Below are positions 1 to 64,000 of a DNA stretch of 64,000 bases, piece after piece. Under the pieces are notes generated by a model, which saw nothing but the letters and a program-made list of their open reading frames with translations, ran no database searches and was not told where the DNA came from. The stretch is from Malus domestica. Lineage: Eukaryota; Streptophyta; Magnoliopsida; Rosales; Rosaceae. Positions within the stretch are counted from its first letter, which is position 1; every line of letters starts with the position of its first letter. The position numbers and the translations under genes were made by a program. The DNA is taken from contig NC_091676.1 in the NCBI RefSeq assembly GCF_042453785.1, positions 69,501-133,500 of the forward strand, read 5' to 3'.

Positions 1-2019
1 CTATGTCCTTTCCATAGTTCATAAGGTGACTCGTCAATCTTCTTTAGAGGAACCTTATTCAATATGGTATTTGCAGTAAGTAAAGCTTCACTCCACAAAC
101 TGTGTGGAAGCCCTGAACTATTTAACATGGAATTAATCATATCTTTGAATGTTCTATTTTTTATTTCAGCAACACCATTTTGTTGTGGTGTGTATGGAGT
201 CGTTGTTTGATATATAATTCCATGTTGTGCACAAAAATCTGAGAAGGCAGTAGACTCATACTCTCCGCCTCTATCGGATCTAAGTGCTTTGATTTTTCTC
301 TCAAGTTGATTTTCAACTTCGGCCATATATGTCTTAAACATATTCAAAGCTTCGTCCTTGCTATGAATCAAATAAACATAGCAATACTTACTGCAATCCT
401 CAATAAAAGTGACATAATAATTCTTTCCTCCACGAGTTGGTGTGGATTTAAAGTCACAAAGATCACTATGAATTAATCCAAGTAATTCATTTGATCTTTC
501 CAGAATTGACTTTCTCGTTTGCCTAGCAATTTTCGATTCAGTACATGTTTCACACTTATGATTAAAATCAATTTCGAATTTAGGTAATAATTCTAATTTA
601 ACCATTTTATGCATGGAACGAAAATTAACATGTCCTAATCTAGCATGCCAAATATTAGAAGACTCAACAATATAAGTAGAAGCATTTATTTTATTAGCAT
701 CATCAATGGCAATTACATTGAGTTTCACGAGGCCATCAGCCGCATAACCATTTCCAACAAACATCCCACCCTTGGTAAGTACACATTTGTTGGATTCCAT
801 TACAAGTTTAAAACCCTTAGCAATCAGAATAGGTCCAGAAACCAAGTTTCTCCTTATTTCAGGAACATGCAGCACATTCAGCAAGGTGAGACTCTTTCTA
901 GATGTGAATTTGAGTACCACTTTGCCTTTGCCATCAACGCAGATGAGGCAGAATTGCCCATATACAGCTTTTCTCCATGGGCAGCAGGATGGTATTCAGT
1001 GAATAGATTTCTGTCAGCGCAGATGTGCTTAGTAGCACCAGTATCCAACAGCCATTCACTGACATTTGAGACCATGTTGACCACGAATACAACATCAGCC
1101 AATTCTCCATTGGTGGTTGCCATGTTAGCATGGTTATTGTTGTTTCCGTTGGCATGATTTCCATCATTGCGATGATAACAATCTTGTGCCTTATGACCAG
1201 ATTTGCCACACACATAGCATGCGCCCTTAATCTTTTTCAGATTCTTGCCTTTGGGAGCAAGGGCAGATTGTATAAACTGCTTGGTTTTATGAGCCTTATT
1301 ATTCTTCGGCTTGGCCTTGGAGTTTCCTCCCTCAACATAATTTGCATTGACTTCAATGGCAGCAAACCCTCCAGAACGGTCTGTCTTTCTGTGGTCTTCT
1401 TCCACTAGTAACCTCAGGATCAAATCTTCCATATTCATCTCACAACGCTTGTGTTTGAGATAAATTTTGAAGTCATTCCACGAAGTTGGGCAATTTTTCA
1501 ATTATCGCCCCAACTTGGAAATGCTCATTGATCTCGCATCCCTCGGAGTGCAGTTCATAGATCAATTTCTGGATTTCTTGGACCTGAAAGACAACAGATT
1601 TTGAATCCACCATTGTATATTTGAGAAACTTATTGATAACAAATTTCTTTGAACCAGCATCATCAATCTTATACTTTTTCTCCAGGGATTCCCACAATTC
1701 CTTTGTTGTCTTGCACAGAGAATAAATGTCGTAGAGATTGTCATCCAAACTATTTAGAATATAATTCCTGCAACAAAACTCGGAATGATTCCAAGCTTCA
1801 ATTGCCATGACAGTCTCTTTCGTCATTGGATTCTCATTAGACTTCGGAGCTTCTTCTTTGACAACATGAGCGAGATTCATTGTTGTCAGGAAGAACAAAA
1901 TCTTTTGTTGCCATCTCTTGAAGTCCAGCCCTTTGAACTTCTCAGGCTTTTCAGAGTATTTTGGCACAGCGCCATTCACATTTACAGATTGTTAATCCAT
2001 AAAATTTTTGTTTCAAGAT
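1..2019 (-). mobile_element. Ty1/Copia internal region (gag to integrase), partial
   Basis: Read on the minus strand this is the first part of a Copia polyprotein. A gag region (about 1473-1979, with the typical EKPEKFKGLDFKRWQQK-type start) is followed by a CCHC zinc knuckle (CYVCGKSGHKAQDC, about 1178-1219), an aspartic protease site (LLDTGA, about 1037-1050) and an integrase region whose SPYELWKG motif lies at the left edge. Reverse transcriptase and RNase H would lie outside the window to the left. The element is a fossil: the coding region is broken in a few places. The gag style resembles the Ale/Retrofit type, which is inference. Confidence 0.9.
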
Positions 2020-2809
2020 TGTTGGATATAAGTCAACAATCTGTGATTTAATTATATATGCTAATAAACAATAAATGCAGATATAAAAATTAACAGAGTA
2101 TGAACAAAACACAATTATAAAACAAACAGCTTGAAGATTAAGGCTTGCGTACCGCAATTTTCTTGAAATAGAAATTCCGTCTCTACTCAGTGCTTGTAGT
2201 TCTATGGACGTCTGCTTCACCAGGTTTCAACAATCTAAGTTAGAATTCCAGCACCGAAAAACTAGACTTCTGGCGAATTTGTTTGTGGTACTCTCAGTAT
2301 GCTTGGTATATGAGGATTGATGATTTTCTGTGATTTGAATGACATGCAGATGCATATATATATAATGATCATATGTATGTTCGCAACAGACATGTTTTTG
2401 GGAGGCGACTGTTCAACATAAAGGGTGTATTGCTCCATCTGTTTCTCAGATACGCTCTCAGACTTCATCTGAAAAGATGAGCCTTTTCATAAATAAAAAA
2501 TAATTTAATTAAATTCGAAATTAATTAAAAATAATTAATTAAAGAATTTAATTTTCAGAGCCCCAAGGCCCAAGGCCCAAGGCCCATCTTTTGATAGTTA
2601 ATTAATATATATTAATTATATATATAATATTAATTAATTATCAATTAATTATTACACCCCAAAGCCCAACCCCAAGGGTGAGCCCAATTTTACTCTCTTA
2701 GGTCTATCACTCCAATCACTTTCTATAAAGGACAAAACCTTATAAAGTGAGGAAACCTTGTGGTGGTGAGCAATGTGGGACAATGAAATTCTACTCAAAA
2801 TTTCCAACA
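2020..2809 (-). repeat. 5' LTR of the left-edge Copia element
   Basis: On the minus strand this 790-base segment begins TGTTGGA and ends TCCAACA, a perfect short terminal inverted repeat. It sits directly upstream of the gag region, leaving a leader of only about 40 bases. A classic initiator-tRNA primer site could not be recognised. The other LTR is outside the window, so the ends rest on this single copy. Confidence 0.7.
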
Positions 2810-3199
2810 CCTTCTACCCTGGAGGAGCGTCACGCCTGACTTTTGTAGCATGTCAAATATGTGGTGATTACCTCCTCCGTGAGGATGCTTAACAGCCTCG
2901 ACTGGGTTCATAGCACACCACGGATAAGATTCCATAATACTTTTGTTAGTTTTGGCTGTTTCTTCATCTAGTATTGTGACTACTGCTTGGCGTGATCATT
3001 CTGACTTGATTTCTTCTTTATACATATATTATTTCCTATCTTCCTCCATGATAATGCTTGACAGCCTTGACTGGGTTCATAGCCACACCACGGATAAGAA
3101 GATCTGGCAAACCGCTTACGACGGTGTGGCATGTTCTCTTTAATGCTACCACTCTGACTTGATTTCTTCTTTATACATATATTCTTAATGGGGGTAGAT
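2810..3199. repeat. Tandemly duplicated ~168 bp unit, end of an older LTR element
   Basis: Two copies of a unit containing GACTGGGTTCATAGC and CACCACGGATAAG occur near 2884-2935 and 3053-3101. Each is followed by a shared CTGACTTGATTTCTTC stretch (about 3000 and 3155), giving a period near 165-170 bases. The last bases are a purine-rich AATGGGGGTAGAT directly before an LTR-like start at 3200, as expected of a polypurine tract at the end of a Gypsy internal region. No gene is seen here. Confidence 0.55.
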
Positions 3200-3849
3200 T
3201 GTAACAACCCGTCCCGATATTTATTTTACGAATTTTTTGAACGAGGGCATTTTTGTAATTTCATTGGAATTGAGCTAGATATTTTTTATTGGTTGCCTTT
3301 GACCTTATTTGGTGTGTCAAGGGGGCCCACCCTCTGATTTCCTGTTCCCGGCCCATTTTCCCTCTCCCGTAGCACTCCCTCTCAGACTTTACTCTCTCTA
3401 TCTTTCTCCCTTACTGCATTCTTTTCCCCTGAGCACCACACACACACACTCACCCACTCCACCTACATGACAACAAACCACCACCACCTTTCACCACCGC
3501 AAGTGAGGAACCTAGCTTGAGACCTTAAACCTTGCTGCGATGGTGGTATTGTTCATCTTTGTCCCCAAGCGAACTCCGACGAGTTTCTCGACCTCCGACA
3601 TGGAAACCACCTCGGAGAACTAAACCCAGATTCCGACAAGAAACTGTGATTTCTAGGCTATTTTCCGACCAACTCCAGCCACCACATGTCTTGAAATTGG
3701 TGCAATTGTTTATGGCATTTTCATCATCTCTTGTTTGCACGGCTCTTCGCCAACGATGTAAGGTGAGTAGACCCCTTCAAAAATGCATATTTTACTATTA
3801 GAAATGCATACATGAAAATCATGATTTATTGATTACATTTTATGAAATG
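3200..3849 (+). mobile_element. Gypsy-type LTR fragment, split by copy A
   Basis: It starts TGTAACAACCCGTCCCG, the start style of long Gypsy LTRs also seen at 27446, directly after a polypurine-like tract. It is interrupted at 3849 by the insertion of copy A, and the AT-rich sequence after that insertion (7901 onward) is probably its continuation. Open frames here (for example around 3532-3801) run through the Gypsy leader and have no recognisable protein. Confidence 0.55.
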
Positions 3850-4214
3850 TGTTGATGCATAAAACCGGAGGTCTTAGAACAATGTAAATCCGTGAATCTG
3901 CAAGAAAGTAAATAACACAAGATGTATCGTGGTTCACCCCAATGTTTGGGCTACGTCCACACTGATTTTGTATTTCTGAGAGGATTGTGAGGGAGAGAGT
4001 GTGAGAGCCTCTGTAATGAGAGTGAGGCTTTGAGAGAGGGTGAGAGGGCCTAGGAATTGGCCTCCCTTAATTGTGAGGGTGAAGAGTCCTTTTATAAAAT
4101 AAGGGCTCCTCATTTATTACATATTTGCTCATTCCTTTATTTCATAATTACATTTAAGTCCCCCAAGTATTTGTACGAGATCTAAATACAGAGGCCCTAA
4201 GTATGGTATAAACA
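3850..4214 (-). repeat. 3' LTR of copy A
   Basis: Matches 7537-7900 over its whole length with scattered differences. The plus strand reads TGTTGATGCATAAAACCGG at the left end and GGTATAAACA at the right. It contains a TATA-like TTTTATAAAATAAGG segment near 4090, the likely promoter core of the LTR. Confidence 0.9.
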
Positions 4215-4429
4215 GTAGTCCCCCAAGTCTTCAATCAAGAGAGTCTTTTGGCTGAAGACTTGAAATTAAGTCCATGTGTGGGCCGAAGTAACTAGAGGTC
4301 GTCTAGGACTGATACCTGATATGAGGCGGTGCCCAATCCGAAATGATGCTCAACCAGAAGTAGCACATGTTGCGAGGCTGCTCTGTTTGTGGCTTATGTT
4401 GTCTTGGTTGTCTCGGCTTGTGGCGTTGG

Positions 4430-4690
4430 AGGTGAGGGAGTCCCTTTTATAGAATAAAGGCTCTCTCCTCAATACATAAATGATGGGCTAGAGTCAATGC
4501 TCGTGGCGAGCCGGTTGCTCAGTAAGCGGTGATGCTCTCTAATAATGGTGAGGGAGTCCCTTTTATAGAATAAGGGCTCGCTCCTCAATACATGAATAAT
4601 GGGCTAAAGTTGATGCTCTCTAATGATAGTGAGGGAGTCCCTTTTATAGAATAAGGGCTCGCTCCTCAATACATAAATAATGGGCTAAAG
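4430..4690 (-). repeat. Reiterated TATA-containing units in copy A
   Basis: Three units carry GAGGGAGTCCCTTTTATAGAATAAGG (in part), at about 4436, 4552 and 4630. Each is followed by CTCCTCAATACAT. On the minus strand each reads as a TATAAAAGGGACTCCC promoter-like cassette. The sequence resembles the TATA region of the element's own LTR. Confidence 0.8.
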
Positions 4691-4859
4691 TCCCCCAAGT
4701 ATTTTTCATGAGGCCTAGTTAAGGCCCAATATATGGTATATAATGTAGTCCCTCAAGTCTTCGGTCAATAGAGTTTGTTGGCTGGAGACTTCAAATTGAA
4801 TCCATGTATGGGCCGAAGTGGCGGTTGTTCGGAGGCGATATTTGTATACCCTGCACTGA

Positions 4860-5155
4860 AGCTTTGTAGGTGAAGCTTTGTAGGTGAAGCTTTGCAAGTG
4901 AAGCTTTGAAGCTGGAGCTCTGTAAATGAAGTTTTTGAAGCTAGAACTCTGTAAATGAAGCTTTTGAAGCTAGAGCTCTTGTAAATGAAGCTTTTGAAGC
5001 TAGAGCTCTGTAAATGAAGCTTTTGAAGCTAGAGCTTTTGTAAACGAAGCTTTTGAAGCTAGAGCTTTTGTAAATGAAGCTTTTGAAGCTAGAGCTTTTG
5101 TAAACGAAGCTTTTGAAGCTAGAGTTGTGTACATGAAGCATTTTGAAGCTGATTG
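4860..5155 (-). repeat. ~31 bp tandem array with GAAGCTTTTGAAGC core
   Basis: About nine imperfect units of roughly 30-31 bases, each with TAAATGAAGCTTTTGAAGC followed by TAGAGCT. The core AAGCTT palindrome and the GAAGC half repeats recur in every unit. Copy B has only about three such units (56236-56310). The open frame across this array on the minus strand is repeat-driven and is not treated as a gene. Confidence 0.85.
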
Positions 5156-5360
5156 ACATGGGTGATGCTCATGAATGTTTATGTTGATTGATATGAGTGA
5201 TGCTCATGGATGTTGACATGAGTGATGCTCATGAATGTTGACATGAGTGATGCTCATGAATGTTGACATGAGTGATGCTCATGAATGTTTATGTATGATT
5301 GATATGAGTAATGCTCATGAATGTTTATGTATGATTGACATGAGTAATGCTCATGTATAA
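5155..5360 (-). repeat. ~25 bp tandem array with ATGAG-N5-CTCAT dyad
   Basis: About seven units based on TGACATGAGTGATGCTCATGAATGTT. Each holds the dyad ATGAG...CTCAT and is 24 to 38 bases apart from the next. The same array, similarly repeated, is found in copy B at about 56030-56235. Confidence 0.85.
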
Positions 5361-5364
5361 TTTG

Positions 5365-5480
5365 AAGTACTGGGCGTACTTTTAATCACCTGGTTAGTGA
5401 TAATAGCGACAAGCAGCCGAATAATTTGGAGTACTGGGCGTACTTTTGATCACATGGTTGGTGCTATTTTGGGCTTGTGG
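5365..5480 (-). repeat. GTAC-dyad repeat, two units in copy A
   Basis: Two units contain GTACTGGGCGTACTTTT followed by GATCACNTGGTT. The GTAC-N5-GTAC dyad is shared with the five-unit array in copy B (55750-56030). Confidence 0.75.
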
Positions 5481-6039
5481 GCCTTCACCCTCCACACAAC
5501 ATTTCAGCCCATTTATTTTGGGCTTTGCTATTTTTTTTATTACCCTATGACGGGGTTTATACAGATGTCTCCAAAAGATAATAAATCACATCATATAAAA
5601 ACAAGAAAAGTAAATCACATCATTCTGGTGGGGTGTTTATTCATTACTTTTGCTTTCTCTTTTGCTTTCTCTTTTCTTTTCTCTTTTCTTTTCTGCTTTT
5701 GTTTTTTATGCTTTTCTTGATCTCCCCGCTTCTTTTCTGTCCACCTTGTTTTGTAAGGTATCTTTTGCTTGCAAACCCACTTGCTTTGGTCATGCCCATC
5801 CATTCTCACTTCTCTTTTTCCTTTTTTTCTTTTGCTTTTCTGTTGTACTGCAGGTTTAAGCATGGGTGAGCTGCGCAAATGCCATCCCACATTCACCATG
5901 AGATCTGTGTAAAGTCAGTATACTTATCCAATTGCTTTCATTCTTCCTCTTTTTCCTTTATTCCACTTTTGCTTTCTCAGAAAAGTGGATTTCTTCACAG
6001 TTGTGCTGGGGGTGATCATCTTTCCTAACCCTGACTTAC

Positions 6040-6330
6040 GATTTTGACTGTTGTAATGAAGAATTGTGATCCGTTGGTGTCTGGCCCAACATTTGTCATA
6101 GAAAGAATACCTGGCCCGGTATGCTGTATTTCATCTGCAAATTTATCATCGTAAATTGATTCTCCACCTCGTCCATCACTGAGAGTGAAATCACCTCCCT
6201 ATATCATAAAGCTGGGGATCATCTTATGAAATGTACTGCCTTTGTAGTGAAGAGGCTTCCTACTCATTTCCGTTCCTTTTTCTCATGTGCAAAGTGCTCG
6301 AAAATTCTTTATGGTTTTAGGAAACGATTC
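6040..6330 (-). pseudogene. Captured cyclophilin (PPIase) gene fragment in copy A
   Basis: The minus strand encodes recognisable cyclophilin pieces: NFRALCT, then [34 protein letters not shown] and [15 protein letters not shown]. These are the central half of a plant single-domain cyclophilin, a peptidyl-prolyl isomerase. The match stops at 6040 directly before a GTAAGT splice-donor sequence, which suggests capture of genomic DNA with an intron edge. It is a dead fragment carried by an LTR element, not a working gene. Confidence 0.85.
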
Positions 6331-6429
6331 AATTGAAGCAGCTACACAGACGGAGGGCTTTGACCCACATGCATAAACCTTGTACGAGTCTCCCAAGTTC
6401 ATCGGAGGGCTCTGACCCTCGAATGCCAT

Positions 6430-6577
6430 GGCCGAGAAAAGACAGCTGTGTGTCGGTGCCGTCGAGGACTTCGTTCCCAACGTTGATGCACGTGATTTTG
6501 GTCTGAGGGAGATGGAGCTGCACGTGCTGCTGAATCCAGGATTGGGCTCTGAGAGGGTCGGTGGACATGCTCTGCAA
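6430..6577 (-). pseudogene. Captured GH17 beta-1,3-glucanase fragment in copy A
   Basis: The minus-strand translation includes DPLRAQSWIQQHVQ, HLPQTKITCINVGNE and GTDTQL, matching the middle of plant glycoside hydrolase family 17 glucan endo-1,3-beta-glucosidases (family pattern AQSWIQQHVQPHLPQTKITCITVGNE). Only about 48 residues are present; the catalytic domain is mostly absent. It abuts the BRCT fragment at about 6577. Confidence 0.85.
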
Positions 6578-6792
6578 GTGGGATCAATGGGGAGTCCGAC
6601 ATCAAAACCATAATGGACCCATAAAGTAGTGACAAGAGTCTTGGCGTTATTTCGAGCAGCAACACATACGGGATCATCATACACAATTTTATCTACAATG
6701 ATGTGGTTACAATCGGATGAATAGTGGACAATATCCTCTCTGTCGCAATCTACAAGCTTAGATCGAACCTGGTGCTCGTCAACGGGGTCGGG
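6577..6792 (-). pseudogene. Captured BRCT-protein gene fragment in copy A
   Basis: The minus strand encodes DPVDEHQVRSKL, then HIIVDKIVYDDPVCVAARN, KTLVTTLWV and GFDVGLPID. This resembles the N-terminal BRCT domain of the plant BRCT-containing DNA repair protein (Arabidopsis At4g02110 type, from memory). About 72 residues are kept in an open frame that begins farther upstream (7113) in unrecognised sequence. The family identification rests on remembered sequence. Confidence 0.7.
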
Positions 6793-7536
6793 TATGTCTC
6801 GGACTGGCTCTGTCTCAGGTCTGGTCGGCACCGACCCATTAGAAACATTGAAAGACCCAAAAGGAAACCGGTGAGAGGTCATCCGTCTAGTAGTAGAACT
6901 CTGACAAGTCGAGCTCTTAGAGCGACTGACAGGCCGAGAACAAAAGGTCGAAGTCGGCACCGAGAGGTGATTGAGCTCTTTGATGCCAGCAGACGATCTT
7001 GACGTGGCGCAATCCCGACCACAGATGGGAGATGATCCGGACGATAGAGGGCGATCGGGAGTAGGCTGTGAGTGAGGTGATGAATGGGAATGTGTCACAT
7101 AGGCGTTGGGCAAGGAGAAAAGGGGCAGTGTTGGCGGTGGTATGGACGATGTTGTTCTTTTTTAGGCTTTTGAAAGTTTTTCGAGTATAGACCTTGCTCT
7201 CCGTGAACCTTTGTTTCTCTCTGACTCTATCACCTTCTCCTACTGTAGGCCTCGAAGCCATCGCCTTGATAGTATAGATATGATGGATGGCTGAGATCAG
7301 TTGGAGGTCAATGCCCAATTGGTTGTGTTGTATGTCTCTGTGATTTGCTTGTGGAATTGGAGGCTATTGGTCAGCGGATTCAAGAGAGATGCACCTGAGT
7401 TTCTCTTTTTCTCTGTAGATTGAATAGGTGTGTCTCTGAATGTGCGTGTTGGGTTTCTGCAAATTCACGGCGGAGGTGAAAAAATGAAAGAGAACCAACA
7501 CAACTTTTTGTATCGTTTCCCACAGACGGCGCCAAA

Positions 7537-7900
7537 TGTTGATGCACAAAACCAGAGGTCTTGGAACAATGTAAATCCGACTGTGAATCTGCAAGAAAGT
7601 AAATAACACAAGATGTATCGTGGTTCACCCCAATGTTTGGGCTACGTCCACACTGATATTGTATTTCTGAGAGGATTGTGAAGGAAAGAGTGTGAGAGCC
7701 TCTGTAATGAAAGTGAGGCTTTGAGATGGGATGAGAGGGCCTAGGAATTGGCCTCCCATAATTGTAAGGGTGAGGAGTCATTTTATAGAATAAGGGCTCC
7801 TCATTTATTACATATTTGTCTCTTCCTTTATTACATAATTACATTTAAGTCCCCCAAGTATCAAGATCTAAATACGGAGGCCCTAAGTATGGTATAAACA
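7537..7900 (-). repeat. 5' LTR of copy A
   Basis: Direct repeat of 3850-4214. The primer-binding site lies just inside it on the minus strand (about 7518-7536, TTTGGCGCCGTCTGTGGGA). A TATA-like element lies near 7783 within the shared TTTTATAGAATAAGG segment. Confidence 0.9.
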
Positions 7901-7905
7901 AAACG

Positions 7906-8636
7906 TTTATGAGTAAATTGGTTTCACACTTTATGAATTATCATGCTTTAACGACTTTACATTCCTTGTGATATATATAATTAATGACTATATACATACT
8001 TGTGAACGTGGTTTTACGATATGATGTTTTAACTATAATTCTTATAGACTTAGGACAACTCATCATGGGCTAGAAAATCCCAACAATCTCCCCCTAAACA
8101 ATGAGGAAGGTATACCAAAATAGGATTGCTCCTCTTGATCAAACTCTCATTGATCGAACTTCTCATAACCAGGCTCCTTCTAATTAAACTAGTCATAACC
8201 AGAATCCCCTAATCGAACTAATCATAACCACACTTCCCCTGATTGAATTACTCATGATCATTTCCTTTTATTGAACTACTCATAATGAGGCTCCCCTTGA
8301 TTGAACTACTCATGACCAGACTCTCATTGATCGAACGCCTATGTGACCAAGATCCTCTTGATAAGACTTTGTTTGACCAGGTTCTCCCTGATCGAAGTAC
8401 CCATCTTCATTGGCACAGGCAATTATAGATTTCTTTGCCATAAAACATCCCTCATGTTTATTTTGGTCCGATAAGCATCAAACATACTTGTTGACTTGCT
8501 CTTAACACCTTCAATAAAACATATCCTCCATTCTTGATTTCCCCGTAACCTAATTGGAGCGAGGTGAGTTCCATCTTGGTACTAATCGAAGCCACCATTC
8601 TAAACAGATATCAGATAACCAGACTTTGATACAACT
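7906..8636 (-). mobile_element. LTR-element debris with ~30 bp tandem repeats
   Basis: 7906-8087 is AT-rich and probably continues the LTR split by copy A. At 8088-8097 the minus strand reads TAGGGGGAGAT before TGTTGGGATTTT, a polypurine tract and LTR start. 8110-8400 holds roughly ten degenerate units of about 30 bases built on TTGATTGAACTACTCATGACCAG. No coding region was recognised. Confidence 0.5.
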
Positions 8637-9139
8637 TGTTATGGTTATCGCGTTAAGAATGGGAAAATTTGAACAATATTGGAAAAAACCGAAAACAAAA
8701 TAGCCAAGTTCAACAATACTAAGAATTAAAGTGGTTCGCCTAGATGTGCCTACGTCTACGAGGTACCAACAATAATCTTTCACTATATCAATAATGAGTA
8801 TGATGGATAACCTTATTAAGCCTCTAAGATTAAGACTTGACAAGAAACCTGAAAGAACAAGAATATGGAGTACAATCTTATCTCTTTTATTTTCTCTAGC
8901 ACACTGATTGTGGCATTAAACAAAAAATCCCAAGTGTCCAAACAAACATCGGCCATTATAAAAGACCTGACACATGTTCACTAGCTGAGCTAGTGTTCCC
9001 CACAAATAAAGACTTAACACATGTTCACCACTAATTAACATATCACACATGGCAAAAAACTCTCTTGAGTTAATGCATTTTGGTTTTGGGAAAAGATAAT
9101 CAATGCATTTCTGATGTATTTCCCTTCTTATCCCTAACA
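8637..9139 (-). repeat. Degenerate Copia-like 5' LTR with primer site
   Basis: On the minus strand it runs from TGTTAGGGATAAG to CATAACA (503 bases). It is followed by ACAAGTTGTATCAAAGTC, a diverged form of the initiator-Met tRNA primer site of Copia elements (TGGTATCARAGC). A second matching LTR was not found, so the element is truncated or rearranged. Confidence 0.55.
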
Positions 9140-10391
9140 TTCATTATTTTATTTCTCATAAAAGAATTTGTTTGATTAAAGAAAAACAAATTAAAACCCC
9201 AGATTTCTCCCCCACAAGACATCACCTCCGCCGCCGCACCCCTTACCCTAACCCACCATCCATTCCTTCTTCCTCACCACACTCTCTCTCTCTCACCTCC
9301 TCTTTCTTTCTCTCTCTTCCACTTTTTCTCTCCTCTCTTAAGCCGGTGAAGGAAGTAAATGCTGGCAAGTTGGCGAACTCACCAACTCTTGAGTTGCCGC
9401 CGACCATCCCTCGGGTTGATGTCGAGGTAAGAGTGGGACAAAGAGAAGGAAGAGGAGAAAGAATAGTAAAATAAATCGCCGGTGAAATTGCCAACTGGTG
9501 GTGAAGGTGGATGGTTGCTCTGTGATGGGAGCTTTGCGTCAATGGCATGGGGTGTGGGGGGCTAGCATTTTCTGAATTTTCTCTTGCAATAGGTTAGGGG
9601 TAACTTAGGAAGTTTAGTCTAAACAAATCTAGTTGGCATATTTTTACCTGAGAAAAATAAAACAACTACATGTCAAGCCTTCATTTGTGGGGAACATCAG
9701 TTCAGTTAGTGTTCCCAGTATCTTGAAAAATTTCCCCTGAGAGACCACATTCATTTTTGGTGCAGAAAATTTGAACAATCTTCCACTTTGGCTTTGAAGG
9801 GAATCTCTCTTGCTTATTAATGTAAAGTCCGTTTATCCTTAATTAATCCGTTTTACATGACTATTCAGCAATCAGGAGAGAATGTGCCAACAGGCCCAAC
9901 ACCTAACATGATCAAGACCAACCACAACCACAAAAAAAACTAAACGGTACACTTAGGTGAGGGACTATAGGGTAATCTTTGAAATGATTCATGGAAATGT
10001 GTCAGTCCAAATCCCATTTTATGTTTTCTAGTGTTCTTGTAGTGTTTTCACAATTGATTTGATACTTAATTTGGTATTTTAAAGACTTGTATGGTATTAT
10101 ATTCGAATTTTTTTTATCATTTCTCAAAATATTTCTTGAAAACAAATTTTTTTAAACTCAAAAACTTGATTGGTTTGCGATTTAAAATTTTTAAATCTTA
10201 CAACTTAAACTAGACAAAGAGATCTAAAAAGAGGTCGCAAGAGAGGAAGAAAGATGAGAGAAGAGGAAAGATAGTAATCTATGATTAAAGAAAAGAGAAA
10301 GAAGAGAGGGGTCGGACGACATAGAGAGGAAGAGGAGTGAGAAAAAACCGAGAGAATAAGGAGAGCAGATTGAAACGGAAACGAAAAAGGT

Positions 10392-10429
<38 letters not shown>

Positions 10430-10928
10430 AGTGAGAGGGAAGGAGGATGAGAAAAGAAATGAGTAAGTTTAAGTTTAAAAACTCTAAAAACTCACTTTTT
10501 ATGTTTTTAGATAATAAACTATATTTTTAAGTTAGTCTTGAATTCAGTTTTTTAAAATAGTTCTACCGAACAAGTTTTTAAGGTCTAAAACTTGAAAATT
10601 GTTTTTGAGTTTAAAAAGTTAGATTCAAATAGAGTACCAAACAGGTCCTAAGTCCAATCATAGTGGTAAAGGTTTCCCAAGCCTTATTTCTATACCAGGG
10701 CAAAATCAAGCATACACTCATAATAGCTCATATAGCCTGTGAGGCATAAAGCAATAAAAATCTAGAGGTACCATAAGCTCTCACATAGTTCAGAAAAGAA
10801 ATAACAACGACACTTTTCAGTTCTGAGCTCGCTAAAACATAATAAGGTGCTAGAAAGCAAAACGCAATTACTCCATCTCGGCTACATTGCCTTACCGTGC
10901 AAATGTTGGTATTCTGCAAACCTCAGTT
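9140..10928. other. Spacer, no gene seen
   Basis: No supported gene. 9230-9330 is a CT-rich tract. 9665-9720 shows a weak inverted similarity to part of the 8637-9139 LTR (around TGTTCCCCACAAAT). 10210-10470 is purine-rich with an uninterrupted (GA)n run at about 10394-10424. The last part should include the pyruvate kinase 3' UTR. Confidence 0.6.
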
Positions 10929-13679
10929 TCACTTTACCACGCAGATCTTAATAACAGAGGCGACTCCAATACGATGAAGTGCCACCACAGCATCCCCAGG
11001 CGTGCACAATCCCCTCTCTGTTGCTGACTTCAGAGCAGCTTCCAGGATCACCTCTGTGGATTCTGCATCAGTAGCTTTGGCAGATCCTTCAGCCAATAGA
11101 GGAATCAACCCCCTGTAGATTAGGCTATGCCTTGCCGGAGTCTCATCACTGCAGGTCCAATCAAATGAGTCTGTGGTCAGAACTGGAACCACCACCGACA
11201 GGATAGGAACAGCAGGCCGGTACTTCGCCACCAATTTGGCTGTGCTCCCACCACGTGTCAACACAACAATGAGTTTGGCTCTGGCCTTGTTGGCTGTTCT
11301 GACAGCAGAGGATGCAAGACTCTCCAAAGGGCTCATTGGAAGGGGTGTCGACTTTATCATCTCCTTAAAGATTGCCCTGTAATCAAGGGAAGATTCTGCC
11401 TCAATACATATACGAGCCATAATTTTCACAGCAAGTTCTGGATAGGACCCAGCTGCACTCTCACCACTAAGCATGACACAATCAGTGCCATCAAGGACAG
11501 CATTAGCTACATCTGTGGCTTCAGCACGGGTTGGCCGAGGAGACTTGATCATGGATTCAAGCATCTGAGTGGCAGTGACCACAGGCTTGCCCACAAGATT
11601 ACACTTATATATCATCATCTTTTGTGCCAGAAAAATTTTCTCAACTGGGATTTCCATTCCAAGATCACCACGGGCAACCATGAATGAATCTGTCTCTCGC
11701 AATATCTCGTCAAAGTTGATAACTCCCTCCTGGTTTTCAACCTATAGAAACCACAGCAAACTTTAACTGGTTAATTAATTAAAAAAAACAATTAAACATC
11801 AAAACCAAAATAGTAAAGCTATGAATCATCTTACGACATCAATGCTGGTACGATCAAACATTGAAAGCGAGGGTACTGGTGCATACCTTTGACATCAATT
11901 GTATGTTCTTGGCATGGGGTCCAAGAACTTTACGGACATTAACAAGATCTGATCCCTTGCGTACAAATGAAAGAGCAATCATATCAATCTTGTTGGGCAC
12001 GCCCCATTCGAGAATATCTTCCTTATCCTTCTCCGTCAGTGTGGGAAGATCCACCACAACACCAGGAAGATTGACATTTTTTCTTTCACCCAGCATTGCA
12101 GTGTTCTCACAGCGGCACCTAACTGTACCAGCTGCCGGATCACAAGATAATACAGTGAGAGTAATGGTGCCATCTGCACATAAAATGGTATTTCTAGGCT
12201 TCAAATCCACAGCAAGCTTCTTGTAGCTCATGGAAATCATCTCTGCATCCCCCTTGATGCTGTAATCAGTAGTAATAGTAATTTCCTGCCCTTCCTTAAG
12301 TTGAATCGGTTTTCCACCCTTGAGGAATCCAGTCCGAATCTCAGGCCCCTACGAAAAGGAGATGGAACTTTCATGGGTAAACAATTCTAGTATTAGTAGC
12401 CATGTTCATAAGTCGCATAACAAAAAGAGAATGTTTTGCAAACAACATCATGAAATCATCCCTTGAGTTCAAATTGTATTATCTGATTAGAGTGTAACAT
12501 TATTGTAACTACCAGCATGGTAGGAAAGAAATGAAAGTAACAAGCGCGCAGTTCAATAATAGAAAAGTGAAACATTATTGTAGACCAGACCATCTTTAAT
12601 TGTTGTTAGAGTTTGTTAGAATGTGGATTAACAATTTTAATATTCTTACACTTCCTGTCATATGTAGGCTCTTTCCACCGGTAGAGCCAGCTTGTGGACT
12701 CAACTTGATATTGAGAGGATTGTGATTGCAAGAAATTGAACTTAGGATCTCATGCTCCAATACCATAATGTAGTAGTTTGCTTTCTAACAGTTATATATA
12801 TTTTTGTAGCAACTTCATCTTGTAGCAAGTCTTTCTGTTGTAATAATGACCAAGACTATTCCCAGTGTTATTTCTCTCAGAAACATGGGACAGAGGCCTA
12901 GGTGATAATTATTCGTATTCATATTCATGTATGGGGCAATTTACAGGAACATATCTCTCCTAGTTAATAGGAAATGTACTACTTGTCCTCTTGATAAAAG
13001 TCATGTATGAGACAATTTACAAGAATACACCCTAGTTTGGATAATCCATTTGACCATATTCATATTATTTGATTTATGAAAAAAGTATCATATAATAAAT
13101 AGGACAAACACAAGAGTTGCATTGGCTAATAACTAAGACGACGATAATTAAGACTAATGGTGAATAACACAGACAGAGACAATAAGACAAAGCTACTTAT
13201 TTACTTATTCCTTCATTCATTCAAGTAATTCGCTAAAAAGCAAAGCAGGAAAACCAAAACAAACAAACAAACAAAAAAACAAGAGTAGGATGAAAATTAC
13301 AAAGGAAAGTGAGGGTATACATATATATATATATATATGTTTATGTGTAGCTGCAGAAGTGTGTATGTATAGGAAAGAGAAATTGAGAAATTAATGAGGA
13401 AAAAGAGGGATAGATAGGGACCTTTGTATCAAGCATCACGGCGCAGAGGATCTGAGTGTTGTGCATGGCAGTGCGGAGATTGTCGAGGGTCTCCTGGTGG
13501 TAGTCGTGGGTGCCGTGAGAGAAGTTGAAGCGGGCGACGTTCATGCCAGCCCTGAGAAGCTTCTCGACCATGGGGACCGAGCGGGAAGAGGGGCCGAGGG
13601 TGCAGACGATCTTGGTCTTGGGGATGCGGCCGTCGTTGGGGAGCTCCTTGAGTATTCCTTCTATGTCTATGTTGGCCAT
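10929..13679 (-). CDS. Cytosolic pyruvate kinase, 3 coding exons
   Basis: Pyruvate kinase transfers phosphate from phosphoenolpyruvate to ADP, the last step of glycolysis. Coding exons on the minus strand are 13422-13679, 11887-12348 and 10929-11741, all with GT-AG borders. They give 510 residues, the usual length of plant cytosolic isoforms. It starts MANIDIEGIL with no transit peptide. Visible features are the TKIVCTLGP start of the barrel (about residue 22), the GPEIRTG loop, and the active-site motif IQLMSKVENQEG with catalytic Lys240, which straddles the exon 2/3 border. The MARGDLG-type metal loop and TQMLESMIKSPRPTRAE (about 298) follow, then a C-terminal regulatory domain ending ICVVK. 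A 5' UTR intron is likely, since GGTAAGC at about 13908-13914 is a good donor. Arabidopsis At5g08570 is the remembered counterpart. Confidence 0.97.
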
Positions 13680-15705
13680 TCTTTGAAACTTGAATTTGAT
13701 TGATTTTCTTTTCTTCTGTTCTCGGCTAGATCAGATAGATAGATCCTTGATCGGTGATGATGATGATGATGATTGATCTTCCGATTCGATTCGATTCTGA
13801 GCTGAGATTGATTAGAAATTTGAAATTTGAAACTAAACAAACGTAGCACTTCTCTCGCAGATATCAGCCTTCAAATTCATATAAAAATGAGAAGAAAGAG
13901 AGAAGTAGCTTACCAATTTACTTATCAAGCGTTGCTCGTGGCGGCGACCTGGCAGCGGGAGTAGCTGGTGTGCTTGGTATTAACCTAGACACTAGAGAGT
14001 AGCAGTAAGAAAGAAACCAGTGGACTATGACTGGACTAGACGTTGCACCTGATAGGAATTTGGGAACCACCAACCCTTTACCAACCCACTGCGCTCTCTC
14101 TTTTACTGTTTAACTAACATAAGGCTAAAAGTAAAATTAAAAGTAAAAATATTCAACCCATCAGATCGGTCTCACCATGACACCATGAGAAATATGAGAA
14201 TCTTACCAGTATCTTTCTTTTTCATTTTCTTTTTCATTATCTCATTGAATAAAAGCACTCATCGTTAAACAAAAGAGATTTTGTAGTATATCTAAAATAA
14301 GACTTTGATTATCGTCAAAGATGAAGGTTTATTCATCCTTTTTTTTAATATAGATAATTTGATTTGTTAAAAAAAAAAAAAAAAAAAAGTTAATACACTG
14401 CTTATCAAACTATTATTTTTTCTGAAGTAGAAATATAAATTATGGTATTCAAAACAAGAGTTGCACTTTCTTTCGAATTATTTTTAAGATTAAGGTCTAT
14501 TAAATTTAACATAAAGGGCGATATGTCTGACAAAAAAAAATAAAGAAATTATTGCTTGGATTTGTTACTATTTTCTAAGTATTACATAGTAACGTTCTTC
14601 CTCTTTTAACCAAGAGATATTCAATATTATTATTGTTATTATTGATATCTAGGCTGTAATTTTTTTTTATATTTTAACCAAAAATTAAAAATAAATAAGC
14701 AAACAAATAATCAGCTTTTGGCAATTGGCAAATAAGGAGGCAGACAGCAGGCAGGCAAAATAGATGTACAGAACTTTGAAATGCCGACAGTCAGTCACCA
14801 CCCAAAAGACAGTGTCCCTTGCAGTAATGGACGCGCAAAATTCTTGAGGTGCTCAAGGATTGCAATTGTTGCATCTTAATTTTTAAATGGTTAAAAAATT
14901 AAACTACTGAATACTTTGAAACAACCCAAAAAATTCTTTAATCCTTTCATTGAAAACACAGTATATATTTTGACCAAAACAAGAAAATAGGACACAAAGC
15001 CGCAACATAACATGTCTTACTAATAAAACTTATACATATATTTTGGTTATCGCAACAGTGTGCTCCTATGTACTTGTAATTTACTGAGTTAAGTTTTTTA
15101 TTTTTCAAATTCTTAGACAACATGTCATGATACAACAAGACAGATGACTCAAATCAAATGTGCCTTGCCATGAAAAAATTTGCTACTGCTAATAAAAAAA
15201 ACGAAAAGGTTAGGTTGCTTTGCTGCTCTCATCATGTCCTGCCCTTGACTCATAAATATAAGCTCCACTCGAAGAAAATAAGGTTTTCAATCAAACATTT
15301 TGAAAAAATAACATGCAAATCATTGGCCCAAAAACCTATCATTGATTCAATATTATCCATATTTATTTAAAGCAAAAGCAACTGCAAATGTTCATCAAAG
15401 CAGCTACCATCGTACTAGTCCATCCACTTGAAATTGCAAGTTTGCAACCAACGTAACTCTATTTCCTCTCCTAATTTGAAATGAAATGTTAACAGAAAGA
15501 TGGGAAAATCCTCGTTCCGACACAACCGTGTTCGCAACTGGAATGCCAAAGTAAACTATGATTAATAAACAAATGATTGCGGCACATCAACATTCTCAAT
15601 TGATCCAAAATTTATATATATGGCAAACCTTGGAAATTCAGACCCTCTAACAATTTATGGTTATCAGCTCATTGCAAAGTAGCCATCCATATTGAAGTCC
15701 ATAAG
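13680..15705. other. 5' UTR of pyruvate kinase and spacer
   Basis: 13680-13990 probably holds the leader and upstream exon of the pyruvate kinase gene, including a (GAT)n run near 13755. From 14100 to 15650 the DNA is AT-rich with homopolymer runs (A18 near 14370), and no gene or clear transposon was seen. The last 50 bases are the 3' side of the lipoyl synthase gene. Confidence 0.6.
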
Positions 15706-18093
15706 TTACTGAGGTACGCCAGTAGAGCTGTTAGCCATTTCCCTGACCATTGTTTTAACAAACAGTTCCCCTGCCCTATACGAGGACCGGACCTGAAAAA
15801 TTAATGGATGCAAAGATTTTTTTCATCAAGAATGGTAAACTAGATAACTGCATTCAATCAAGAATAGCAACGAAAGATAATCCACAACATCTGTAAACCT
15901 GACGTTAATTTCATCTTACCAAGGGGCCACTGGCTACATAACGAAATCCAATAGACTCCCCATATTCCTTCCAGAAAACGAATTTCTCAGGGCCGACATA
16001 TTCTTTGACAGTCAAATGTAATGGAGTTGGCTGCAGCAATTTAAGCAATTTAAAATCAAAATCTTTATCACCAAATTCTACTGGAATGTAACTTAGTCTC
16101 ATCTGATGTTTGCCTCAGAAACAATAGAAGCGGATTGCTTATGGAAAATAAAAATTACCATGGGCCAGATTACAGCCCTTTTTCAAGCATACAACAAGAA
16201 TAGACTGTCAAAAATCCAAGTCCAACCTTGGACACTCAAACACAATGACACCAGCCTTACAGTCTGTAAGTTCCAACGTATTTGCATGAAAATAGCCAAA
16301 GCTAAATACATGAAAGCTATGCTGGTTTAACCAACCTGTAAATATTGTCCAAGTGTCAATATATCAACATCTATAGCCCTTAAATCAGCCATGGTTTCCT
16401 TCAACTCATTGTCTGTTTCTCCCAGGCCCAACATTATAGAAGTTTTTGTTATCATCCCCTTCTTGCTTTGCTTTGCATGTCTTAGAACAGATAAGCTTTG
16501 CTCATACCTGCATTACCACATTAAGCAAACTTCTCCAGGCCATTGACTTCATTTCCTAGTATACAACAAATACATATGAAGCCTCGACAAGTATTGTTAT
16601 GGTCCCTTTTGGCTATCATTTGTGTGACTTACCTTTATGATATGGAACTGTTACCTAAAGTACATGAAAGTTTAACCCTAGGTGCATTTTCTATCGTTGA
16701 ATGTTAACTTAAACTTGGAGCATGCATAGCCCATATGTGTCAAGCCATAGTTCCAAACATGATTTTAGGAGGGAAAGATGGTATGCATGCAAATGATTTA
16801 TATAATAGGTAATCCCAATTTTTAAATCAAATTTTGTAAACTAAATGATGAGGTCGTTGATGATTGAATTATTACCTAAGTGTTGATTAACGTGCTTATT
16901 TCCTATTGGTGACACATGGTTTAAAATTTTGGTTTACTTAGCATTACCCTTATATTATATGTTCGCACAAAAGCATGTCATATGGTGCAACCATCCAAGT
17001 CGGACAACGCGTGCACTTCACTACGAATTACGAAATACATAACCGAAAGACTTTAGGAAAAGAGATAAATGAAGATAAGGGGGAGTGCAGCTAGCTTACC
17101 CAGCGCGAGGGTCTCTGACAATTCGCTGGAGGCGTTTGACGGTCTCAATGTTGTGTGCAAAAACATCAAGTCCAGAGTAAAGCAGAGTGTGTACAGCCGT
17201 CAAGTCACCGCGAAAGTCGGAAGTTAAACACTCAACCATGATGTCAGGCTTGAGAGTCTACAGAGCGAAGAGAGTATGTAAACCTTGTATTGTATATTGT
17301 ATTGATGAATGAAGAAGAAGTACAACAATCAATAAGTCAATCAAGCAATTAAGAGATGATTATTATTATTGTTATTCTAAAAGAAAGAAGTTGTCTGTTT
17401 CGCATTACTCTATGCTCTTATGAGAGTCTTACGTTAAAAGCCAGATCATCAGACATATAATGCATTCAACCAATCAAAGTAGTGAAACTAAAGCAAGCAA
17501 GCTGATTAATTAGCAAACCAACCAACCTTGAGGGCTTGGACGGTGCGAGCAAAATGTCCGCTTCCACCATCGGCCAGGTCATCGCGATCAACACTGGTTA
17601 AAACAATATAATCGACGCCCCAGCTGGCAACGGCGGTGGCAGTGTGGAGAGGCTCCATGGGATCGGGAGGTGGAGGAGTCCGGCTGGTCTTGACGGCACA
17701 GAAGCGACAGCCGCGGGTGCAGGTGTCTCCGAGGAGCATGATGGTGGCAGTGGAAATGCCATCGCCACCTCCATTCCAACATTCGCCGATGTTAGGGCAC
17801 TGGGCCTCCTCGCACACCGTCTTGAGATTCAGACGGGACAAGGACTCCTTGACCTCCCCGTACTTGTGTCCCTGGGGGGCTTTCTGCCTTAGCCATTCCG
17901 CCTTCTTCGCATCTGGGTCTCTCCCCGTGTAAGGCCCCATTCCCACCGCCACCGCCTTACATCGTATTCCTCGTCGTCGTCCTCCTGATCGTACATTCAA
18001 GGCAGACATCCGGCCTTTCGGAACCTCAAATGAGATTGGGCCCACTGGGCATGATGATGATGATGAAACTTGGGATTGCAGCTGAATCATCAT
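15706..18093 (-). CDS. LIP1P: Lipoyl synthase, plastid type, 5 exons
   Basis: This radical-SAM enzyme inserts two sulphurs into octanoyl groups on lipoyl domains, making the cofactor of plastid pyruvate dehydrogenase. Minus-strand exons are 17527-18093, 17100-17257, 16336-16507, 15920-16030 and 15706-15792, giving 364 residues in frame. The start is MMIQLQ at 18093; the frame is open nine bases farther upstream but has no ATG there. Residues 1-50 are rich in Ser and basic residues, as in a chloroplast transit peptide. The auxiliary [4Fe-4S] cysteines are [12 protein letters not shown] (94, 99, 105), the radical-SAM cluster is CTRGCRFC (125, 129, 132), and the C-terminal RSSY carries the conserved serine ligand. 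Nothing essential is missing. The gene symbol follows the Arabidopsis plastid isoform (At5g08415, from memory). Confidence 0.95.
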
Positions 18094-19729
18094 CGTCTTC
18101 AATTCTTCCTCAATTTCCTGTCTAGAATATCTAGATTTCTACAACGCAACAATCCAATCCAATCCAGGGGTTTAGGAGTTTGGACTTACGACTCTTCAAC
18201 TGCAATTGCAAATACAAGGTCCAGGTGCGAGGGTGAAGGTGTGAACTGTGAAGGAGGAGGGAGAGCTTGTTAGTACCTCAAGGCGCATTCCAGTCCAATG
18301 TTCTTGTAACTGTGCTCAGCCTCACCCTTGTAACTGCCGTCATGCGTCCATTTGGTTTGGCAGGGGCCGTTGCACTTGCTATTCCTACTAATTATTTCCA
18401 GTTGTGATGTGCAAATATATATTGTTATATAAAAACTAAAATAAAATTCGTAATTCACTTGACCTATCTAATTTACTATCTTGTCATCAGTATAAATACT
18501 ATTTTTCATAACTTTGTAAGCAAAGGTCCCGAAATTTTGTCATTATAAGAAAATTATCCATAAACCTTGTGGCTTAATAATATAACTTTATTAATTTTGT
18601 CTTTTTTAATTGAAATTTATTATTTTTTGGATATTTTGATTTTATTTGAAGAAAAACCTTAATTTTACAATTTATGATTATAAAAAGAGTTAAAAAGAAA
18701 TGGTTAGTAACTCCCTCCACGTGGTGTTGTTTTTGTTTCGACTCTTTTACTAATTTTCTCTTATTTAATAAAATTGTTCATTTTAATAGTTGTAAAAAGG
18801 GAGTAAGATTTTTTGGTATTATGAATGTTTCATTAAATTTGTCTTCTCTCTTTATATACAAAGAGCTTATAGATATAAACCATACACGTACAATATGAAA
18901 ATCCATATTATACAAACCAATAAAAAGGCCTAAAGTGGAAATTTGAGTAAACAACGATCCCCCTTTCACTTGTCAGGAAACTATGAGCCCTTAATCACCA
19001 AATTTACAACTGCACGGCAAAGTACAAAATTAAAAAATTACCAATATTTGAATGTAGCTAGCATGGACTCATTAGGAGTTACTGAGTCTGAGTTAGCCTA
19101 GTAACGTAGGTGGGTAAGAATAAGAAGAATATCAATAGGCTAGTCCTTGATTCGAAACTTGAAATGTCAAAAAAAAAAAAGAATAGAAGGTGAAAGTTCA
19201 TTTAACCCAAATGACCTTCAAACTTGTTTGATACATTGCTGGTAAGAGTTGTATCCACCATCGAAGCTTTAACGTTCGGCGTCACTGGTATTGCATGGCA
19301 TTTTCTTTGTCTTTCACAGATGGACTCCCATCAGCCATTATGGACGGTAGAGATTACGGTAGACTCGACGAAGTTGGACTGCAGGTCGATGATGCGGTCT
19401 CAGTCTCAAAATTATAATGTGAAAAAAAGGCAACAACTGACCTGGTCATGGAACAACAAAACAGACGGTGTGCCCAAGCAACTTGTACATCGCCACCTTA
19501 TATTACTCCGTCCCCACATATATAAGTAATTTCCAAGTACATAAATCCAATAGTATCACATTTAAAAGTGAAGTTCAAACATAACTCTGTGACAAAATTT
19601 GGATTTTGAATTCCACATGATCATGAAACCAAAGAGATTTACGTTTATAAGGCGCGCCTTGAGGCTCCGTCCTCCTCCTTCACAACTTTTCTTTTCCGTG
19701 CCAAACGACGTGGATACGGTGCATGTGAA
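18094..19729. other. Spacer, no gene seen
   Basis: 18094-18300 should contain the lipoyl synthase leader. The rest is AT-rich. Short open frames (for example 19224-19529) show no recognisable domain and no splice context, so none is called. Confidence 0.6.
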
Positions 19730-22545
19730 TCAAGGAGAGCCGTGACCAGAATCATCTGAATCTGAACCATCAACCATCTTTTCTAACGAATCTATATCCC
19801 CTGCTTCAGAAAGTGTATGTATCCGTAACTTATCCGCATCTTCACTGGGAACAAGAGAAAATAAAAAGAGAAAAAAACATTAGTTATTAGCGCTGAAAAC
19901 AGCAATCGTAAAGTTTTGTTCGGATCACAATGGAATGGACATTTCTTTTTCCCTCATTCTTTTACAAGAATTCAAAGAGCTGAAGATTAGGGATAGAGGC
20001 CTACTCAGTAACGCCAAATATTTCTTTGACAATTAAGGAGCTATCCCTCGAACAGAACTCTGGAAGCTGCAAAAATTTCCCATGAAGGTTATTGACATAC
20101 TAAACTCTAAAAACCCTAATTTTCCATGAAAATAATTAACATACCAAACTAAGGGTACATAATTTACAAAATAACCAAGATGTAACAAACAAAATCATCA
20201 TAAAATGCCTCAATAACAATGGAGCTTTTTTTGTGATTATCCGCAGATTTCTCAGAAAACTTTTCTGCTCTTGTATAAATTTGAGTTCTACCGATGCAGC
20301 CAATTTAATCTATAAATTTCCAGGCCAAACACTAACTCACATCATGCTTCAGCAAAAGTTCAGAATCTTGAGGCTATGGTACCAAAATGACCCATTTCTG
20401 TGCCCACAATTCATATTCAATCACTAGAGCAGTGTCACATGTTTCAGCCATCCTCATGCTTCTCACAAAACATGTTTGACCACTCCAAGGAGCATTTGAG
20501 GGCAGAAAATTTTTCCAGACAGCCCTCTCATCACAGTATACCAGTCACGCAACCAGAATTTCTCCAATGTGCAAAAATTGGTAAGGCCGTATTTGGGAAC
20601 TTAAACAAAATAAGTGCAATATTTTTCTCTTATCACGAGGTAGGTTTCCACGATGTCTGACTGGACATAACCATAACTGGAAGATTACCACAATATAACC
20701 ATCATGTGACCATACGAGTAAGATTTCTAGAGACAAAAAAAGAAAAAAGAAAAGGTGAGAAAAACTGAAATATACAAAGAGTATGTCAAGCTCATAATTT
20801 TGAGTGTTCAATCCCTTACCTCTGACAGATAGAAAACCTTTCCAAAAAGGGATTGAACAGCTAATTTTCTCTTGAAACCTCTTTCAGTGTAGCCTGAAAC
20901 ATCCATTACAACTGGGCCTGGAAGTTGAAAACACGTTGTCAGCAACTGATAGCAAAGTCTTGGAAGGAATTTCTCCAACTTTTTATGGTATGATTTTGTT
21001 AAAAGGTTAAACAGTCAATTAGTTGAATGTATTTTGGAAATCCATGGATGAAAAAAAACCAGTACGACACTAACAAGATGGACAACAACAAATAAAGAAG
21101 ATAAAATGGCAAAGAGATAACGTCATCAATAGAGTAGTATTGGTAGAAAAAGCGCTATTGGAGCGCACTAGGAGCATCCATCTTTGGTAACTCATAGGTA
21201 GGAGGGAGTGGTTTACTTTCCCAACATGTCCTCATCAGATTATATATTTTCCCATGGAAAAGGCGATATTATGTAATTAGACCATACAAGTTATGAGAGC
21301 AGTTCTTCGATGAGTCAGCTTACCCTTGTCTCGTACAATTCTTCTTGAAATTTCATTCAGAATTTCAGCAACTTGAGAATCATCGAACATTGAAGCTTTT
21401 CTGAGCTGAATTAAGTTGGAAACCACGTCTGGGTTGAATGGTTTTTCATTCAAAGTATACCGAATGTACTTTCGCAAAATTTCCTCCATGCTAAAACCAG
21501 TCTAGAAATTATTAAGCAGTTGTTATCAAACTCAAAGTGGCAAAGTGTAACACAAATGAAAATTAATAGAAGGACGCAGTACTCATTCATTGGATAAACA
21601 ATTTATCAATGTAAGAAGAGATATACAGCTGAACTTGAAAGTGCTTCCCCAGAAAAACCATCAATCGAATTGAATGAATAAATAATTTTGAAGAATAAGA
21701 CAACAAACGCAATTGCTTGGTTCAGCAGTTGACAAAAGTGTAATCATGATATGGCAAATTATGACACTGCATCTGAATTGCATATGTAATAGTAGAAGAT
21801 ATGTCACCTTCTGCACAAGCTGGTGCAAGGCATCGGGTTTGACTTCATCTGCACCCCTCTGAAACAATTCGTCTATTGATTTGCATAGCATAGCATTTTT
21901 ATTCACCTGTTTGTTTGTCATCATTAGACAATGAATCAATTAAGACGAAAGCAATTAGAAAATACCAAATTAACCACCATTAATTTACTTCCTAAACCCT
22001 AAACCCCAATAACCAGTGGACAGGAAAATAATAAGAAGATGAAGAAGACGAAGAAGACAATTGACCAGTTTCTTGCGTTTATGTCGAGGGGAAGAAAACT
22101 TTTTGATGGTCTTGACAAGGGCAATGACGAAAGTGAGACCGGCATAGGTGAGAGGGAGAGCCAGAATCCAAGGGAGAGAGCTGGTGCCCACTCTGGGTCC
22201 AGGAATCGCCTGTGTGACGGAGCCCGTGAACTCTACCACGTCCAAGGCCTTCTCCTGAATCCACGGTAAATCCTCTTCCACCTCTTCCACTACTTCCTCT
22301 TCTTCCGCTGCTGCTTTACTGGTTTTGATTCCAACGGAATTTGAATTCGAATGCGAATTACCCTTCGCCGCAGCCGATACAACGCCGGAAAAGGGTCTGC
22401 TTGCTTTGAGTGTCGGACTGAGAGGTCTGAAACGACGACTATTATAAGAAGGAAATACCAATAGGGGACTGTTGGCGGCGAGGCCGCGGGGAAGCAGTTT
22501 CAGTTCGAGTTGGGAAGAAAAGCAAGTCGCAGAAGCAAAAGCCAT
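19730..22545 (-). CDS. Plastid-targeted membrane protein of unknown function, 6 exons
   Basis: Minus-strand exons are 22066-22545, 21808-21906, 21324-21501, 20820-20917, 20005-20066 and 19730-19844, giving 343 residues with all phases consistent. Residues 1-60 are rich in Ser, Arg and Leu, as in a chloroplast transit peptide. An acidic stretch (about 81-92) comes next, then one hydrophobic segment (LPWILALPLTYAGLTFVIAL, about 124-143) followed by a basic patch (KKFSSPRHKRKK). The C-terminal part is helical and hydrophilic: MEEILRKYIRYTLNEKPF, then ILNEISRRIVRDKGPVVMD, GYTERGFKRKLAVQ and FCSRDSSLIVKEIFGVTDEDADKLRIH. It looks like a conserved plant protein (possibly the counterpart of Arabidopsis At5g08540, from memory and by locus order). 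No catalytic motif is visible and no function is assigned. Confidence 0.85.
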
Positions 22546-23366
22546 GAGCAAGTCCCTTCACTTCGCTTGCCGCTCGGAGCCAGGCCCGCAACCTTATTCT
22601 TTCGAAAATTGCAACTCTGGCCGTGGTGGGTGTGGTTAAAGTGATTTTTCAATTTTTTTCCGTTTAACAAAGTGATGTTATAAATAGGTAAAATATAGAG
22701 AGAAAACCACATGAGCGAAACAGTTGCAAAATATTATACCAACATAAACTGTTGTAGAAAGAGTAATGTATATTATTGCTATTAATTGTTTTTCTCTTCC
22801 AAGTCTAATTTGATCAAATGTAGTGCTCTATTTATAGAGCAACCTCATAGGAAACAAACAAATGACATTATTAAACTTGTGAAAGAGTTACTATATACAT
22901 GTGGGCAAACATACCCACTATTTTACAACAACAGATTTTTTTTTGCCCTAATATGATAAACGGTATGGTAAGGTAATCGGAAAATAACTTCAGTGGTAAA
23001 AAAGTTCGGATTTAAAATTCGTTAGCAAATTTAATCCAAATATGATTTTTCTATTAAATATCCCTTAAATACAAAGATAAAAATGTACATTAACGTGTAC
23101 ATTCTCCTTCCTCGCTCCTTCCTCGTCTCTCTACTCTCTACTCTCTCTGGAAACAAAGTACAACTGAGTGGCTATCCGCTGTTGCTGCCTCGCCCACGCG
23201 TGTTATTCTTCTATGAAAGAAAAATGCTATACACGTAAACGGTTTAGAAAATATGTTTGCACAAACTGATACATATCCTATGGTGCAATCATTGGGGTCG
23301 GCCCATGCATGCAGTTCACCTGGTGTGATGATATGAATTTGGTGTGTACGTGGATAGTAAGAAATG
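22546..23366. other. Spacer, no gene seen
   Basis: Promoter side of the plastid protein gene, followed by AT-rich DNA. No open frame with recognisable content and no clear transposon ends were found. Confidence 0.55.
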
Positions 23367-25181
23367 TGATGAGTTAATATTATATTATATATTTTATCTT
23401 ATTCTTAGTATAATTTGGTAATTATTTTGGTAGAATTTTGATATTTTGTTTTATATTTTCAATATAAGACATTGGACTTTTCCTGGAGCAAAACATGATC
23501 AGACGGACGAATTTTGAAGTGATTCAAATTGGAGGACGTTTGTGCGTCTCTTGGCTTGTTCGTGTCAAAATTTGGGATTTTTCTACCGAGCGGTTATTTT
23601 CTGACGATTAAATAAAAAAACAGTGCGCGTTGTTGGAAAGTGACATTTTTGGGCTTAAATTGCGTTTTTGGAGCCCAATATGACCTCATATGGGTTCGTG
23701 GCCTTCTGGATAAGTGTTCAGAATAGTTCAAGCTTTAAATCCAGTTATTTTGGGCCAGTTTTAGAGCTGATTTGGGTCCACAACGTGGTTGTGCAGATTT
23801 CTAGATGAATTTACCAAGTCAATTTAGGATTATATTTCCTATTTTATTTCAATTTATTGAACTTCCTAGTCTTATTCTAAGACCTTTTACTAGGAGGGTT
23901 TTATTTAGAGTAGTATAAATAAGCCTTTTGGCAGACTTAGGGTCTCTCTTCTACATACACAAGATTTGAGAATAATATTTTAGCTAAAACTTAGAGATTT
24001 CAAGACTTATATTTTTAGGTGTTTTCATTCTTTTTCTAGTTTAATACAAGACTTATATTTTAATTGTGAATATGCGTAACTAATCTTTTTTGCTAGGGTG
24101 AGGTCATAATCCTTAGCAAGAATATGTAGTCTCTTTTTAATTTATTTATGAATTTATGCATGCAAGTTTTGGATTGTTAATCATTGTGCTTTAAACTATA
24201 TATTTGTCTTAGTGATTCGCAACCATTAAGATATTTAGAAAAGTAATTTGATGCAATTTTGGAGGAAAGCTGCCCCTAAAATTGACTAAGGCTTCTTGTG
24301 GTTAACATGTATAACTACTTAGGATAGACGACACATCTTAGGAGTTATATGGTTTTTCAAAAGGTTTTCACAAACTTAACGAGTCTTACATGTTCACATT
24401 CGACATGGACGTCACAGACGGGTTGCATGTTAGATATACGTTCTATGTTAGGGGTTCCAACTTCCAAGTAGGGCATACTTTAGGAAAACCTAACCTTCAA
24501 AATATGCATGTGTAATTCATAAGGAATTAGAATAACTACGTAGGATTGTTAAGGTGACGGTGGAATCCTAGTGTTTTTCCAAATTTGTTTCTCAAAATCT
24601 TTTCTCTTTGATTTGTTTCCTTTTTAATTGGTTATTAGTTGCTTTCCCTAAATTACTTTTATTAAAACTAGTATATGGGCACACAAAAAGTGTGTGAGAA
24701 AAATTTTTGTTTTTGTTTTTGAAATAGAAGAAAAGAGTGCTAGAGAATGTGGGAGTGATAAGTTTTTATTTTTTATTTTTTATTTATAATTAGAGATATG
24801 TTAAGATTACAGGTAGGTGAGGCTTTGAAAAAAAAAACAGCAAAATTTGGTTGTGTGAAATTACATTTATGCTCCATATTTCTTATTCATGTTATGTTTT
24901 AATTAGAGGGTTAAACTTGTAATTTTATAGGATTTTAGTTGACAATTAGTGTTTTATTAATTAGTAGATATTCGTTTTTATTACTTTTAAATTCAAAATC
25001 AACCCTTTCCAATCTTTACTCTCAAATAATTAACTAGGATTATGGTTTTTTCATAAATTGTTTTAAATAATTCATGCGGAAAACGACCTTATTTGAGCCG
25101 CTTATACTACAATTACCTTGTTCTCTTGTAAGTATTTTGTGTGATTTTAACCTATTTGCATAGATTCCTAAAATCCTATCA
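23367..25181 (+). mobile_element. Probable Tat-like Gypsy solo LTR
   Basis: It starts TGATGAGTTAATATTATATT and ends CCTAAAATCCTATCA, both in the style of Tat/Ogre-type LTRs. The flanks are AAATG and AATTG, a near-perfect 5-base duplication. A TATA-like AGTATAAATAAGCC lies near 23912. The segment CCTTGTTCTCTTGTAAGTATTTTGTGTG before the 3' end also resembles that group. No internal region or second LTR is present. Ends rest on pattern memory and an imperfect duplication. Confidence 0.5.
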
Positions 25182-26059
25182 AATTGCATTATCCATTTCC
25201 CCTCCGTGATTTCTTTTTAATTAAAAGATGAAATTTTGAAGTGGACAAGTATTCCACTCTGATAGAAGAGAAAATATCTCATTTCTCCTCCATAATTCTA
25301 GCTTTGGTTAGATTGTTAGGTTAGTCGAAAGCACACACATACACATGCACGTGCAGGTGTGCACTCGGATCCAGTGGTTATGGTTGTGAGATCTAGTGAA
25401 AATGCATATAGTGTGTTGGATGCAGCATCAGATATAAGTAAAAATGTGTGTGCATGTGTGTGCCTTGTTATTGTTTCCTTTCGTTTAACCTTACATGCAC
25501 TTGATGATATCAATTTTGTCTATTAGTGGCTCTTCTGCAGGGTTATTAAGGAGAGATTTTTCAGTGTGACCGTCACACAATGAGGTACATAACATGTCAA
25601 TATATAAATTGTGGAATATGTGTGTTAAAAGGTTAATAACTTAAAAAGTAAAATTTTCCACTACTTATATAAAAACACATGGATCCATGTTCTGTCACAA
25701 TAAAAAATTTATCGTTATTAAGGCTTCAAAAAACACTGAACTAGTCCATTGGAAACCTTCAGCTTACACAAGGAGAAATTGTCCCTGATGTTGATGGTAC
25801 AGTTCCCACTCAACCGGTGCTGCAACATATAGGCATGTCTCTGTGGCCTGTTAAGTGATTGTATTCGGGAAGGTGGATCTTGCATTAGTAAATTCAGTTT
25901 TTGCCAAAACTTTAGAGCTAATAATTCAATTTGGAGAATGGTTTACTAATTATATGATAAGAGAAGAACCTTCTGGAATGGTCTACTAATTATATGATAA
26001 GACAAGAACCTTCTGGAAAATATTATTGGTGGGAGGATTTTCTACGAGTGATTTTGCTA
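25182..26059. other. Spacer, no gene seen
   Basis: AT-rich DNA with a short CA/TG-rich tract at about 25330-25470. A 30-base motif (TTCTGGAATGGTCTACTAATTATATGATAAG, in part) is repeated at about 25938 and 25977. No gene found. Confidence 0.5.
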
Positions 26060-26269
26060 TAGACAAGGATTGTCTACCCTCCTTGTTCCCGTGCCCTCTC
26101 ATGTCTTCCTGTTTGTGTGGTCACGGTTAAACCACGTCAACATTTTATATTACTATTCATTTTTGTCTTATTATCTCTATTAAAAAACAATATAAAATGT
26201 TAACGTTTCTTAACCGTGACCACACAAAACACGAGGACACGGGAACAAGGGGGCAAACAATTCTTGTCC
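26060..26269. mobile_element. Foldback MITE with 8-bp target duplication
   Basis: Two arms of about 90 bases are inverted copies of each other, sharing CCTTGTTCCCGTG, TGTGTGGTCACGGTTAA and AACATTTTATATT around a short loop at about 26150-26185. The element is flanked by TTTTGCTA on both sides (26052-26059 and 26270-26277). There is no coding capacity. The 8-base duplication fits a hAT-type or Mutator-type MITE. Confidence 0.8.
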
Positions 26270-26401
26270 TTTTGCTACAACCCCTCATGGCCAAGGCCAG
26301 CTTTAATTTTTTTTTCATCTTTATCTTTCTATGTCTTTATCTTTATCTTTCTGCTTTCCCCAATTTTAAACTTGTAAATATTTTAAGCAGATGCTTTATT
26401 C

Positions 26402-27205
26402 TAGGGGTGCAACTTTGGTTTGGTCAACCCGAACCCGCTCATGTCCAACCCGACTTTAAATCCGAATAAGCGAGTTTTTTTTAGTTATAATCCGTCCAAA
26501 CCCAACCTAATTTCAACCCATTTATTGATTGGGTTGAGTTTGATTGATCATTTGCCCGTTCGAAACGAACCTGATTCAACCCGACTTTCTAATATATATA
26601 TTTTTTAATAAATTACCCCTCTAAACCCTAAAGCTATATATTAAGTTGTTAGTTTCCAATTTCATTATGCGGCTATACAACTCAGTCTCTCTGTCCTAGG
26701 TCTCAAGGCTACAAGTCTTCATCTCTCTGAAAGCCCAAGAAAATTTGCAGCTGAAGTATGTTAAGTGGTGTTATGCCAAATTTTATGAAAGTAAAAAGGT
26801 CACTGATATAATTGTTAAGGTTCAAGATTTGAAGCTTTATCAATTTTATTTATTAGAGCACATACAAGCATTGGATACCGGTTTATCTCAAAGTCCAAAT
26901 GTCTCAAGAGTGAATGAAGTGGAAGAACTCATTGAGGAAGAAAACTCGGGTTGGGACATTCATATTGTATTTTAATTCAAACTTTGCATGGTTGAAACAT
27001 TCATATTTAGTTTAACTTTATAACGGATACAATTTGCGGGATTGAAATTTAATTTTGAAAAAGTTGGGCAACCCAAACCCGCCCATGTCCAACCTGAATC
27101 CAATTCAACCCGAACTTGATTAATACCCAACCTGAACCCGAGCCCAAATTGTAAAAATTGGGTTAGGGTTGGTTGACCTTCAAACCCGCCCGAGTTGCAC
27201 CCCTA
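26402..27205. mobile_element. Non-autonomous hAT transposon
   Basis: The termini are inverted: TAGGGGTGCAACTT at the left and GAGTTGCACCCCTA at the right. Subterminal CAACCCGAACCCG-type repeats follow on both sides. The flanks are CTTTATTC (26394-26401) and CTTTATGC (27206-27213), an 8-base duplication with one mismatch. It is 804 bases long. A 76-codon open frame at 26745-26975 could be a relic of transposase, but no hAT motif is certain in it. Confidence 0.8.
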
Positions 27206-27445
27206 CTTTATGCTATTTTCCTGCAAACTTCTCTAAACAGGAAAAGGATCCTCGCCAGATCTTTTCCTGAGGATCGTAAGAATCTTATGATCGTAACCGT
27301 TTATCGTACATCGTGCAGTAAAAAATCATTTCAAAATTTAAAATTTAAAATTAAATATAAATAGTACCTAACGAAAACTAATCGTATGATGTACAATGAA
27401 CGGTCACGATTGCTAGATTCCTAGGATTTACAGGAAAATGATCCC

Positions 27446-30038
27446 TGTGACAGCCCGTCCCTAATTTTAAGAATTTTTAAAGTTTTAATAAAGGATTTTA
27501 CAAAAATGCCATTCGAGACACACACATCATTCGAGGTTAATCGTTGTGTCGTGCCATCTAAGATTTGTTTTCTTGACATATCCTCGTAGTACTCGTCGTT
27601 ACGGACGCGTAGGCGCAGACGGTTCGTTATTTGGAGTTATAACGAAAAAGATTTTAAAGTTTGAAGTTGGACATTTTATGAATTTTATTATTAAAATTTG
27701 GATGGCCCAGATTAAAGGATTTTGAAATGGATGGCTGGGATGAGAAAAATGAAAGTTTTGTGTGGGTGTGTGCGTGGGAAGAACCAGAAAACAGAAAAGA
27801 AGAATAGAGATTGGGCAAAAACTGCCCAATCGGAGAAGAAGGAGAGAGAGCGAATCAGAGGCAGAGAGAGGAAGAAACTGACCAATCGGAACAGGGAAAG
27901 GAGGAAAGGAGAGAGGGTGAGAAGCGGAGGAAAAGAGGAAATGGGTTGGGGAGAACCCGTGGGTCGTTTCGACCCGGCGGTGCCCACGCCCAAATTCGAT
28001 GGATTTCGTCCAAATTTCCGACGAATTGAGTCAAGGTACCACTCCTAATCATCATCTAGGCCTTCCCTCTTTACGTTTCACCCCAAGAATCATTGAATTT
28101 CGTTGTGATTTCGCGAAGAACACCCCTACGGGTGCCGCGACCCTTTTGTTTAAATTCTCCAAATTTTGAAATGTTTTCTTTCAATTACTAACACCTTTAG
28201 CATTCCTTTAGGACCTAGAACAAAGCCCAAGAGGTAATTGAGGCGTTGGAACAAGTTTGAAGGTCGAATTGGAAACACCCAAATTCTAGGGTTCTTCACG
28301 GTTTTGGTGAAATTGAAGCACTTCCAGGCCAAATTGGCCTTGGCCTCAGGTATGAAAGTTGTTCTAATCATTGAGATCTTCAAATCTGCAAATTTTGGTA
28401 ATTTTTGGAAATAGTTAAATTTTCCGGCGAGCCGGGGGCGGCCAACCGCCACCCGCGGCGGCCCGCGAGGCGGCGCGTGGCCAATGGCTCGCCAATGTCA
28501 TTATTAGCATGTGATTAAGGTTCTAGGTTCAGTTTTGTTAATTGATGGACATAAATTGAATAATTGAACTAGGTTGGTTACGATTCGTGGTTAGGTGAAA
28601 ATGTGAATTGACGATCCGACCGTTGGATCGTCACCAAACTTTGATACGTTGTAATACGTAATATTTGAGGATTATAGGAACTTACGGATTGGGAATCCGA
28701 TTTACGGATCTTCCGGAATTGGAGTTGTAAGTTCATAAAAATAGAATGTTAACCGTCACTTAGTTTTGGAAATTGACGGAGATCCGACCGTTGGATGGTA
28801 ATGAAATTTTAGGATGTTGTCCTAGAGGTATATTGTGGACTTCTGGAAGTTTTGGATTTGAAATCTGAATTGCAGATCATCCGGATCGAACTACGTAGTG
28901 AAGTGTCTTATATAAGTTATGTATTCTATCGGCAGAATTTCTGAGGTTGGATTTGATTGTTGTTCTAGGCGCTAATCGTCATGACGCCTTGATGTACGGT
29001 GCTAGGGAGTTGTGGGCGAACTCCAGGTGAGTGGGCAGTTTTGTTTTCGTATTACCTATATACTATTGATTTTTCCCAGAAAATGAATTTATATGAAAAT
29101 ATGCTTTAAAAATGCCATGCATAGAATTATTTGAAAATGTGAATTGTTATATGAATTACGTGATTGAGATATGATGCATACATGTTGCATGGTGCTGTGG
29201 AGGCACAGGTAAGTCAGGTGAGTTCATTATTCATTTAATTGAATTGATTGATATCGATATAATTTGAGCTCATAACCTGCACCCTAGGTGTTAGTGCTTA
29301 TATTATTCACCACACCGCACGCTCGCCTTGGATCCAAGTAGGTGGATGTCGTACAGACCATGTGAGGGTTCCGACATGCTAGTCGTACAGATCACTAGGC
29401 GTGATTCCGACTAGTGGGTGACCTTAGTTATGCGCGCTGATGATATGATGAGAGAAGCACTAGAGCGTATTTTTACACCTTTCATCGTATAGACTACCTT
29501 ACGTAGTTCCGAGTGATGTGCAGAGTAGGGCCGTATAGGTCACTGTGGTGACTCCGGCTTAGTGAGATATTAAGCTGTTGAATTAATCGTATAGGACCAA
29601 CTGCAGGGTCTCCGATTGATTCCTTATTTCACCTGATTTATATTTTGATTTATGGCATGTCATGTTTTTCTTGAAAAGCGTTAAAGATTTGAGATTTGAA
29701 TTTTGAGATTATATATGGTTTTATATATACTATTTTCTGGGAAAGTATACAGGTTTTACGGTGAGGGGTTATAAATGTTTTAAATGAAAAGTCTTCGAAA
29801 AACTTTGTTTTACTGACCCACTCAATTTTGTTTTGCGCCCCTCCAGGTTCAAGTTAGCAGAGCTTTGGTGGCCACGAGGAATCCAACGGTGTTCTGACAG
29901 AATTCACAAAAGTATGACTCACCCTCGGGTGTCTCATCTTAGTAATTGTAATTTTTCTTAAAGCTTCCGAACTGTGTAAATGGTTACGTCACTCTCACGT
30001 GATGGCCAGCACGCCCTCCTTCGGGATGGGGTGTGTCA
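27446..30038 (+). mobile_element. Solo Gypsy LTR, 2.6 kb
   Basis: The segment runs from TGTGACAGCCCGTCCC to GGGATGGGGTGTGTCA. It is flanked by a perfect 5-base duplication ATCCC (27441-27445 and 30039-30043), so both ends are secure. Its length of 2,593 bases fits long-LTR Gypsy elements of the Tekay/Del type. There is no internal region, as expected after recombination between two LTRs. A box TTTTGTTTTGCGCCCCTCCAGG (about 29827, in part) recurs in the other solo LTR at 58520. Open frames at 27712-28055 lie in the LTR leader and are not host genes. Confidence 0.93.
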
Positions 30039-30043
30039 ATCCC

Positions 30044-31027
30044 TCTGAACAGGCATCACTAATTCAGATCATGATCTCAATTGTAGAAGGCTTCGTTTTG
30101 TTATATATCAAAATTAAATTGCCTTATAAAACTGGAAGGTGTGACTCATCCAATCTTTGTTTATCTAGGACGGTTGACACTGACCAATTCTACACTGTAC
30201 TTTGAATAATTGGGAGTTGGTTTGTATGAAAAAGCTGTCAAGTACTATCTGGCAACCGATATGAAGCAGACCATTGGGTGCTCGGCTTTTCGACAAAGCC
30301 ATTATGTACAAGTCAACATCTGTGTATGTGATACACCTCATGTAGCCTATATGGAACTTGTTTTACTCTACGGTCGCGAGCTGACTCAATTTTTTTATTT
30401 GATTCTTTTATAAATTATTTCCAGAGATAAATAAAGATTGGATATTTGGAGTTTCCTGAGTTTAAAGGCAATTCTCGCCGGGACTATTGGTTGGATATTT
30501 GTCTTGAGATCTTGCGTGCACAGAATTTCATTCGGAAAAATAATCTTAAAGAAACTAAGAAATCAATACTACTGGCAAGAGCTATTCTTGGCATCATCCG
30601 ATATCGTGCAGTTAGAGACGCCTCCCACTTCTTTTCATCCCGTTATAAAACCTTACTTGCTTTTTAACCTTGCTGAAAGTCTTCCAGGGGGGGACTTGAT
30701 TTTGAAAACTTTGTCGAGTCGCTTGTTTCTTTTGAAATCCAGTGCTGCCCTACGTGATGTTTCTGGGAGTCCGCATGCAAAACGGCAGCCAAAAATTTCT
30801 CCAGTTTCACTTATAGCACTTACTCAACTTGGATTTTTATTACAAAAAGATGTAGATCTTGATGGAAAAGCAATAATAGTGGGAGATGTTTGTGTTGGTG
30901 AGATTAATCCCTTGTTCAATGGCAGTGAAGCAGTCAGTACTGGACACAGGGAGGGCTGAAGCTGCACGGGCAACAGTGGAACAAGTGAAGGTGGATGGAA
31001 TTGATACAAATGTTGCAATAATGAAGG
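30044..31027 (+). pseudogene. DUF639-family gene remnant
   Basis: Pieces of a plant DUF639 protein are readable: YEKAVKY and ATDMKQ (about 30220-30265), FPEFKGNSRRDYWLDICLEILRA (about 30450), AILGIIRYRAVRDA, then NLAESLPGGDLIL (about 30664), RQPKISPVSLIALTQLGF, GDVCVGEINPL (about 30885) and KQSVLDTGRAEAARATVEQVKVDGIDTNVAIMK (in part). These pieces lie in three different frames, with shifts near 30650 and 30920. A normal splice donor AAG/GTTAAT follows at 31027, but no downstream exon was found. The 5' part is also missing. DUF639 proteins have no established function. The remembered Arabidopsis relative is At5g23390, which neighbours an LRR gene like that at 60486. Confidence 0.85.
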
Positions 31028-32490
31028 TTAATATTCAACTTCACTTGTTAAATTGGGTTTTCCACGCCAATATAACTCTTACCATTCTTACAAATTAGTG
31101 AAGTTGACAAAAAGTGCATAGAAACATCTGAAATTTCCTTTTTAAGAATGAATCAATTTGCAGTGCTTTTAGTTAGTGACGTAGATAGCTTTTGCTTTGT
31201 TCTTCATTGCTGAGGAAAAAGAGAGCCGTTTCTCCCTTCCCTAGCTGCTAAATATGATCTTGAATAGGCGACAAGCATATTGCCACTCCTGCTCAACCAA
31301 AATATGGAAAAATTCGTTGAACCAGTGCAGTAGTTCCAGAAACAAGTATTGACGTGAGAACAAGTGAATTTGTGAAGGGATTTTAAAAAGAGTATTGTTA
31401 TTAGCACTCCAAAATTCTCATTTAGCATTCAAAACTTTATATATTTAGAAAGTAAAATACAGTTGTGATGAGTGCCAAATGAAAATTTTAAAGTGCCAAT
31501 AATAGTTCTCTTTAAAAATTCGTTTAAGATTAATAAGAAATTTTAAAATGGCGGAAATTGAAATGACGAGATTTTATTTTCTAGAATTTGTGAGTTTAAT
31601 TGTTTGGTAAACCTAAAAGAACAATTGAATTGAATATAAAATTTGTTATTTTCAAACTCTTTTTTTTTTGAGAAGAAAAAGTATAAATAAATAAATGAAG
31701 TTATTTTCAAACTCTTAATCATATAAATTGGAAAATGACACATACTTACATGGAATTTAAACTTGAAATTTGGAGGTCTCAAATTCCAAGTTTTTTTCCA
31801 CGCGGAAATTCTAAATTTCTACATTTATGAATTAAAACAAGGGAATTGGTGTATGAAAATTTTTAAATTCTGATTTTATCCAAATTCCAAGTTTATTTCC
31901 TTTATCCAAACATAGTGTTAGAGTAAAACTCAAATTTTAGATTCTAAAATTACCCCAATATGCTACAACCCTTGGGGCAGGTACGAGTTTTAACCCAAAA
32001 CTCATTTTTGACAAACTTAAGCTAGAATTCCCCTAGGTTTGTGGGTTGGTAGATCATACATGTGTATTTTTTTTTAGTTTTATATTTATAACGGTCCAAA
32101 TTAAAAAATAATTGATTTTTTTTTTATTTCATGGGGTTCATATTCTTTCATAGTGTTTCTCGAGTTTATACTAAAATGTTCATAAAATTAAATTAGGATA
32201 AACTACATAATTTTTTATTTAAAAAAGTTACTTTAAGAAAAACTTTATCTTAAATTCATTCTTTAATAATATCAGGTTAAAAGTTTAAGTGAGAAGAGTT
32301 AGAGTAAAAAAATTGTTTCTGAGTTAAAATCTAAATTTTTAACTCTAAAAATTATCCTAAATTTATTTTTTAATAATCTCCGGTTAAAAGTTTAACAAAA
32401 AAAGATTGAAGTATAAAACATTGTCTTTTTGGGAGCATTTTTGCTTACCACATAACTAAGGTGTATGTTTACTATACATCTAATTATTTA
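31028..32490. other. Spacer with one MITE, no gene
   Basis: AT-rich sequence. Apart from the MITE at 31387-31513, nothing codes or repeats clearly. It covers the degraded downstream side of the DUF639 remnant. Confidence 0.55.
31387..31513. mobile_element. Small MITE
   Basis: Inverted ends AAAGAGTATTGTTATTAGCACT and AGTGCCAATAATAGTTCTCTTT enclose about 80 bases, with further inverted similarity inward (CTCATTTAGCATTC against GAGTGCCAAATGAAAAT). The target duplication is ambiguous because both sides are T/A runs. Confidence 0.65.
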
Positions 32491-33698
32491 GGGTAAATTA
32501 CATAGTAGCCCCTCAGGTTTGAGGTCTATTTGCAATCTTATACAACATCTTTAAAACATTTCACTTTCATACCTCAAGTACTATTTTATTTCAATTTCAT
32601 ACAACCGTTACATTTTTCATCCATGGATCTGTTAAATGCTGACGTGGCTGCCACATATATGCCATGTGGCTGCCAAATATCTGCCACGTGGCAAATAAAA
32701 TATTTTTTAATTTTTTTTTAAAAAAACCTGAAATTGAAAAAAAAAAAAAAAAAAAGGGACCGAACCCCTGCAACCCAGAAGAAGAAGGAGGAAGAAGAAG
32801 AAGAGAAGAAGAAAGAGGAGGAGGAGGAAGAAGAAGAAGAAGAAGAAAAAAAAAAAGAAAGAAAGAAAGAAAGGGACCGAACCCAGAAGAAGAAGGATGA
32901 AGAAGAAGAAGAAGAGGAGGAGGAGGAGGAGGAGGAGGAGGAGGAGGAGGAGGAAGAAGAAGAAGAAGAAGAAGAAAAAAAAAGAAAGAAAGAAAGAAAG
33001 GGACCGAACCCAGAAGAAGAAGGATGAAGAAGAAGAAGAGAAGAAGAAAGAGGAGGAGGAGGAAGAAGAAGAAGAAGAAGAAGAAGAAGAAGAAGAAGAA
33101 GAAGAAGGGGACTGAACCCAGAAGATAAGAAGAAAGAGGAGGAAGAGAAGAAGAAAGAGGAGGAGGAGAAAGAAGAAGAAGAAAAAAAAAAGAAAAAAAA
33201 GAAAAAAGAAAGGGACCGAACCCAGAAGAGAAGAAGAAAGAGGAGGAAGAGAAGAAGAAAGAGGAGGAGGAGGAAGAAGAAGAAGAAAAAAAAATGATCG
33301 AACCCTATAACCCAGAAGAAGAAGGAGGAAGAAGAAGAGGAGGAGGAGGAGGAGGAGGAGGAGGAAGAAGAAGAAGAAGAAAAAAAAAAAAAAAAGGGAC
33401 CGAACCCAAAATAAGAAGAAGAAAGAGAGAAAAAAAGAAGAAGTGGTAGACAGGTTTTTTAAAAAAAAATTAAAAAAATATTTTATTTGCTACGTGACAA
33501 GACAAACATTTGGCAGCCACATGGCATATATGTGGCAGCTACGTACGTCAGGATTTAACAGATCCATGGATGGAAAATGTAACGGTTGTATGAAATTGAA
33601 ATAAAATAGTACTTGAGGTATGAAAGTGAAATGTTTTAAAAATGTTGTATAAGATTGCAATAGACCTCAAACCTGAGAGGCTACTATGTAATTTACCC
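32491..33698. mobile_element. Mutator-like element with long terminal inverted repeats
   Basis: Terminal inverted repeats of about 230 bases (32491-32720 and 33466-33698) start GGGTAAATTACATAGTAGCC and run through CATCCATGGATCTGTTAAATG to a poly-T/poly-A edge. A perfect 9-base duplication AATTATTTA flanks the element (32482-32490 and 33699-33707). Long inverted repeats with a 9-base duplication are the mark of Mutator-like elements. No transposase is present; the interior is a purine minisatellite. Confidence 0.9.
32735..33445 (+). repeat. GAA/GAG purine minisatellite inside the MULE
   Basis: About 700 bases of nearly pure purine on the plus strand. Five or six higher-order units each begin GGGACCGAACCCAGAAGA and continue with (GAA)n and (GAG)n runs. 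The long Glu- or Arg-rich open frames here are products of the repeat and are not called as genes. Confidence 0.9.
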
Positions 33699-34021
33699 AA
33701 TTATTTACCATGTGTATTTTTTACCTAAGTCTAGTTACCTTTCACATTAAATGCTACTTTTATAATTTTGAAAAAATTTAACTAAGTTAAACAAAATGAC
33801 GATTTGGTGTATCAGAATGTATGGTGAGTATACAATGTACTTTAGAGTGGTTAGCAAAACTGTTTTTATTTTTTATTTTTAAAAGGACAGTCCCATCCGA
33901 CTTGGTAAATGCGTAAGTGGCAACACACGCAGGCGCAGCACGTGTAATTTCGTAGTTTTCATCTCTCGTTTGGGTTTGTTGCTGAAAACCCTAAACAGAG
34001 AGAAGAAGAAGAAGAAGAGAG

Positions 34022-37000
34022 ATGGATTTGGACCAGTGGATCTCAAAGGTGAAGGAAGGACAGCATCTTCTGGAGGACGAGCTTCAACTCCTATGCGAAT
34101 ACGTCCGTATCTCTATCTCTTTCTTTCCTTTATCTACATTTCTACATCTAGGGTTTTTGCACATATCTAAGCCTGTTGGTCGCTGTTAAATTCAAATTGG
34201 TTTTTGTAATCGCTTTGTCTAATACGTTTGATTTCTCGATCAATTTGGGCATCCGATTTCTATGTAGCTTGTTCACTCAATTTTTGTTCACAAACGATCT
34301 TTGACTAACCGGTGATTGAGCTTGAGTAGCTAATAGACTGATGGGCTTCAAGATTCAATACATACCCCTTTGATTAAAAGTAGAAAGAAACCATCTTTCT
34401 CTTTCTTTTTTTTGGTTCCCCCCCTACTCACTGCCTGCATATGTTTAGGGTTGCCCTTGCATGTCACAGAGAGTATGTTACAGTTCATTACTCAATGCTT
34501 AACGTTATCAACACTCTTGATCATGCTCACCATAGTTTACTCAATCTTTTTTTTCATTACACGTCAATTACTTGTTTGGCAAAAAGAACTGCTTTTGGCT
34601 ACCGAATCCAAAACCTGAAATACCTAGTTTGGAAGTCTAGTGTTACTTGTGATATGCACTCAGTAGATAAAGTTGGTTTTTCAAAATTTTGTACGGGACT
34701 GTCTGATACATAAATATGTGCAGCGGTTGGAGAGCGTATTACTTTTGTCCACATCCAGCAAAACCGTGAAGTTTCATTTGAGCCTGTCAATTCTGACTTC
34801 CCTCTCACGTCATGCGAGTCTCACCATATAACAGTGGGTCCCACACAATTGTCCTGAGAGGGAGGTAACTTATGACGGGCTCATACAATAATACACGTAC
34901 ATGTTAAGCTAGTTATTGAAAATGGTTAGCGCAATATTATTCTTCGAAGTGCCATGTAGAAACATTCCTGTGGCTGTGTAGGTTATTTACTTTGCTATTT
35001 TCTAATTGTCTATGTTTTTAGTTGGTGATGATGATCTGCTTATGGATTAATATAAATAGTCCCATGAGTAGTAGTTTCAGGTTTTCCTTATCTAGAGGAG
35101 TTTTGTAATTTTTGTTGCCCTTGTTTGTCATTTTAACTATCACAGGTAAAAGAGATTCTTATTGAGGAGTCCAATGTGCAACCTGTAAACAGTCCGGTCA
35201 CTGTTTGTGGCGATATTCATGGCCAATTCCACGACCTAATGAAACTTTTCCAGACTGGAGGCCATGTACCAGAGACAAATTACATATTTATGGTATGATT
35301 TGTATTTTTTTTGTTATTAAATTTGATAAAATCTCTGCACGTCATCATAAAAATATTGTTTGGTTGTCTTCTGGTGGTGTTTAATATTCCTAGCTTGTTT
35401 GCAGGGCGATTTTGTTGATCGAGGATACAATAGCCTTGAAGTTTTCACTATCCTTTTGCTTCTTAAGGCGAGGTACAAATATTTTAGACTTTTGTTTGGA
35501 AGAATGTGTTTTAATAATGAGGTCTTTACTTTTCAAATTACTATTTGCAGTCATGCACGCTACTTAGCGTTTTGGTACTTGTGCACCATATAATTATGCC
35601 TTTGATGTGCATTGCAGCCCTATGATATGCCGTGTATGGTTTAGTTATCATTTGGGTCAGTACTAAATGGATAATTTCAGTAATAAGAAAGAGTCTTGGA
35701 AGCTATCACTTACGGGATTATGTTTTATAAATTTAACCTGTAGAACGAATACAATTTGGAGTTTACAGTTGGGTTCATTGCACCAAGGTACCCACTCTGA
35801 AATGTTGGTCTGTTTCGTTATGAAAGGCTAAATTGTTGTATGCATTCTACCTTTTTAATTCTCTCTCTTTTCTGTTCTTTCTAATCTCTCCTCTCTCTCC
35901 TCTCTTCTCTCTTCTCTCTCTTTCTGGTTATCATCTTGCTTTTTTGGTGGGAGGAAGAAGCGTATAGGTCTGAGAAGATGTGCGGTGTGTTGTACTTTTA
36001 TGCGCAAACGGAAGCAAATTCTAACAAAGTACCAATATTAACGTCGTAGGTGAAAGCTAAAACAAACAATCTCAAACTAACACGAGATTTACGTGGTTCG
36101 GCGTAAAGCCTACTCCACGGGCGAAGCACGGCAAGGAATTTCACTAAACAAACGGAGATTACAAAAGAGTGTTTAAACTTTCACAACCCAAATCCCACAA
36201 ATTACAAACCCTAAACCAAATGAGTAGAGAACCCAAAACTAACGGAGAAGATTCATCTAAATTGCTCTCTAACTTACAAACTCACAAATTGACTCTCACC
36301 AAATTGCCACACGAATGAGCCACACAAAATACACTAACCCTAAGGTCCTATTTATAGTGCATAGGACTTAGGTTACAATAGGAATCCTAATAGGAAATAA
36401 ATCCGAATCCTAATCAAATAGGTAATTAACAAAATCTATCCACCAAGGAAACTAACTAAAAAGTCAAAACCAAACCCAAATAGGACACCAAAACCAAATA
36501 GGTATCACAAACCTAATTTATTGCATCATCCTAATTTTTAGCCGACCCCACTTAGTGGGAAAAGGCTTTGTTGTTGTTGTTGTTGTATCCTAATTTTTAG
36601 CCAAAAACCCAACAATCTCCACCTCGGCGAGAAATTAGCAAACTTCCAAATTTGGGATACCAAAATACAAACGCAAACGTGCACCAAATTCTTTCGAAAC
36701 TGATCTCCACCTAGACTCAAAAAATCCAAAAGTCTTCAAACTTGAAATTTCCTCCAACGCCTTCTCCAACAAATTTCATTATGGAAACTAACAAATACGA
36801 AACAAAATCCAAGCAAAAACTTGAACATACGAACAAAAAGTACGAATTGCACTCCACCCAAAGAGCTTGAGTACCAAGCTCACCTCTTCACATAACCCTT
36901 AGAGGAGTTCAGAACAACGATCTTCTGCTAAGTTTGCATCAACACTAGCAAAAGACTTATCAAACTTCTTTTTGCCCTTGAGTTTAGGGCAATCTACTTT

Positions 37001-40000
37001 CCAATGACCTTCCTTATAACAATAGCTACAAGTGTTCCTTCCAAGTTTGCTCCTTTCCTTATTCCTTCCTTGAATTACCAAAGCTCCATCTTGTGTGTTA
37101 GACACTTTATTCTTTAGCTCTTTAGAATTCAAAGCAACTTTAACATCTTCCAAACTAAGACTTTCTCTACCAAATAGTATGGTATCGACAAAGTGTTCAT
37201 ACGAAGGAGATAAAGAACACAACAGAGTTATCGTATAATCCTCATCACTAATTTGGTTGTCCACACTTTTCAAATCCATCATAAGTTTATTGAATTCATC
37301 AACATGCTTATGAATTGACATACCTTCATCCATACGAAGAGTATGCAAACTTTTCTTCAAATACAACCGTTTAGCAAGGGATTTGGTCATATACAAGCTC
37401 TCCAATTTTATCCACAACTCCAGTGTAAATTTGATGCTACCAACTTCACGCAAAACTTCATTCGATAAAGTCAGCAGGATTGCTCCAAGTGCCCGTTCCA
37501 TAACGTCTTCTTTTTCTTCATCAGTCCACGAATCCGGCAAAGCCTTCACACCCATTAGCGTTTTCAAAAGCCCTTGTTGAACTAACAAAGCACGCATCTT
37601 CAATTGCCAAATACCAAAGTCATTGCCGTTGAACTTTTCATTATCAACTTTCACCGATGACACAGAAGGCTTCATAGTGACTGCCAAGCAAAGCCCAAGT
37701 CAAAACCTGGGCTTTGATACCACTTGTTGTACTTTTATGCGCAAACGGAAGCAAATTCTAACAAAGTACCAATATCAACGTCGTAGTTGAAAGCTAAAAC
37801 AAACAATCTCAAACTAACACGAGATTTACGGGGTTCGGCGTAAAGCCTACTCCACGGGTGAAGCACGGCAAGGAGTTTCACTAAACAAACGGAGATTACA
37901 AAAGAGTGTTTAAACTCTCACAACCCAAATCCCACAAATTACAAACCCTAAACCAAACGAGTAGAGAACCCAAAACTAACGGAGAAGATTCTCCCAAATT
38001 GCTCACAAACTGACAAACTCACAAATTGACTCTCACCAAATTGCCACACGAATGAGCCACACAAAATACACTAACCCTAAGATCCTATTTATAGTGCATA
38101 GGACTTAGGTTACAATAGGAATCCTAATAGGAAATAAATCCAAATTCTAATCAAATAGGTAATTAACAAAATCTCTCCACCAAGGAAACTAACTAAGAAG
38201 TCAAAATCAAACCCAAATAGGACACCAAAACCAAATAGGTAACACAAACCTAATTTATTGCATCATCCTAATTTTGAGCCAAAAACCCAACACGGTGATG
38301 GCTGTTTTTTGGGTAATTTGGGGGGAGAAGAATAGAAGGATATTTGACAATGTGAGGGTGATGATGTGGATTAGTGGGGGGAGTGGGTTTGCTTCTAAAC
38401 ATCTGTATGGGTTTTGATCTCTTAAGAGTTTAGGGATGGATTTTCTTTTGCGTTACTTTTTTTTAGTTTTTTAAATCAGAATGCAGCTCTTTATTAATGG
38501 TTCCTGTTTCTTTGCTTATGTTTTTAGGTTCATGGTCCATTTCTTTTTAGATCTTTGTTTTCTTAAGAGTTTTGGAAGCGTTCTTTTTACTGCTGTTTTG
38601 TTCTTATAAAAATTAGACAGTTTTAGGGCTCGTTTGGATGTGCTTTTAAAATGACTGAAAGTGCTTTTAGAGAAAATATTTTTGGGTTCCAAAAGCACTT
38701 CAAGTGCTTTTTGCAAGAAGCACCAATTGTGTGCTTCTTCTAGGAAAAACACTTCCAGGATTTACTTGCATTTATATTAAGGATTGGTTCTAAAACATTT
38801 CCACCAAAAGCGCTTTCAATTATTTTAAAAGCACATCCAAACGAGCTCTTAATTATTATCTACATCAGGAGATGATGAATGGAATGCGAGATTGCTTTAA
38901 CTTTCAACTTCTCTTTGTTGACAATCTCAAATTTTATGAGATGTTTAGGTTTTTCTTCTCGTAGCTAATGTAGTCTTCTTTTACTTGTGGCTATAGATAT
39001 CCAGCTAATATTACCCTTTTGCGTGGTAATCATGAGAGCAGGCAACTTACCCAGGTATGATATTATATAGATTGTATGGTGTTTTGGAAGAGACAATTAT
39101 TAACGATACCCTCTAGTGTTTTGTTGAATACCAAAATTGGGAGCAAGGGTTCCAATGCTGTTTTTATTTGTTTGCATTTTGTTCTTTTGAATATTATTGT
39201 GTTAAAGCTATTGGTGGCTGGAATGAAATTGCAGTTCAGTGTATTCAGAGGTACTTTAGAGCACTTTTTGTGCCGACCATACTCAAATATTGCAATGTAA
39301 TAGACTTGTTGGTTTGGCATGTAATGGTTGCTTAATATAATGGAGTCGATTGCAAGAGTTGTGTGCTAAAGGTTGAGTTGATAAATGAATTGCATGAATC
39401 TGAGTAAGAAATCCCAGATATTAGTGTTTCCATTTTTCTTATTCCTAGAATATATAGGAGGTCCAGGTGCATATGTATAATTTAGATCCAAATGTTCAGT
39501 AGAGGGACCTGATTAGGAGGTTACTGCCATAGCAGCATTTATTTAACTGTCTGTGCATGGAGTTTTGTTGCTGGCATTGTCAGTTGAATCCTTATCAATT
39601 AAAGTTGATCTCTGCTAGGTATATGGCTTTTATGACGAATGCCAGAGGAAGTATGGAAATGCTAATGCCTGGCGGTATTGTACAGATGTTTTTGACTATC
39701 TGACACTATCGGCAATTATAGATGGAACTGTAACCTTCTCTCCCTCTCCCCTTCTCTCTTGTCTATGTATATATATGTATGTGTTAGTATGCATATATCT
39801 CTTATCTCTGTCTCTGTGCATATTCCTATTTGTAACTTTGATTGCGTACTTTTTGATGGCAAATATGTTTATGTGGTTTGTCTTCCCAGGTGTTATGTGT
39901 CCATGGTGGACTTTCTCCTGACATCCGAACAATTGATCAGGTAAACCGTAATTTTTTTTGTATTATTTTTGTTCATATTATATATATAAGCATTTATGTT

Positions 40001-41737
40001 TTTCATGCGTGTTGCTACAGCTGAAATTCTGCAATTTCTTAGATTGTGTAGTTATGCGTTTTAACTGTAAATGATTGAAAGCAGCAGTGACTCCATAAGT
40101 GTTGGATTCTGGATCACTGGGTTCATGCTTTACCATGTGAACTACATGTCTATGACCTTGCTTTCAAAGAAGTTCTGTTTATTTTTGGTTTTCCATTTGT
40201 ATGAATCATCATCATCATCACTGTACATACCTTTTCGTTTAACAGATACGGGTCATTGAGCGAAATTGTGAAATTCCACATGAGGGGCCATTTTGTGATC
40301 TCATGTGGAGCGATCCTGAAGATATTGAAACATGGGCAGTAAGTCCGCGTGGAGCAGGTTGGCTGTTTGGATCCAGAGTCACTTCTGAGGTATTAAGATC
40401 TTACTAATTAACTAGGATTCTCCCTGCTTGCTCTCTCTCTTTCTCTCTCTCTCTCTCGCACACGCTCGTGCGCACGCACACACATCACACACATCACACA
40501 CATACTAAAGCTTAAGAATTTTGTTTTCTGCAGTTCAACCACATAAACAATCTAGATCTGGTTTGTCGAGCACACCAACTTGTTCAAGAAGGTCTTAAGT
40601 ACATGTTTCAAGATAAAGGCCTTGTAACTGTGAGATTCCAAACCTCTTTTGTTGATTTTTTTTTTTCGTAATATTGTAGAAGTTTTATTGAATAGTTGGG
40701 TTGTTGAATTTTGCAGGTCTGGTCTGCACCAAATTACTGTTATCGCTGTGGGAATGTGGCTTCTATCTTGAGTTTTAATGACAATATGGTAAAGATTACT
40801 GGCTTGCCTACAGCCTTTTTCTTAATGGAAACTTTTAGATTCAGACTTTTATGATATGTGTACTTAGGATATCTTTCCGTCACCTTCACAGCTTCACTGT
40901 ATGCATCACATAATTAAATTGATTATTTCTAGTGTCTGAAACACTTGGTTCTTAGAGACTTTCCAACATCCAAGAGCTGACATTTGCCATTTTCTAGAAT
41001 CTCTCAACTTTTAGACTTTGAACATATAAACTTTTGAAGTAGCTATACTTGGCCCGGGATATCAATGCCTAATTTGGCGAGGTTATAAACTCACAGTCAA
41101 ACATATTTATAAGATATGTCCAACTTCTAAAAGTAAAAATAAAAATTCCATATTCATGTTATCCTGGCATGAAAATAACTCTAAGCCATGCACCATGCTG
41201 CTTTTTGTTTTGGTGACCGAGAGGAGTGAAGATCAGTTTTTAATATCAAATATTCAGCTAGAAACTAAGGGCATGTTAGTTTTGAGGGCTTACTTTATAG
41301 ACATTTATTGCATATTGTATTAGTTGTGCTACATGGCTCTCTTCATTTTGGTCTCAGAGTTTTTCGCTTCTTGATTATTTGTAATATTTGTTGGACAGTG
41401 GAATCAGTAAGTAGGGATGGGCATTGGGCCAAAAAATGGTCTATAACCCACGAACTAAAGGACAAATAATGGTCCATAACCCATGAAAACCCATTTACCA
41501 ACATAATGGGTCTATCCATGTCTAATTGCTGCTGCGTGCACCTGAAAATAACGGTTTTTAGTATGTTTTTTTTACATCAAGTAGAATTTATGGCTGGACA
41601 TGAATTTAAAACCATTGCGTTCACGATGGTTGGTGTTCTGTCGTTTGAAACAGGAGAGAGAGGTGAAGTTCTTCACTGAAACAGAGGAGAACAACCAGAT
41701 GAGAGGACCGAGGACAGGAGTACCTTATTTCTTATGA
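34022..41737 (+). CDS. PPX: Protein phosphatase 4 catalytic subunit (PPX type), 10 exons
   Basis: A PPP-family serine/threonine phosphatase that acts with regulatory subunits, mostly in the nucleus. Exons are 34022-34102, 35146-35292, 35405-35472, 38997-39054, 39619-39729, 39890-39940, 40246-40389, 40534-40629, 40717-40788 and 41654-41737, giving 303 residues in frame. Metal-binding and catalytic motifs are intact: GDIHG (49-53), GDFVDRG (77-83) and RGNHE (108-112); HGGLSPD and WSDPED also follow. The C-terminus is YFL, the methylated tail of PP2A-like enzymes. RTGVPYFL and [15 protein letters not shown] favour PP4 over PP6. Intron 3 (35473-38996) is swollen by a Copia element and a MITE, but the splice sites are intact. 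The promoter must lie in or close to 33708-34021, directly beside the Mutator-like element. Confidence 0.97.
36542..36586 (+). mobile_element. 5'-truncated Au-like SINE in the 3' LTR
   Basis: The insert reads CCGACCCCACTTAGTGGG, then AAAAGGCTTTG and a (TTG)n tail, the known 3' end of plant Au SINEs. It is bracketed by a 14-base direct repeat ATCCTAATTTTTAG (36528-36541 and 36587-36600). The other LTR of the same element lacks it, so it landed after the Copia insertion. Confidence 0.88.
36899..37675 (-). CDS. Copia gag protein of the TR-GAG element
   Basis: Open frame of about 259 residues on the minus strand, taking the first ATG in the frame ([19 protein letters not shown]). It has the UBN2-type gag fold signature (NFGIWQ-like [12 protein letters not shown], then ETLWxKLE-like [10 protein letters not shown]) and a C-terminal zinc knuckle [14 protein letters not shown]. 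Gag packages element RNA in virus-like particles. Nothing follows it in frame before the 3' LTR, so reverse transcriptase would have to come from another Copia element. The open frame looks whole. Confidence 0.9.
   Translation of the reverse strand: MKPSVSSVKVDNEKFNGNDFGIWQLKMRALLVQQGLLKTLMGVKALPDSWTDEEKEDVMERALGAILLTLSNEVLREVGSIKFTLELWIKLESLYMTKSLAKRLYLKKSLHTLRMDEGMSIHKHVDEFNKLMMDLKSVDNQISDEDYTITLLCSLSPSYEHFVDTILFGRESLSLEDVKVALNSKELKNKVSNTQDGALVIQGRNKERSKLGRNTCSYCYKEGHWKVDCPKLKGKKKFDKSFASVDANLAEDRCSELL
38626..38848. mobile_element. Tourist-like MITE in PP4 intron 3
   Basis: The ends GGGCTCGTTTGGATGTGCTT and AAGCACATCCAAACGAGCTC are inverted repeats. The flanking TTA (38623-38625, 38849-38851) is the duplication typical of PIF/Harbinger elements. 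It is 223 bases long, with further internal inverted AAAGCACTT/AAGTGCTTT motifs. Confidence 0.85.
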
Positions 41738-43115
41738 TCTTTTGGAGTGATTACCTGCATCATTTGTATAATCATTTTAAGTCTTGGTATAGGTGTTGAG
41801 AGTACTGGAACAGAGAAGAATCTTGAATACGTCGGTCAGTTGCTTTGGGGTGGATCTCCTTTCTGCTTGACTGTAGGTTTTCCATCTGGTCTGTCTGGTA
41901 GCCACACTATTTTACATTCTTGGGTTGTGTATTACTTATTAGGTTGCTAATTGTTATTCAATTCTTAATCCATGCCCGATACATTTCGTTATGTTTCTTG
42001 TCTGCCCTGTTTTGCAATTCGCATCTTACATTTATTCTTGACGTGAATTTCTTCTGGAGGATGAAGTAATCTTTTAATAAATAATTCTCTAGCGGCTACA
42101 TTTTACGAATACATTTTTGTTCCTAGGAATGGATACACATTTTAACCGTTATGTTTGACGAATGAAAATTCACATTCGACAGTTTTGTTCACTTTTGAGC
42201 TCTGCTCTTGAAATGATATAAATAATCTGCCAAATTAAGAGGCGGTTGATAATTATTTTGTTTTTAAATTTTTGGTAATTACTTTTAGGTTTGAAAAAAA
42301 ATGAAAATGAAAGTTCCAAGAGTGAAATTTTGAGAAAGTAGTTTTTTTTTATTAAAATTAAAATTTGTTATTAAATAAATTTTTAGTTTAAAAACAAAAA
42401 AAAATGGATTAGATTTTTTTTCGTATGAAAATTAAGGGTCATCCAGCTTAATGTAAACTCAACGAGGACGTGAACCTCTCCAATGAACAACATTTAAAAA
42501 TGAAGATAAATGGACTACTTTAAAAATGAAATGCTCTAATCACCAAATCAATCAATTGAAGAAGTGACGAATTTAGGGCCCCGCTATCTCTCTCTCTTTC
42601 TTTCCTTTTCTTTTCGCAAATTCAGTATGGGCTGAAAAAACAAACTAGACAAATCAAAAGCCTATTTTGGGATGCTGTTATTTTGATCCAAAAACCTATT
42701 TTGGTTTCGCACTAGCTTTACAATCTCATTATTGACTGTAAAGAAGTCATCGAAAAAAATTAAAAATGCGAAGTCACACATATCTATAGAAAAAAGTATA
42801 CCTCAACTGATCACATGGTTGACTTGGGTCATGGTCTATCCCTTGGTCTTCATGTTTTTGTTTCTCCTCCTACCACTACTTCTTGCCTAGCTTTTTTGTT
42901 TTACTTGCCAGGCTTTGCCCTCCTCTGAACAAAAAAAACAAAAAAAACAACAACAAAAAAAAATTGCAAATTCAATGTCTGCATTATTATATCATTTTTT
43001 TGTGAGTTTATGAGAATTTATGAAATATTGGGCAGAAGTAGATAATAATTAGTTTACTAAAAAGGTGTGAAAAAAAAAAAAAAAATCTTCGTCGAGAAAA
43101 ATATATATAGGAAAG
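41738..43115. other. Spacer between PP4 and the oligopeptidase gene
   Basis: Contains the PP4 3' UTR, AT-rich DNA and the upstream region of the next gene. The open frame at 41747-41950 begins ten bases after the PP4 stop and shows no domain, so it is read as 3' UTR. A TATATATAGG just before 43110 may be the core promoter of the next gene but lies too close to the first ATG to be certain. Confidence 0.55.
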
Positions 43116-46100
43116 ATGGGAATGGTAATGAGAATGCATAAGCAGTGGCAGTGGCGCAGAGGGAACCTACTTCCGCTTGTCTACCTTCCAGTAGTCGTAT
43201 TGTCGTCATTTGGTGGTGGCGCCGGTTCCTCTCTAGGTTTCTCCGTCCGAGCGTCCACGTCATCAGAACCCACATCAAGAGTGAGGATGAGTGAGAGTGA
43301 GATGCAGCGGCCTCCGGTGGCGAAGAAGGTGGAGCATAAGATGGAGATGTTCGGCGACGTCCGCGTGGACAACTACTATTGGCTCCGCGACGACTCTCGC
43401 TCCGACCCCCAAGTCCTCTCTTACCTTCAACAAGAAAACGATTATACTCAATTCCTCATGTCTGGTATCAACTAAACTAGTATTGCATTGCTTACCTTTC
43501 CCCATCGCATCCAGCATTTTTCCTTCTTTATTCGATTATTTTCAATTTTTGATTTGATCTTCAATTCATTCAGCAGCACACCTTTAAACCTAACTAGCAG
43601 ATGCAATTTGTTGTTTCTTCTCTAATTGCTTGTTTCTCAACTATAACTACAATTCTCCATTTTAATTTAAAATTTAATTGGCTTACATTAGGAAATAAGA
43701 AATTCGAAGATCAACTCTACTCTGAGATTAGAGGGAGGATCAAGGAGGATGATATATCTGCACCTGAACGAAAAGGCCCCTACTATTACTATCAAAGGAC
43801 TCTCAACGGTATGGAGTACGTTCAGCATTGTCGCCGCTTAATACCCAAAACCAGCAGCGAGGGTGATGCGGACCCCCCAGTATCTGTGTATGATACCATG
43901 CCCACCGGACCTGATGCTCCTCCGGAGCATGTAATCTTCGATGAGAATGTTATGGCTAAAAATCATGCCTATTATAGCATTGCTGCTTTTAAGGTATCTA
44001 CCTAATCCAATATTACAACAACATGACAATGCGTTTATATGATGACGATCTCAATACAGTTTATGGAGTGTTTTCATGTTCATTTCTTAATCCTTCTTCA
44101 GGTTAGTCCAAACAACAATTTGGTGGCATATGCAGAAGACACCAAAGGAAATGAAATCTATACAGTTTATGTCATTGATGCCGAGACAGGTGCTCCTGTG
44201 GGTCTGCCTCTTGTTGGTACGACATCCTATCTTGAATGGGCCGGCAACGAGGCTTTAGTTTACATTACAATGGACGAGACCCTCCGCCCTGACAAGGTTT
44301 GATACTGCTGCTTTAAGCCCTCTGTTTCCTCATCTCATGCTATGTTTCACACACATACTTCACTTGCTTTTTCAATTGTTCTGCAACATAATTGTGGGTA
44401 GATTTTTGAGGTGTCATTACTCAAGGACTGGCGTGCCTGATAAAATATTTAGCCAATTTCTGAATTTTGAAATTTTTTCATGTTTCGGTGAAATTTAGAA
44501 CTAAGCAACTTACCCCAGTTGTGTACATCCTATCTGGGAGGCTTGCCTGCCGTGTTTACTTGTTATAATTTACATTGATATTTTGTTTCAATATTGTCTC
44601 CTATGACCACATTCCCATGCTTTTCCATGAGAATTCATTTTATGACATTGTTTATCTTGATAAGTGCTGAATATAACGTTGGATATATCCTCCTATATCT
44701 CTGTAGAATTCGATTCTGTTTTCTTGTTGGTTGTCTTGCTGCAGATGCAGTGAGCCAAGAGGTTATACCTTGAACCCTGTCTGGCTCACAGCCTCACGGA
44801 GAAAAAAATAGTGCATACATTCTGTTCCATTGTCTATTTTTGTGAGTAAACTGCTTAATCTGACATCTTGCTTTCTTTTTAATAGGCATGGTTACATAAG
44901 TTGGGGACAGAACAGTCAAGTGACTCCTGCCTCTATCACGAACTGGATGATATGTTTTCAATTGATCTTCAAGCTTCTGAGAGCAAAAAGTTCTTGTTTG
45001 TTGCATCCGAAAGTAAAACTACAAGATTCAACTTTTACCTTGATAATTCAAAGCCTGAAGATGGGCTTATGGTTCTGACACCTCGCCTAGATGGCATTGA
45101 TACATTTGTTAGCCATCGAGGAAATCATTTTTTTATAAAGAGGAGGAGCAACCAGTTTTTTAATTCTGAAGTAATTGCTTGTCCATTGGAAAATACATCT
45201 GAAACTACAGTTCTTCTTCCACACAGGGAAAGGTGATAACTAAATTTTTATATCCTTACTCCGCATGCAGGACCTTAATAATGTTCATGAATGGACTTGT
45301 CTTTTTTAATTTTTAAAAACATGCAACCACGTGATTTATGTTTTATCAATATTACGTCTAATTTTCCCCGGTGAAATTAAGTATATAGATAATTAAAAAA
45401 TTATATATCGACATGTGATTTGCAGTGCATTTTCCAGAAATGAAACTGGAAATTTTCCTTGAGCCATTCACTAGCTTTTTGTTTTTCTCACATATGCGCT
45501 GTTTTAACTGTGAATAAGAGAGATGTGACAATGGAATGAGTTAGATGTGTTGTTCACTACTCCATGCCACCTGGTCCAATTGTTGTGTATGGATTTGCGT
45601 ACTTTTCTATAACTTTTTCTCAGGGCCTGATATTTTTTAATTTTTTACCTTTACTATTCTTAGCAGGCATGTTTTCCTTGATAGTTAGGCATACTAATTT
45701 AGAAATTTCTTCAGTGTGAAAATTCAGGATATACATCTTTTTAGTGATCACCTTGTTGTATATGAACGTGAAGAGGGTCTACCAAAAGTCACTATCTATC
45801 AACTTCCAGATGTTGGACAACCACTTAAAACCCTTCATGGTGGTCAAGCTGTTAAATTTTTGGATCCCACATACTCTGTGGATCCATCAGAATCAGAATT
45901 TTCTTCCTGCATCTTACGATTTTCTTATAGCTCCATGAAAACACCTCCCTCTGTGTATGATTATGATATGAAGACAGGTGTTTCTGTTTTGAAGAAGATT
46001 GAAACGGTAAGTCGTATTTATTATTACTTCAAATACTAAATTTTAGGAGCCTAACCCTTTGTATACTTGTCTTTTTAACTCTCTTTTCATGTACATGTTT

Positions 46101-49100
46101 ATTGTTGCAATAGTAATGATTTATTTTTTACTTTTTTGAAAGTAAGCTTTGCGTTTATTCCATTTACTATCTCTACCAGGCCTTGGGTTCCTGTGTATGT
46201 GTATTTGTGATAGGTGGTGTTGTCATTTATGTTTCTCAGGTTTTGGGAGGTTTTGAAGCATCAGATTATGTTACAGAAAGGAAATGGGCTAGTGCTCCAG
46301 ATGGTACTCAGATTCCAATATCAATTGTTTATAGGAAGGATATTGTAAAACTTGATGGATCTGATCCATTGCTACTCTATGGCTATGGCTCTTATGAGGT
46401 AACAGAAGAATTCGTATGCAAGTTTTTTTTTTGTATTTTCTTTTTCACTGACATTGTAATCGTCGTGTGATTACACTGAAAAGCTTATTACTTGTAGAAA
46501 ATTTTGCGAGATGCTTTGAATTGGACAATTAGAAAGTACAGCACTGAAATCTGAAGCCCTTAAAAATATATGACCAGATCCATTTTTAAACATGTAGCCA
46601 TCACAAAAGAAACTTTTGTGCTTTTGATACGTTACTGCTCTGCGGATATTCCTTTTCCAATATCTGAATCAATTGACATCTTAAGAAAGTTTTCTTGTTA
46701 TTACCTTATAGGTTGTCTGTTTAATGCATTATGTATCATCCAGTTGGATTAGTAATTAAAATATAGAATTTTGTTTCTGGCCTATGATGGCTAATTCTAA
46801 TCACAATTTGGTAAAATTGTTCAAGTATGTTGGACATTGTCAGTGGCCCTCACAATTGAAAATACTGCAGGAGGCAATATCCTTTTAGCCATTTGGAAGA
46901 GGGCTTATTTTGTTCGTTTCTTGTTTTCATTTCTCTCTCAGTGACTCAGGAGTTTTATTATGTCAATAGGTCTGTATAGATGCCAGCTTTAAAGCTTCAA
47001 GGCTCTCTTTGCTGGATAGGGGTTTTATATATGCTATAGCTCATATTCGTGGGGGTGGTGAAATGGGGAGGCAGTGGTACGAGAATGGAAAGTTGCTGAA
47101 GAAGAAAAATACTTTTACAGATTTTATTGCTTGTGCTGAGTATTTGATAGAAAAGAAATATTGCTACAAAGAAAGATTATGCATTGATGGAAGGAGTGCA
47201 GGTGGATTGCTTATTGGTGCTGTTCTTAATATGAGGCCTGATTTGTTCAAGGCTGCTGTTGCTGGAGTGCCTTTTGTTGATGTTCTGACTACAATGCTTG
47301 ACCCAACTATCCCCCTTACAACTTCAGAGTGGGAGGTATTTTTCTTTCCTCATCAGATCCTGACCCTGAAAATTTTAACAGGATGAATCAAATGCATGTG
47401 ATAAACATCTAGTTTTATTGACATCATTCTAGACATCGGCAATTTAATCGTCACATCTTGGGTATTTACTATTTTTCACTGTGGTGGATAATAATTTAAT
47501 CATCACATAATTTTTTTTTTGGTCTGAATTATCACATCATTCTAGGCATCTCACAAAACCAAGTGTAGTGGCATTCTAGGATTCACGTAGTGAGATAAGC
47601 CTGGGTTGTTATATTCTAGACATCTCCAAAAAAAAATTCCAACACCAGTTTACTGATATTGCCATTTTCTTTTTTCCATTGTATAAGTTCTGGGGTTCTT
47701 TGCTTGAAATTTCTTTATACATTTGTTGGTTTTACAGATCTACCTAGTTATATCCGTTTTCCCCGTCTTTACGATCTTAATTTACTTTTGGCGACTGCAG
47801 TCAGGTTGCTGCTATATTTTCCCAAGGTGTGGGTTTAGACACCAACTACATTCACTGATATAATTTTATTTTTGCAGGAATGGGGTGACCCACGTAAAGA
47901 GGAGTTCTACTTTTACATGAAGTCATATTCCCCTGTTGATAACGTGAGATGACAATATAACCTATGCTGTACTACTTTAATCAGTATATTTATAACAATT
48001 AAGCTAGAATAACCATAAGTTGGCATCATTTTGGTCATCACTTCTTTCCTACCCATCCAAACAACAAAAATGAATATGCAACTTAAATCATGTATTTTCT
48101 CTTTAATTCTGCCCTAGCTAAAATCCCAAACGCATTACTAGGTCATGAATTGTAGTACATTCCAAAACATTTTGTTTACTCTAATAATCTATATTTGGCA
48201 TTATTTTATACAGGTTAAGGCTCAAAATTATCCGAACATTCTTGTTACTGCTGGTCTAAATGGTAGGCATAATATCATAACACTTTTGCTTCCGCAATTT
48301 CAATATCTGCATTATCGATTTAAATAATAGGAAGGATACAAATTGTACTTTCATATCCAATAGATGTATTCTTCACCTAATATCATATATGACGTATTAT
48401 TTCTCCAATTGATACACTGGTTTTTTGCAACAGATCCACGGGTTATGTACTCAGAACCTGCTAAATTTGTGGCAAATCTAAGGGATAAGAAGACTGATAA
48501 AAACATCATTATGTTTAAATGTGAACTTGGTGCTGGGCATTTTTCAAAGTCAGGGAGGTAATATTATTTCTGTTATTATGCGTAAAGCTATTCACTTGTG
48601 CTGGAATTTTTAAGTTTTTATTTATTTAAAATCTCACCTCACCCCAAGAATTGAAGAATATCATCCATGAAAATAACCTCCTTAAAAAATAAAACGGTGA
48701 GGGATTAGTAATAGCGCTTTATGTAAAGTGAGACTCCTTCAAGGCTATTGTAAAGAGAAACTCCCAAATATTTCTAGGAGTAACAAGAGCTTGAACATCA
48801 CAACCCTTTTACCCAATCTGGAACTAAGTTCAGATACCTTCTCACACGTGTTCCTGGTTCGTATGGTCAAACTCTTATTATTAACTACGTTCTTCTTAAG
48901 GTTCTCTGTTGCCAACTAATCAAACATTCCATGTCTATGTAGCTTAAGCTTTTAAACTTATATTGGATTCGACTAATTTGTATAAACCTTTAGGTCCCTA
49001 CCCTTTTACTTGTGTGCATTGCTTTGCCGTGTGGGGTGTAAATGTTTCTGAACATTTTGAATGATTCATGTTTTTCCCAAGGAAATTGTTTCTGAAACAG

Positions 49101-49329
49101 AGTCTGAGTCTGTTTTTCACCGTAAATAGAGTTTTATATAGATAGACAGAAAAACTTTATTGCCTTTGAGATATAGTTGAAGTCTGAAATATTTCCATAT
49201 ACTATCTGTAATGAAGTAATAATTCTTGTTTGGCGCAGGTTTGAGAAGCTTCAAGAAGATGCCTTCATATATACCTTCATAATGAAGACTCTAGATATGG
49301 TTCCTGCCGGAGGGTCCGGGGGGAATTAA
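43116..49329 (+). CDS. Prolyl oligopeptidase family protein (S9A, oligopeptidase B-like), 11 exons
   Basis: A serine peptidase that cleaves short peptides; family members have a beta-propeller lid and a C-terminal alpha/beta-hydrolase domain. Exons are 43116-43464, 43692-43993, 44102-44296, 44886-45232, 45715-46006, 46240-46398, 46970-47335, 47878-47943, 48214-48262, 48434-48557 and 49239-49329, giving 779 residues in frame. The propeller part starts near VAKKVEHKMEMFGDVRVDNYYWLRDD (in part). The catalytic triad is visible: Ser624 in GRSAGG, Asp709 in DPRV and His744 in GAGHFSKSGR. IRGGGEMGRQWYENG is the family's conserved stretch before the nucleophile. The first 60 residues are basic and hydrophobic, and could be an organelle-targeting extension; a later in-frame ATG (MSESEM) could give a cytosolic form. 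The remembered Arabidopsis relative is At1g50380. Confidence 0.96.
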
Positions 49330-50408
49330 ATACACTGCTTCAGGTAGGATGTGGTGCGACTCCGCTGTGTTACCTAGTATATCATTCACATGAAAAACGA
49401 TATCAGCAACACCTTTTCTTTTTCCTGGGTTTGTAATATCAGCAACGCCCCTTTGCAGTTTTCTGTTGAATATGACATTGTTAAACAGGAATAATAACTA
49501 AACCATTGCGTGTGCGTGCATAATGTACGAGTCATTTTACGGGGAAATTCTAAATGCCAAACCAACAAGACGAGCAAACCACTTTCAAAATGTTGAGAGG
49601 CTTTTTCTTTGTTTTTGTTTTTATTATTATATAGTAAGACTTGCCCCTGAAATATACAAATGAATAGGTTTTCTTGTTTACCATGAAAAGAAAACATTAG
49701 AGCCGCCGGAAATAGAAGAAAATGAGTGTTTGGGCGCTTGCTTGCCACCTTTGAAGGCAGGTGGGTTGGTCGGCCTCAGGCCATTTAAATTTGTGAATAT
49801 GTTGGTGCAACTTAATTGGAGGAAAACCATAACAAAACGAGACCATGTTGGTGCAACTTTTTTGTTGGTTTGGTTTGGTTGAGTGTTTTTATCTTTAAAT
49901 CGGCATTGGAGATGGATGGATGGATGGATGTCAACATCCTTTTGCGTAAATCCCGACTGCGACATAACAAACAAAACAAAACAAATCCTTATCTCAATCC
50001 TCGCAACAGAATCAAGCAGATAACCACATTTGATTACGTCTTCTCCTCCACCACCACCGCCACCCACTTGTTTCGTCTGTTTTGATCGCACTCTCGCACG
50101 GACTACTCTCCCACACCACACATCATTTTTTGGTCTAGGATTCTTTCTCTTCCTCTTTCTATCTCTTTTCCTCCACTCCTCTCACATTCTTTATTTTATC
50201 TTTCTCTTTCTATATAAAATTAATTTAATATATTGACGTGACTTAATCATTACCGTTCAAATAGGAAAAGAGGGAAGGAAAAGAAAAAAAGAGATGAGAG
50301 AATCCTACTCCATCTCTTGTGCTCCTCTCCCTCCCTTTCTTTCTCCTCTCTCTCTCTTATATTTGAGTATACTAATTAGATTTTAGGAACAAAAACCAAA
50401 CACCGTCG
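49330..50408. other. Spacer, no gene seen
   Basis: 3' UTR of the oligopeptidase gene and AT-rich or CT-rich DNA. 50130-50360 is strongly CT-rich. Open frames on both strands at 49678-50236 are low-complexity and not supported. Confidence 0.55.
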
Positions 50409-51723
50409 TTGGAGAGCAGCCACGGCGGCACCTACCTCCAAAGCCTCTTGAACTCGACCCGCCCCTTCCTCCGGGGTGAGCTGGAGTCCGTTGACAAAAA
50501 TATGCCTTCTCTGGTGGCCGTGCTGCGCTCAGTTGGAGCTGGCGAGTGCTGGCACAAGCACGGCACCTTTCTCGAACACCTCGTTGACATCTACCGCATT
50601 CTCAAGATATGGCAGGCCCCTGCCTCTGCTCTGCGGCCTCTTTCACTCCGCTTATTCCAATTCCTATGTCAACCTTGCCATCTTTGATCCTTCCACAGGC
50701 CGCGAGGTCATTCGTGCCCATGTCGGGGAGGCTGCGGAACGCTTGATTTACTTGTTCTGCATTGTCCCCAGACAGCCTCTCATCCACGACGACCTTTTGT
50801 TCTACTTCATCGACGTGGATCTCGTGGAGCATCTCAAACAATCAGAGATGTCGCTGCAGCAGCTGCAGAACCAATCGGAGGCTGCAAGCCCGAATTGTAG
50901 TTGGAGGAACAAGGTGCAGAGTCTTGTTCCCGCAAATGGGGTTACAGTGAAGCACATAAAGACCGGGGAAGATGTGTTGGTATCGAGGAGGGTGGTTGCA
51001 GTGTTTGTCCTGATGACCATGGCAGATTTCAGTGATCAACTCTTCGGTTTCCAGGACGAGCTCTTTGATAACAAAGATGGCCGCCTCGAGTTTAGGGGCA
51101 ACAATTATGGAGCTCTGTGGCCCCGCGATGGCATGCCAGGGCTTTGGATGAATTCCATATCAAGGATGGCTGCAATATACAATTTGATAGTGAGAGAGGA
51201 GGAGATGTTTATCCAAGAGAAGAAAACTGTTAGTACTGCTACTGCTGCTGCTGGAAGTGGAGGGGATGAGAATGCCGGGGTGGACAAATGTAGAGATGAA
51301 GACATCGAGCTGGTGGTGCCACCAGTGTTTGACAAATGCACGAGGGTTCTGGATGCGGAAGAGCATTTGGCTGCAAGGGAATTGAACTGGGAAGCTGTAT
51401 GTGATGTGTCTCAAAAATAGGGAAAGAAAGGAGAGGAGGACAGAGCTGAGGAGTTGCTGTTGAGGTGTGTTGAGAAGAACCCTGTCATTGGGGAGCCGCA
51501 TGTGGTGTTGGGTCAGGTTTATTTGACAGAAGCAAGGTTTGAGGAGGCGGAGAGGGAGGCAGAGAGAGGGCTAACCCGGATGCTGGAATGGAGGAGTGCT
51601 TGGGACAAGAGGATGACTTGGGAAGGATGGATTGCTTGGGCAAGGGTGCTCCTCATGAAGGCAAAGGACAGAAGTTGGCCACAAACTTCCTGGGCCATCC
51701 TCAACTTGGGCCTTGTCAGGTAG
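50409..51723 (+). pseudogene. DUF6817-type plant protein gene, broken
   Basis: The translation matches a conserved intronless-looking plant protein family with a DUF6817 domain and a TPR-like end. It shows SVGAGECWHKHGTFLEHLVDIYRILKIW (in part), CGLFHSAYSNSYVNLAIFDPSTGREV, HVGEAAERLIYLFCIVPRQPLIHDDLL, LVSRRVVAVFVLMTMADFSDQLFGFQDELF, then EPHVVLGQVYLTEARFEEAEREAERGL and WPQTSWAILNLGLVR (all in part). Three lesions are visible. The expected ATG before ESSHGGTYLQSLLN is TTG at 50409. The frame changes near 50613-50630, where the family has an APDAV-like stretch. An in-frame TAG ends the middle part at 51418-51420, with similarity resuming directly after it. The rest is well preserved, so the loss is recent or the product is a truncated protein. 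The function of the family is unknown to me. Confidence 0.85.
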
Positions 51724-53183
51724 GCCGAGGATCCATCGCCATCGCCAAGCTTAACCACCGCGTATCTACATTCAATAGTTATTTTTTTTAATACATCGAT
51801 ATTTTTACACTAAGAAGAAGGGAAGTCCAGCTAAATCTATATTCAATAATTAAATAAAAGAATTCCCGCTGCCAGTTTTGGAACTCTGTGGGTAGGCAAT
51901 TTCATGCAAATAGGGAGAGTGAGGATCTTGCTCAACAAGGAAGATGGTAGTCCATATACTGAAGCCATTACTTCCAGTAAGGACTAAGGAATAAGGATTG
52001 CTTTATTACTACTGCACTTTAATTTTATGGTCTAATTCTCTAATTGTTACCCACTTCCTTGAATGTCTGATGTATCATTTCACTCTAAAGCTAGCGCAAT
52101 CAACGCAACCTGTCTAATCCAGCTCATGTTTCATCATTCACTTTTGATATTTTTTATTTTTATAACCAAAGTTCATCTAAAGTATACGAATCGAAAATAG
52201 TTTGAACTCGAAGTGCAATGAATTGATGATAATACTCTATTTATCTACTTATCAAGACAATCCACTATGTTTTTACTTTTGATGTGTCCACAGCTCATGA
52301 GGCATTAATTTATACTGGCAAATTCCAACATTTTATCTAGTATTGACATGAAACTTGAATTTGAGTCTTTAAAAAGTTAAGAGAGAGAGAGAGAGAGCAC
52401 ACAAGTTAATACAATGGAACAAAATAAGTCAAAATTGAGGAACGATAGTTTGACAAATTTCTCCGAATGTTCAACTACTTTCTAACTAATATTACATAAT
52501 TACACACAAATATACGTATATGACGTGCTACTCAAAAACATTTGTCTCAGTAACTACAAAAATTTTGCAAACACATTTTCATGACCAAAAATGCTATTCT
52601 TGCTTTTATACTATATATGTTGTAAACCTTTCTAATAGAGATGAAACCTACATATGTTGGTGAATCCTACTTCTACTAGAGAGGTTATACAAATATAGTA
52701 TGAAAATATGGTAAGTGTAGTATAAACAAGCATCACATATGGAACCGATAGGCAAAGGTACACTAGTCTTCCTTCCAAATTAGGAAAAGTGAATAATCAT
52801 GAGCAATCAACAGTTAAGCAAGCTCTAGGAGTTAATATAATTAGCTCAATCTGAACCATCCTCTCGTCCACTTCTTTTTAATTATCACCATCATCATCAT
52901 CAGTAGTCAGAACCCTTTTTAATTTTCTAATTAATTTTTTTTAATGTTGATTATATTCAAGATTGTCATTTCATACCATTTAATTAAAAGAGATGCAATT
53001 GAGTGGTTAATTTCTTTTCCAGTTTAGTTGGCAATAATTAATTGAGACTTGATATTGAAAGATAACCTGATCGATCAATGCTAATCTTGTAATGCATTCG
53101 AGCTTTGACTTGGAAGCGTTACAAAAAAAATAGGGTTCTCTCGTCTAACATGTTTGGTTAACTCATGCTAGTTTTTTTGCCTC

Positions 53184-53216
<33 letters not shown>

Positions 53217-53330
53217 TCAAGGCACATATTACTCATGTTTAAAAAAAATAAATAAAGAATATGTTATATTAGTATCGTGTTATTGAGTGAGTCTTAAAGA
53301 TTAAAAAAAGAGAACATGTGTTATGTGTTG
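51724..53330. other. Spacer with (AAT)n microsatellite
   Basis: AT-rich with no gene. An uninterrupted AAT run occupies about 53184-53216. A (GA)n run is at about 52381-52396. Confidence 0.6.
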
Positions 53331-53689
53331 TGTTTATACCATATTTAGGGCCTCGTATTTAGATCTCATACAAATACTCGGTGGACTTAAATGTAATTAT
53401 GTGATAAAGGAAAGGGCAAATATGTAATAAGTGAGGAGTCTTTATTCTATAAAAGGACCCCTCACCCTCACAATTGAGGGAAGCCAACTCTTAGGCCTGA
53501 AACCCTCTCACATCCCCTCTCATATTACAGAGGCTCTCTCCCTCACTTCTCAGAGAAAGACAATACAACCAGTGTGGACGTAGCCCAAACCTTGGGGTAA
53601 ACCACGATACATCTTGTGTTATTTACATTTCATGCAGATCCACGGTCGGATTTACGTTGTTCCAAGACCTCCGGTTTTGTGCATCAACA
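53331..53689 (+). repeat. 5' LTR of copy B
   Basis: Begins TGTTTATACCATATTTAGGGCC and ends GTGCATCAACA. A TATA box TTCTATAAAAGGAC lies at about 53445-53458, followed by the CT-rich start of the likely transcript. Confidence 0.92.
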
Positions 53690-54453
53690 TTTGACGCCGT
53701 CTGTGGAAATCGACACGAAAAGCTATGTCGGTTCTCCCTCAATTTTCACCTCCGTCGTGGATCTGCAAAACCTACACAGAGACACAGACACAGAGCTCTC
53801 TCTCTCTCCACGTCCACCAATCCACTCCAAATTCTAAATTCTAGAGCCATAATCAGAATCTGTCTCATAAATGGAGGTCTCCTAACAAAGCAACCTCTGA
53901 GATAGTGTGGTGGAACTGACCAAAAGGGCACAACAAAAGAGAGGAGATAGAGCTTTGTTTGAGTATATCTATCAGCTTCTAGAGAGAAAGAGAGGAGAGA
54001 GCAAAAAAAAAAAAAAAAAAAAAAAAACTGATAGTGACAACTCTACGAGTTCCCTTGCTGACAACGGTCAAGACGGTGGGTCAAGCTCGCCATGAACGAC
54101 GAGGCGATGGTCGTCGACCTTCTTCTCCTCCTCAAGCACGCCGCGCCGTCTTCGCTGTCGAAACACCATGGACTTCCCCAACCACTCCCAGAGCGGCGGC
54201 GCCAGGTCCAAGCAGCAACAGCAGCAACCCGTGTTGGCTCTAGACCTTCGTGCCCTTCGACACGCTCCCAATCTCGCTCTAAGTCCTTCACCTCTTCCTC
54301 CTCTCCGTCTCGGGGTAAGAACCCGACAGAGCATAGATAGCAGAACCATGGGAGCGTTGACGAAGAAGGAGCTGACGGTGGCGGTGGCGACTCCGTCTGT
54401 GCTGCGCTGGAGTGTGCATGGAAGAAAATGATATGGAGAATGGGATGTTTCAG

Positions 54454-54707
54454 GTGAAAAGCGTGGAAGAGGCCATGAATGTTTTGTTGCCCCAAAAGCC
54501 TCAGCATGTTAGGGACTTGATGAAGATCTCTTTTTACATGCCTGTTAAGAATGTCCCCCTTGTTTTCTCAATGATTTTATTGAGGTGATGTGTTCAGAAC
54601 ATCTTCAAGAGAGGAAAGAATTGATTCAAGCACTACACAAGGACATGAAGTTGTCTGATCTTCCGAAGATAAACCATCCAACACTAATCATCTGGGAAGA
54701 GCATTGA
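54454..54707 (+). pseudogene. Captured alpha/beta-hydrolase gene fragment in copy B
   Basis: Readable pieces are VKSVEEAMNVLLPQKPQHVRD, then LMKISFYMPVKNVP, EVMCSEHLQERKELIQALHK and KLSDLPKINHPTLIIW. They match the part of plant alpha/beta-hydrolase-fold proteins just before the catalytic-acid loop. The catalytic serine region is not included. It is a decayed captured piece inside an LTR element, not a gene. Confidence 0.8.
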
Positions 54708-54959
54708 AGCCCGCGAGTTTTATTAAAGTTTTCAGAGTCCTCCCAAATCTTCAAAACCATCATTCGTTGTTGATTTCTCTTCTGTTTGATTTGAAGCGCA
54801 ACCCTGGTAATCCGGGATGTCTGAGCCAAAGCTTCAATCTTCACCATCCACCTGGCGATTAAACTTGGTTTTCATCATTTGGGTTCTGCTATAAATCATC
54901 CCTTCAGTGTTTGAGTTCTTCACATCCACTCGCTCATTCACTCTGGTTTGTTTCTCGGT

Positions 54960-55240
54960 CCTCCAATTTCTTTGTTTTTTGCAAAAATGGCCAACTTTTT
55001 GGGGATTTTCACAGCGAGGAACTTGCTTGGGTTGTCACTGGCTCTTAATCCGAGCTTGGTTTTGAGGGTGGTTTACAAGAGTGGGAAGGATTGGGGCCCA
55101 CATGGGTTCTCTGTGGAGGAGCAGAGAGGGCCGTCAATGGCGAACATGAGTTTTGGAAAGGAAGCTCAGGCAACGCAGATGACGCGTCTGTCCGCTCCTT
55201 CTTCTTCTTCTTTTGGCCAAGATGTCATGGACAAAGTTAT
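54960..55240 (+). other. Unrecognised open stretch in copy B
   Basis: An open frame (54948-55619) begins with MANFLGIFTARNLLGLSL and WGPHGFSVEEQ-type sequence that looks less repetitive than its surroundings and may be another captured host piece. I do not recognise the family. Farther along, the same frame runs into the glucanase fragment in another frame and then into an A-rich element tract, so it is not called as a gene. Confidence 0.35.
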
Positions 55241-55266
55241 CAACTTCGACAAATTCAAGTCTCAAA

Positions 55267-55420
55267 GTCCAGAGCTTGAGCTTCGGAATCAACTATGGAC
55301 AAATAACCAACAACCATCCATCTCCGTCGCGAGTGGCAGTCCTCATCCAGCCCCTCAACGTCAGCTGCATCAAACTTTACGATGTGGGTCCGAACGTCCT
55401 CCAAACCTTCAGCAGATGCT
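55267..55420 (+). pseudogene. Captured GH17 beta-1,3-glucanase N-terminal fragment in copy B
   Basis: The translation reads SLSFGINYGQITNN, then PSPSRVAVLIQPLNVSCIKLYD and GPNVLQTFS. This is the N-terminal strand-helix of the GH17 barrel (family pattern GINYGQIANNLPSPSRVAxLLxSLNVxRVKLYDADPNVLxAFS). The match stops at about 55420, where A-rich element sequence begins. Copy A carries a more C-terminal piece of the same family. Confidence 0.88.
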
Positions 55421-55749
55421 GATGGAGATACCAAGAAAGGCAAAAGAAGAAAGCAGAAAGAAAAACAATCAAGTGAGCTGCGGCACAAAAGCAAAAGACA
55501 GAGGTGCAGTGGGAAACAGAAACAAAAGCAAAAAACAAAAGCAGAAAAGAAATGAGAAGGCAAAAGGGAGGCACATGGGGACACTGCAAAAGCAAGGAAT
55601 AAACACCCCACCAGAATGATGTAATTTATTTTCCTTATCTTTCGGAAACATCTGTATAAACCCCATCAGAGGGTAAAAAAAAAAAACGGCAAAGCCCAAA
55701 ATAAATGGGTTGGCATGTTGTGGAGGGCGAAGGCCCATAAGCCCAAAAT

Positions 55750-56030
55750 AGCACCAACCAGGTGATCAAAAGTACGTCCAGTACTCCAAAATTATTCGGC
55801 AACCTGCCACTATTACCATCAACCAGGTGATCAAAAGTACGCCCAGTACTCCAAAATTATTCTGCAACCTACCGCTATTACCACCAACCAGGTGATGAAA
55901 TGTACAACCCGTACTCTAATATCATTTGGCAACTAGCCATTCATGCCACCAACTAGGTGATGAAAGGTACAACCCGTACTCTCCTTCATGCCACCAACCA
56001 GGTGATCAAAAGTACGCCCAATACTCCAAA
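55750..56030 (+). repeat. ~57 bp tandem array with GTAC dyad in copy B
   Basis: About five units start ACCAACCAGGTGATCAAAAG and continue GTACGCCCAGTACTCC. The GTAC-N5-GTAC dyad is conserved in most units. Copy A has two such units. Confidence 0.85.
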
Positions 56031-56310
56031 TTATACATGAGCATTACTCATGTCATTCATACATAAACATTCATGAACATCACTCATGACAATCATACAT
56101 AAACATTCATGACCATCATTCATGTCAACATTCATGAGCATCACTCATGTTAACATTCATGAGCATCACTCATGTTAACATTCATGAGCATCACTCATGT
56201 CAATCAACATAAACATTCATGAGCATCACTCATGTCAAACAGCTTCAAAAGCTTCATTTACAGAGCTCTAGCTTCAAAGCTTTACTTGCAAAGCTTCATC
56301 TACAAAGCTT
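56030..56310 (+). repeat. ATGAG-N5-CTCAT array and GCTTCAAAAGCTTC units in copy B
   Basis: About eight units of CATTCATGAGCATCACTCATG spaced by roughly 25 bases (56030-56235), then about three GCTTCAAAAGCTTCATTTACA-like units (56236-56310). It is the counterpart, in reverse orientation, of 4860-5360 in copy A. Confidence 0.85.
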
Positions 56311-56499
56311 CAGTGCAGGGTATACAAATACCGCATCCGAACAACTGCCACTTCGGCCCATACATGAATTTAATTTGAAGTATCCAGCAAACAAACTCTA
56401 TTGACCGAAGACTTGGGGGACTACACTATACACCATATATTGGGCCTCAACTGGGTCTCATAAAAAATACTTAAGGGACTTAGCCCATTATTTATGTAA

Positions 56500-56626
56500 T
56501 GAGGAACGAGCTCTTATTCTATAAAAGGAACTCCCTCACTTTCGTTAGAAAGCACCCATCACTTATGTATTAAGGAGCGAGCCCTTATTCTATAAAAGGG
56601 ACTCCCTCACCACCATTAGAGAGCAT
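56500..56626 (+). repeat. Reiterated TATA units in copy B, left of the nested LTR
   Basis: Two units carry TTATTCTATAAAAGG followed by ACTCCCTCAC (about 56513 and 56584), spaced by about 70 bases. Two further units lie beyond the nested LTR at about 58915 and 59030. Confidence 0.85.
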
Positions 56627-56631
56627 CGCCG

Positions 56632-58840
56632 TGTTACAACCACCCCCAAAATAATTGGAAAATTTGTTATTTCCACCCCTCTGCCACGTGTCGATCATCA
56701 ACCTCTCTTCTTTTTCTCTCTTTTTGACCCCCTCTGTGACCTGCTTCTTCTTCGTCTCTCCCTCTCGTAGCTCTCTCACTCTCCTGTGTATCTCTCTCCC
56801 TCAAAACTCTCGTCTCTCTCTCTTCCCCTGGACTCTCGAAGACCATATCACCCTCAGGAAAGGCTCGCCATAAGCCCATGACTGTCTCTCTCTGCGAGAT
56901 CGACGGCACGGAGCAAAACTCCGGCGAGCATTTTCTTTCTTTTTGTTGAGGTAAATCACAAATCTCTCATTCTCGTTGTTACCTTGATGTTTGGTTGTGA
57001 TTTAGAAGCTTGAACCTTCCTCTTTTACGTAGATTTTGCTTTAGAAATCAGTGTGGGTGAACACACCCATTTTTCCGGCGAACCGTGGACTTTGGGAGCT
57101 TTTTCCGGTCACCTCCGACCGAGTTATGGTTTTTGGAAGGTATAAACCTCTTCCTCTCTCCTTGTTCTTCATGGTTGTACTTAGATCGGAGCTTAAAGCT
57201 CATATTTTCAGGTGACCGGAGCTGTAGCAGCTCCGGCCTTCTTCTTCCTCGGCACCAGGCCGTCTGGCCTCTCCCATTTCCTCCTCGGGCCTTAGGCCCG
57301 TGTGGTCTTTAGCCCAAAACCCTAGTCCCCTTTATTTTTTTTAGTTAGTTTTGTTATTTGGTTTCTTTTTAAAACCTTAGGGCCTTGGGCCGGTTAGATA
57401 TTAAAGGGCTTAAGCCCTGTCTTTTTTTTTATAAGGCCTTAAGGCCTTTATATTTTGGTGGTGTATGTGAACCGTGTGTGTGTGAGTGCATTTAGGCGTG
57501 TGTGTGTGTGTGTTGTTAAGTATATGTTTGGGCTTAATGCCCAAACCCCTTTCCTAACCCTAAACCATTTTAACCCAAAACCCTAGGTTCCTAAAATCCT
57601 TTAAAAACCCTAAACCCATCCAATCCCTAATTCCCTATTTTATTTAATTCAAACCCAATATTTTAGAAAATCATTTTATTTATTAATTATATTTTTGTGC
57701 TTAGGTAAAGTTGCTATTAAGGAAATTCGTAATCCTGATTCGCACGATTCTTCTGCTAAGGAATATTTGTGAGTGGATCCCTTCTAAAATTACATGATTT
57801 TATAGTTTAATTGCATAAATGACTAGCATGCCTACGAAATTTGCGAATTGATTTATATCAATCCTGTTTACTGGATTTATTGATTTCGTCTCGTGTTTTG
57901 GTGAGGAAATAAATTGTTAGCCTAGTTTGAGCTATATTTTAATATATCGTATTTTCTATAAAAACCATGAACTGGTAGACTATCAGATAGATGACGATAG
58001 GATGCTAGAACATGTTTTTGAACCCCTCTTTATAGTGTAGACGATGATCGGTAACCTATGCTATGAAGTGGTTATTTATGAGAGGCGTAAATATTTGTGC
58101 GTACCTAGTAGACACTATGCCGCCTGGGGCGAGGATCTGGTGTTGGCATGTAGGCCGGGAGAAATAATCCCTAGCGAAAGGCTGAGGGACACAGAGACAG
58201 GCATTGGGCCGGGAGGGAGTTATCTCTGGCTACGGGCACAGAGACTTAGGTGCAGGCATTGGGCCGGGAGTTATGTTTATTCGGTGATCTTACTAGCAGC
58301 ACACCGCGTTTACGAGACGATCTGTGAGACGATTCATGCTTTGGTTTTACGCGATGATATTCCGCGATATGGCTTTTGAGATATTTTTGGCATGCTAGGA
58401 TTTTGATTTAAATCCATCACTTACTATGCTAGTAGTTTTCACTATTAAACTTTGGGGGTTAGTATGTTGATAATTGTTTTATTATTATATATATATATAA
58501 ACTTGGTCCACTCACCTTTGTTTTGCGCCCCCATTCAGGACTTAGAATCAAGGCACCTAATCCCGGCGTGAAGACACTTCTGCAGCAGCATCTTCGGATC
58601 CTCTCGATGTAGGACCCATTTATTCATTAAATTTTATCTAAATTCCTTTTAGTGATTAGGTTTAGTTGTATGCTCCGAGCACGTTCCTAAAACTTTTAAC
58701 TCATTGTATTTCAAATTTCTAACCCTTATTTATTTCTTATTCTTAGCTTTTGTATCAATTAATGGCTTTCGTCACCCCCGGGTGTCGGCCAGCACGTGTC
58801 GGTCTTGGTATTCGGGGAATATCAGGGTCGGGGCGTGTCA
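56632..58840 (+). mobile_element. Solo Gypsy LTR nested in copy B, 2.2 kb
   Basis: It runs from TGTTACAACCACCCCC to GGTCGGGGCGTGTCA and is flanked by a perfect CGCCG duplication (56627-56631, 58841-58845). Removing it rejoins the tandem TATA units of copy B. Its box TTTGTTTTGCGCCCCCATTCAGG (about 58517, in part) is shared with the solo LTR at 27446. Open frames such as 57085-57312 and 58044-58379 belong to the LTR. Confidence 0.93.
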
Positions 58841-59273
58841 CGCCGCCTACTGAGCAACTGCCTCGTCGCGAGCATCACTCCTAACCCATTATTCATGTAC
58901 CGAGGAGCAATCCTTTATTTTATAAAAGGGACTCTCGCACTTTCATTAAAGGGCATTGCCGCCAGCTGAGCAACCGTCTCGCCGCGAGCATCACTTTTAG
59001 CCCATCACTTATGTATTGAGGAGTGAGCCCTTATTCTATAAAAGGGACTCCATCACCTTCAACGCCACAAGCCGAGCCAACCAAGACAACATAAGCCACA
59101 AGATGAGCAGCCTCGCAGCATGTGCTACTTCTAGTTGGGCATCATTTCAGATTGAGCACCGCCTCATATCGAACATCAGTTCAAGACAACATCTAGTTAC
59201 TTCGGCCCACACATGGACCGAATTTCAAATCTCCAGCCAAAAGACTCTCTTGACTGAAGACTTGGGGGACTAC

Positions 59274-59644
59274 TGTTTATACCATATTTAGGGCCTCGTA
59301 TTTAGATCTCGTACAAATACTCGGGGGACTTAAATGTAATTATGTGATAAAGGAAATGGCAAATATGTAATAAGTGAGGAGTCCTTATTCTATAAAAGGA
59401 CCTCTCACTCTCACAATTGAGGGAGGCCAACTCTTAGGCCTGAAACCCTCTCACATCCCCTCTCACATCCCCTCTCATATTACAGAGGCTCTCTCTCTCA
59501 CTTTTAAGAGAAATACAATACAACCAGTGTGGGCGTAGCCCAAACCTTGGGGTGAACCACGATACATCTTGTGTTATTTACATTTCATGTAAATTCACGG
59601 TCGGATTTAAGTTGTTCCAAAATCTCCGGTTTTGTGTATCACCA
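59274..59644 (+). repeat. 3' LTR of copy B
   Basis: Matches 53331-53689 with scattered differences and one 12-base tandem duplication (CCCCTCTCACAT). It ends GTGTATCACCA before the TGTTG duplication. Confidence 0.92.
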
Positions 59645-59649
59645 TGTTG

Positions 59650-60485
59650 TAATTATTGGCTCATGTGATTGGATTGAATTACATGAAAAAAACTCTTTAA
59701 GTATTGTCATTTGCCTCGAGAAGTGAGAAGCGATGTTCGAAGAGTCCGCACAAATTAATTACAATTGGAATGGAAAGACAGGAGGAGAAATGATAAGGCC
59801 TTTTGTATGGCACAAGAAAAGGTTGTGCGAGGGACCTGTGGATGGCAACGATAACGAGCGTTGCGCTACGAAATACAAGGGAAGGGGAGGGGTTAATTCC
59901 CTAATTTTTATTTTATTTTTTAATATAGGGGTTAATTTGTAAAGTACAAAAAAAAAGTTGGTTGATTTGGTTGCGCAATTTGAATCTAGTGCGCTCCAAC
60001 GTTCAAACTGGAGAAGGATCCTCGTGATCATCAAACGGTCGCATTACATGTGAGGAAGCGAGATACAAGTTCCATTTACTCCCCGGGAGCCGACCTCACC
60101 TCTTTTGTTTTGTTTTGGTTACTATAAATAAGAGACGCAGACACTTGAGAGTTTCAGACATATTATGCCTCCTCCTCCAAACCAAATTATTACATGCGTA
60201 TTCTCTCTCTCTCTCTCTCTCGCTCACTTTTTGTAATTCCATTTTTTTCATCATTCATCCTAGCTAGCTATTAAGTATTAATTAATTACATACATGCTGT
60301 CTAAGTGTCTACGGCAAGCAGGGCAAAGTCCCCTCCTCAAGCTCCTCCACCCTCCTCTCCGCTGCTACTGCTTGCTTTCCTGCTTTCCAGCTTTCACTTA
60401 TTCTCTCACTTTTTCCTTTTAAATACATATATCATTGTTCACATTTTTTATGCTCCGACTTAGACATCCTCCTCCTCCCCCCAAA
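59650..60485 (+). promoter_or_regulatory. Promoter and leader of the LRR gene
   Basis: A TATA box, CTATAAATAAGAG, lies at 60122-60134, with a likely transcript start about 30 bases on. The leader then has a (CT)n run (about 60202-60222), common in plant 5' UTRs. The upstream 480 bases, next to the LTR of copy B, show no gene. Confidence 0.5.
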
Positions 60486-62339
60486 ATGAGAATGCCGGTC
60501 CTCCTCTTCCTCCTCCTCACATGGAGATGGCGATGGAGATGGGTTCGTACTTCCAATTCCAACCTATCGTTGCTCATGTTTTTGTCAATCCTGCTGTGTT
60601 CTACATCCTCAGTGTCGTCGTCATCTCCGGCTGTTTGCTCAGAAGCAGATAGAGCCTCCCTTCTCAGCTTCAAATTCAAAATTTTCAAGGACACAACGCA
60701 AATGCTGTCTTCGTGGACGGGCAGAGACTGCTGCGCCGGAGGCTGGGAAGGTGTTGAGTGCAACCCAGGTGGTAGGGTTACTGTCTTGCAGTTGCAGCGC
60801 CCAGCTTCCGGACCTGATTACATGAAGGGCACTCTCTCCCCTTCTCTTGCCAACTTGAATTTCTTGGAGGTACTCGTTATCAGTGGGCTGAAACTAATTA
60901 CAGGTCCAATTCCTCAGAGCTTCTCCAATCTCATCCACCTCACCCAACTCTCCCTCGAAGACAACTCCCTCGTTGGCCCCATTCCTTCCGGTCTAGGCCT
61001 TTTGTCCTCCCTCCAGAGCCTCTCCCTCAGCGGCAACCGTTTCAGCGGCCACATTCCCCCAAGCCTAGGCCATCTTCTCCATCTTCTCCAACTAGGTTTA
61101 GCAAGAAACTCCCTCACAGGTCCTATCCCACCCACCTTTCTAAATTTCCATGCTCTGCAGTACCTTGATTTCAGCTTCAATGCCTTGTCCGGCCCCATTC
61201 CAGATTTCGTAGGTCGCCAGCTGCAAAACCTTACTTACATTGATCTCTCCAATAACCAGTTATCCGGTCAGATGCCCATTTCCCTCTTCAGCTTGTCCAA
61301 GCTTTTGGACCTGTCCTTGAACCACAACCAACTGACTGGCATCATCCCTGTTCAGGTTGCCGGACTCAAATCTCTCACCACTCTTTCGTTGAGCGCCAAT
61401 CGACTTACAGGACGTATTCCGGTATCCATTTCAAGATTAAACAACCTTTGGTACCTCAATTTATCCAGGAACGGGTTTTCAGATGCTCTGCCTCAGACCC
61501 TTGCCAGGGGCATTCCTTCTCTCTTGTCCATAGACTTGTCTTACAACAATCTCAGTTTAGAGAGCGTTCCATATTGGATCAGAAGCAGACAACTCAGACA
61601 TGTTCATCTTGCTGGCTGTCAATTGAGAGGATCCCTCCCAACATTTACAATGCCTGATTCCTTGACCTCTATTGACCTCTCTCACAATCATTTTACCGGT
61701 GGAATCTCAGAGCTCCTCACCAACGTGACAAGCTTGCAGAGCCTCAATCTCTCCAACAACCAATTGAAGTCGAATCTTTCAGAAATCAAATTGCCCGACG
61801 CAATTTCTTCTGTTGATGTGCACTCAAATCAGCTCGTGGGATCTCTCTCGAGAATCTTAAACGATAGGACAAGCAGTTTTTTGGAGTTTTTGGATGTCTC
61901 CCATAACCAAATTTCAGGTGAAATTCCAGAGTTTAAGGCAGGCTTGAGGCTCAAAGTGCTCCACATGGGAGGCAACAAGATTTCCGGTCACATCCCCAAT
62001 TCAGTTTCAAACCTGACTCAACTTGAAAGGTTTGATGTATCAAGGAACCAGATGACAGGCACCATCCCTACAAGTTTGGGGTTGCTGGTGAAACTGAAAT
62101 GGCTCGATGTGTCCATCAATGGGCTCACAGGAAGGATTCCAAATAGCCTATTGGGGATTGAAGGGCTCAGACACGCAAGCTTCAGGGCAAACAGGTTATG
62201 CGGAGAGATCCCACAAGGGAGACCATTCAACATTTTCCCTGCAGCTGCTTACGTGCACAATCTGTGCTTATGTGGCAAGCCAATGCCACCTTGCAGGGGC
62301 AGGGGAAAGAAACAAGAAGCAAATATGATGAACCAGTAA
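60486..62339 (+). CDS. Secreted leucine-rich-repeat protein (receptor-like, no kinase), single exon
   Basis: An intronless gene for a 617-residue LRR protein. Candidate starts are 60450, 60486 (used here) and 60576; the last gives the cleanest signal peptide (MFLSILLCSTSSVSS). After it comes the LRR N-cap (CSEADRASLLSFK, SSWTGRDCCAGGWEGVEC), then about twenty LRRs of the plant LxxLxLxxNxLxGxIP type (for example LSLEDNSLVGPIP and LNLSNNQL). The C-cap is FRANRLCGEIPQGRP with LCLCGKPMPPC. There is no transmembrane helix and no kinase domain, so it is probably apoplastic or wall-bound. It closely resembles Arabidopsis At5g23400 (from memory), whose role is not established. The neighbour downstream is an HMG-box gene, as in Arabidopsis. 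Confidence 0.95.
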   Translation: MRMPVLLFLLLTWRWRWRWVRTSNSNLSLLMFLSILLCSTSSVSSSSPAVCSEADRASLLSFKFKIFKDTTQMLSSWTGRDCCAGGWEGVECNPGGRVTVLQLQRPASGPDYMKGTLSPSLANLNFLEVLVISGLKLITGPIPQSFSNLIHLTQLSLEDNSLVGPIPSGLGLLSSLQSLSLSGNRFSGHIPPSLGHLLHLLQLGLARNSLTGPIPPTFLNFHALQYLDFSFNALSGPIPDFVGRQLQNLTYIDLSNNQLSGQMPISLFSLSKLLDLSLNHNQLTGIIPVQVAGLKSLTTLSLSANRLTGRIPVSISRLNNLWYLNLSRNGFSDALPQTLARGIPSLLSIDLSYNNLSLESVPYWIRSRQLRHVHLAGCQLRGSLPTFTMPDSLTSIDLSHNHFTGGISELLTNVTSLQSLNLSNNQLKSNLSEIKLPDAISSVDVHSNQLVGSLSRILNDRTSSFLEFLDVSHNQISGEIPEFKAGLRLKVLHMGGNKISGHIPNSVSNLTQLERFDVSRNQMTGTIPTSLGLLVKLKWLDVSINGLTGRIPNSLLGIEGLRHASFRANRLCGEIPQGRPFNIFPAAAYVHNLCLCGKPMPPCRGRGKKQEANMMNQ

Positions 62340-63051
62340 GAGGCTGACACAGACTTGAGAAAATATGAGCATTTTCATTGATATTACATGTAATATACAA
62401 AACAGCACGTAGGACAATCTCCTGCAAAAGCCAAGATCCAAGATCCATAAAAGATAGTCACTTAGTATCTATTTATCATATTCACTTTTAACTTAAGAAG
62501 CCTCATCTGTTTACATACCTAGAATAGAAAATGTACGTTCTTTCCTTTGTTAAGCTTATGCTTAAACATCCAAATTAAAGAGCATTGTGCATTAATCATT
62601 TGCTTCAGAAAGTGCCTCTCAACAAAAACAAGAATCGAGACCACCAACTAATACATAAACTCAGATAGATTGCAGAATAAGAAGTGGAATGAATCGAATG
62701 ATATTTTCAATGCACTTTGTAATTTGAAATGATACCGCAAGTAAGCACTAGGCAATTCATGTTTCAACGTACACCAACCAATTATAACACAAACACAAAT
62801 GGAATTGAAATGCTCAACCACTAGATTTGCATTCACAAGTCCACCAAGAAAAAAGGATGCTCATGAATCAATCAAGAACGATATATATTATAACTAGTTT
62901 CAGGAAAGCTGTAGATAGCTCAGATACAACCAGCCTCAGAATTTACAAGAATCCATAAACATGCATCAGACTCATTCCCTCCAAACAGAGAGGAACATAC
63001 AACTTTCTATGAAAAGGTTTGTCAAACTAGACTAATACTAGTACGCTAGTA
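62340..63051. other. Convergent 3' region, no gene
   Basis: Contains the 3' UTRs of the LRR gene and of the HMG-box gene, which end toward each other. AT-rich, with no open frame of note. Confidence 0.65.
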
Positions 63052-64000
63052 CTACTCCTCATCACCATCAGATATTTCTTCCTCCCCTTCCTTCTCTGAA
63101 GCTTCTTTCTCCAAAACCCCATCAGCTGTTCCACCCTGAATTTCCACAAAGAAAAACCAATATTTAGAGAGAGCTAAAATAACAACAATAATAATAACAC
63201 ATTCAACAACTACAATGAACAAGTCTTACATCGCCATCTCCTGCAATGTCACTCTCCAGTGCTCTTTTGTACTCTTGTTTAAGCTCAGCAGCTTTATCCA
63301 CATAGGGCTTCTTCTCCTGAACACATTTTACATCAGACACAAGAGGAAAATAGGATCAGACAAAGTCTAATTACCATTTCCTGTCCACAGGATTAGATTG
63401 AAGGTCACGACCAAAACCAAAAAGAAGAAAAGACAAATGAATGCAAATACAAACCTCATCAGCATATTATACAATAATGGAGTGCTGAAGTTGATGACAC
63501 TATATACCATCTTAACACCTTTGGAATCAGGATTAGCTTCCTTGTAGGATTTTCTGAAATCATCCCTGCAAAAAAACAAAAAAAATCCCCAATTGACCTC
63601 AAACAGCGTCTCACGCAAAACGGACATCATTCAAATCCGCAGCAGATACTGCAGTTGTACATCATTGATAACATGTAAGAGAAACAGAAACAACAGGTGA
63701 GAGGAGAGTTACAGGAAGAGGAAGAAGGCAGTGAGAGGGCGCTTGGGTGCATTTGGATCTTTGTCCTTCTTGGCTCTCTTTGACATCTTTGGTTGTGATG
63801 TGGCGGTAGTGAACTTCTTTCTGCAAATAAAAAAAAAGTTGAAAGAAAGATGTGATACATAATAAATCTCACAACAAAGTGACAAGTGAAACGGAAGAGG
63901 AGAATGAGAAGTAATTACCTCTGAGTCTCAGTGGGAGGCTTCTTTTTCACTTCAGGGGGCCTTTCCACAACTTGAGCCTCTGGAAACTCATCCCATTTCC
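63052..64000 (-). CDS. HMG-box protein (HMGB type), 3' part, middle box exon not found
   Basis: HMGB proteins bend DNA in chromatin. Minus-strand exons are 63919-64000 and beyond the edge (ending RPPEVKKKPPTETQR), 63713-63820 (KKFTTATSQPKMSKRAKKDKDPNAPKRPLTAFFLFL), 63508-63565 (DDFRKSYKEANPDSKGVKM), 63230-63316 (EKKPYVDKAAELKQEYKR and so on) and 63052-63135 (acidic tail ending ISDGDEE). In plant HMGBs a segment like VAKEGGEKWKSMTDE lies between GVKM and EKKPY. I could not find it in the 191 bases between those two exons. Joining them directly keeps the frame but removes helix II of the box. The N-terminus is outside the window. Similar to the At5g23405/At5g23420 group, from memory. Confidence 0.85.

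Follow-up and report, generated by a model that had tools for sequence, protein, structure and literature searches.

The window, a 64,000-nucleotide stretch of Malus domestica DNA, contains copies A and B of one family of long terminal repeat (LTR) elements. Copy A is an LTR element with defined ends at 3850 to 7900 (4.05 kb), its sense direction lying on the minus strand. Its direct 364-bp LTRs (5' LTR, 7537 to 7900, with ends TGTTTATA...CATCAACA; 3' LTR, 3850 to 4214; both on the minus strand) are 92% identical and have TG...CA termini, and the element is flanked by AAACG (7901 to 7905) and AAATG (3845 to 3849), a target-site duplication alike at four of five positions. Directly after the 5' LTR is a primer-site motif read from the sequence (TTTGGCGCCGTCTGTGGGAAA, 7515 to 7536, minus strand), which lies inside a family-wide leader (7449 to 7536, minus strand; sense positions 365 to 452 of copy A). 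At the other end, an A-rich tract and then a tandem-repeated 3' tail, conserved in the family by sequence comparison, occupy 4231 to 5701 (minus strand), and before the 3' LTR stands a purine-rich tract (GACTTGGGGGACTAC in the sense direction, 4215 to 4230, minus strand) that is, by analogy, a putative polypurine tract. The direct LTRs, TG...CA termini, and short target duplication are those of an LTR retrotransposon, as is the presence of both a primer-site motif and a purine tract. The longest open reading frame (ORF) within 3500 to 8400 is 292 codons, and a Pfam scan of four copy A ORFs outside the tail found no gag or pol match, which fits the first-pass annotation of copy A as lacking both. 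Identity as a TRIM was ruled out by the 4.05-kb length and 364-bp LTRs, compared with the 1.2 to 1.4 kb given for gene-carrying TRIMs in the source excerpts, and identity as a Pack-MULE or Helitron was ruled out by the LTR ends and missing introns.

Between leader and tail, copy A carries about 1.75 kb of cargo, all described here on the minus strand, that includes fragments from five or more named host genes. A host-locus search covering 6000 to 7113 matched this 1.1-kb stretch to separate loci on C3, C7, C9, and C11, with E values from 9e-24 to 9e-86. The segment next to the leader (7141 to 7448) is not assigned to a source and occurs, among the loci compared, also in element L008 only. It is followed by a MAX2-like F-box piece (6866 to 7140) with 88% DNA identity to host locus C9:28779445 (L006), which is open over 698 codons and whose protein matches MAX2/D3 structures with E values down to 7e-245. 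Beyond a piece of unassigned source (6791 to 6864), whose match begins at the identical base in L002, L003, and L043, lie three joined exons of a BRCT gene (6576 to 6790; host loci C3:37606878 and C11:32478143). The three host exons match at 96%, 87%, and 93%, and the host gene has a Pfam BRCT domain (E = 1.2e-5); a Pfam search with copy A's own BRCT piece gave no match. A GH17 glucanase piece (6442 to 6579) is 96% identical over 138 bp of DNA to host locus C3:15195282 and matches PF00332 at E = 9e-5, under Pfam's cut-off. A NIPA-type Mg transporter is represented by its 5' end (6377 to 6441), identified through element L004, in which more of it is present (PF05653, E = 3.7e-7). Another piece not assigned to a source (6325 to 6376), common to element L005 and sharing its last 23 bp with L002, precedes a cyclophilin piece (6018 to 6324; Pfam PF00160, E = 1e-8; PDB cyclophilins, E of about 1e-18), of which 6018 to 6308 was matched to C7:30185513-30185892 and its neighborhood and 6309 to 6324 was assigned by reading. 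The last piece (5818 to 6017), also without an assigned source, recurs in element L044 (C1). The BRCT, GH17, and cyclophilin similarities on which the first-pass annotation rested are real and lie where it put them, together spanning about 770 bases; the MAX2 and NIPA pieces, the exchange of blocks among elements, and cargo as a family trait go beyond it.

Compared with its host gene, the BRCT piece is missing two GT-AG introns, gone at the splice sites, and the cyclophilin piece is missing three introns of the host locus on C7, also at splice sites. Because these introns are missing, the source of both pieces was spliced RNA. The meeting of BRCT and GH17 sequence, proposed at about 6577, was located at 6576 to 6579, where the four bases ACTT are common to both donors. 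The BRCT-GH17-NIPA block has the same joint at four loci (L002, L003, L004, and copy A), and copy A's MAX2 part recurs in a fourth other element, L008, which extends 78 bp deeper into MAX2. This recurrence, at three other loci for the joint and in a fourth for the MAX2 part, shows from sequence comparison that captured blocks have been both copied and recombined among elements. Comparison with the genome's own genes, suggested earlier as the test for capture, found host loci elsewhere for BRCT, GH17, and cyclophilin, as well as MAX2, with breakpoints inside the element. A later insertion of the interior with its own ends is not favored, because the joints recur elsewhere and unrelated family members hold other sequence in the slot. 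The capture interpretation is supported, and the original observation was confirmed as real and understated.

The interiors of other family members, which the first-pass annotation had proposed to survey, hold different sequence in the same slot. Twenty-four copies chosen by LTR similarity, a partial census, were compared past the leader, and none of the 276 pairs matched over the first 1 kb. When all 1.48 kb were compared, matches did occur in some pairs, mostly in the tail, but also between L023 and L034 over 70 bp and between L018 and L038 over 112 bp. The tail and a second LTR in the same direction were found in 10 of 13 copies checked for ends. These 10 bounded relatives are 3.6 to 4.2 kb long, with cargo slots of about 1.4 to 2.1 kb; five have perfect 5-bp target duplications, three match at four of five positions, and the other two gave no clear call. 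The GGCGCC core of the primer-site motif is present in nine of the 10. Sense ORFs gave Pfam matches in 13 of the 24 copies, including L014 and L024, whose matches fall under Pfam's cut-offs. The other 11 had no sense match, in nine of them with chosen sense ORFs scanned singly and in L010 and L017 with none scanned this way. In all, 148 sense ORFs yielded 44 Pfam families, versus 15 from 108 antisense ORFs; 15 of the 44 come from one ORF of L038 and nine of the 15 from one ORF of L029, leaving 29 versus six without these two ORFs. Several ORFs without a Pfam match carry by-eye names such as enolase and acyl-CoA oxidase, which are presumptive and not claimed here. L010 is nearly without cargo, its tail starting about 200 bases past the leader. 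An antisense PPR in L029 was dropped as antisense cargo; no tail or second LTR was found there, so that a flanking gene is the likelier reading. The family seems to take up and shuffle host genes, the mixtures differing among relatives, and judged from these interiors cargo is apparently a trait of the family as a whole.

Host donors were sought on a genome scale for part of each of two elements, copy A and L035, covering most of the cargo, and each joins at least four sources. In L035, for which the search covered 1436 bp, a spliced MYB piece (96 to 97%) lacking introns of 133 and 100 bp is joined to a TIR-domain piece (96%) and to pieces matching C17 (97%) and C3 (96%); two of the L035 pieces match loci without recognizable gene identity. 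Match coordinates give joint overlaps of 4 and 3 nt, one of them ambiguous because a C9 match continues to 791.

Spliced host fragments sit within bounded elements, joints recur across loci, and cargo differs among relatives. The best explanation is template switching onto host mRNAs. Copy A is very probably a non-autonomous member of a high-copy LTR retrotransposon family that has constant ends (LTR, primer site, and a leader of about 90 bases; A-rich tract, tail of about 1.4 kb, and LTR) and a slot filled, at least partly, with host mRNA fragments acquired by such switching. An autonomous partner would package the element RNA, and host mRNAs would be reverse transcribed along with it. Close to where the tail begins with A-rich sequence, the polymerase would quit its template, copy one or several mRNAs through short-homology jumps, and return to the leader, which would be required for completion. 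Once inserted, a chimera could itself be transcribed and, in later rounds, be trimmed and recombine with others. Short overlaps at the joints, 4 nt in copy A and 4 and 3 nt in L035, support template switching, and the bounded copy L017 carries BRO1 in antisense, which counts against it in that switching from mRNA to RNA does not directly predict such an orientation. No autonomous partner and no poly(A) remnant were found in the copies examined. A bolder version, about as likely as not, is a high-copy 'Pack-LTR' lineage in which multi-mRNA uptake is the usual result of reverse transcription, the leader and tail are both indispensable and enclose a slot of nearly fixed size, fresh insertions as a rule introduce new multi-gene chimeras, and elements exchange older cargos.

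Capture at the DNA level, as in Pack-MULEs and Helitrons or as filler DNA at break repair, could also unite many unlinked fragments in one element at joints with short homologies. However, the ends here are LTRs with 5-bp duplications and the BRCT, cyclophilin, and MYB pieces lack introns, contradicting this route for multi-exon pieces (the single-exon GH17 and MAX2 pieces are uninformative) and making it very improbable overall. Processed retrocopies, made for example by LINEs, that landed singly in a resident element and were mistaken for cargo would likewise be spliced, and several could adjoin. The 4-nt overlap where BRCT and GH17 abut, the BRCT-GH17-NIPA block with one joint at four loci, and the similar total length of the 10 bounded relatives make this account quite unlikely. 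Read-through transduction of adjacent genes is a route already known for some plant LTR elements, where it has been proposed (excerpt of PMC13317346), yet the pieces here are internal, between leader and tail, and combine several matches to different chromosomes, so that it has very little probability.

Retention of cargo for a useful chimeric protein, with the family a gene-building system under selection, would agree with a 292-codon stop-free frame in copy A (6283 to 7161, minus strand), a length reached in none of 500 shuffles, and with a 221-codon frame in L002, reached in 1 of 500. Copy A's frame spans MAX2, BRCT, GH17, NIPA, and the start of the cyclophilin piece, but the MAX2 and GH17 parts are off frame, and it is broken in L003 and L004. 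Over 487 bp, dN/dS was 0.67 for copy A and L002 and 0.61 for L002 and L003, but 0.99 for copy A and L003, and captured coding DNA is stop-poor in any case. Selection for a protein is therefore hardly credible, and copy A's cargo is mostly dead sequence.

A literature search, covering few subscription papers, recognized no description of this family. In the excerpts used here, maize Bs1 is an LTR element whose chimeric interior contains pieces of three host genes, including a beta-1,3-glucanase (PMC13317346), the pieces being exons only (PMC4717578), and is cited as low-copy (PMC2774510). Copy A and L035 likewise hold exon-only pieces from several unlinked host genes, a likeness proposed for the way of working only. 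Unlike low-copy Bs1, the family here is apparently high-copy; 0 of 276 pairs of 24 LTR-ranked copies match in the first 1 kb of interior, blocks recombine among elements, and copy A has five named genes. According to an excerpt of PMC4717578, gene-carrying TRIMs such as soybean GmaRetroS15 are small LTR elements with exons only, from up to three genes; they number 30, grouped into 7 subfamilies of 1,172 to 1,449 bp, whereas members here measure 3.6 to 4.2 kb, share a long conserved tail, and differ in cargo from copy to copy. Pack-MULEs have constant ends around host gene fragments and form chimeras (PMC13317346, in part), as here, but are DNA transposons whose captures include introns (PMC4717578, in part), whereas this family has LTRs and an RNA route.

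LTR elements of maize, rice, sorghum, and pepper hold host sequence, pepper NLRs were captured mostly in non-autonomous LTR elements, and across six genomes 1398 to 3898 genes lie within LTR elements, some with two or three (excerpts of PMC2774510, PMC3726574, and PMC5664825). In the portion consulted of a maize survey, more than one standard nuclear gene was found in no element (PMC2774510). The first-pass statement that multi-gene capture is much rarer for small LTR elements in eudicots is fair, but precedents appear in the excerpts: the soybean TRIM with three genes (PMC4717578) and single LTR elements with two or three genes in a survey including pepper, tomato, and potato (PMC5664825). 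Within this partial coverage, no report was met of a different multi-gene mosaic in each copy of one family, which sets the family apart from the captures of maize, rice, sorghum, and pepper. Host-gene capture by LTR elements has so far been known mainly as scattered events, mostly of single genes. If a full census agrees, the family would preserve, in nature, the results of template switching by reverse transcriptase onto cellular mRNAs. Joints, donors, and event order could then be read from many copies, which would open retro-capture to direct tests of its mechanism, and the family would point to a plant genome holding a large source of antisense or small-RNA targets as well as of exon shuffling.

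Copy B, another family member in the window, lies on the plus strand at 53331 to 59644, with TGTTG on both flanks and LTRs at a K2P distance of 0.061. It carries a GH17 piece (55250 to 55410, plus strand) from the same C3 GH17 gene (89%) without overlap with copy A's part; this donor was found by local comparison of the one piece. A Pfam scan of its ORFs at 54549 to 54704 and 54948 to 55400 gave no match, and the former, by eye, presumably resembles an alpha/beta hydrolase. A separate repeat seems to be nested in copy B, within about 56630 to 58840.

Copy A, on the minus strand, is bounded by LTRs at 3850-4214 and 7537-7900 that are 92% identical over 370 columns, have the termini TGTTTATA...CATCAACA, and are flanked by AAATG and AAACG. 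Their K2P divergence of 0.064 corresponds to an age of about 2.5 My at 1.3e-8 substitutions per site and year or 8 My at 4e-9, both rates being assumed. Read along the minus strand, the LTR at 7537-7900 is followed by the primer-site motif; it is therefore the 5' LTR, and the recognized gene pieces lie in sense orientation. The cargo runs from ~7448 to 5818, followed from ~5701 to 4215 by a tail common to other copies. Tandem units of ~30 bp, GTAAATGAAGCTTTTGAAGCTAGAGCT, occupy 4860-5150 in this tail.

Host sources were sought by searching 6000-7113 against the whole genome (651 Mb, 19 contigs), in which the window occupies C16:69501-133500, with all 28 candidates scored and 35 matches listed. 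Three pieces had been named by the first-pass annotation. The BRCT piece matched exon stretches of a C3/C11 gene (C denoting contigs) at 96% (24 bp), 87% (94 bp), and 93% (112 bp) and lacked both intervening introns (about 127 and 146 bp, both GT-AG as read), the GH17 piece was 96% identical over 138 bp to a C3 locus, and ACTT at the joint between them was present in both donor loci. The cyclophilin piece aligned to a C7 locus in four stretches of 22, 182, 75, and 22 columns, the last joining an apparent alternative exon, and lacked three introns. One of these seems to be a GC-AG intron of the host cyclophilin gene (L042, 812-689; CCAG/GCAAGT...ACAG/GTATTC), a reading suggested by its absence from the captured copy. 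In addition, alignment to a fetched C9 locus identified a MAX2-like piece (88% over 275 bp) from a gene with a 698-codon open frame whose protein matches MAX2/D3 chains, and a NIPA 5' end was named via a longer piece in another family element, L004 (PF05653, E=3.7e-7). Minus-strand pieces at 7141-7448, 6791-6864, 6325-6376, and 5818-6017 had no assigned source. Matches recurred at locus pairs (C3/C11, C9/C17, C4/C12, and C1/C7 with this query; C2/C15 with the L035 query described below), a pattern reminiscent of the homoeologous chromosomes of apple.

The same blocks occurred in other elements. The BRCT-GH17-NIPA block was found in L002 and L003 (C10) and L004 (C6), at 92%, 89%, and 79% identity to copy A, respectively, while L005 had GH17-NIPA in common with copy A and a different upstream piece (DUF1117/RING-type). 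L008 (C17) was 86% identical over the first 1035 sense bases of copy A and continued 78 bp further into MAX2 before other sequence began; copy A exits MAX2 where L008 continues, and the L002-type block starts there. Another cyclophilin part was present in L007 (Pfam E=7e-9), which has the same changed bases, CACATG, at the first cyclophilin exon joint as copy A. A further part, recognized by DNA match to copy A, adjoined a thioredoxin-domain piece (E=5.5e-14) in L044; further upstream cyclophilin exons there are a reading by eye, the long frame of L044 having given no Pfam match. Capture thus preceded the copying, trimming, and exchange of blocks.

Copy B (53331-59644, plus strand), with ends of the same kind and a TGTTG flank pair, carried at 55250-55410 a piece (89%) of the C3 GH17 gene also used by copy A, beginning near the start of exon 2. 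The two parts lie close together in that gene without overlap, representing either two captures or remnants of one older capture. About 2.2 kb inside copy B (56630-58840), ending ...GTCGGGGCGTGTCAC and without a match in copy A, looks like a nested element.

The cargo of L035 was composite too. Among 46 matches listed from the best 40 of 186 candidates (1436-bp query), three joined MYB exons came from C15:28927140-28927810 (96-97%) without introns of 133 and 100 bp, and other pieces matched a C8 cluster (96%; the piece is TIR-domain by Pfam), C17:8395007 (97%), and C3:21084648 (96%), the last followed by a multi-copy piece. By match coordinates, ends overlapped by 4 and 3 bases at two of the joints, the second being blurred by a C9 match.

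To survey the family, the LTR plus leader was used as query, yielding 4501 first-look candidates (not a copy number), of which the best 40 were scored. Thirty loci were taken and 24 kept after removal of copy A's two LTRs (L009 and L028), LTR matches without the leader (L027, L031, and L036), and a 99.9% duplicate (L016). Comparing 1 kb starting 60 bases into each interior, none of the 276 pairs matched at 1e-6. Over the full 1.48 kb, pairs matched where the tail was reached, and two other short matches appeared (L023/L034, 70 bp; L018/L038, 112 bp); L010, almost without cargo, reached the tail ~200 bases in.

A Pfam scan of all stop-free frames of at least 60 aa found matches to 44 families (25 of them listed) among 148 sense frames, 15 of the 44 coming from one L038 frame, and to 15 families among 108 antisense frames, 9 of them from a PPR frame in L029. 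Forty frames picked by eye were scanned singly and 20 matched (survey sense, 16 of 34; antisense, 3 of 3; copy B, 1 of 3). Sense matches occurred in 13 of 24 copies, some of the 44 families not being traced to a copy: LRRNT and CASP (L011), zinc dehydrogenase (L013), C2H2 (L014, below cut-off), FtsJ (L015), eIF3d with a weak preATP-grasp domain in one frame (L018), ribosomal L12 (L019), amino-acid transporter (L020), LRR with weak GRAM (L021), GH17 (L022), TPP enzyme (L023), RBFA (L024, below cut-off), two MYB repeats and TIR (L035), and TOG/HEAT (L038). The other 11 had no sense Pfam match in singly scanned frames. BRO1 was antisense in L017.

Boundaries were checked in 13 copies (12 of the 24, with extra downstream sequence fetched, plus L013). 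In 10 of them the tail was present and was accompanied by a second, like-oriented LTR, giving total lengths of 3622-4186 bp, with perfect 5-bp duplications in five (L014, L026, L021, L035, and L017) and 4/5 duplications in three (L018, L019, and L038), the other two of the ten being L015 and L011. L013 had the second LTR without a tail match, L022 the tail without a second LTR, and L029 neither. The stop-free PPR frame of L029 (504-1478, plus strand, 325 aa) abuts the end of LTR plus leader, so that L029 may be the remnant of a truncated element next to a PPR gene.

Both the lack of introns and the predominance of sense orientation point to mRNA as the template. The few bases shared at joints, together with the placement of the cargo inside the element, after the leader and before the tail, suggest template switching, in which reverse transcriptase would change templates during minus-strand synthesis. 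An A-rich tract was seen by eye at the cargo/tail border in many printed copies; one idea is that the T-rich nascent strand there could anneal to poly(A). Antisense BRO1 in L017 would require something more, for example a template transcribed in antisense or a switch made during plus-strand synthesis. Given dN/dS of 0.61-0.99 between copies and open frames broken in L003 and L004, there is no good case for the cargo as a selected protein, which we regard as very improbable despite the 292-codon open frame of copy A, a length equaled in 0 of 500 shuffles.

The nearest known systems, in the portions of the literature available to us, are Bs1, gene-carrying TRIMs, and surveys of LTR capture. A maize survey reports 425 elements and at least 189 captures, with no single element holding two or more standard nuclear genes (PMC2774510). 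What looks new here is one of degree: cargo that is family-wide, many-gene, and exchanged between elements.

Elsewhere in the window, 300-nt direct repeats at 35988-36287 and 37725-38024 (96% identity, 1.7 kb apart) are possibly a second small LTR element, and a repeat array with nine-base spacing (32719-33409) lies between inverted arms at 32530-32645 and 33545-33660, each 116 nt and 97% complementary.
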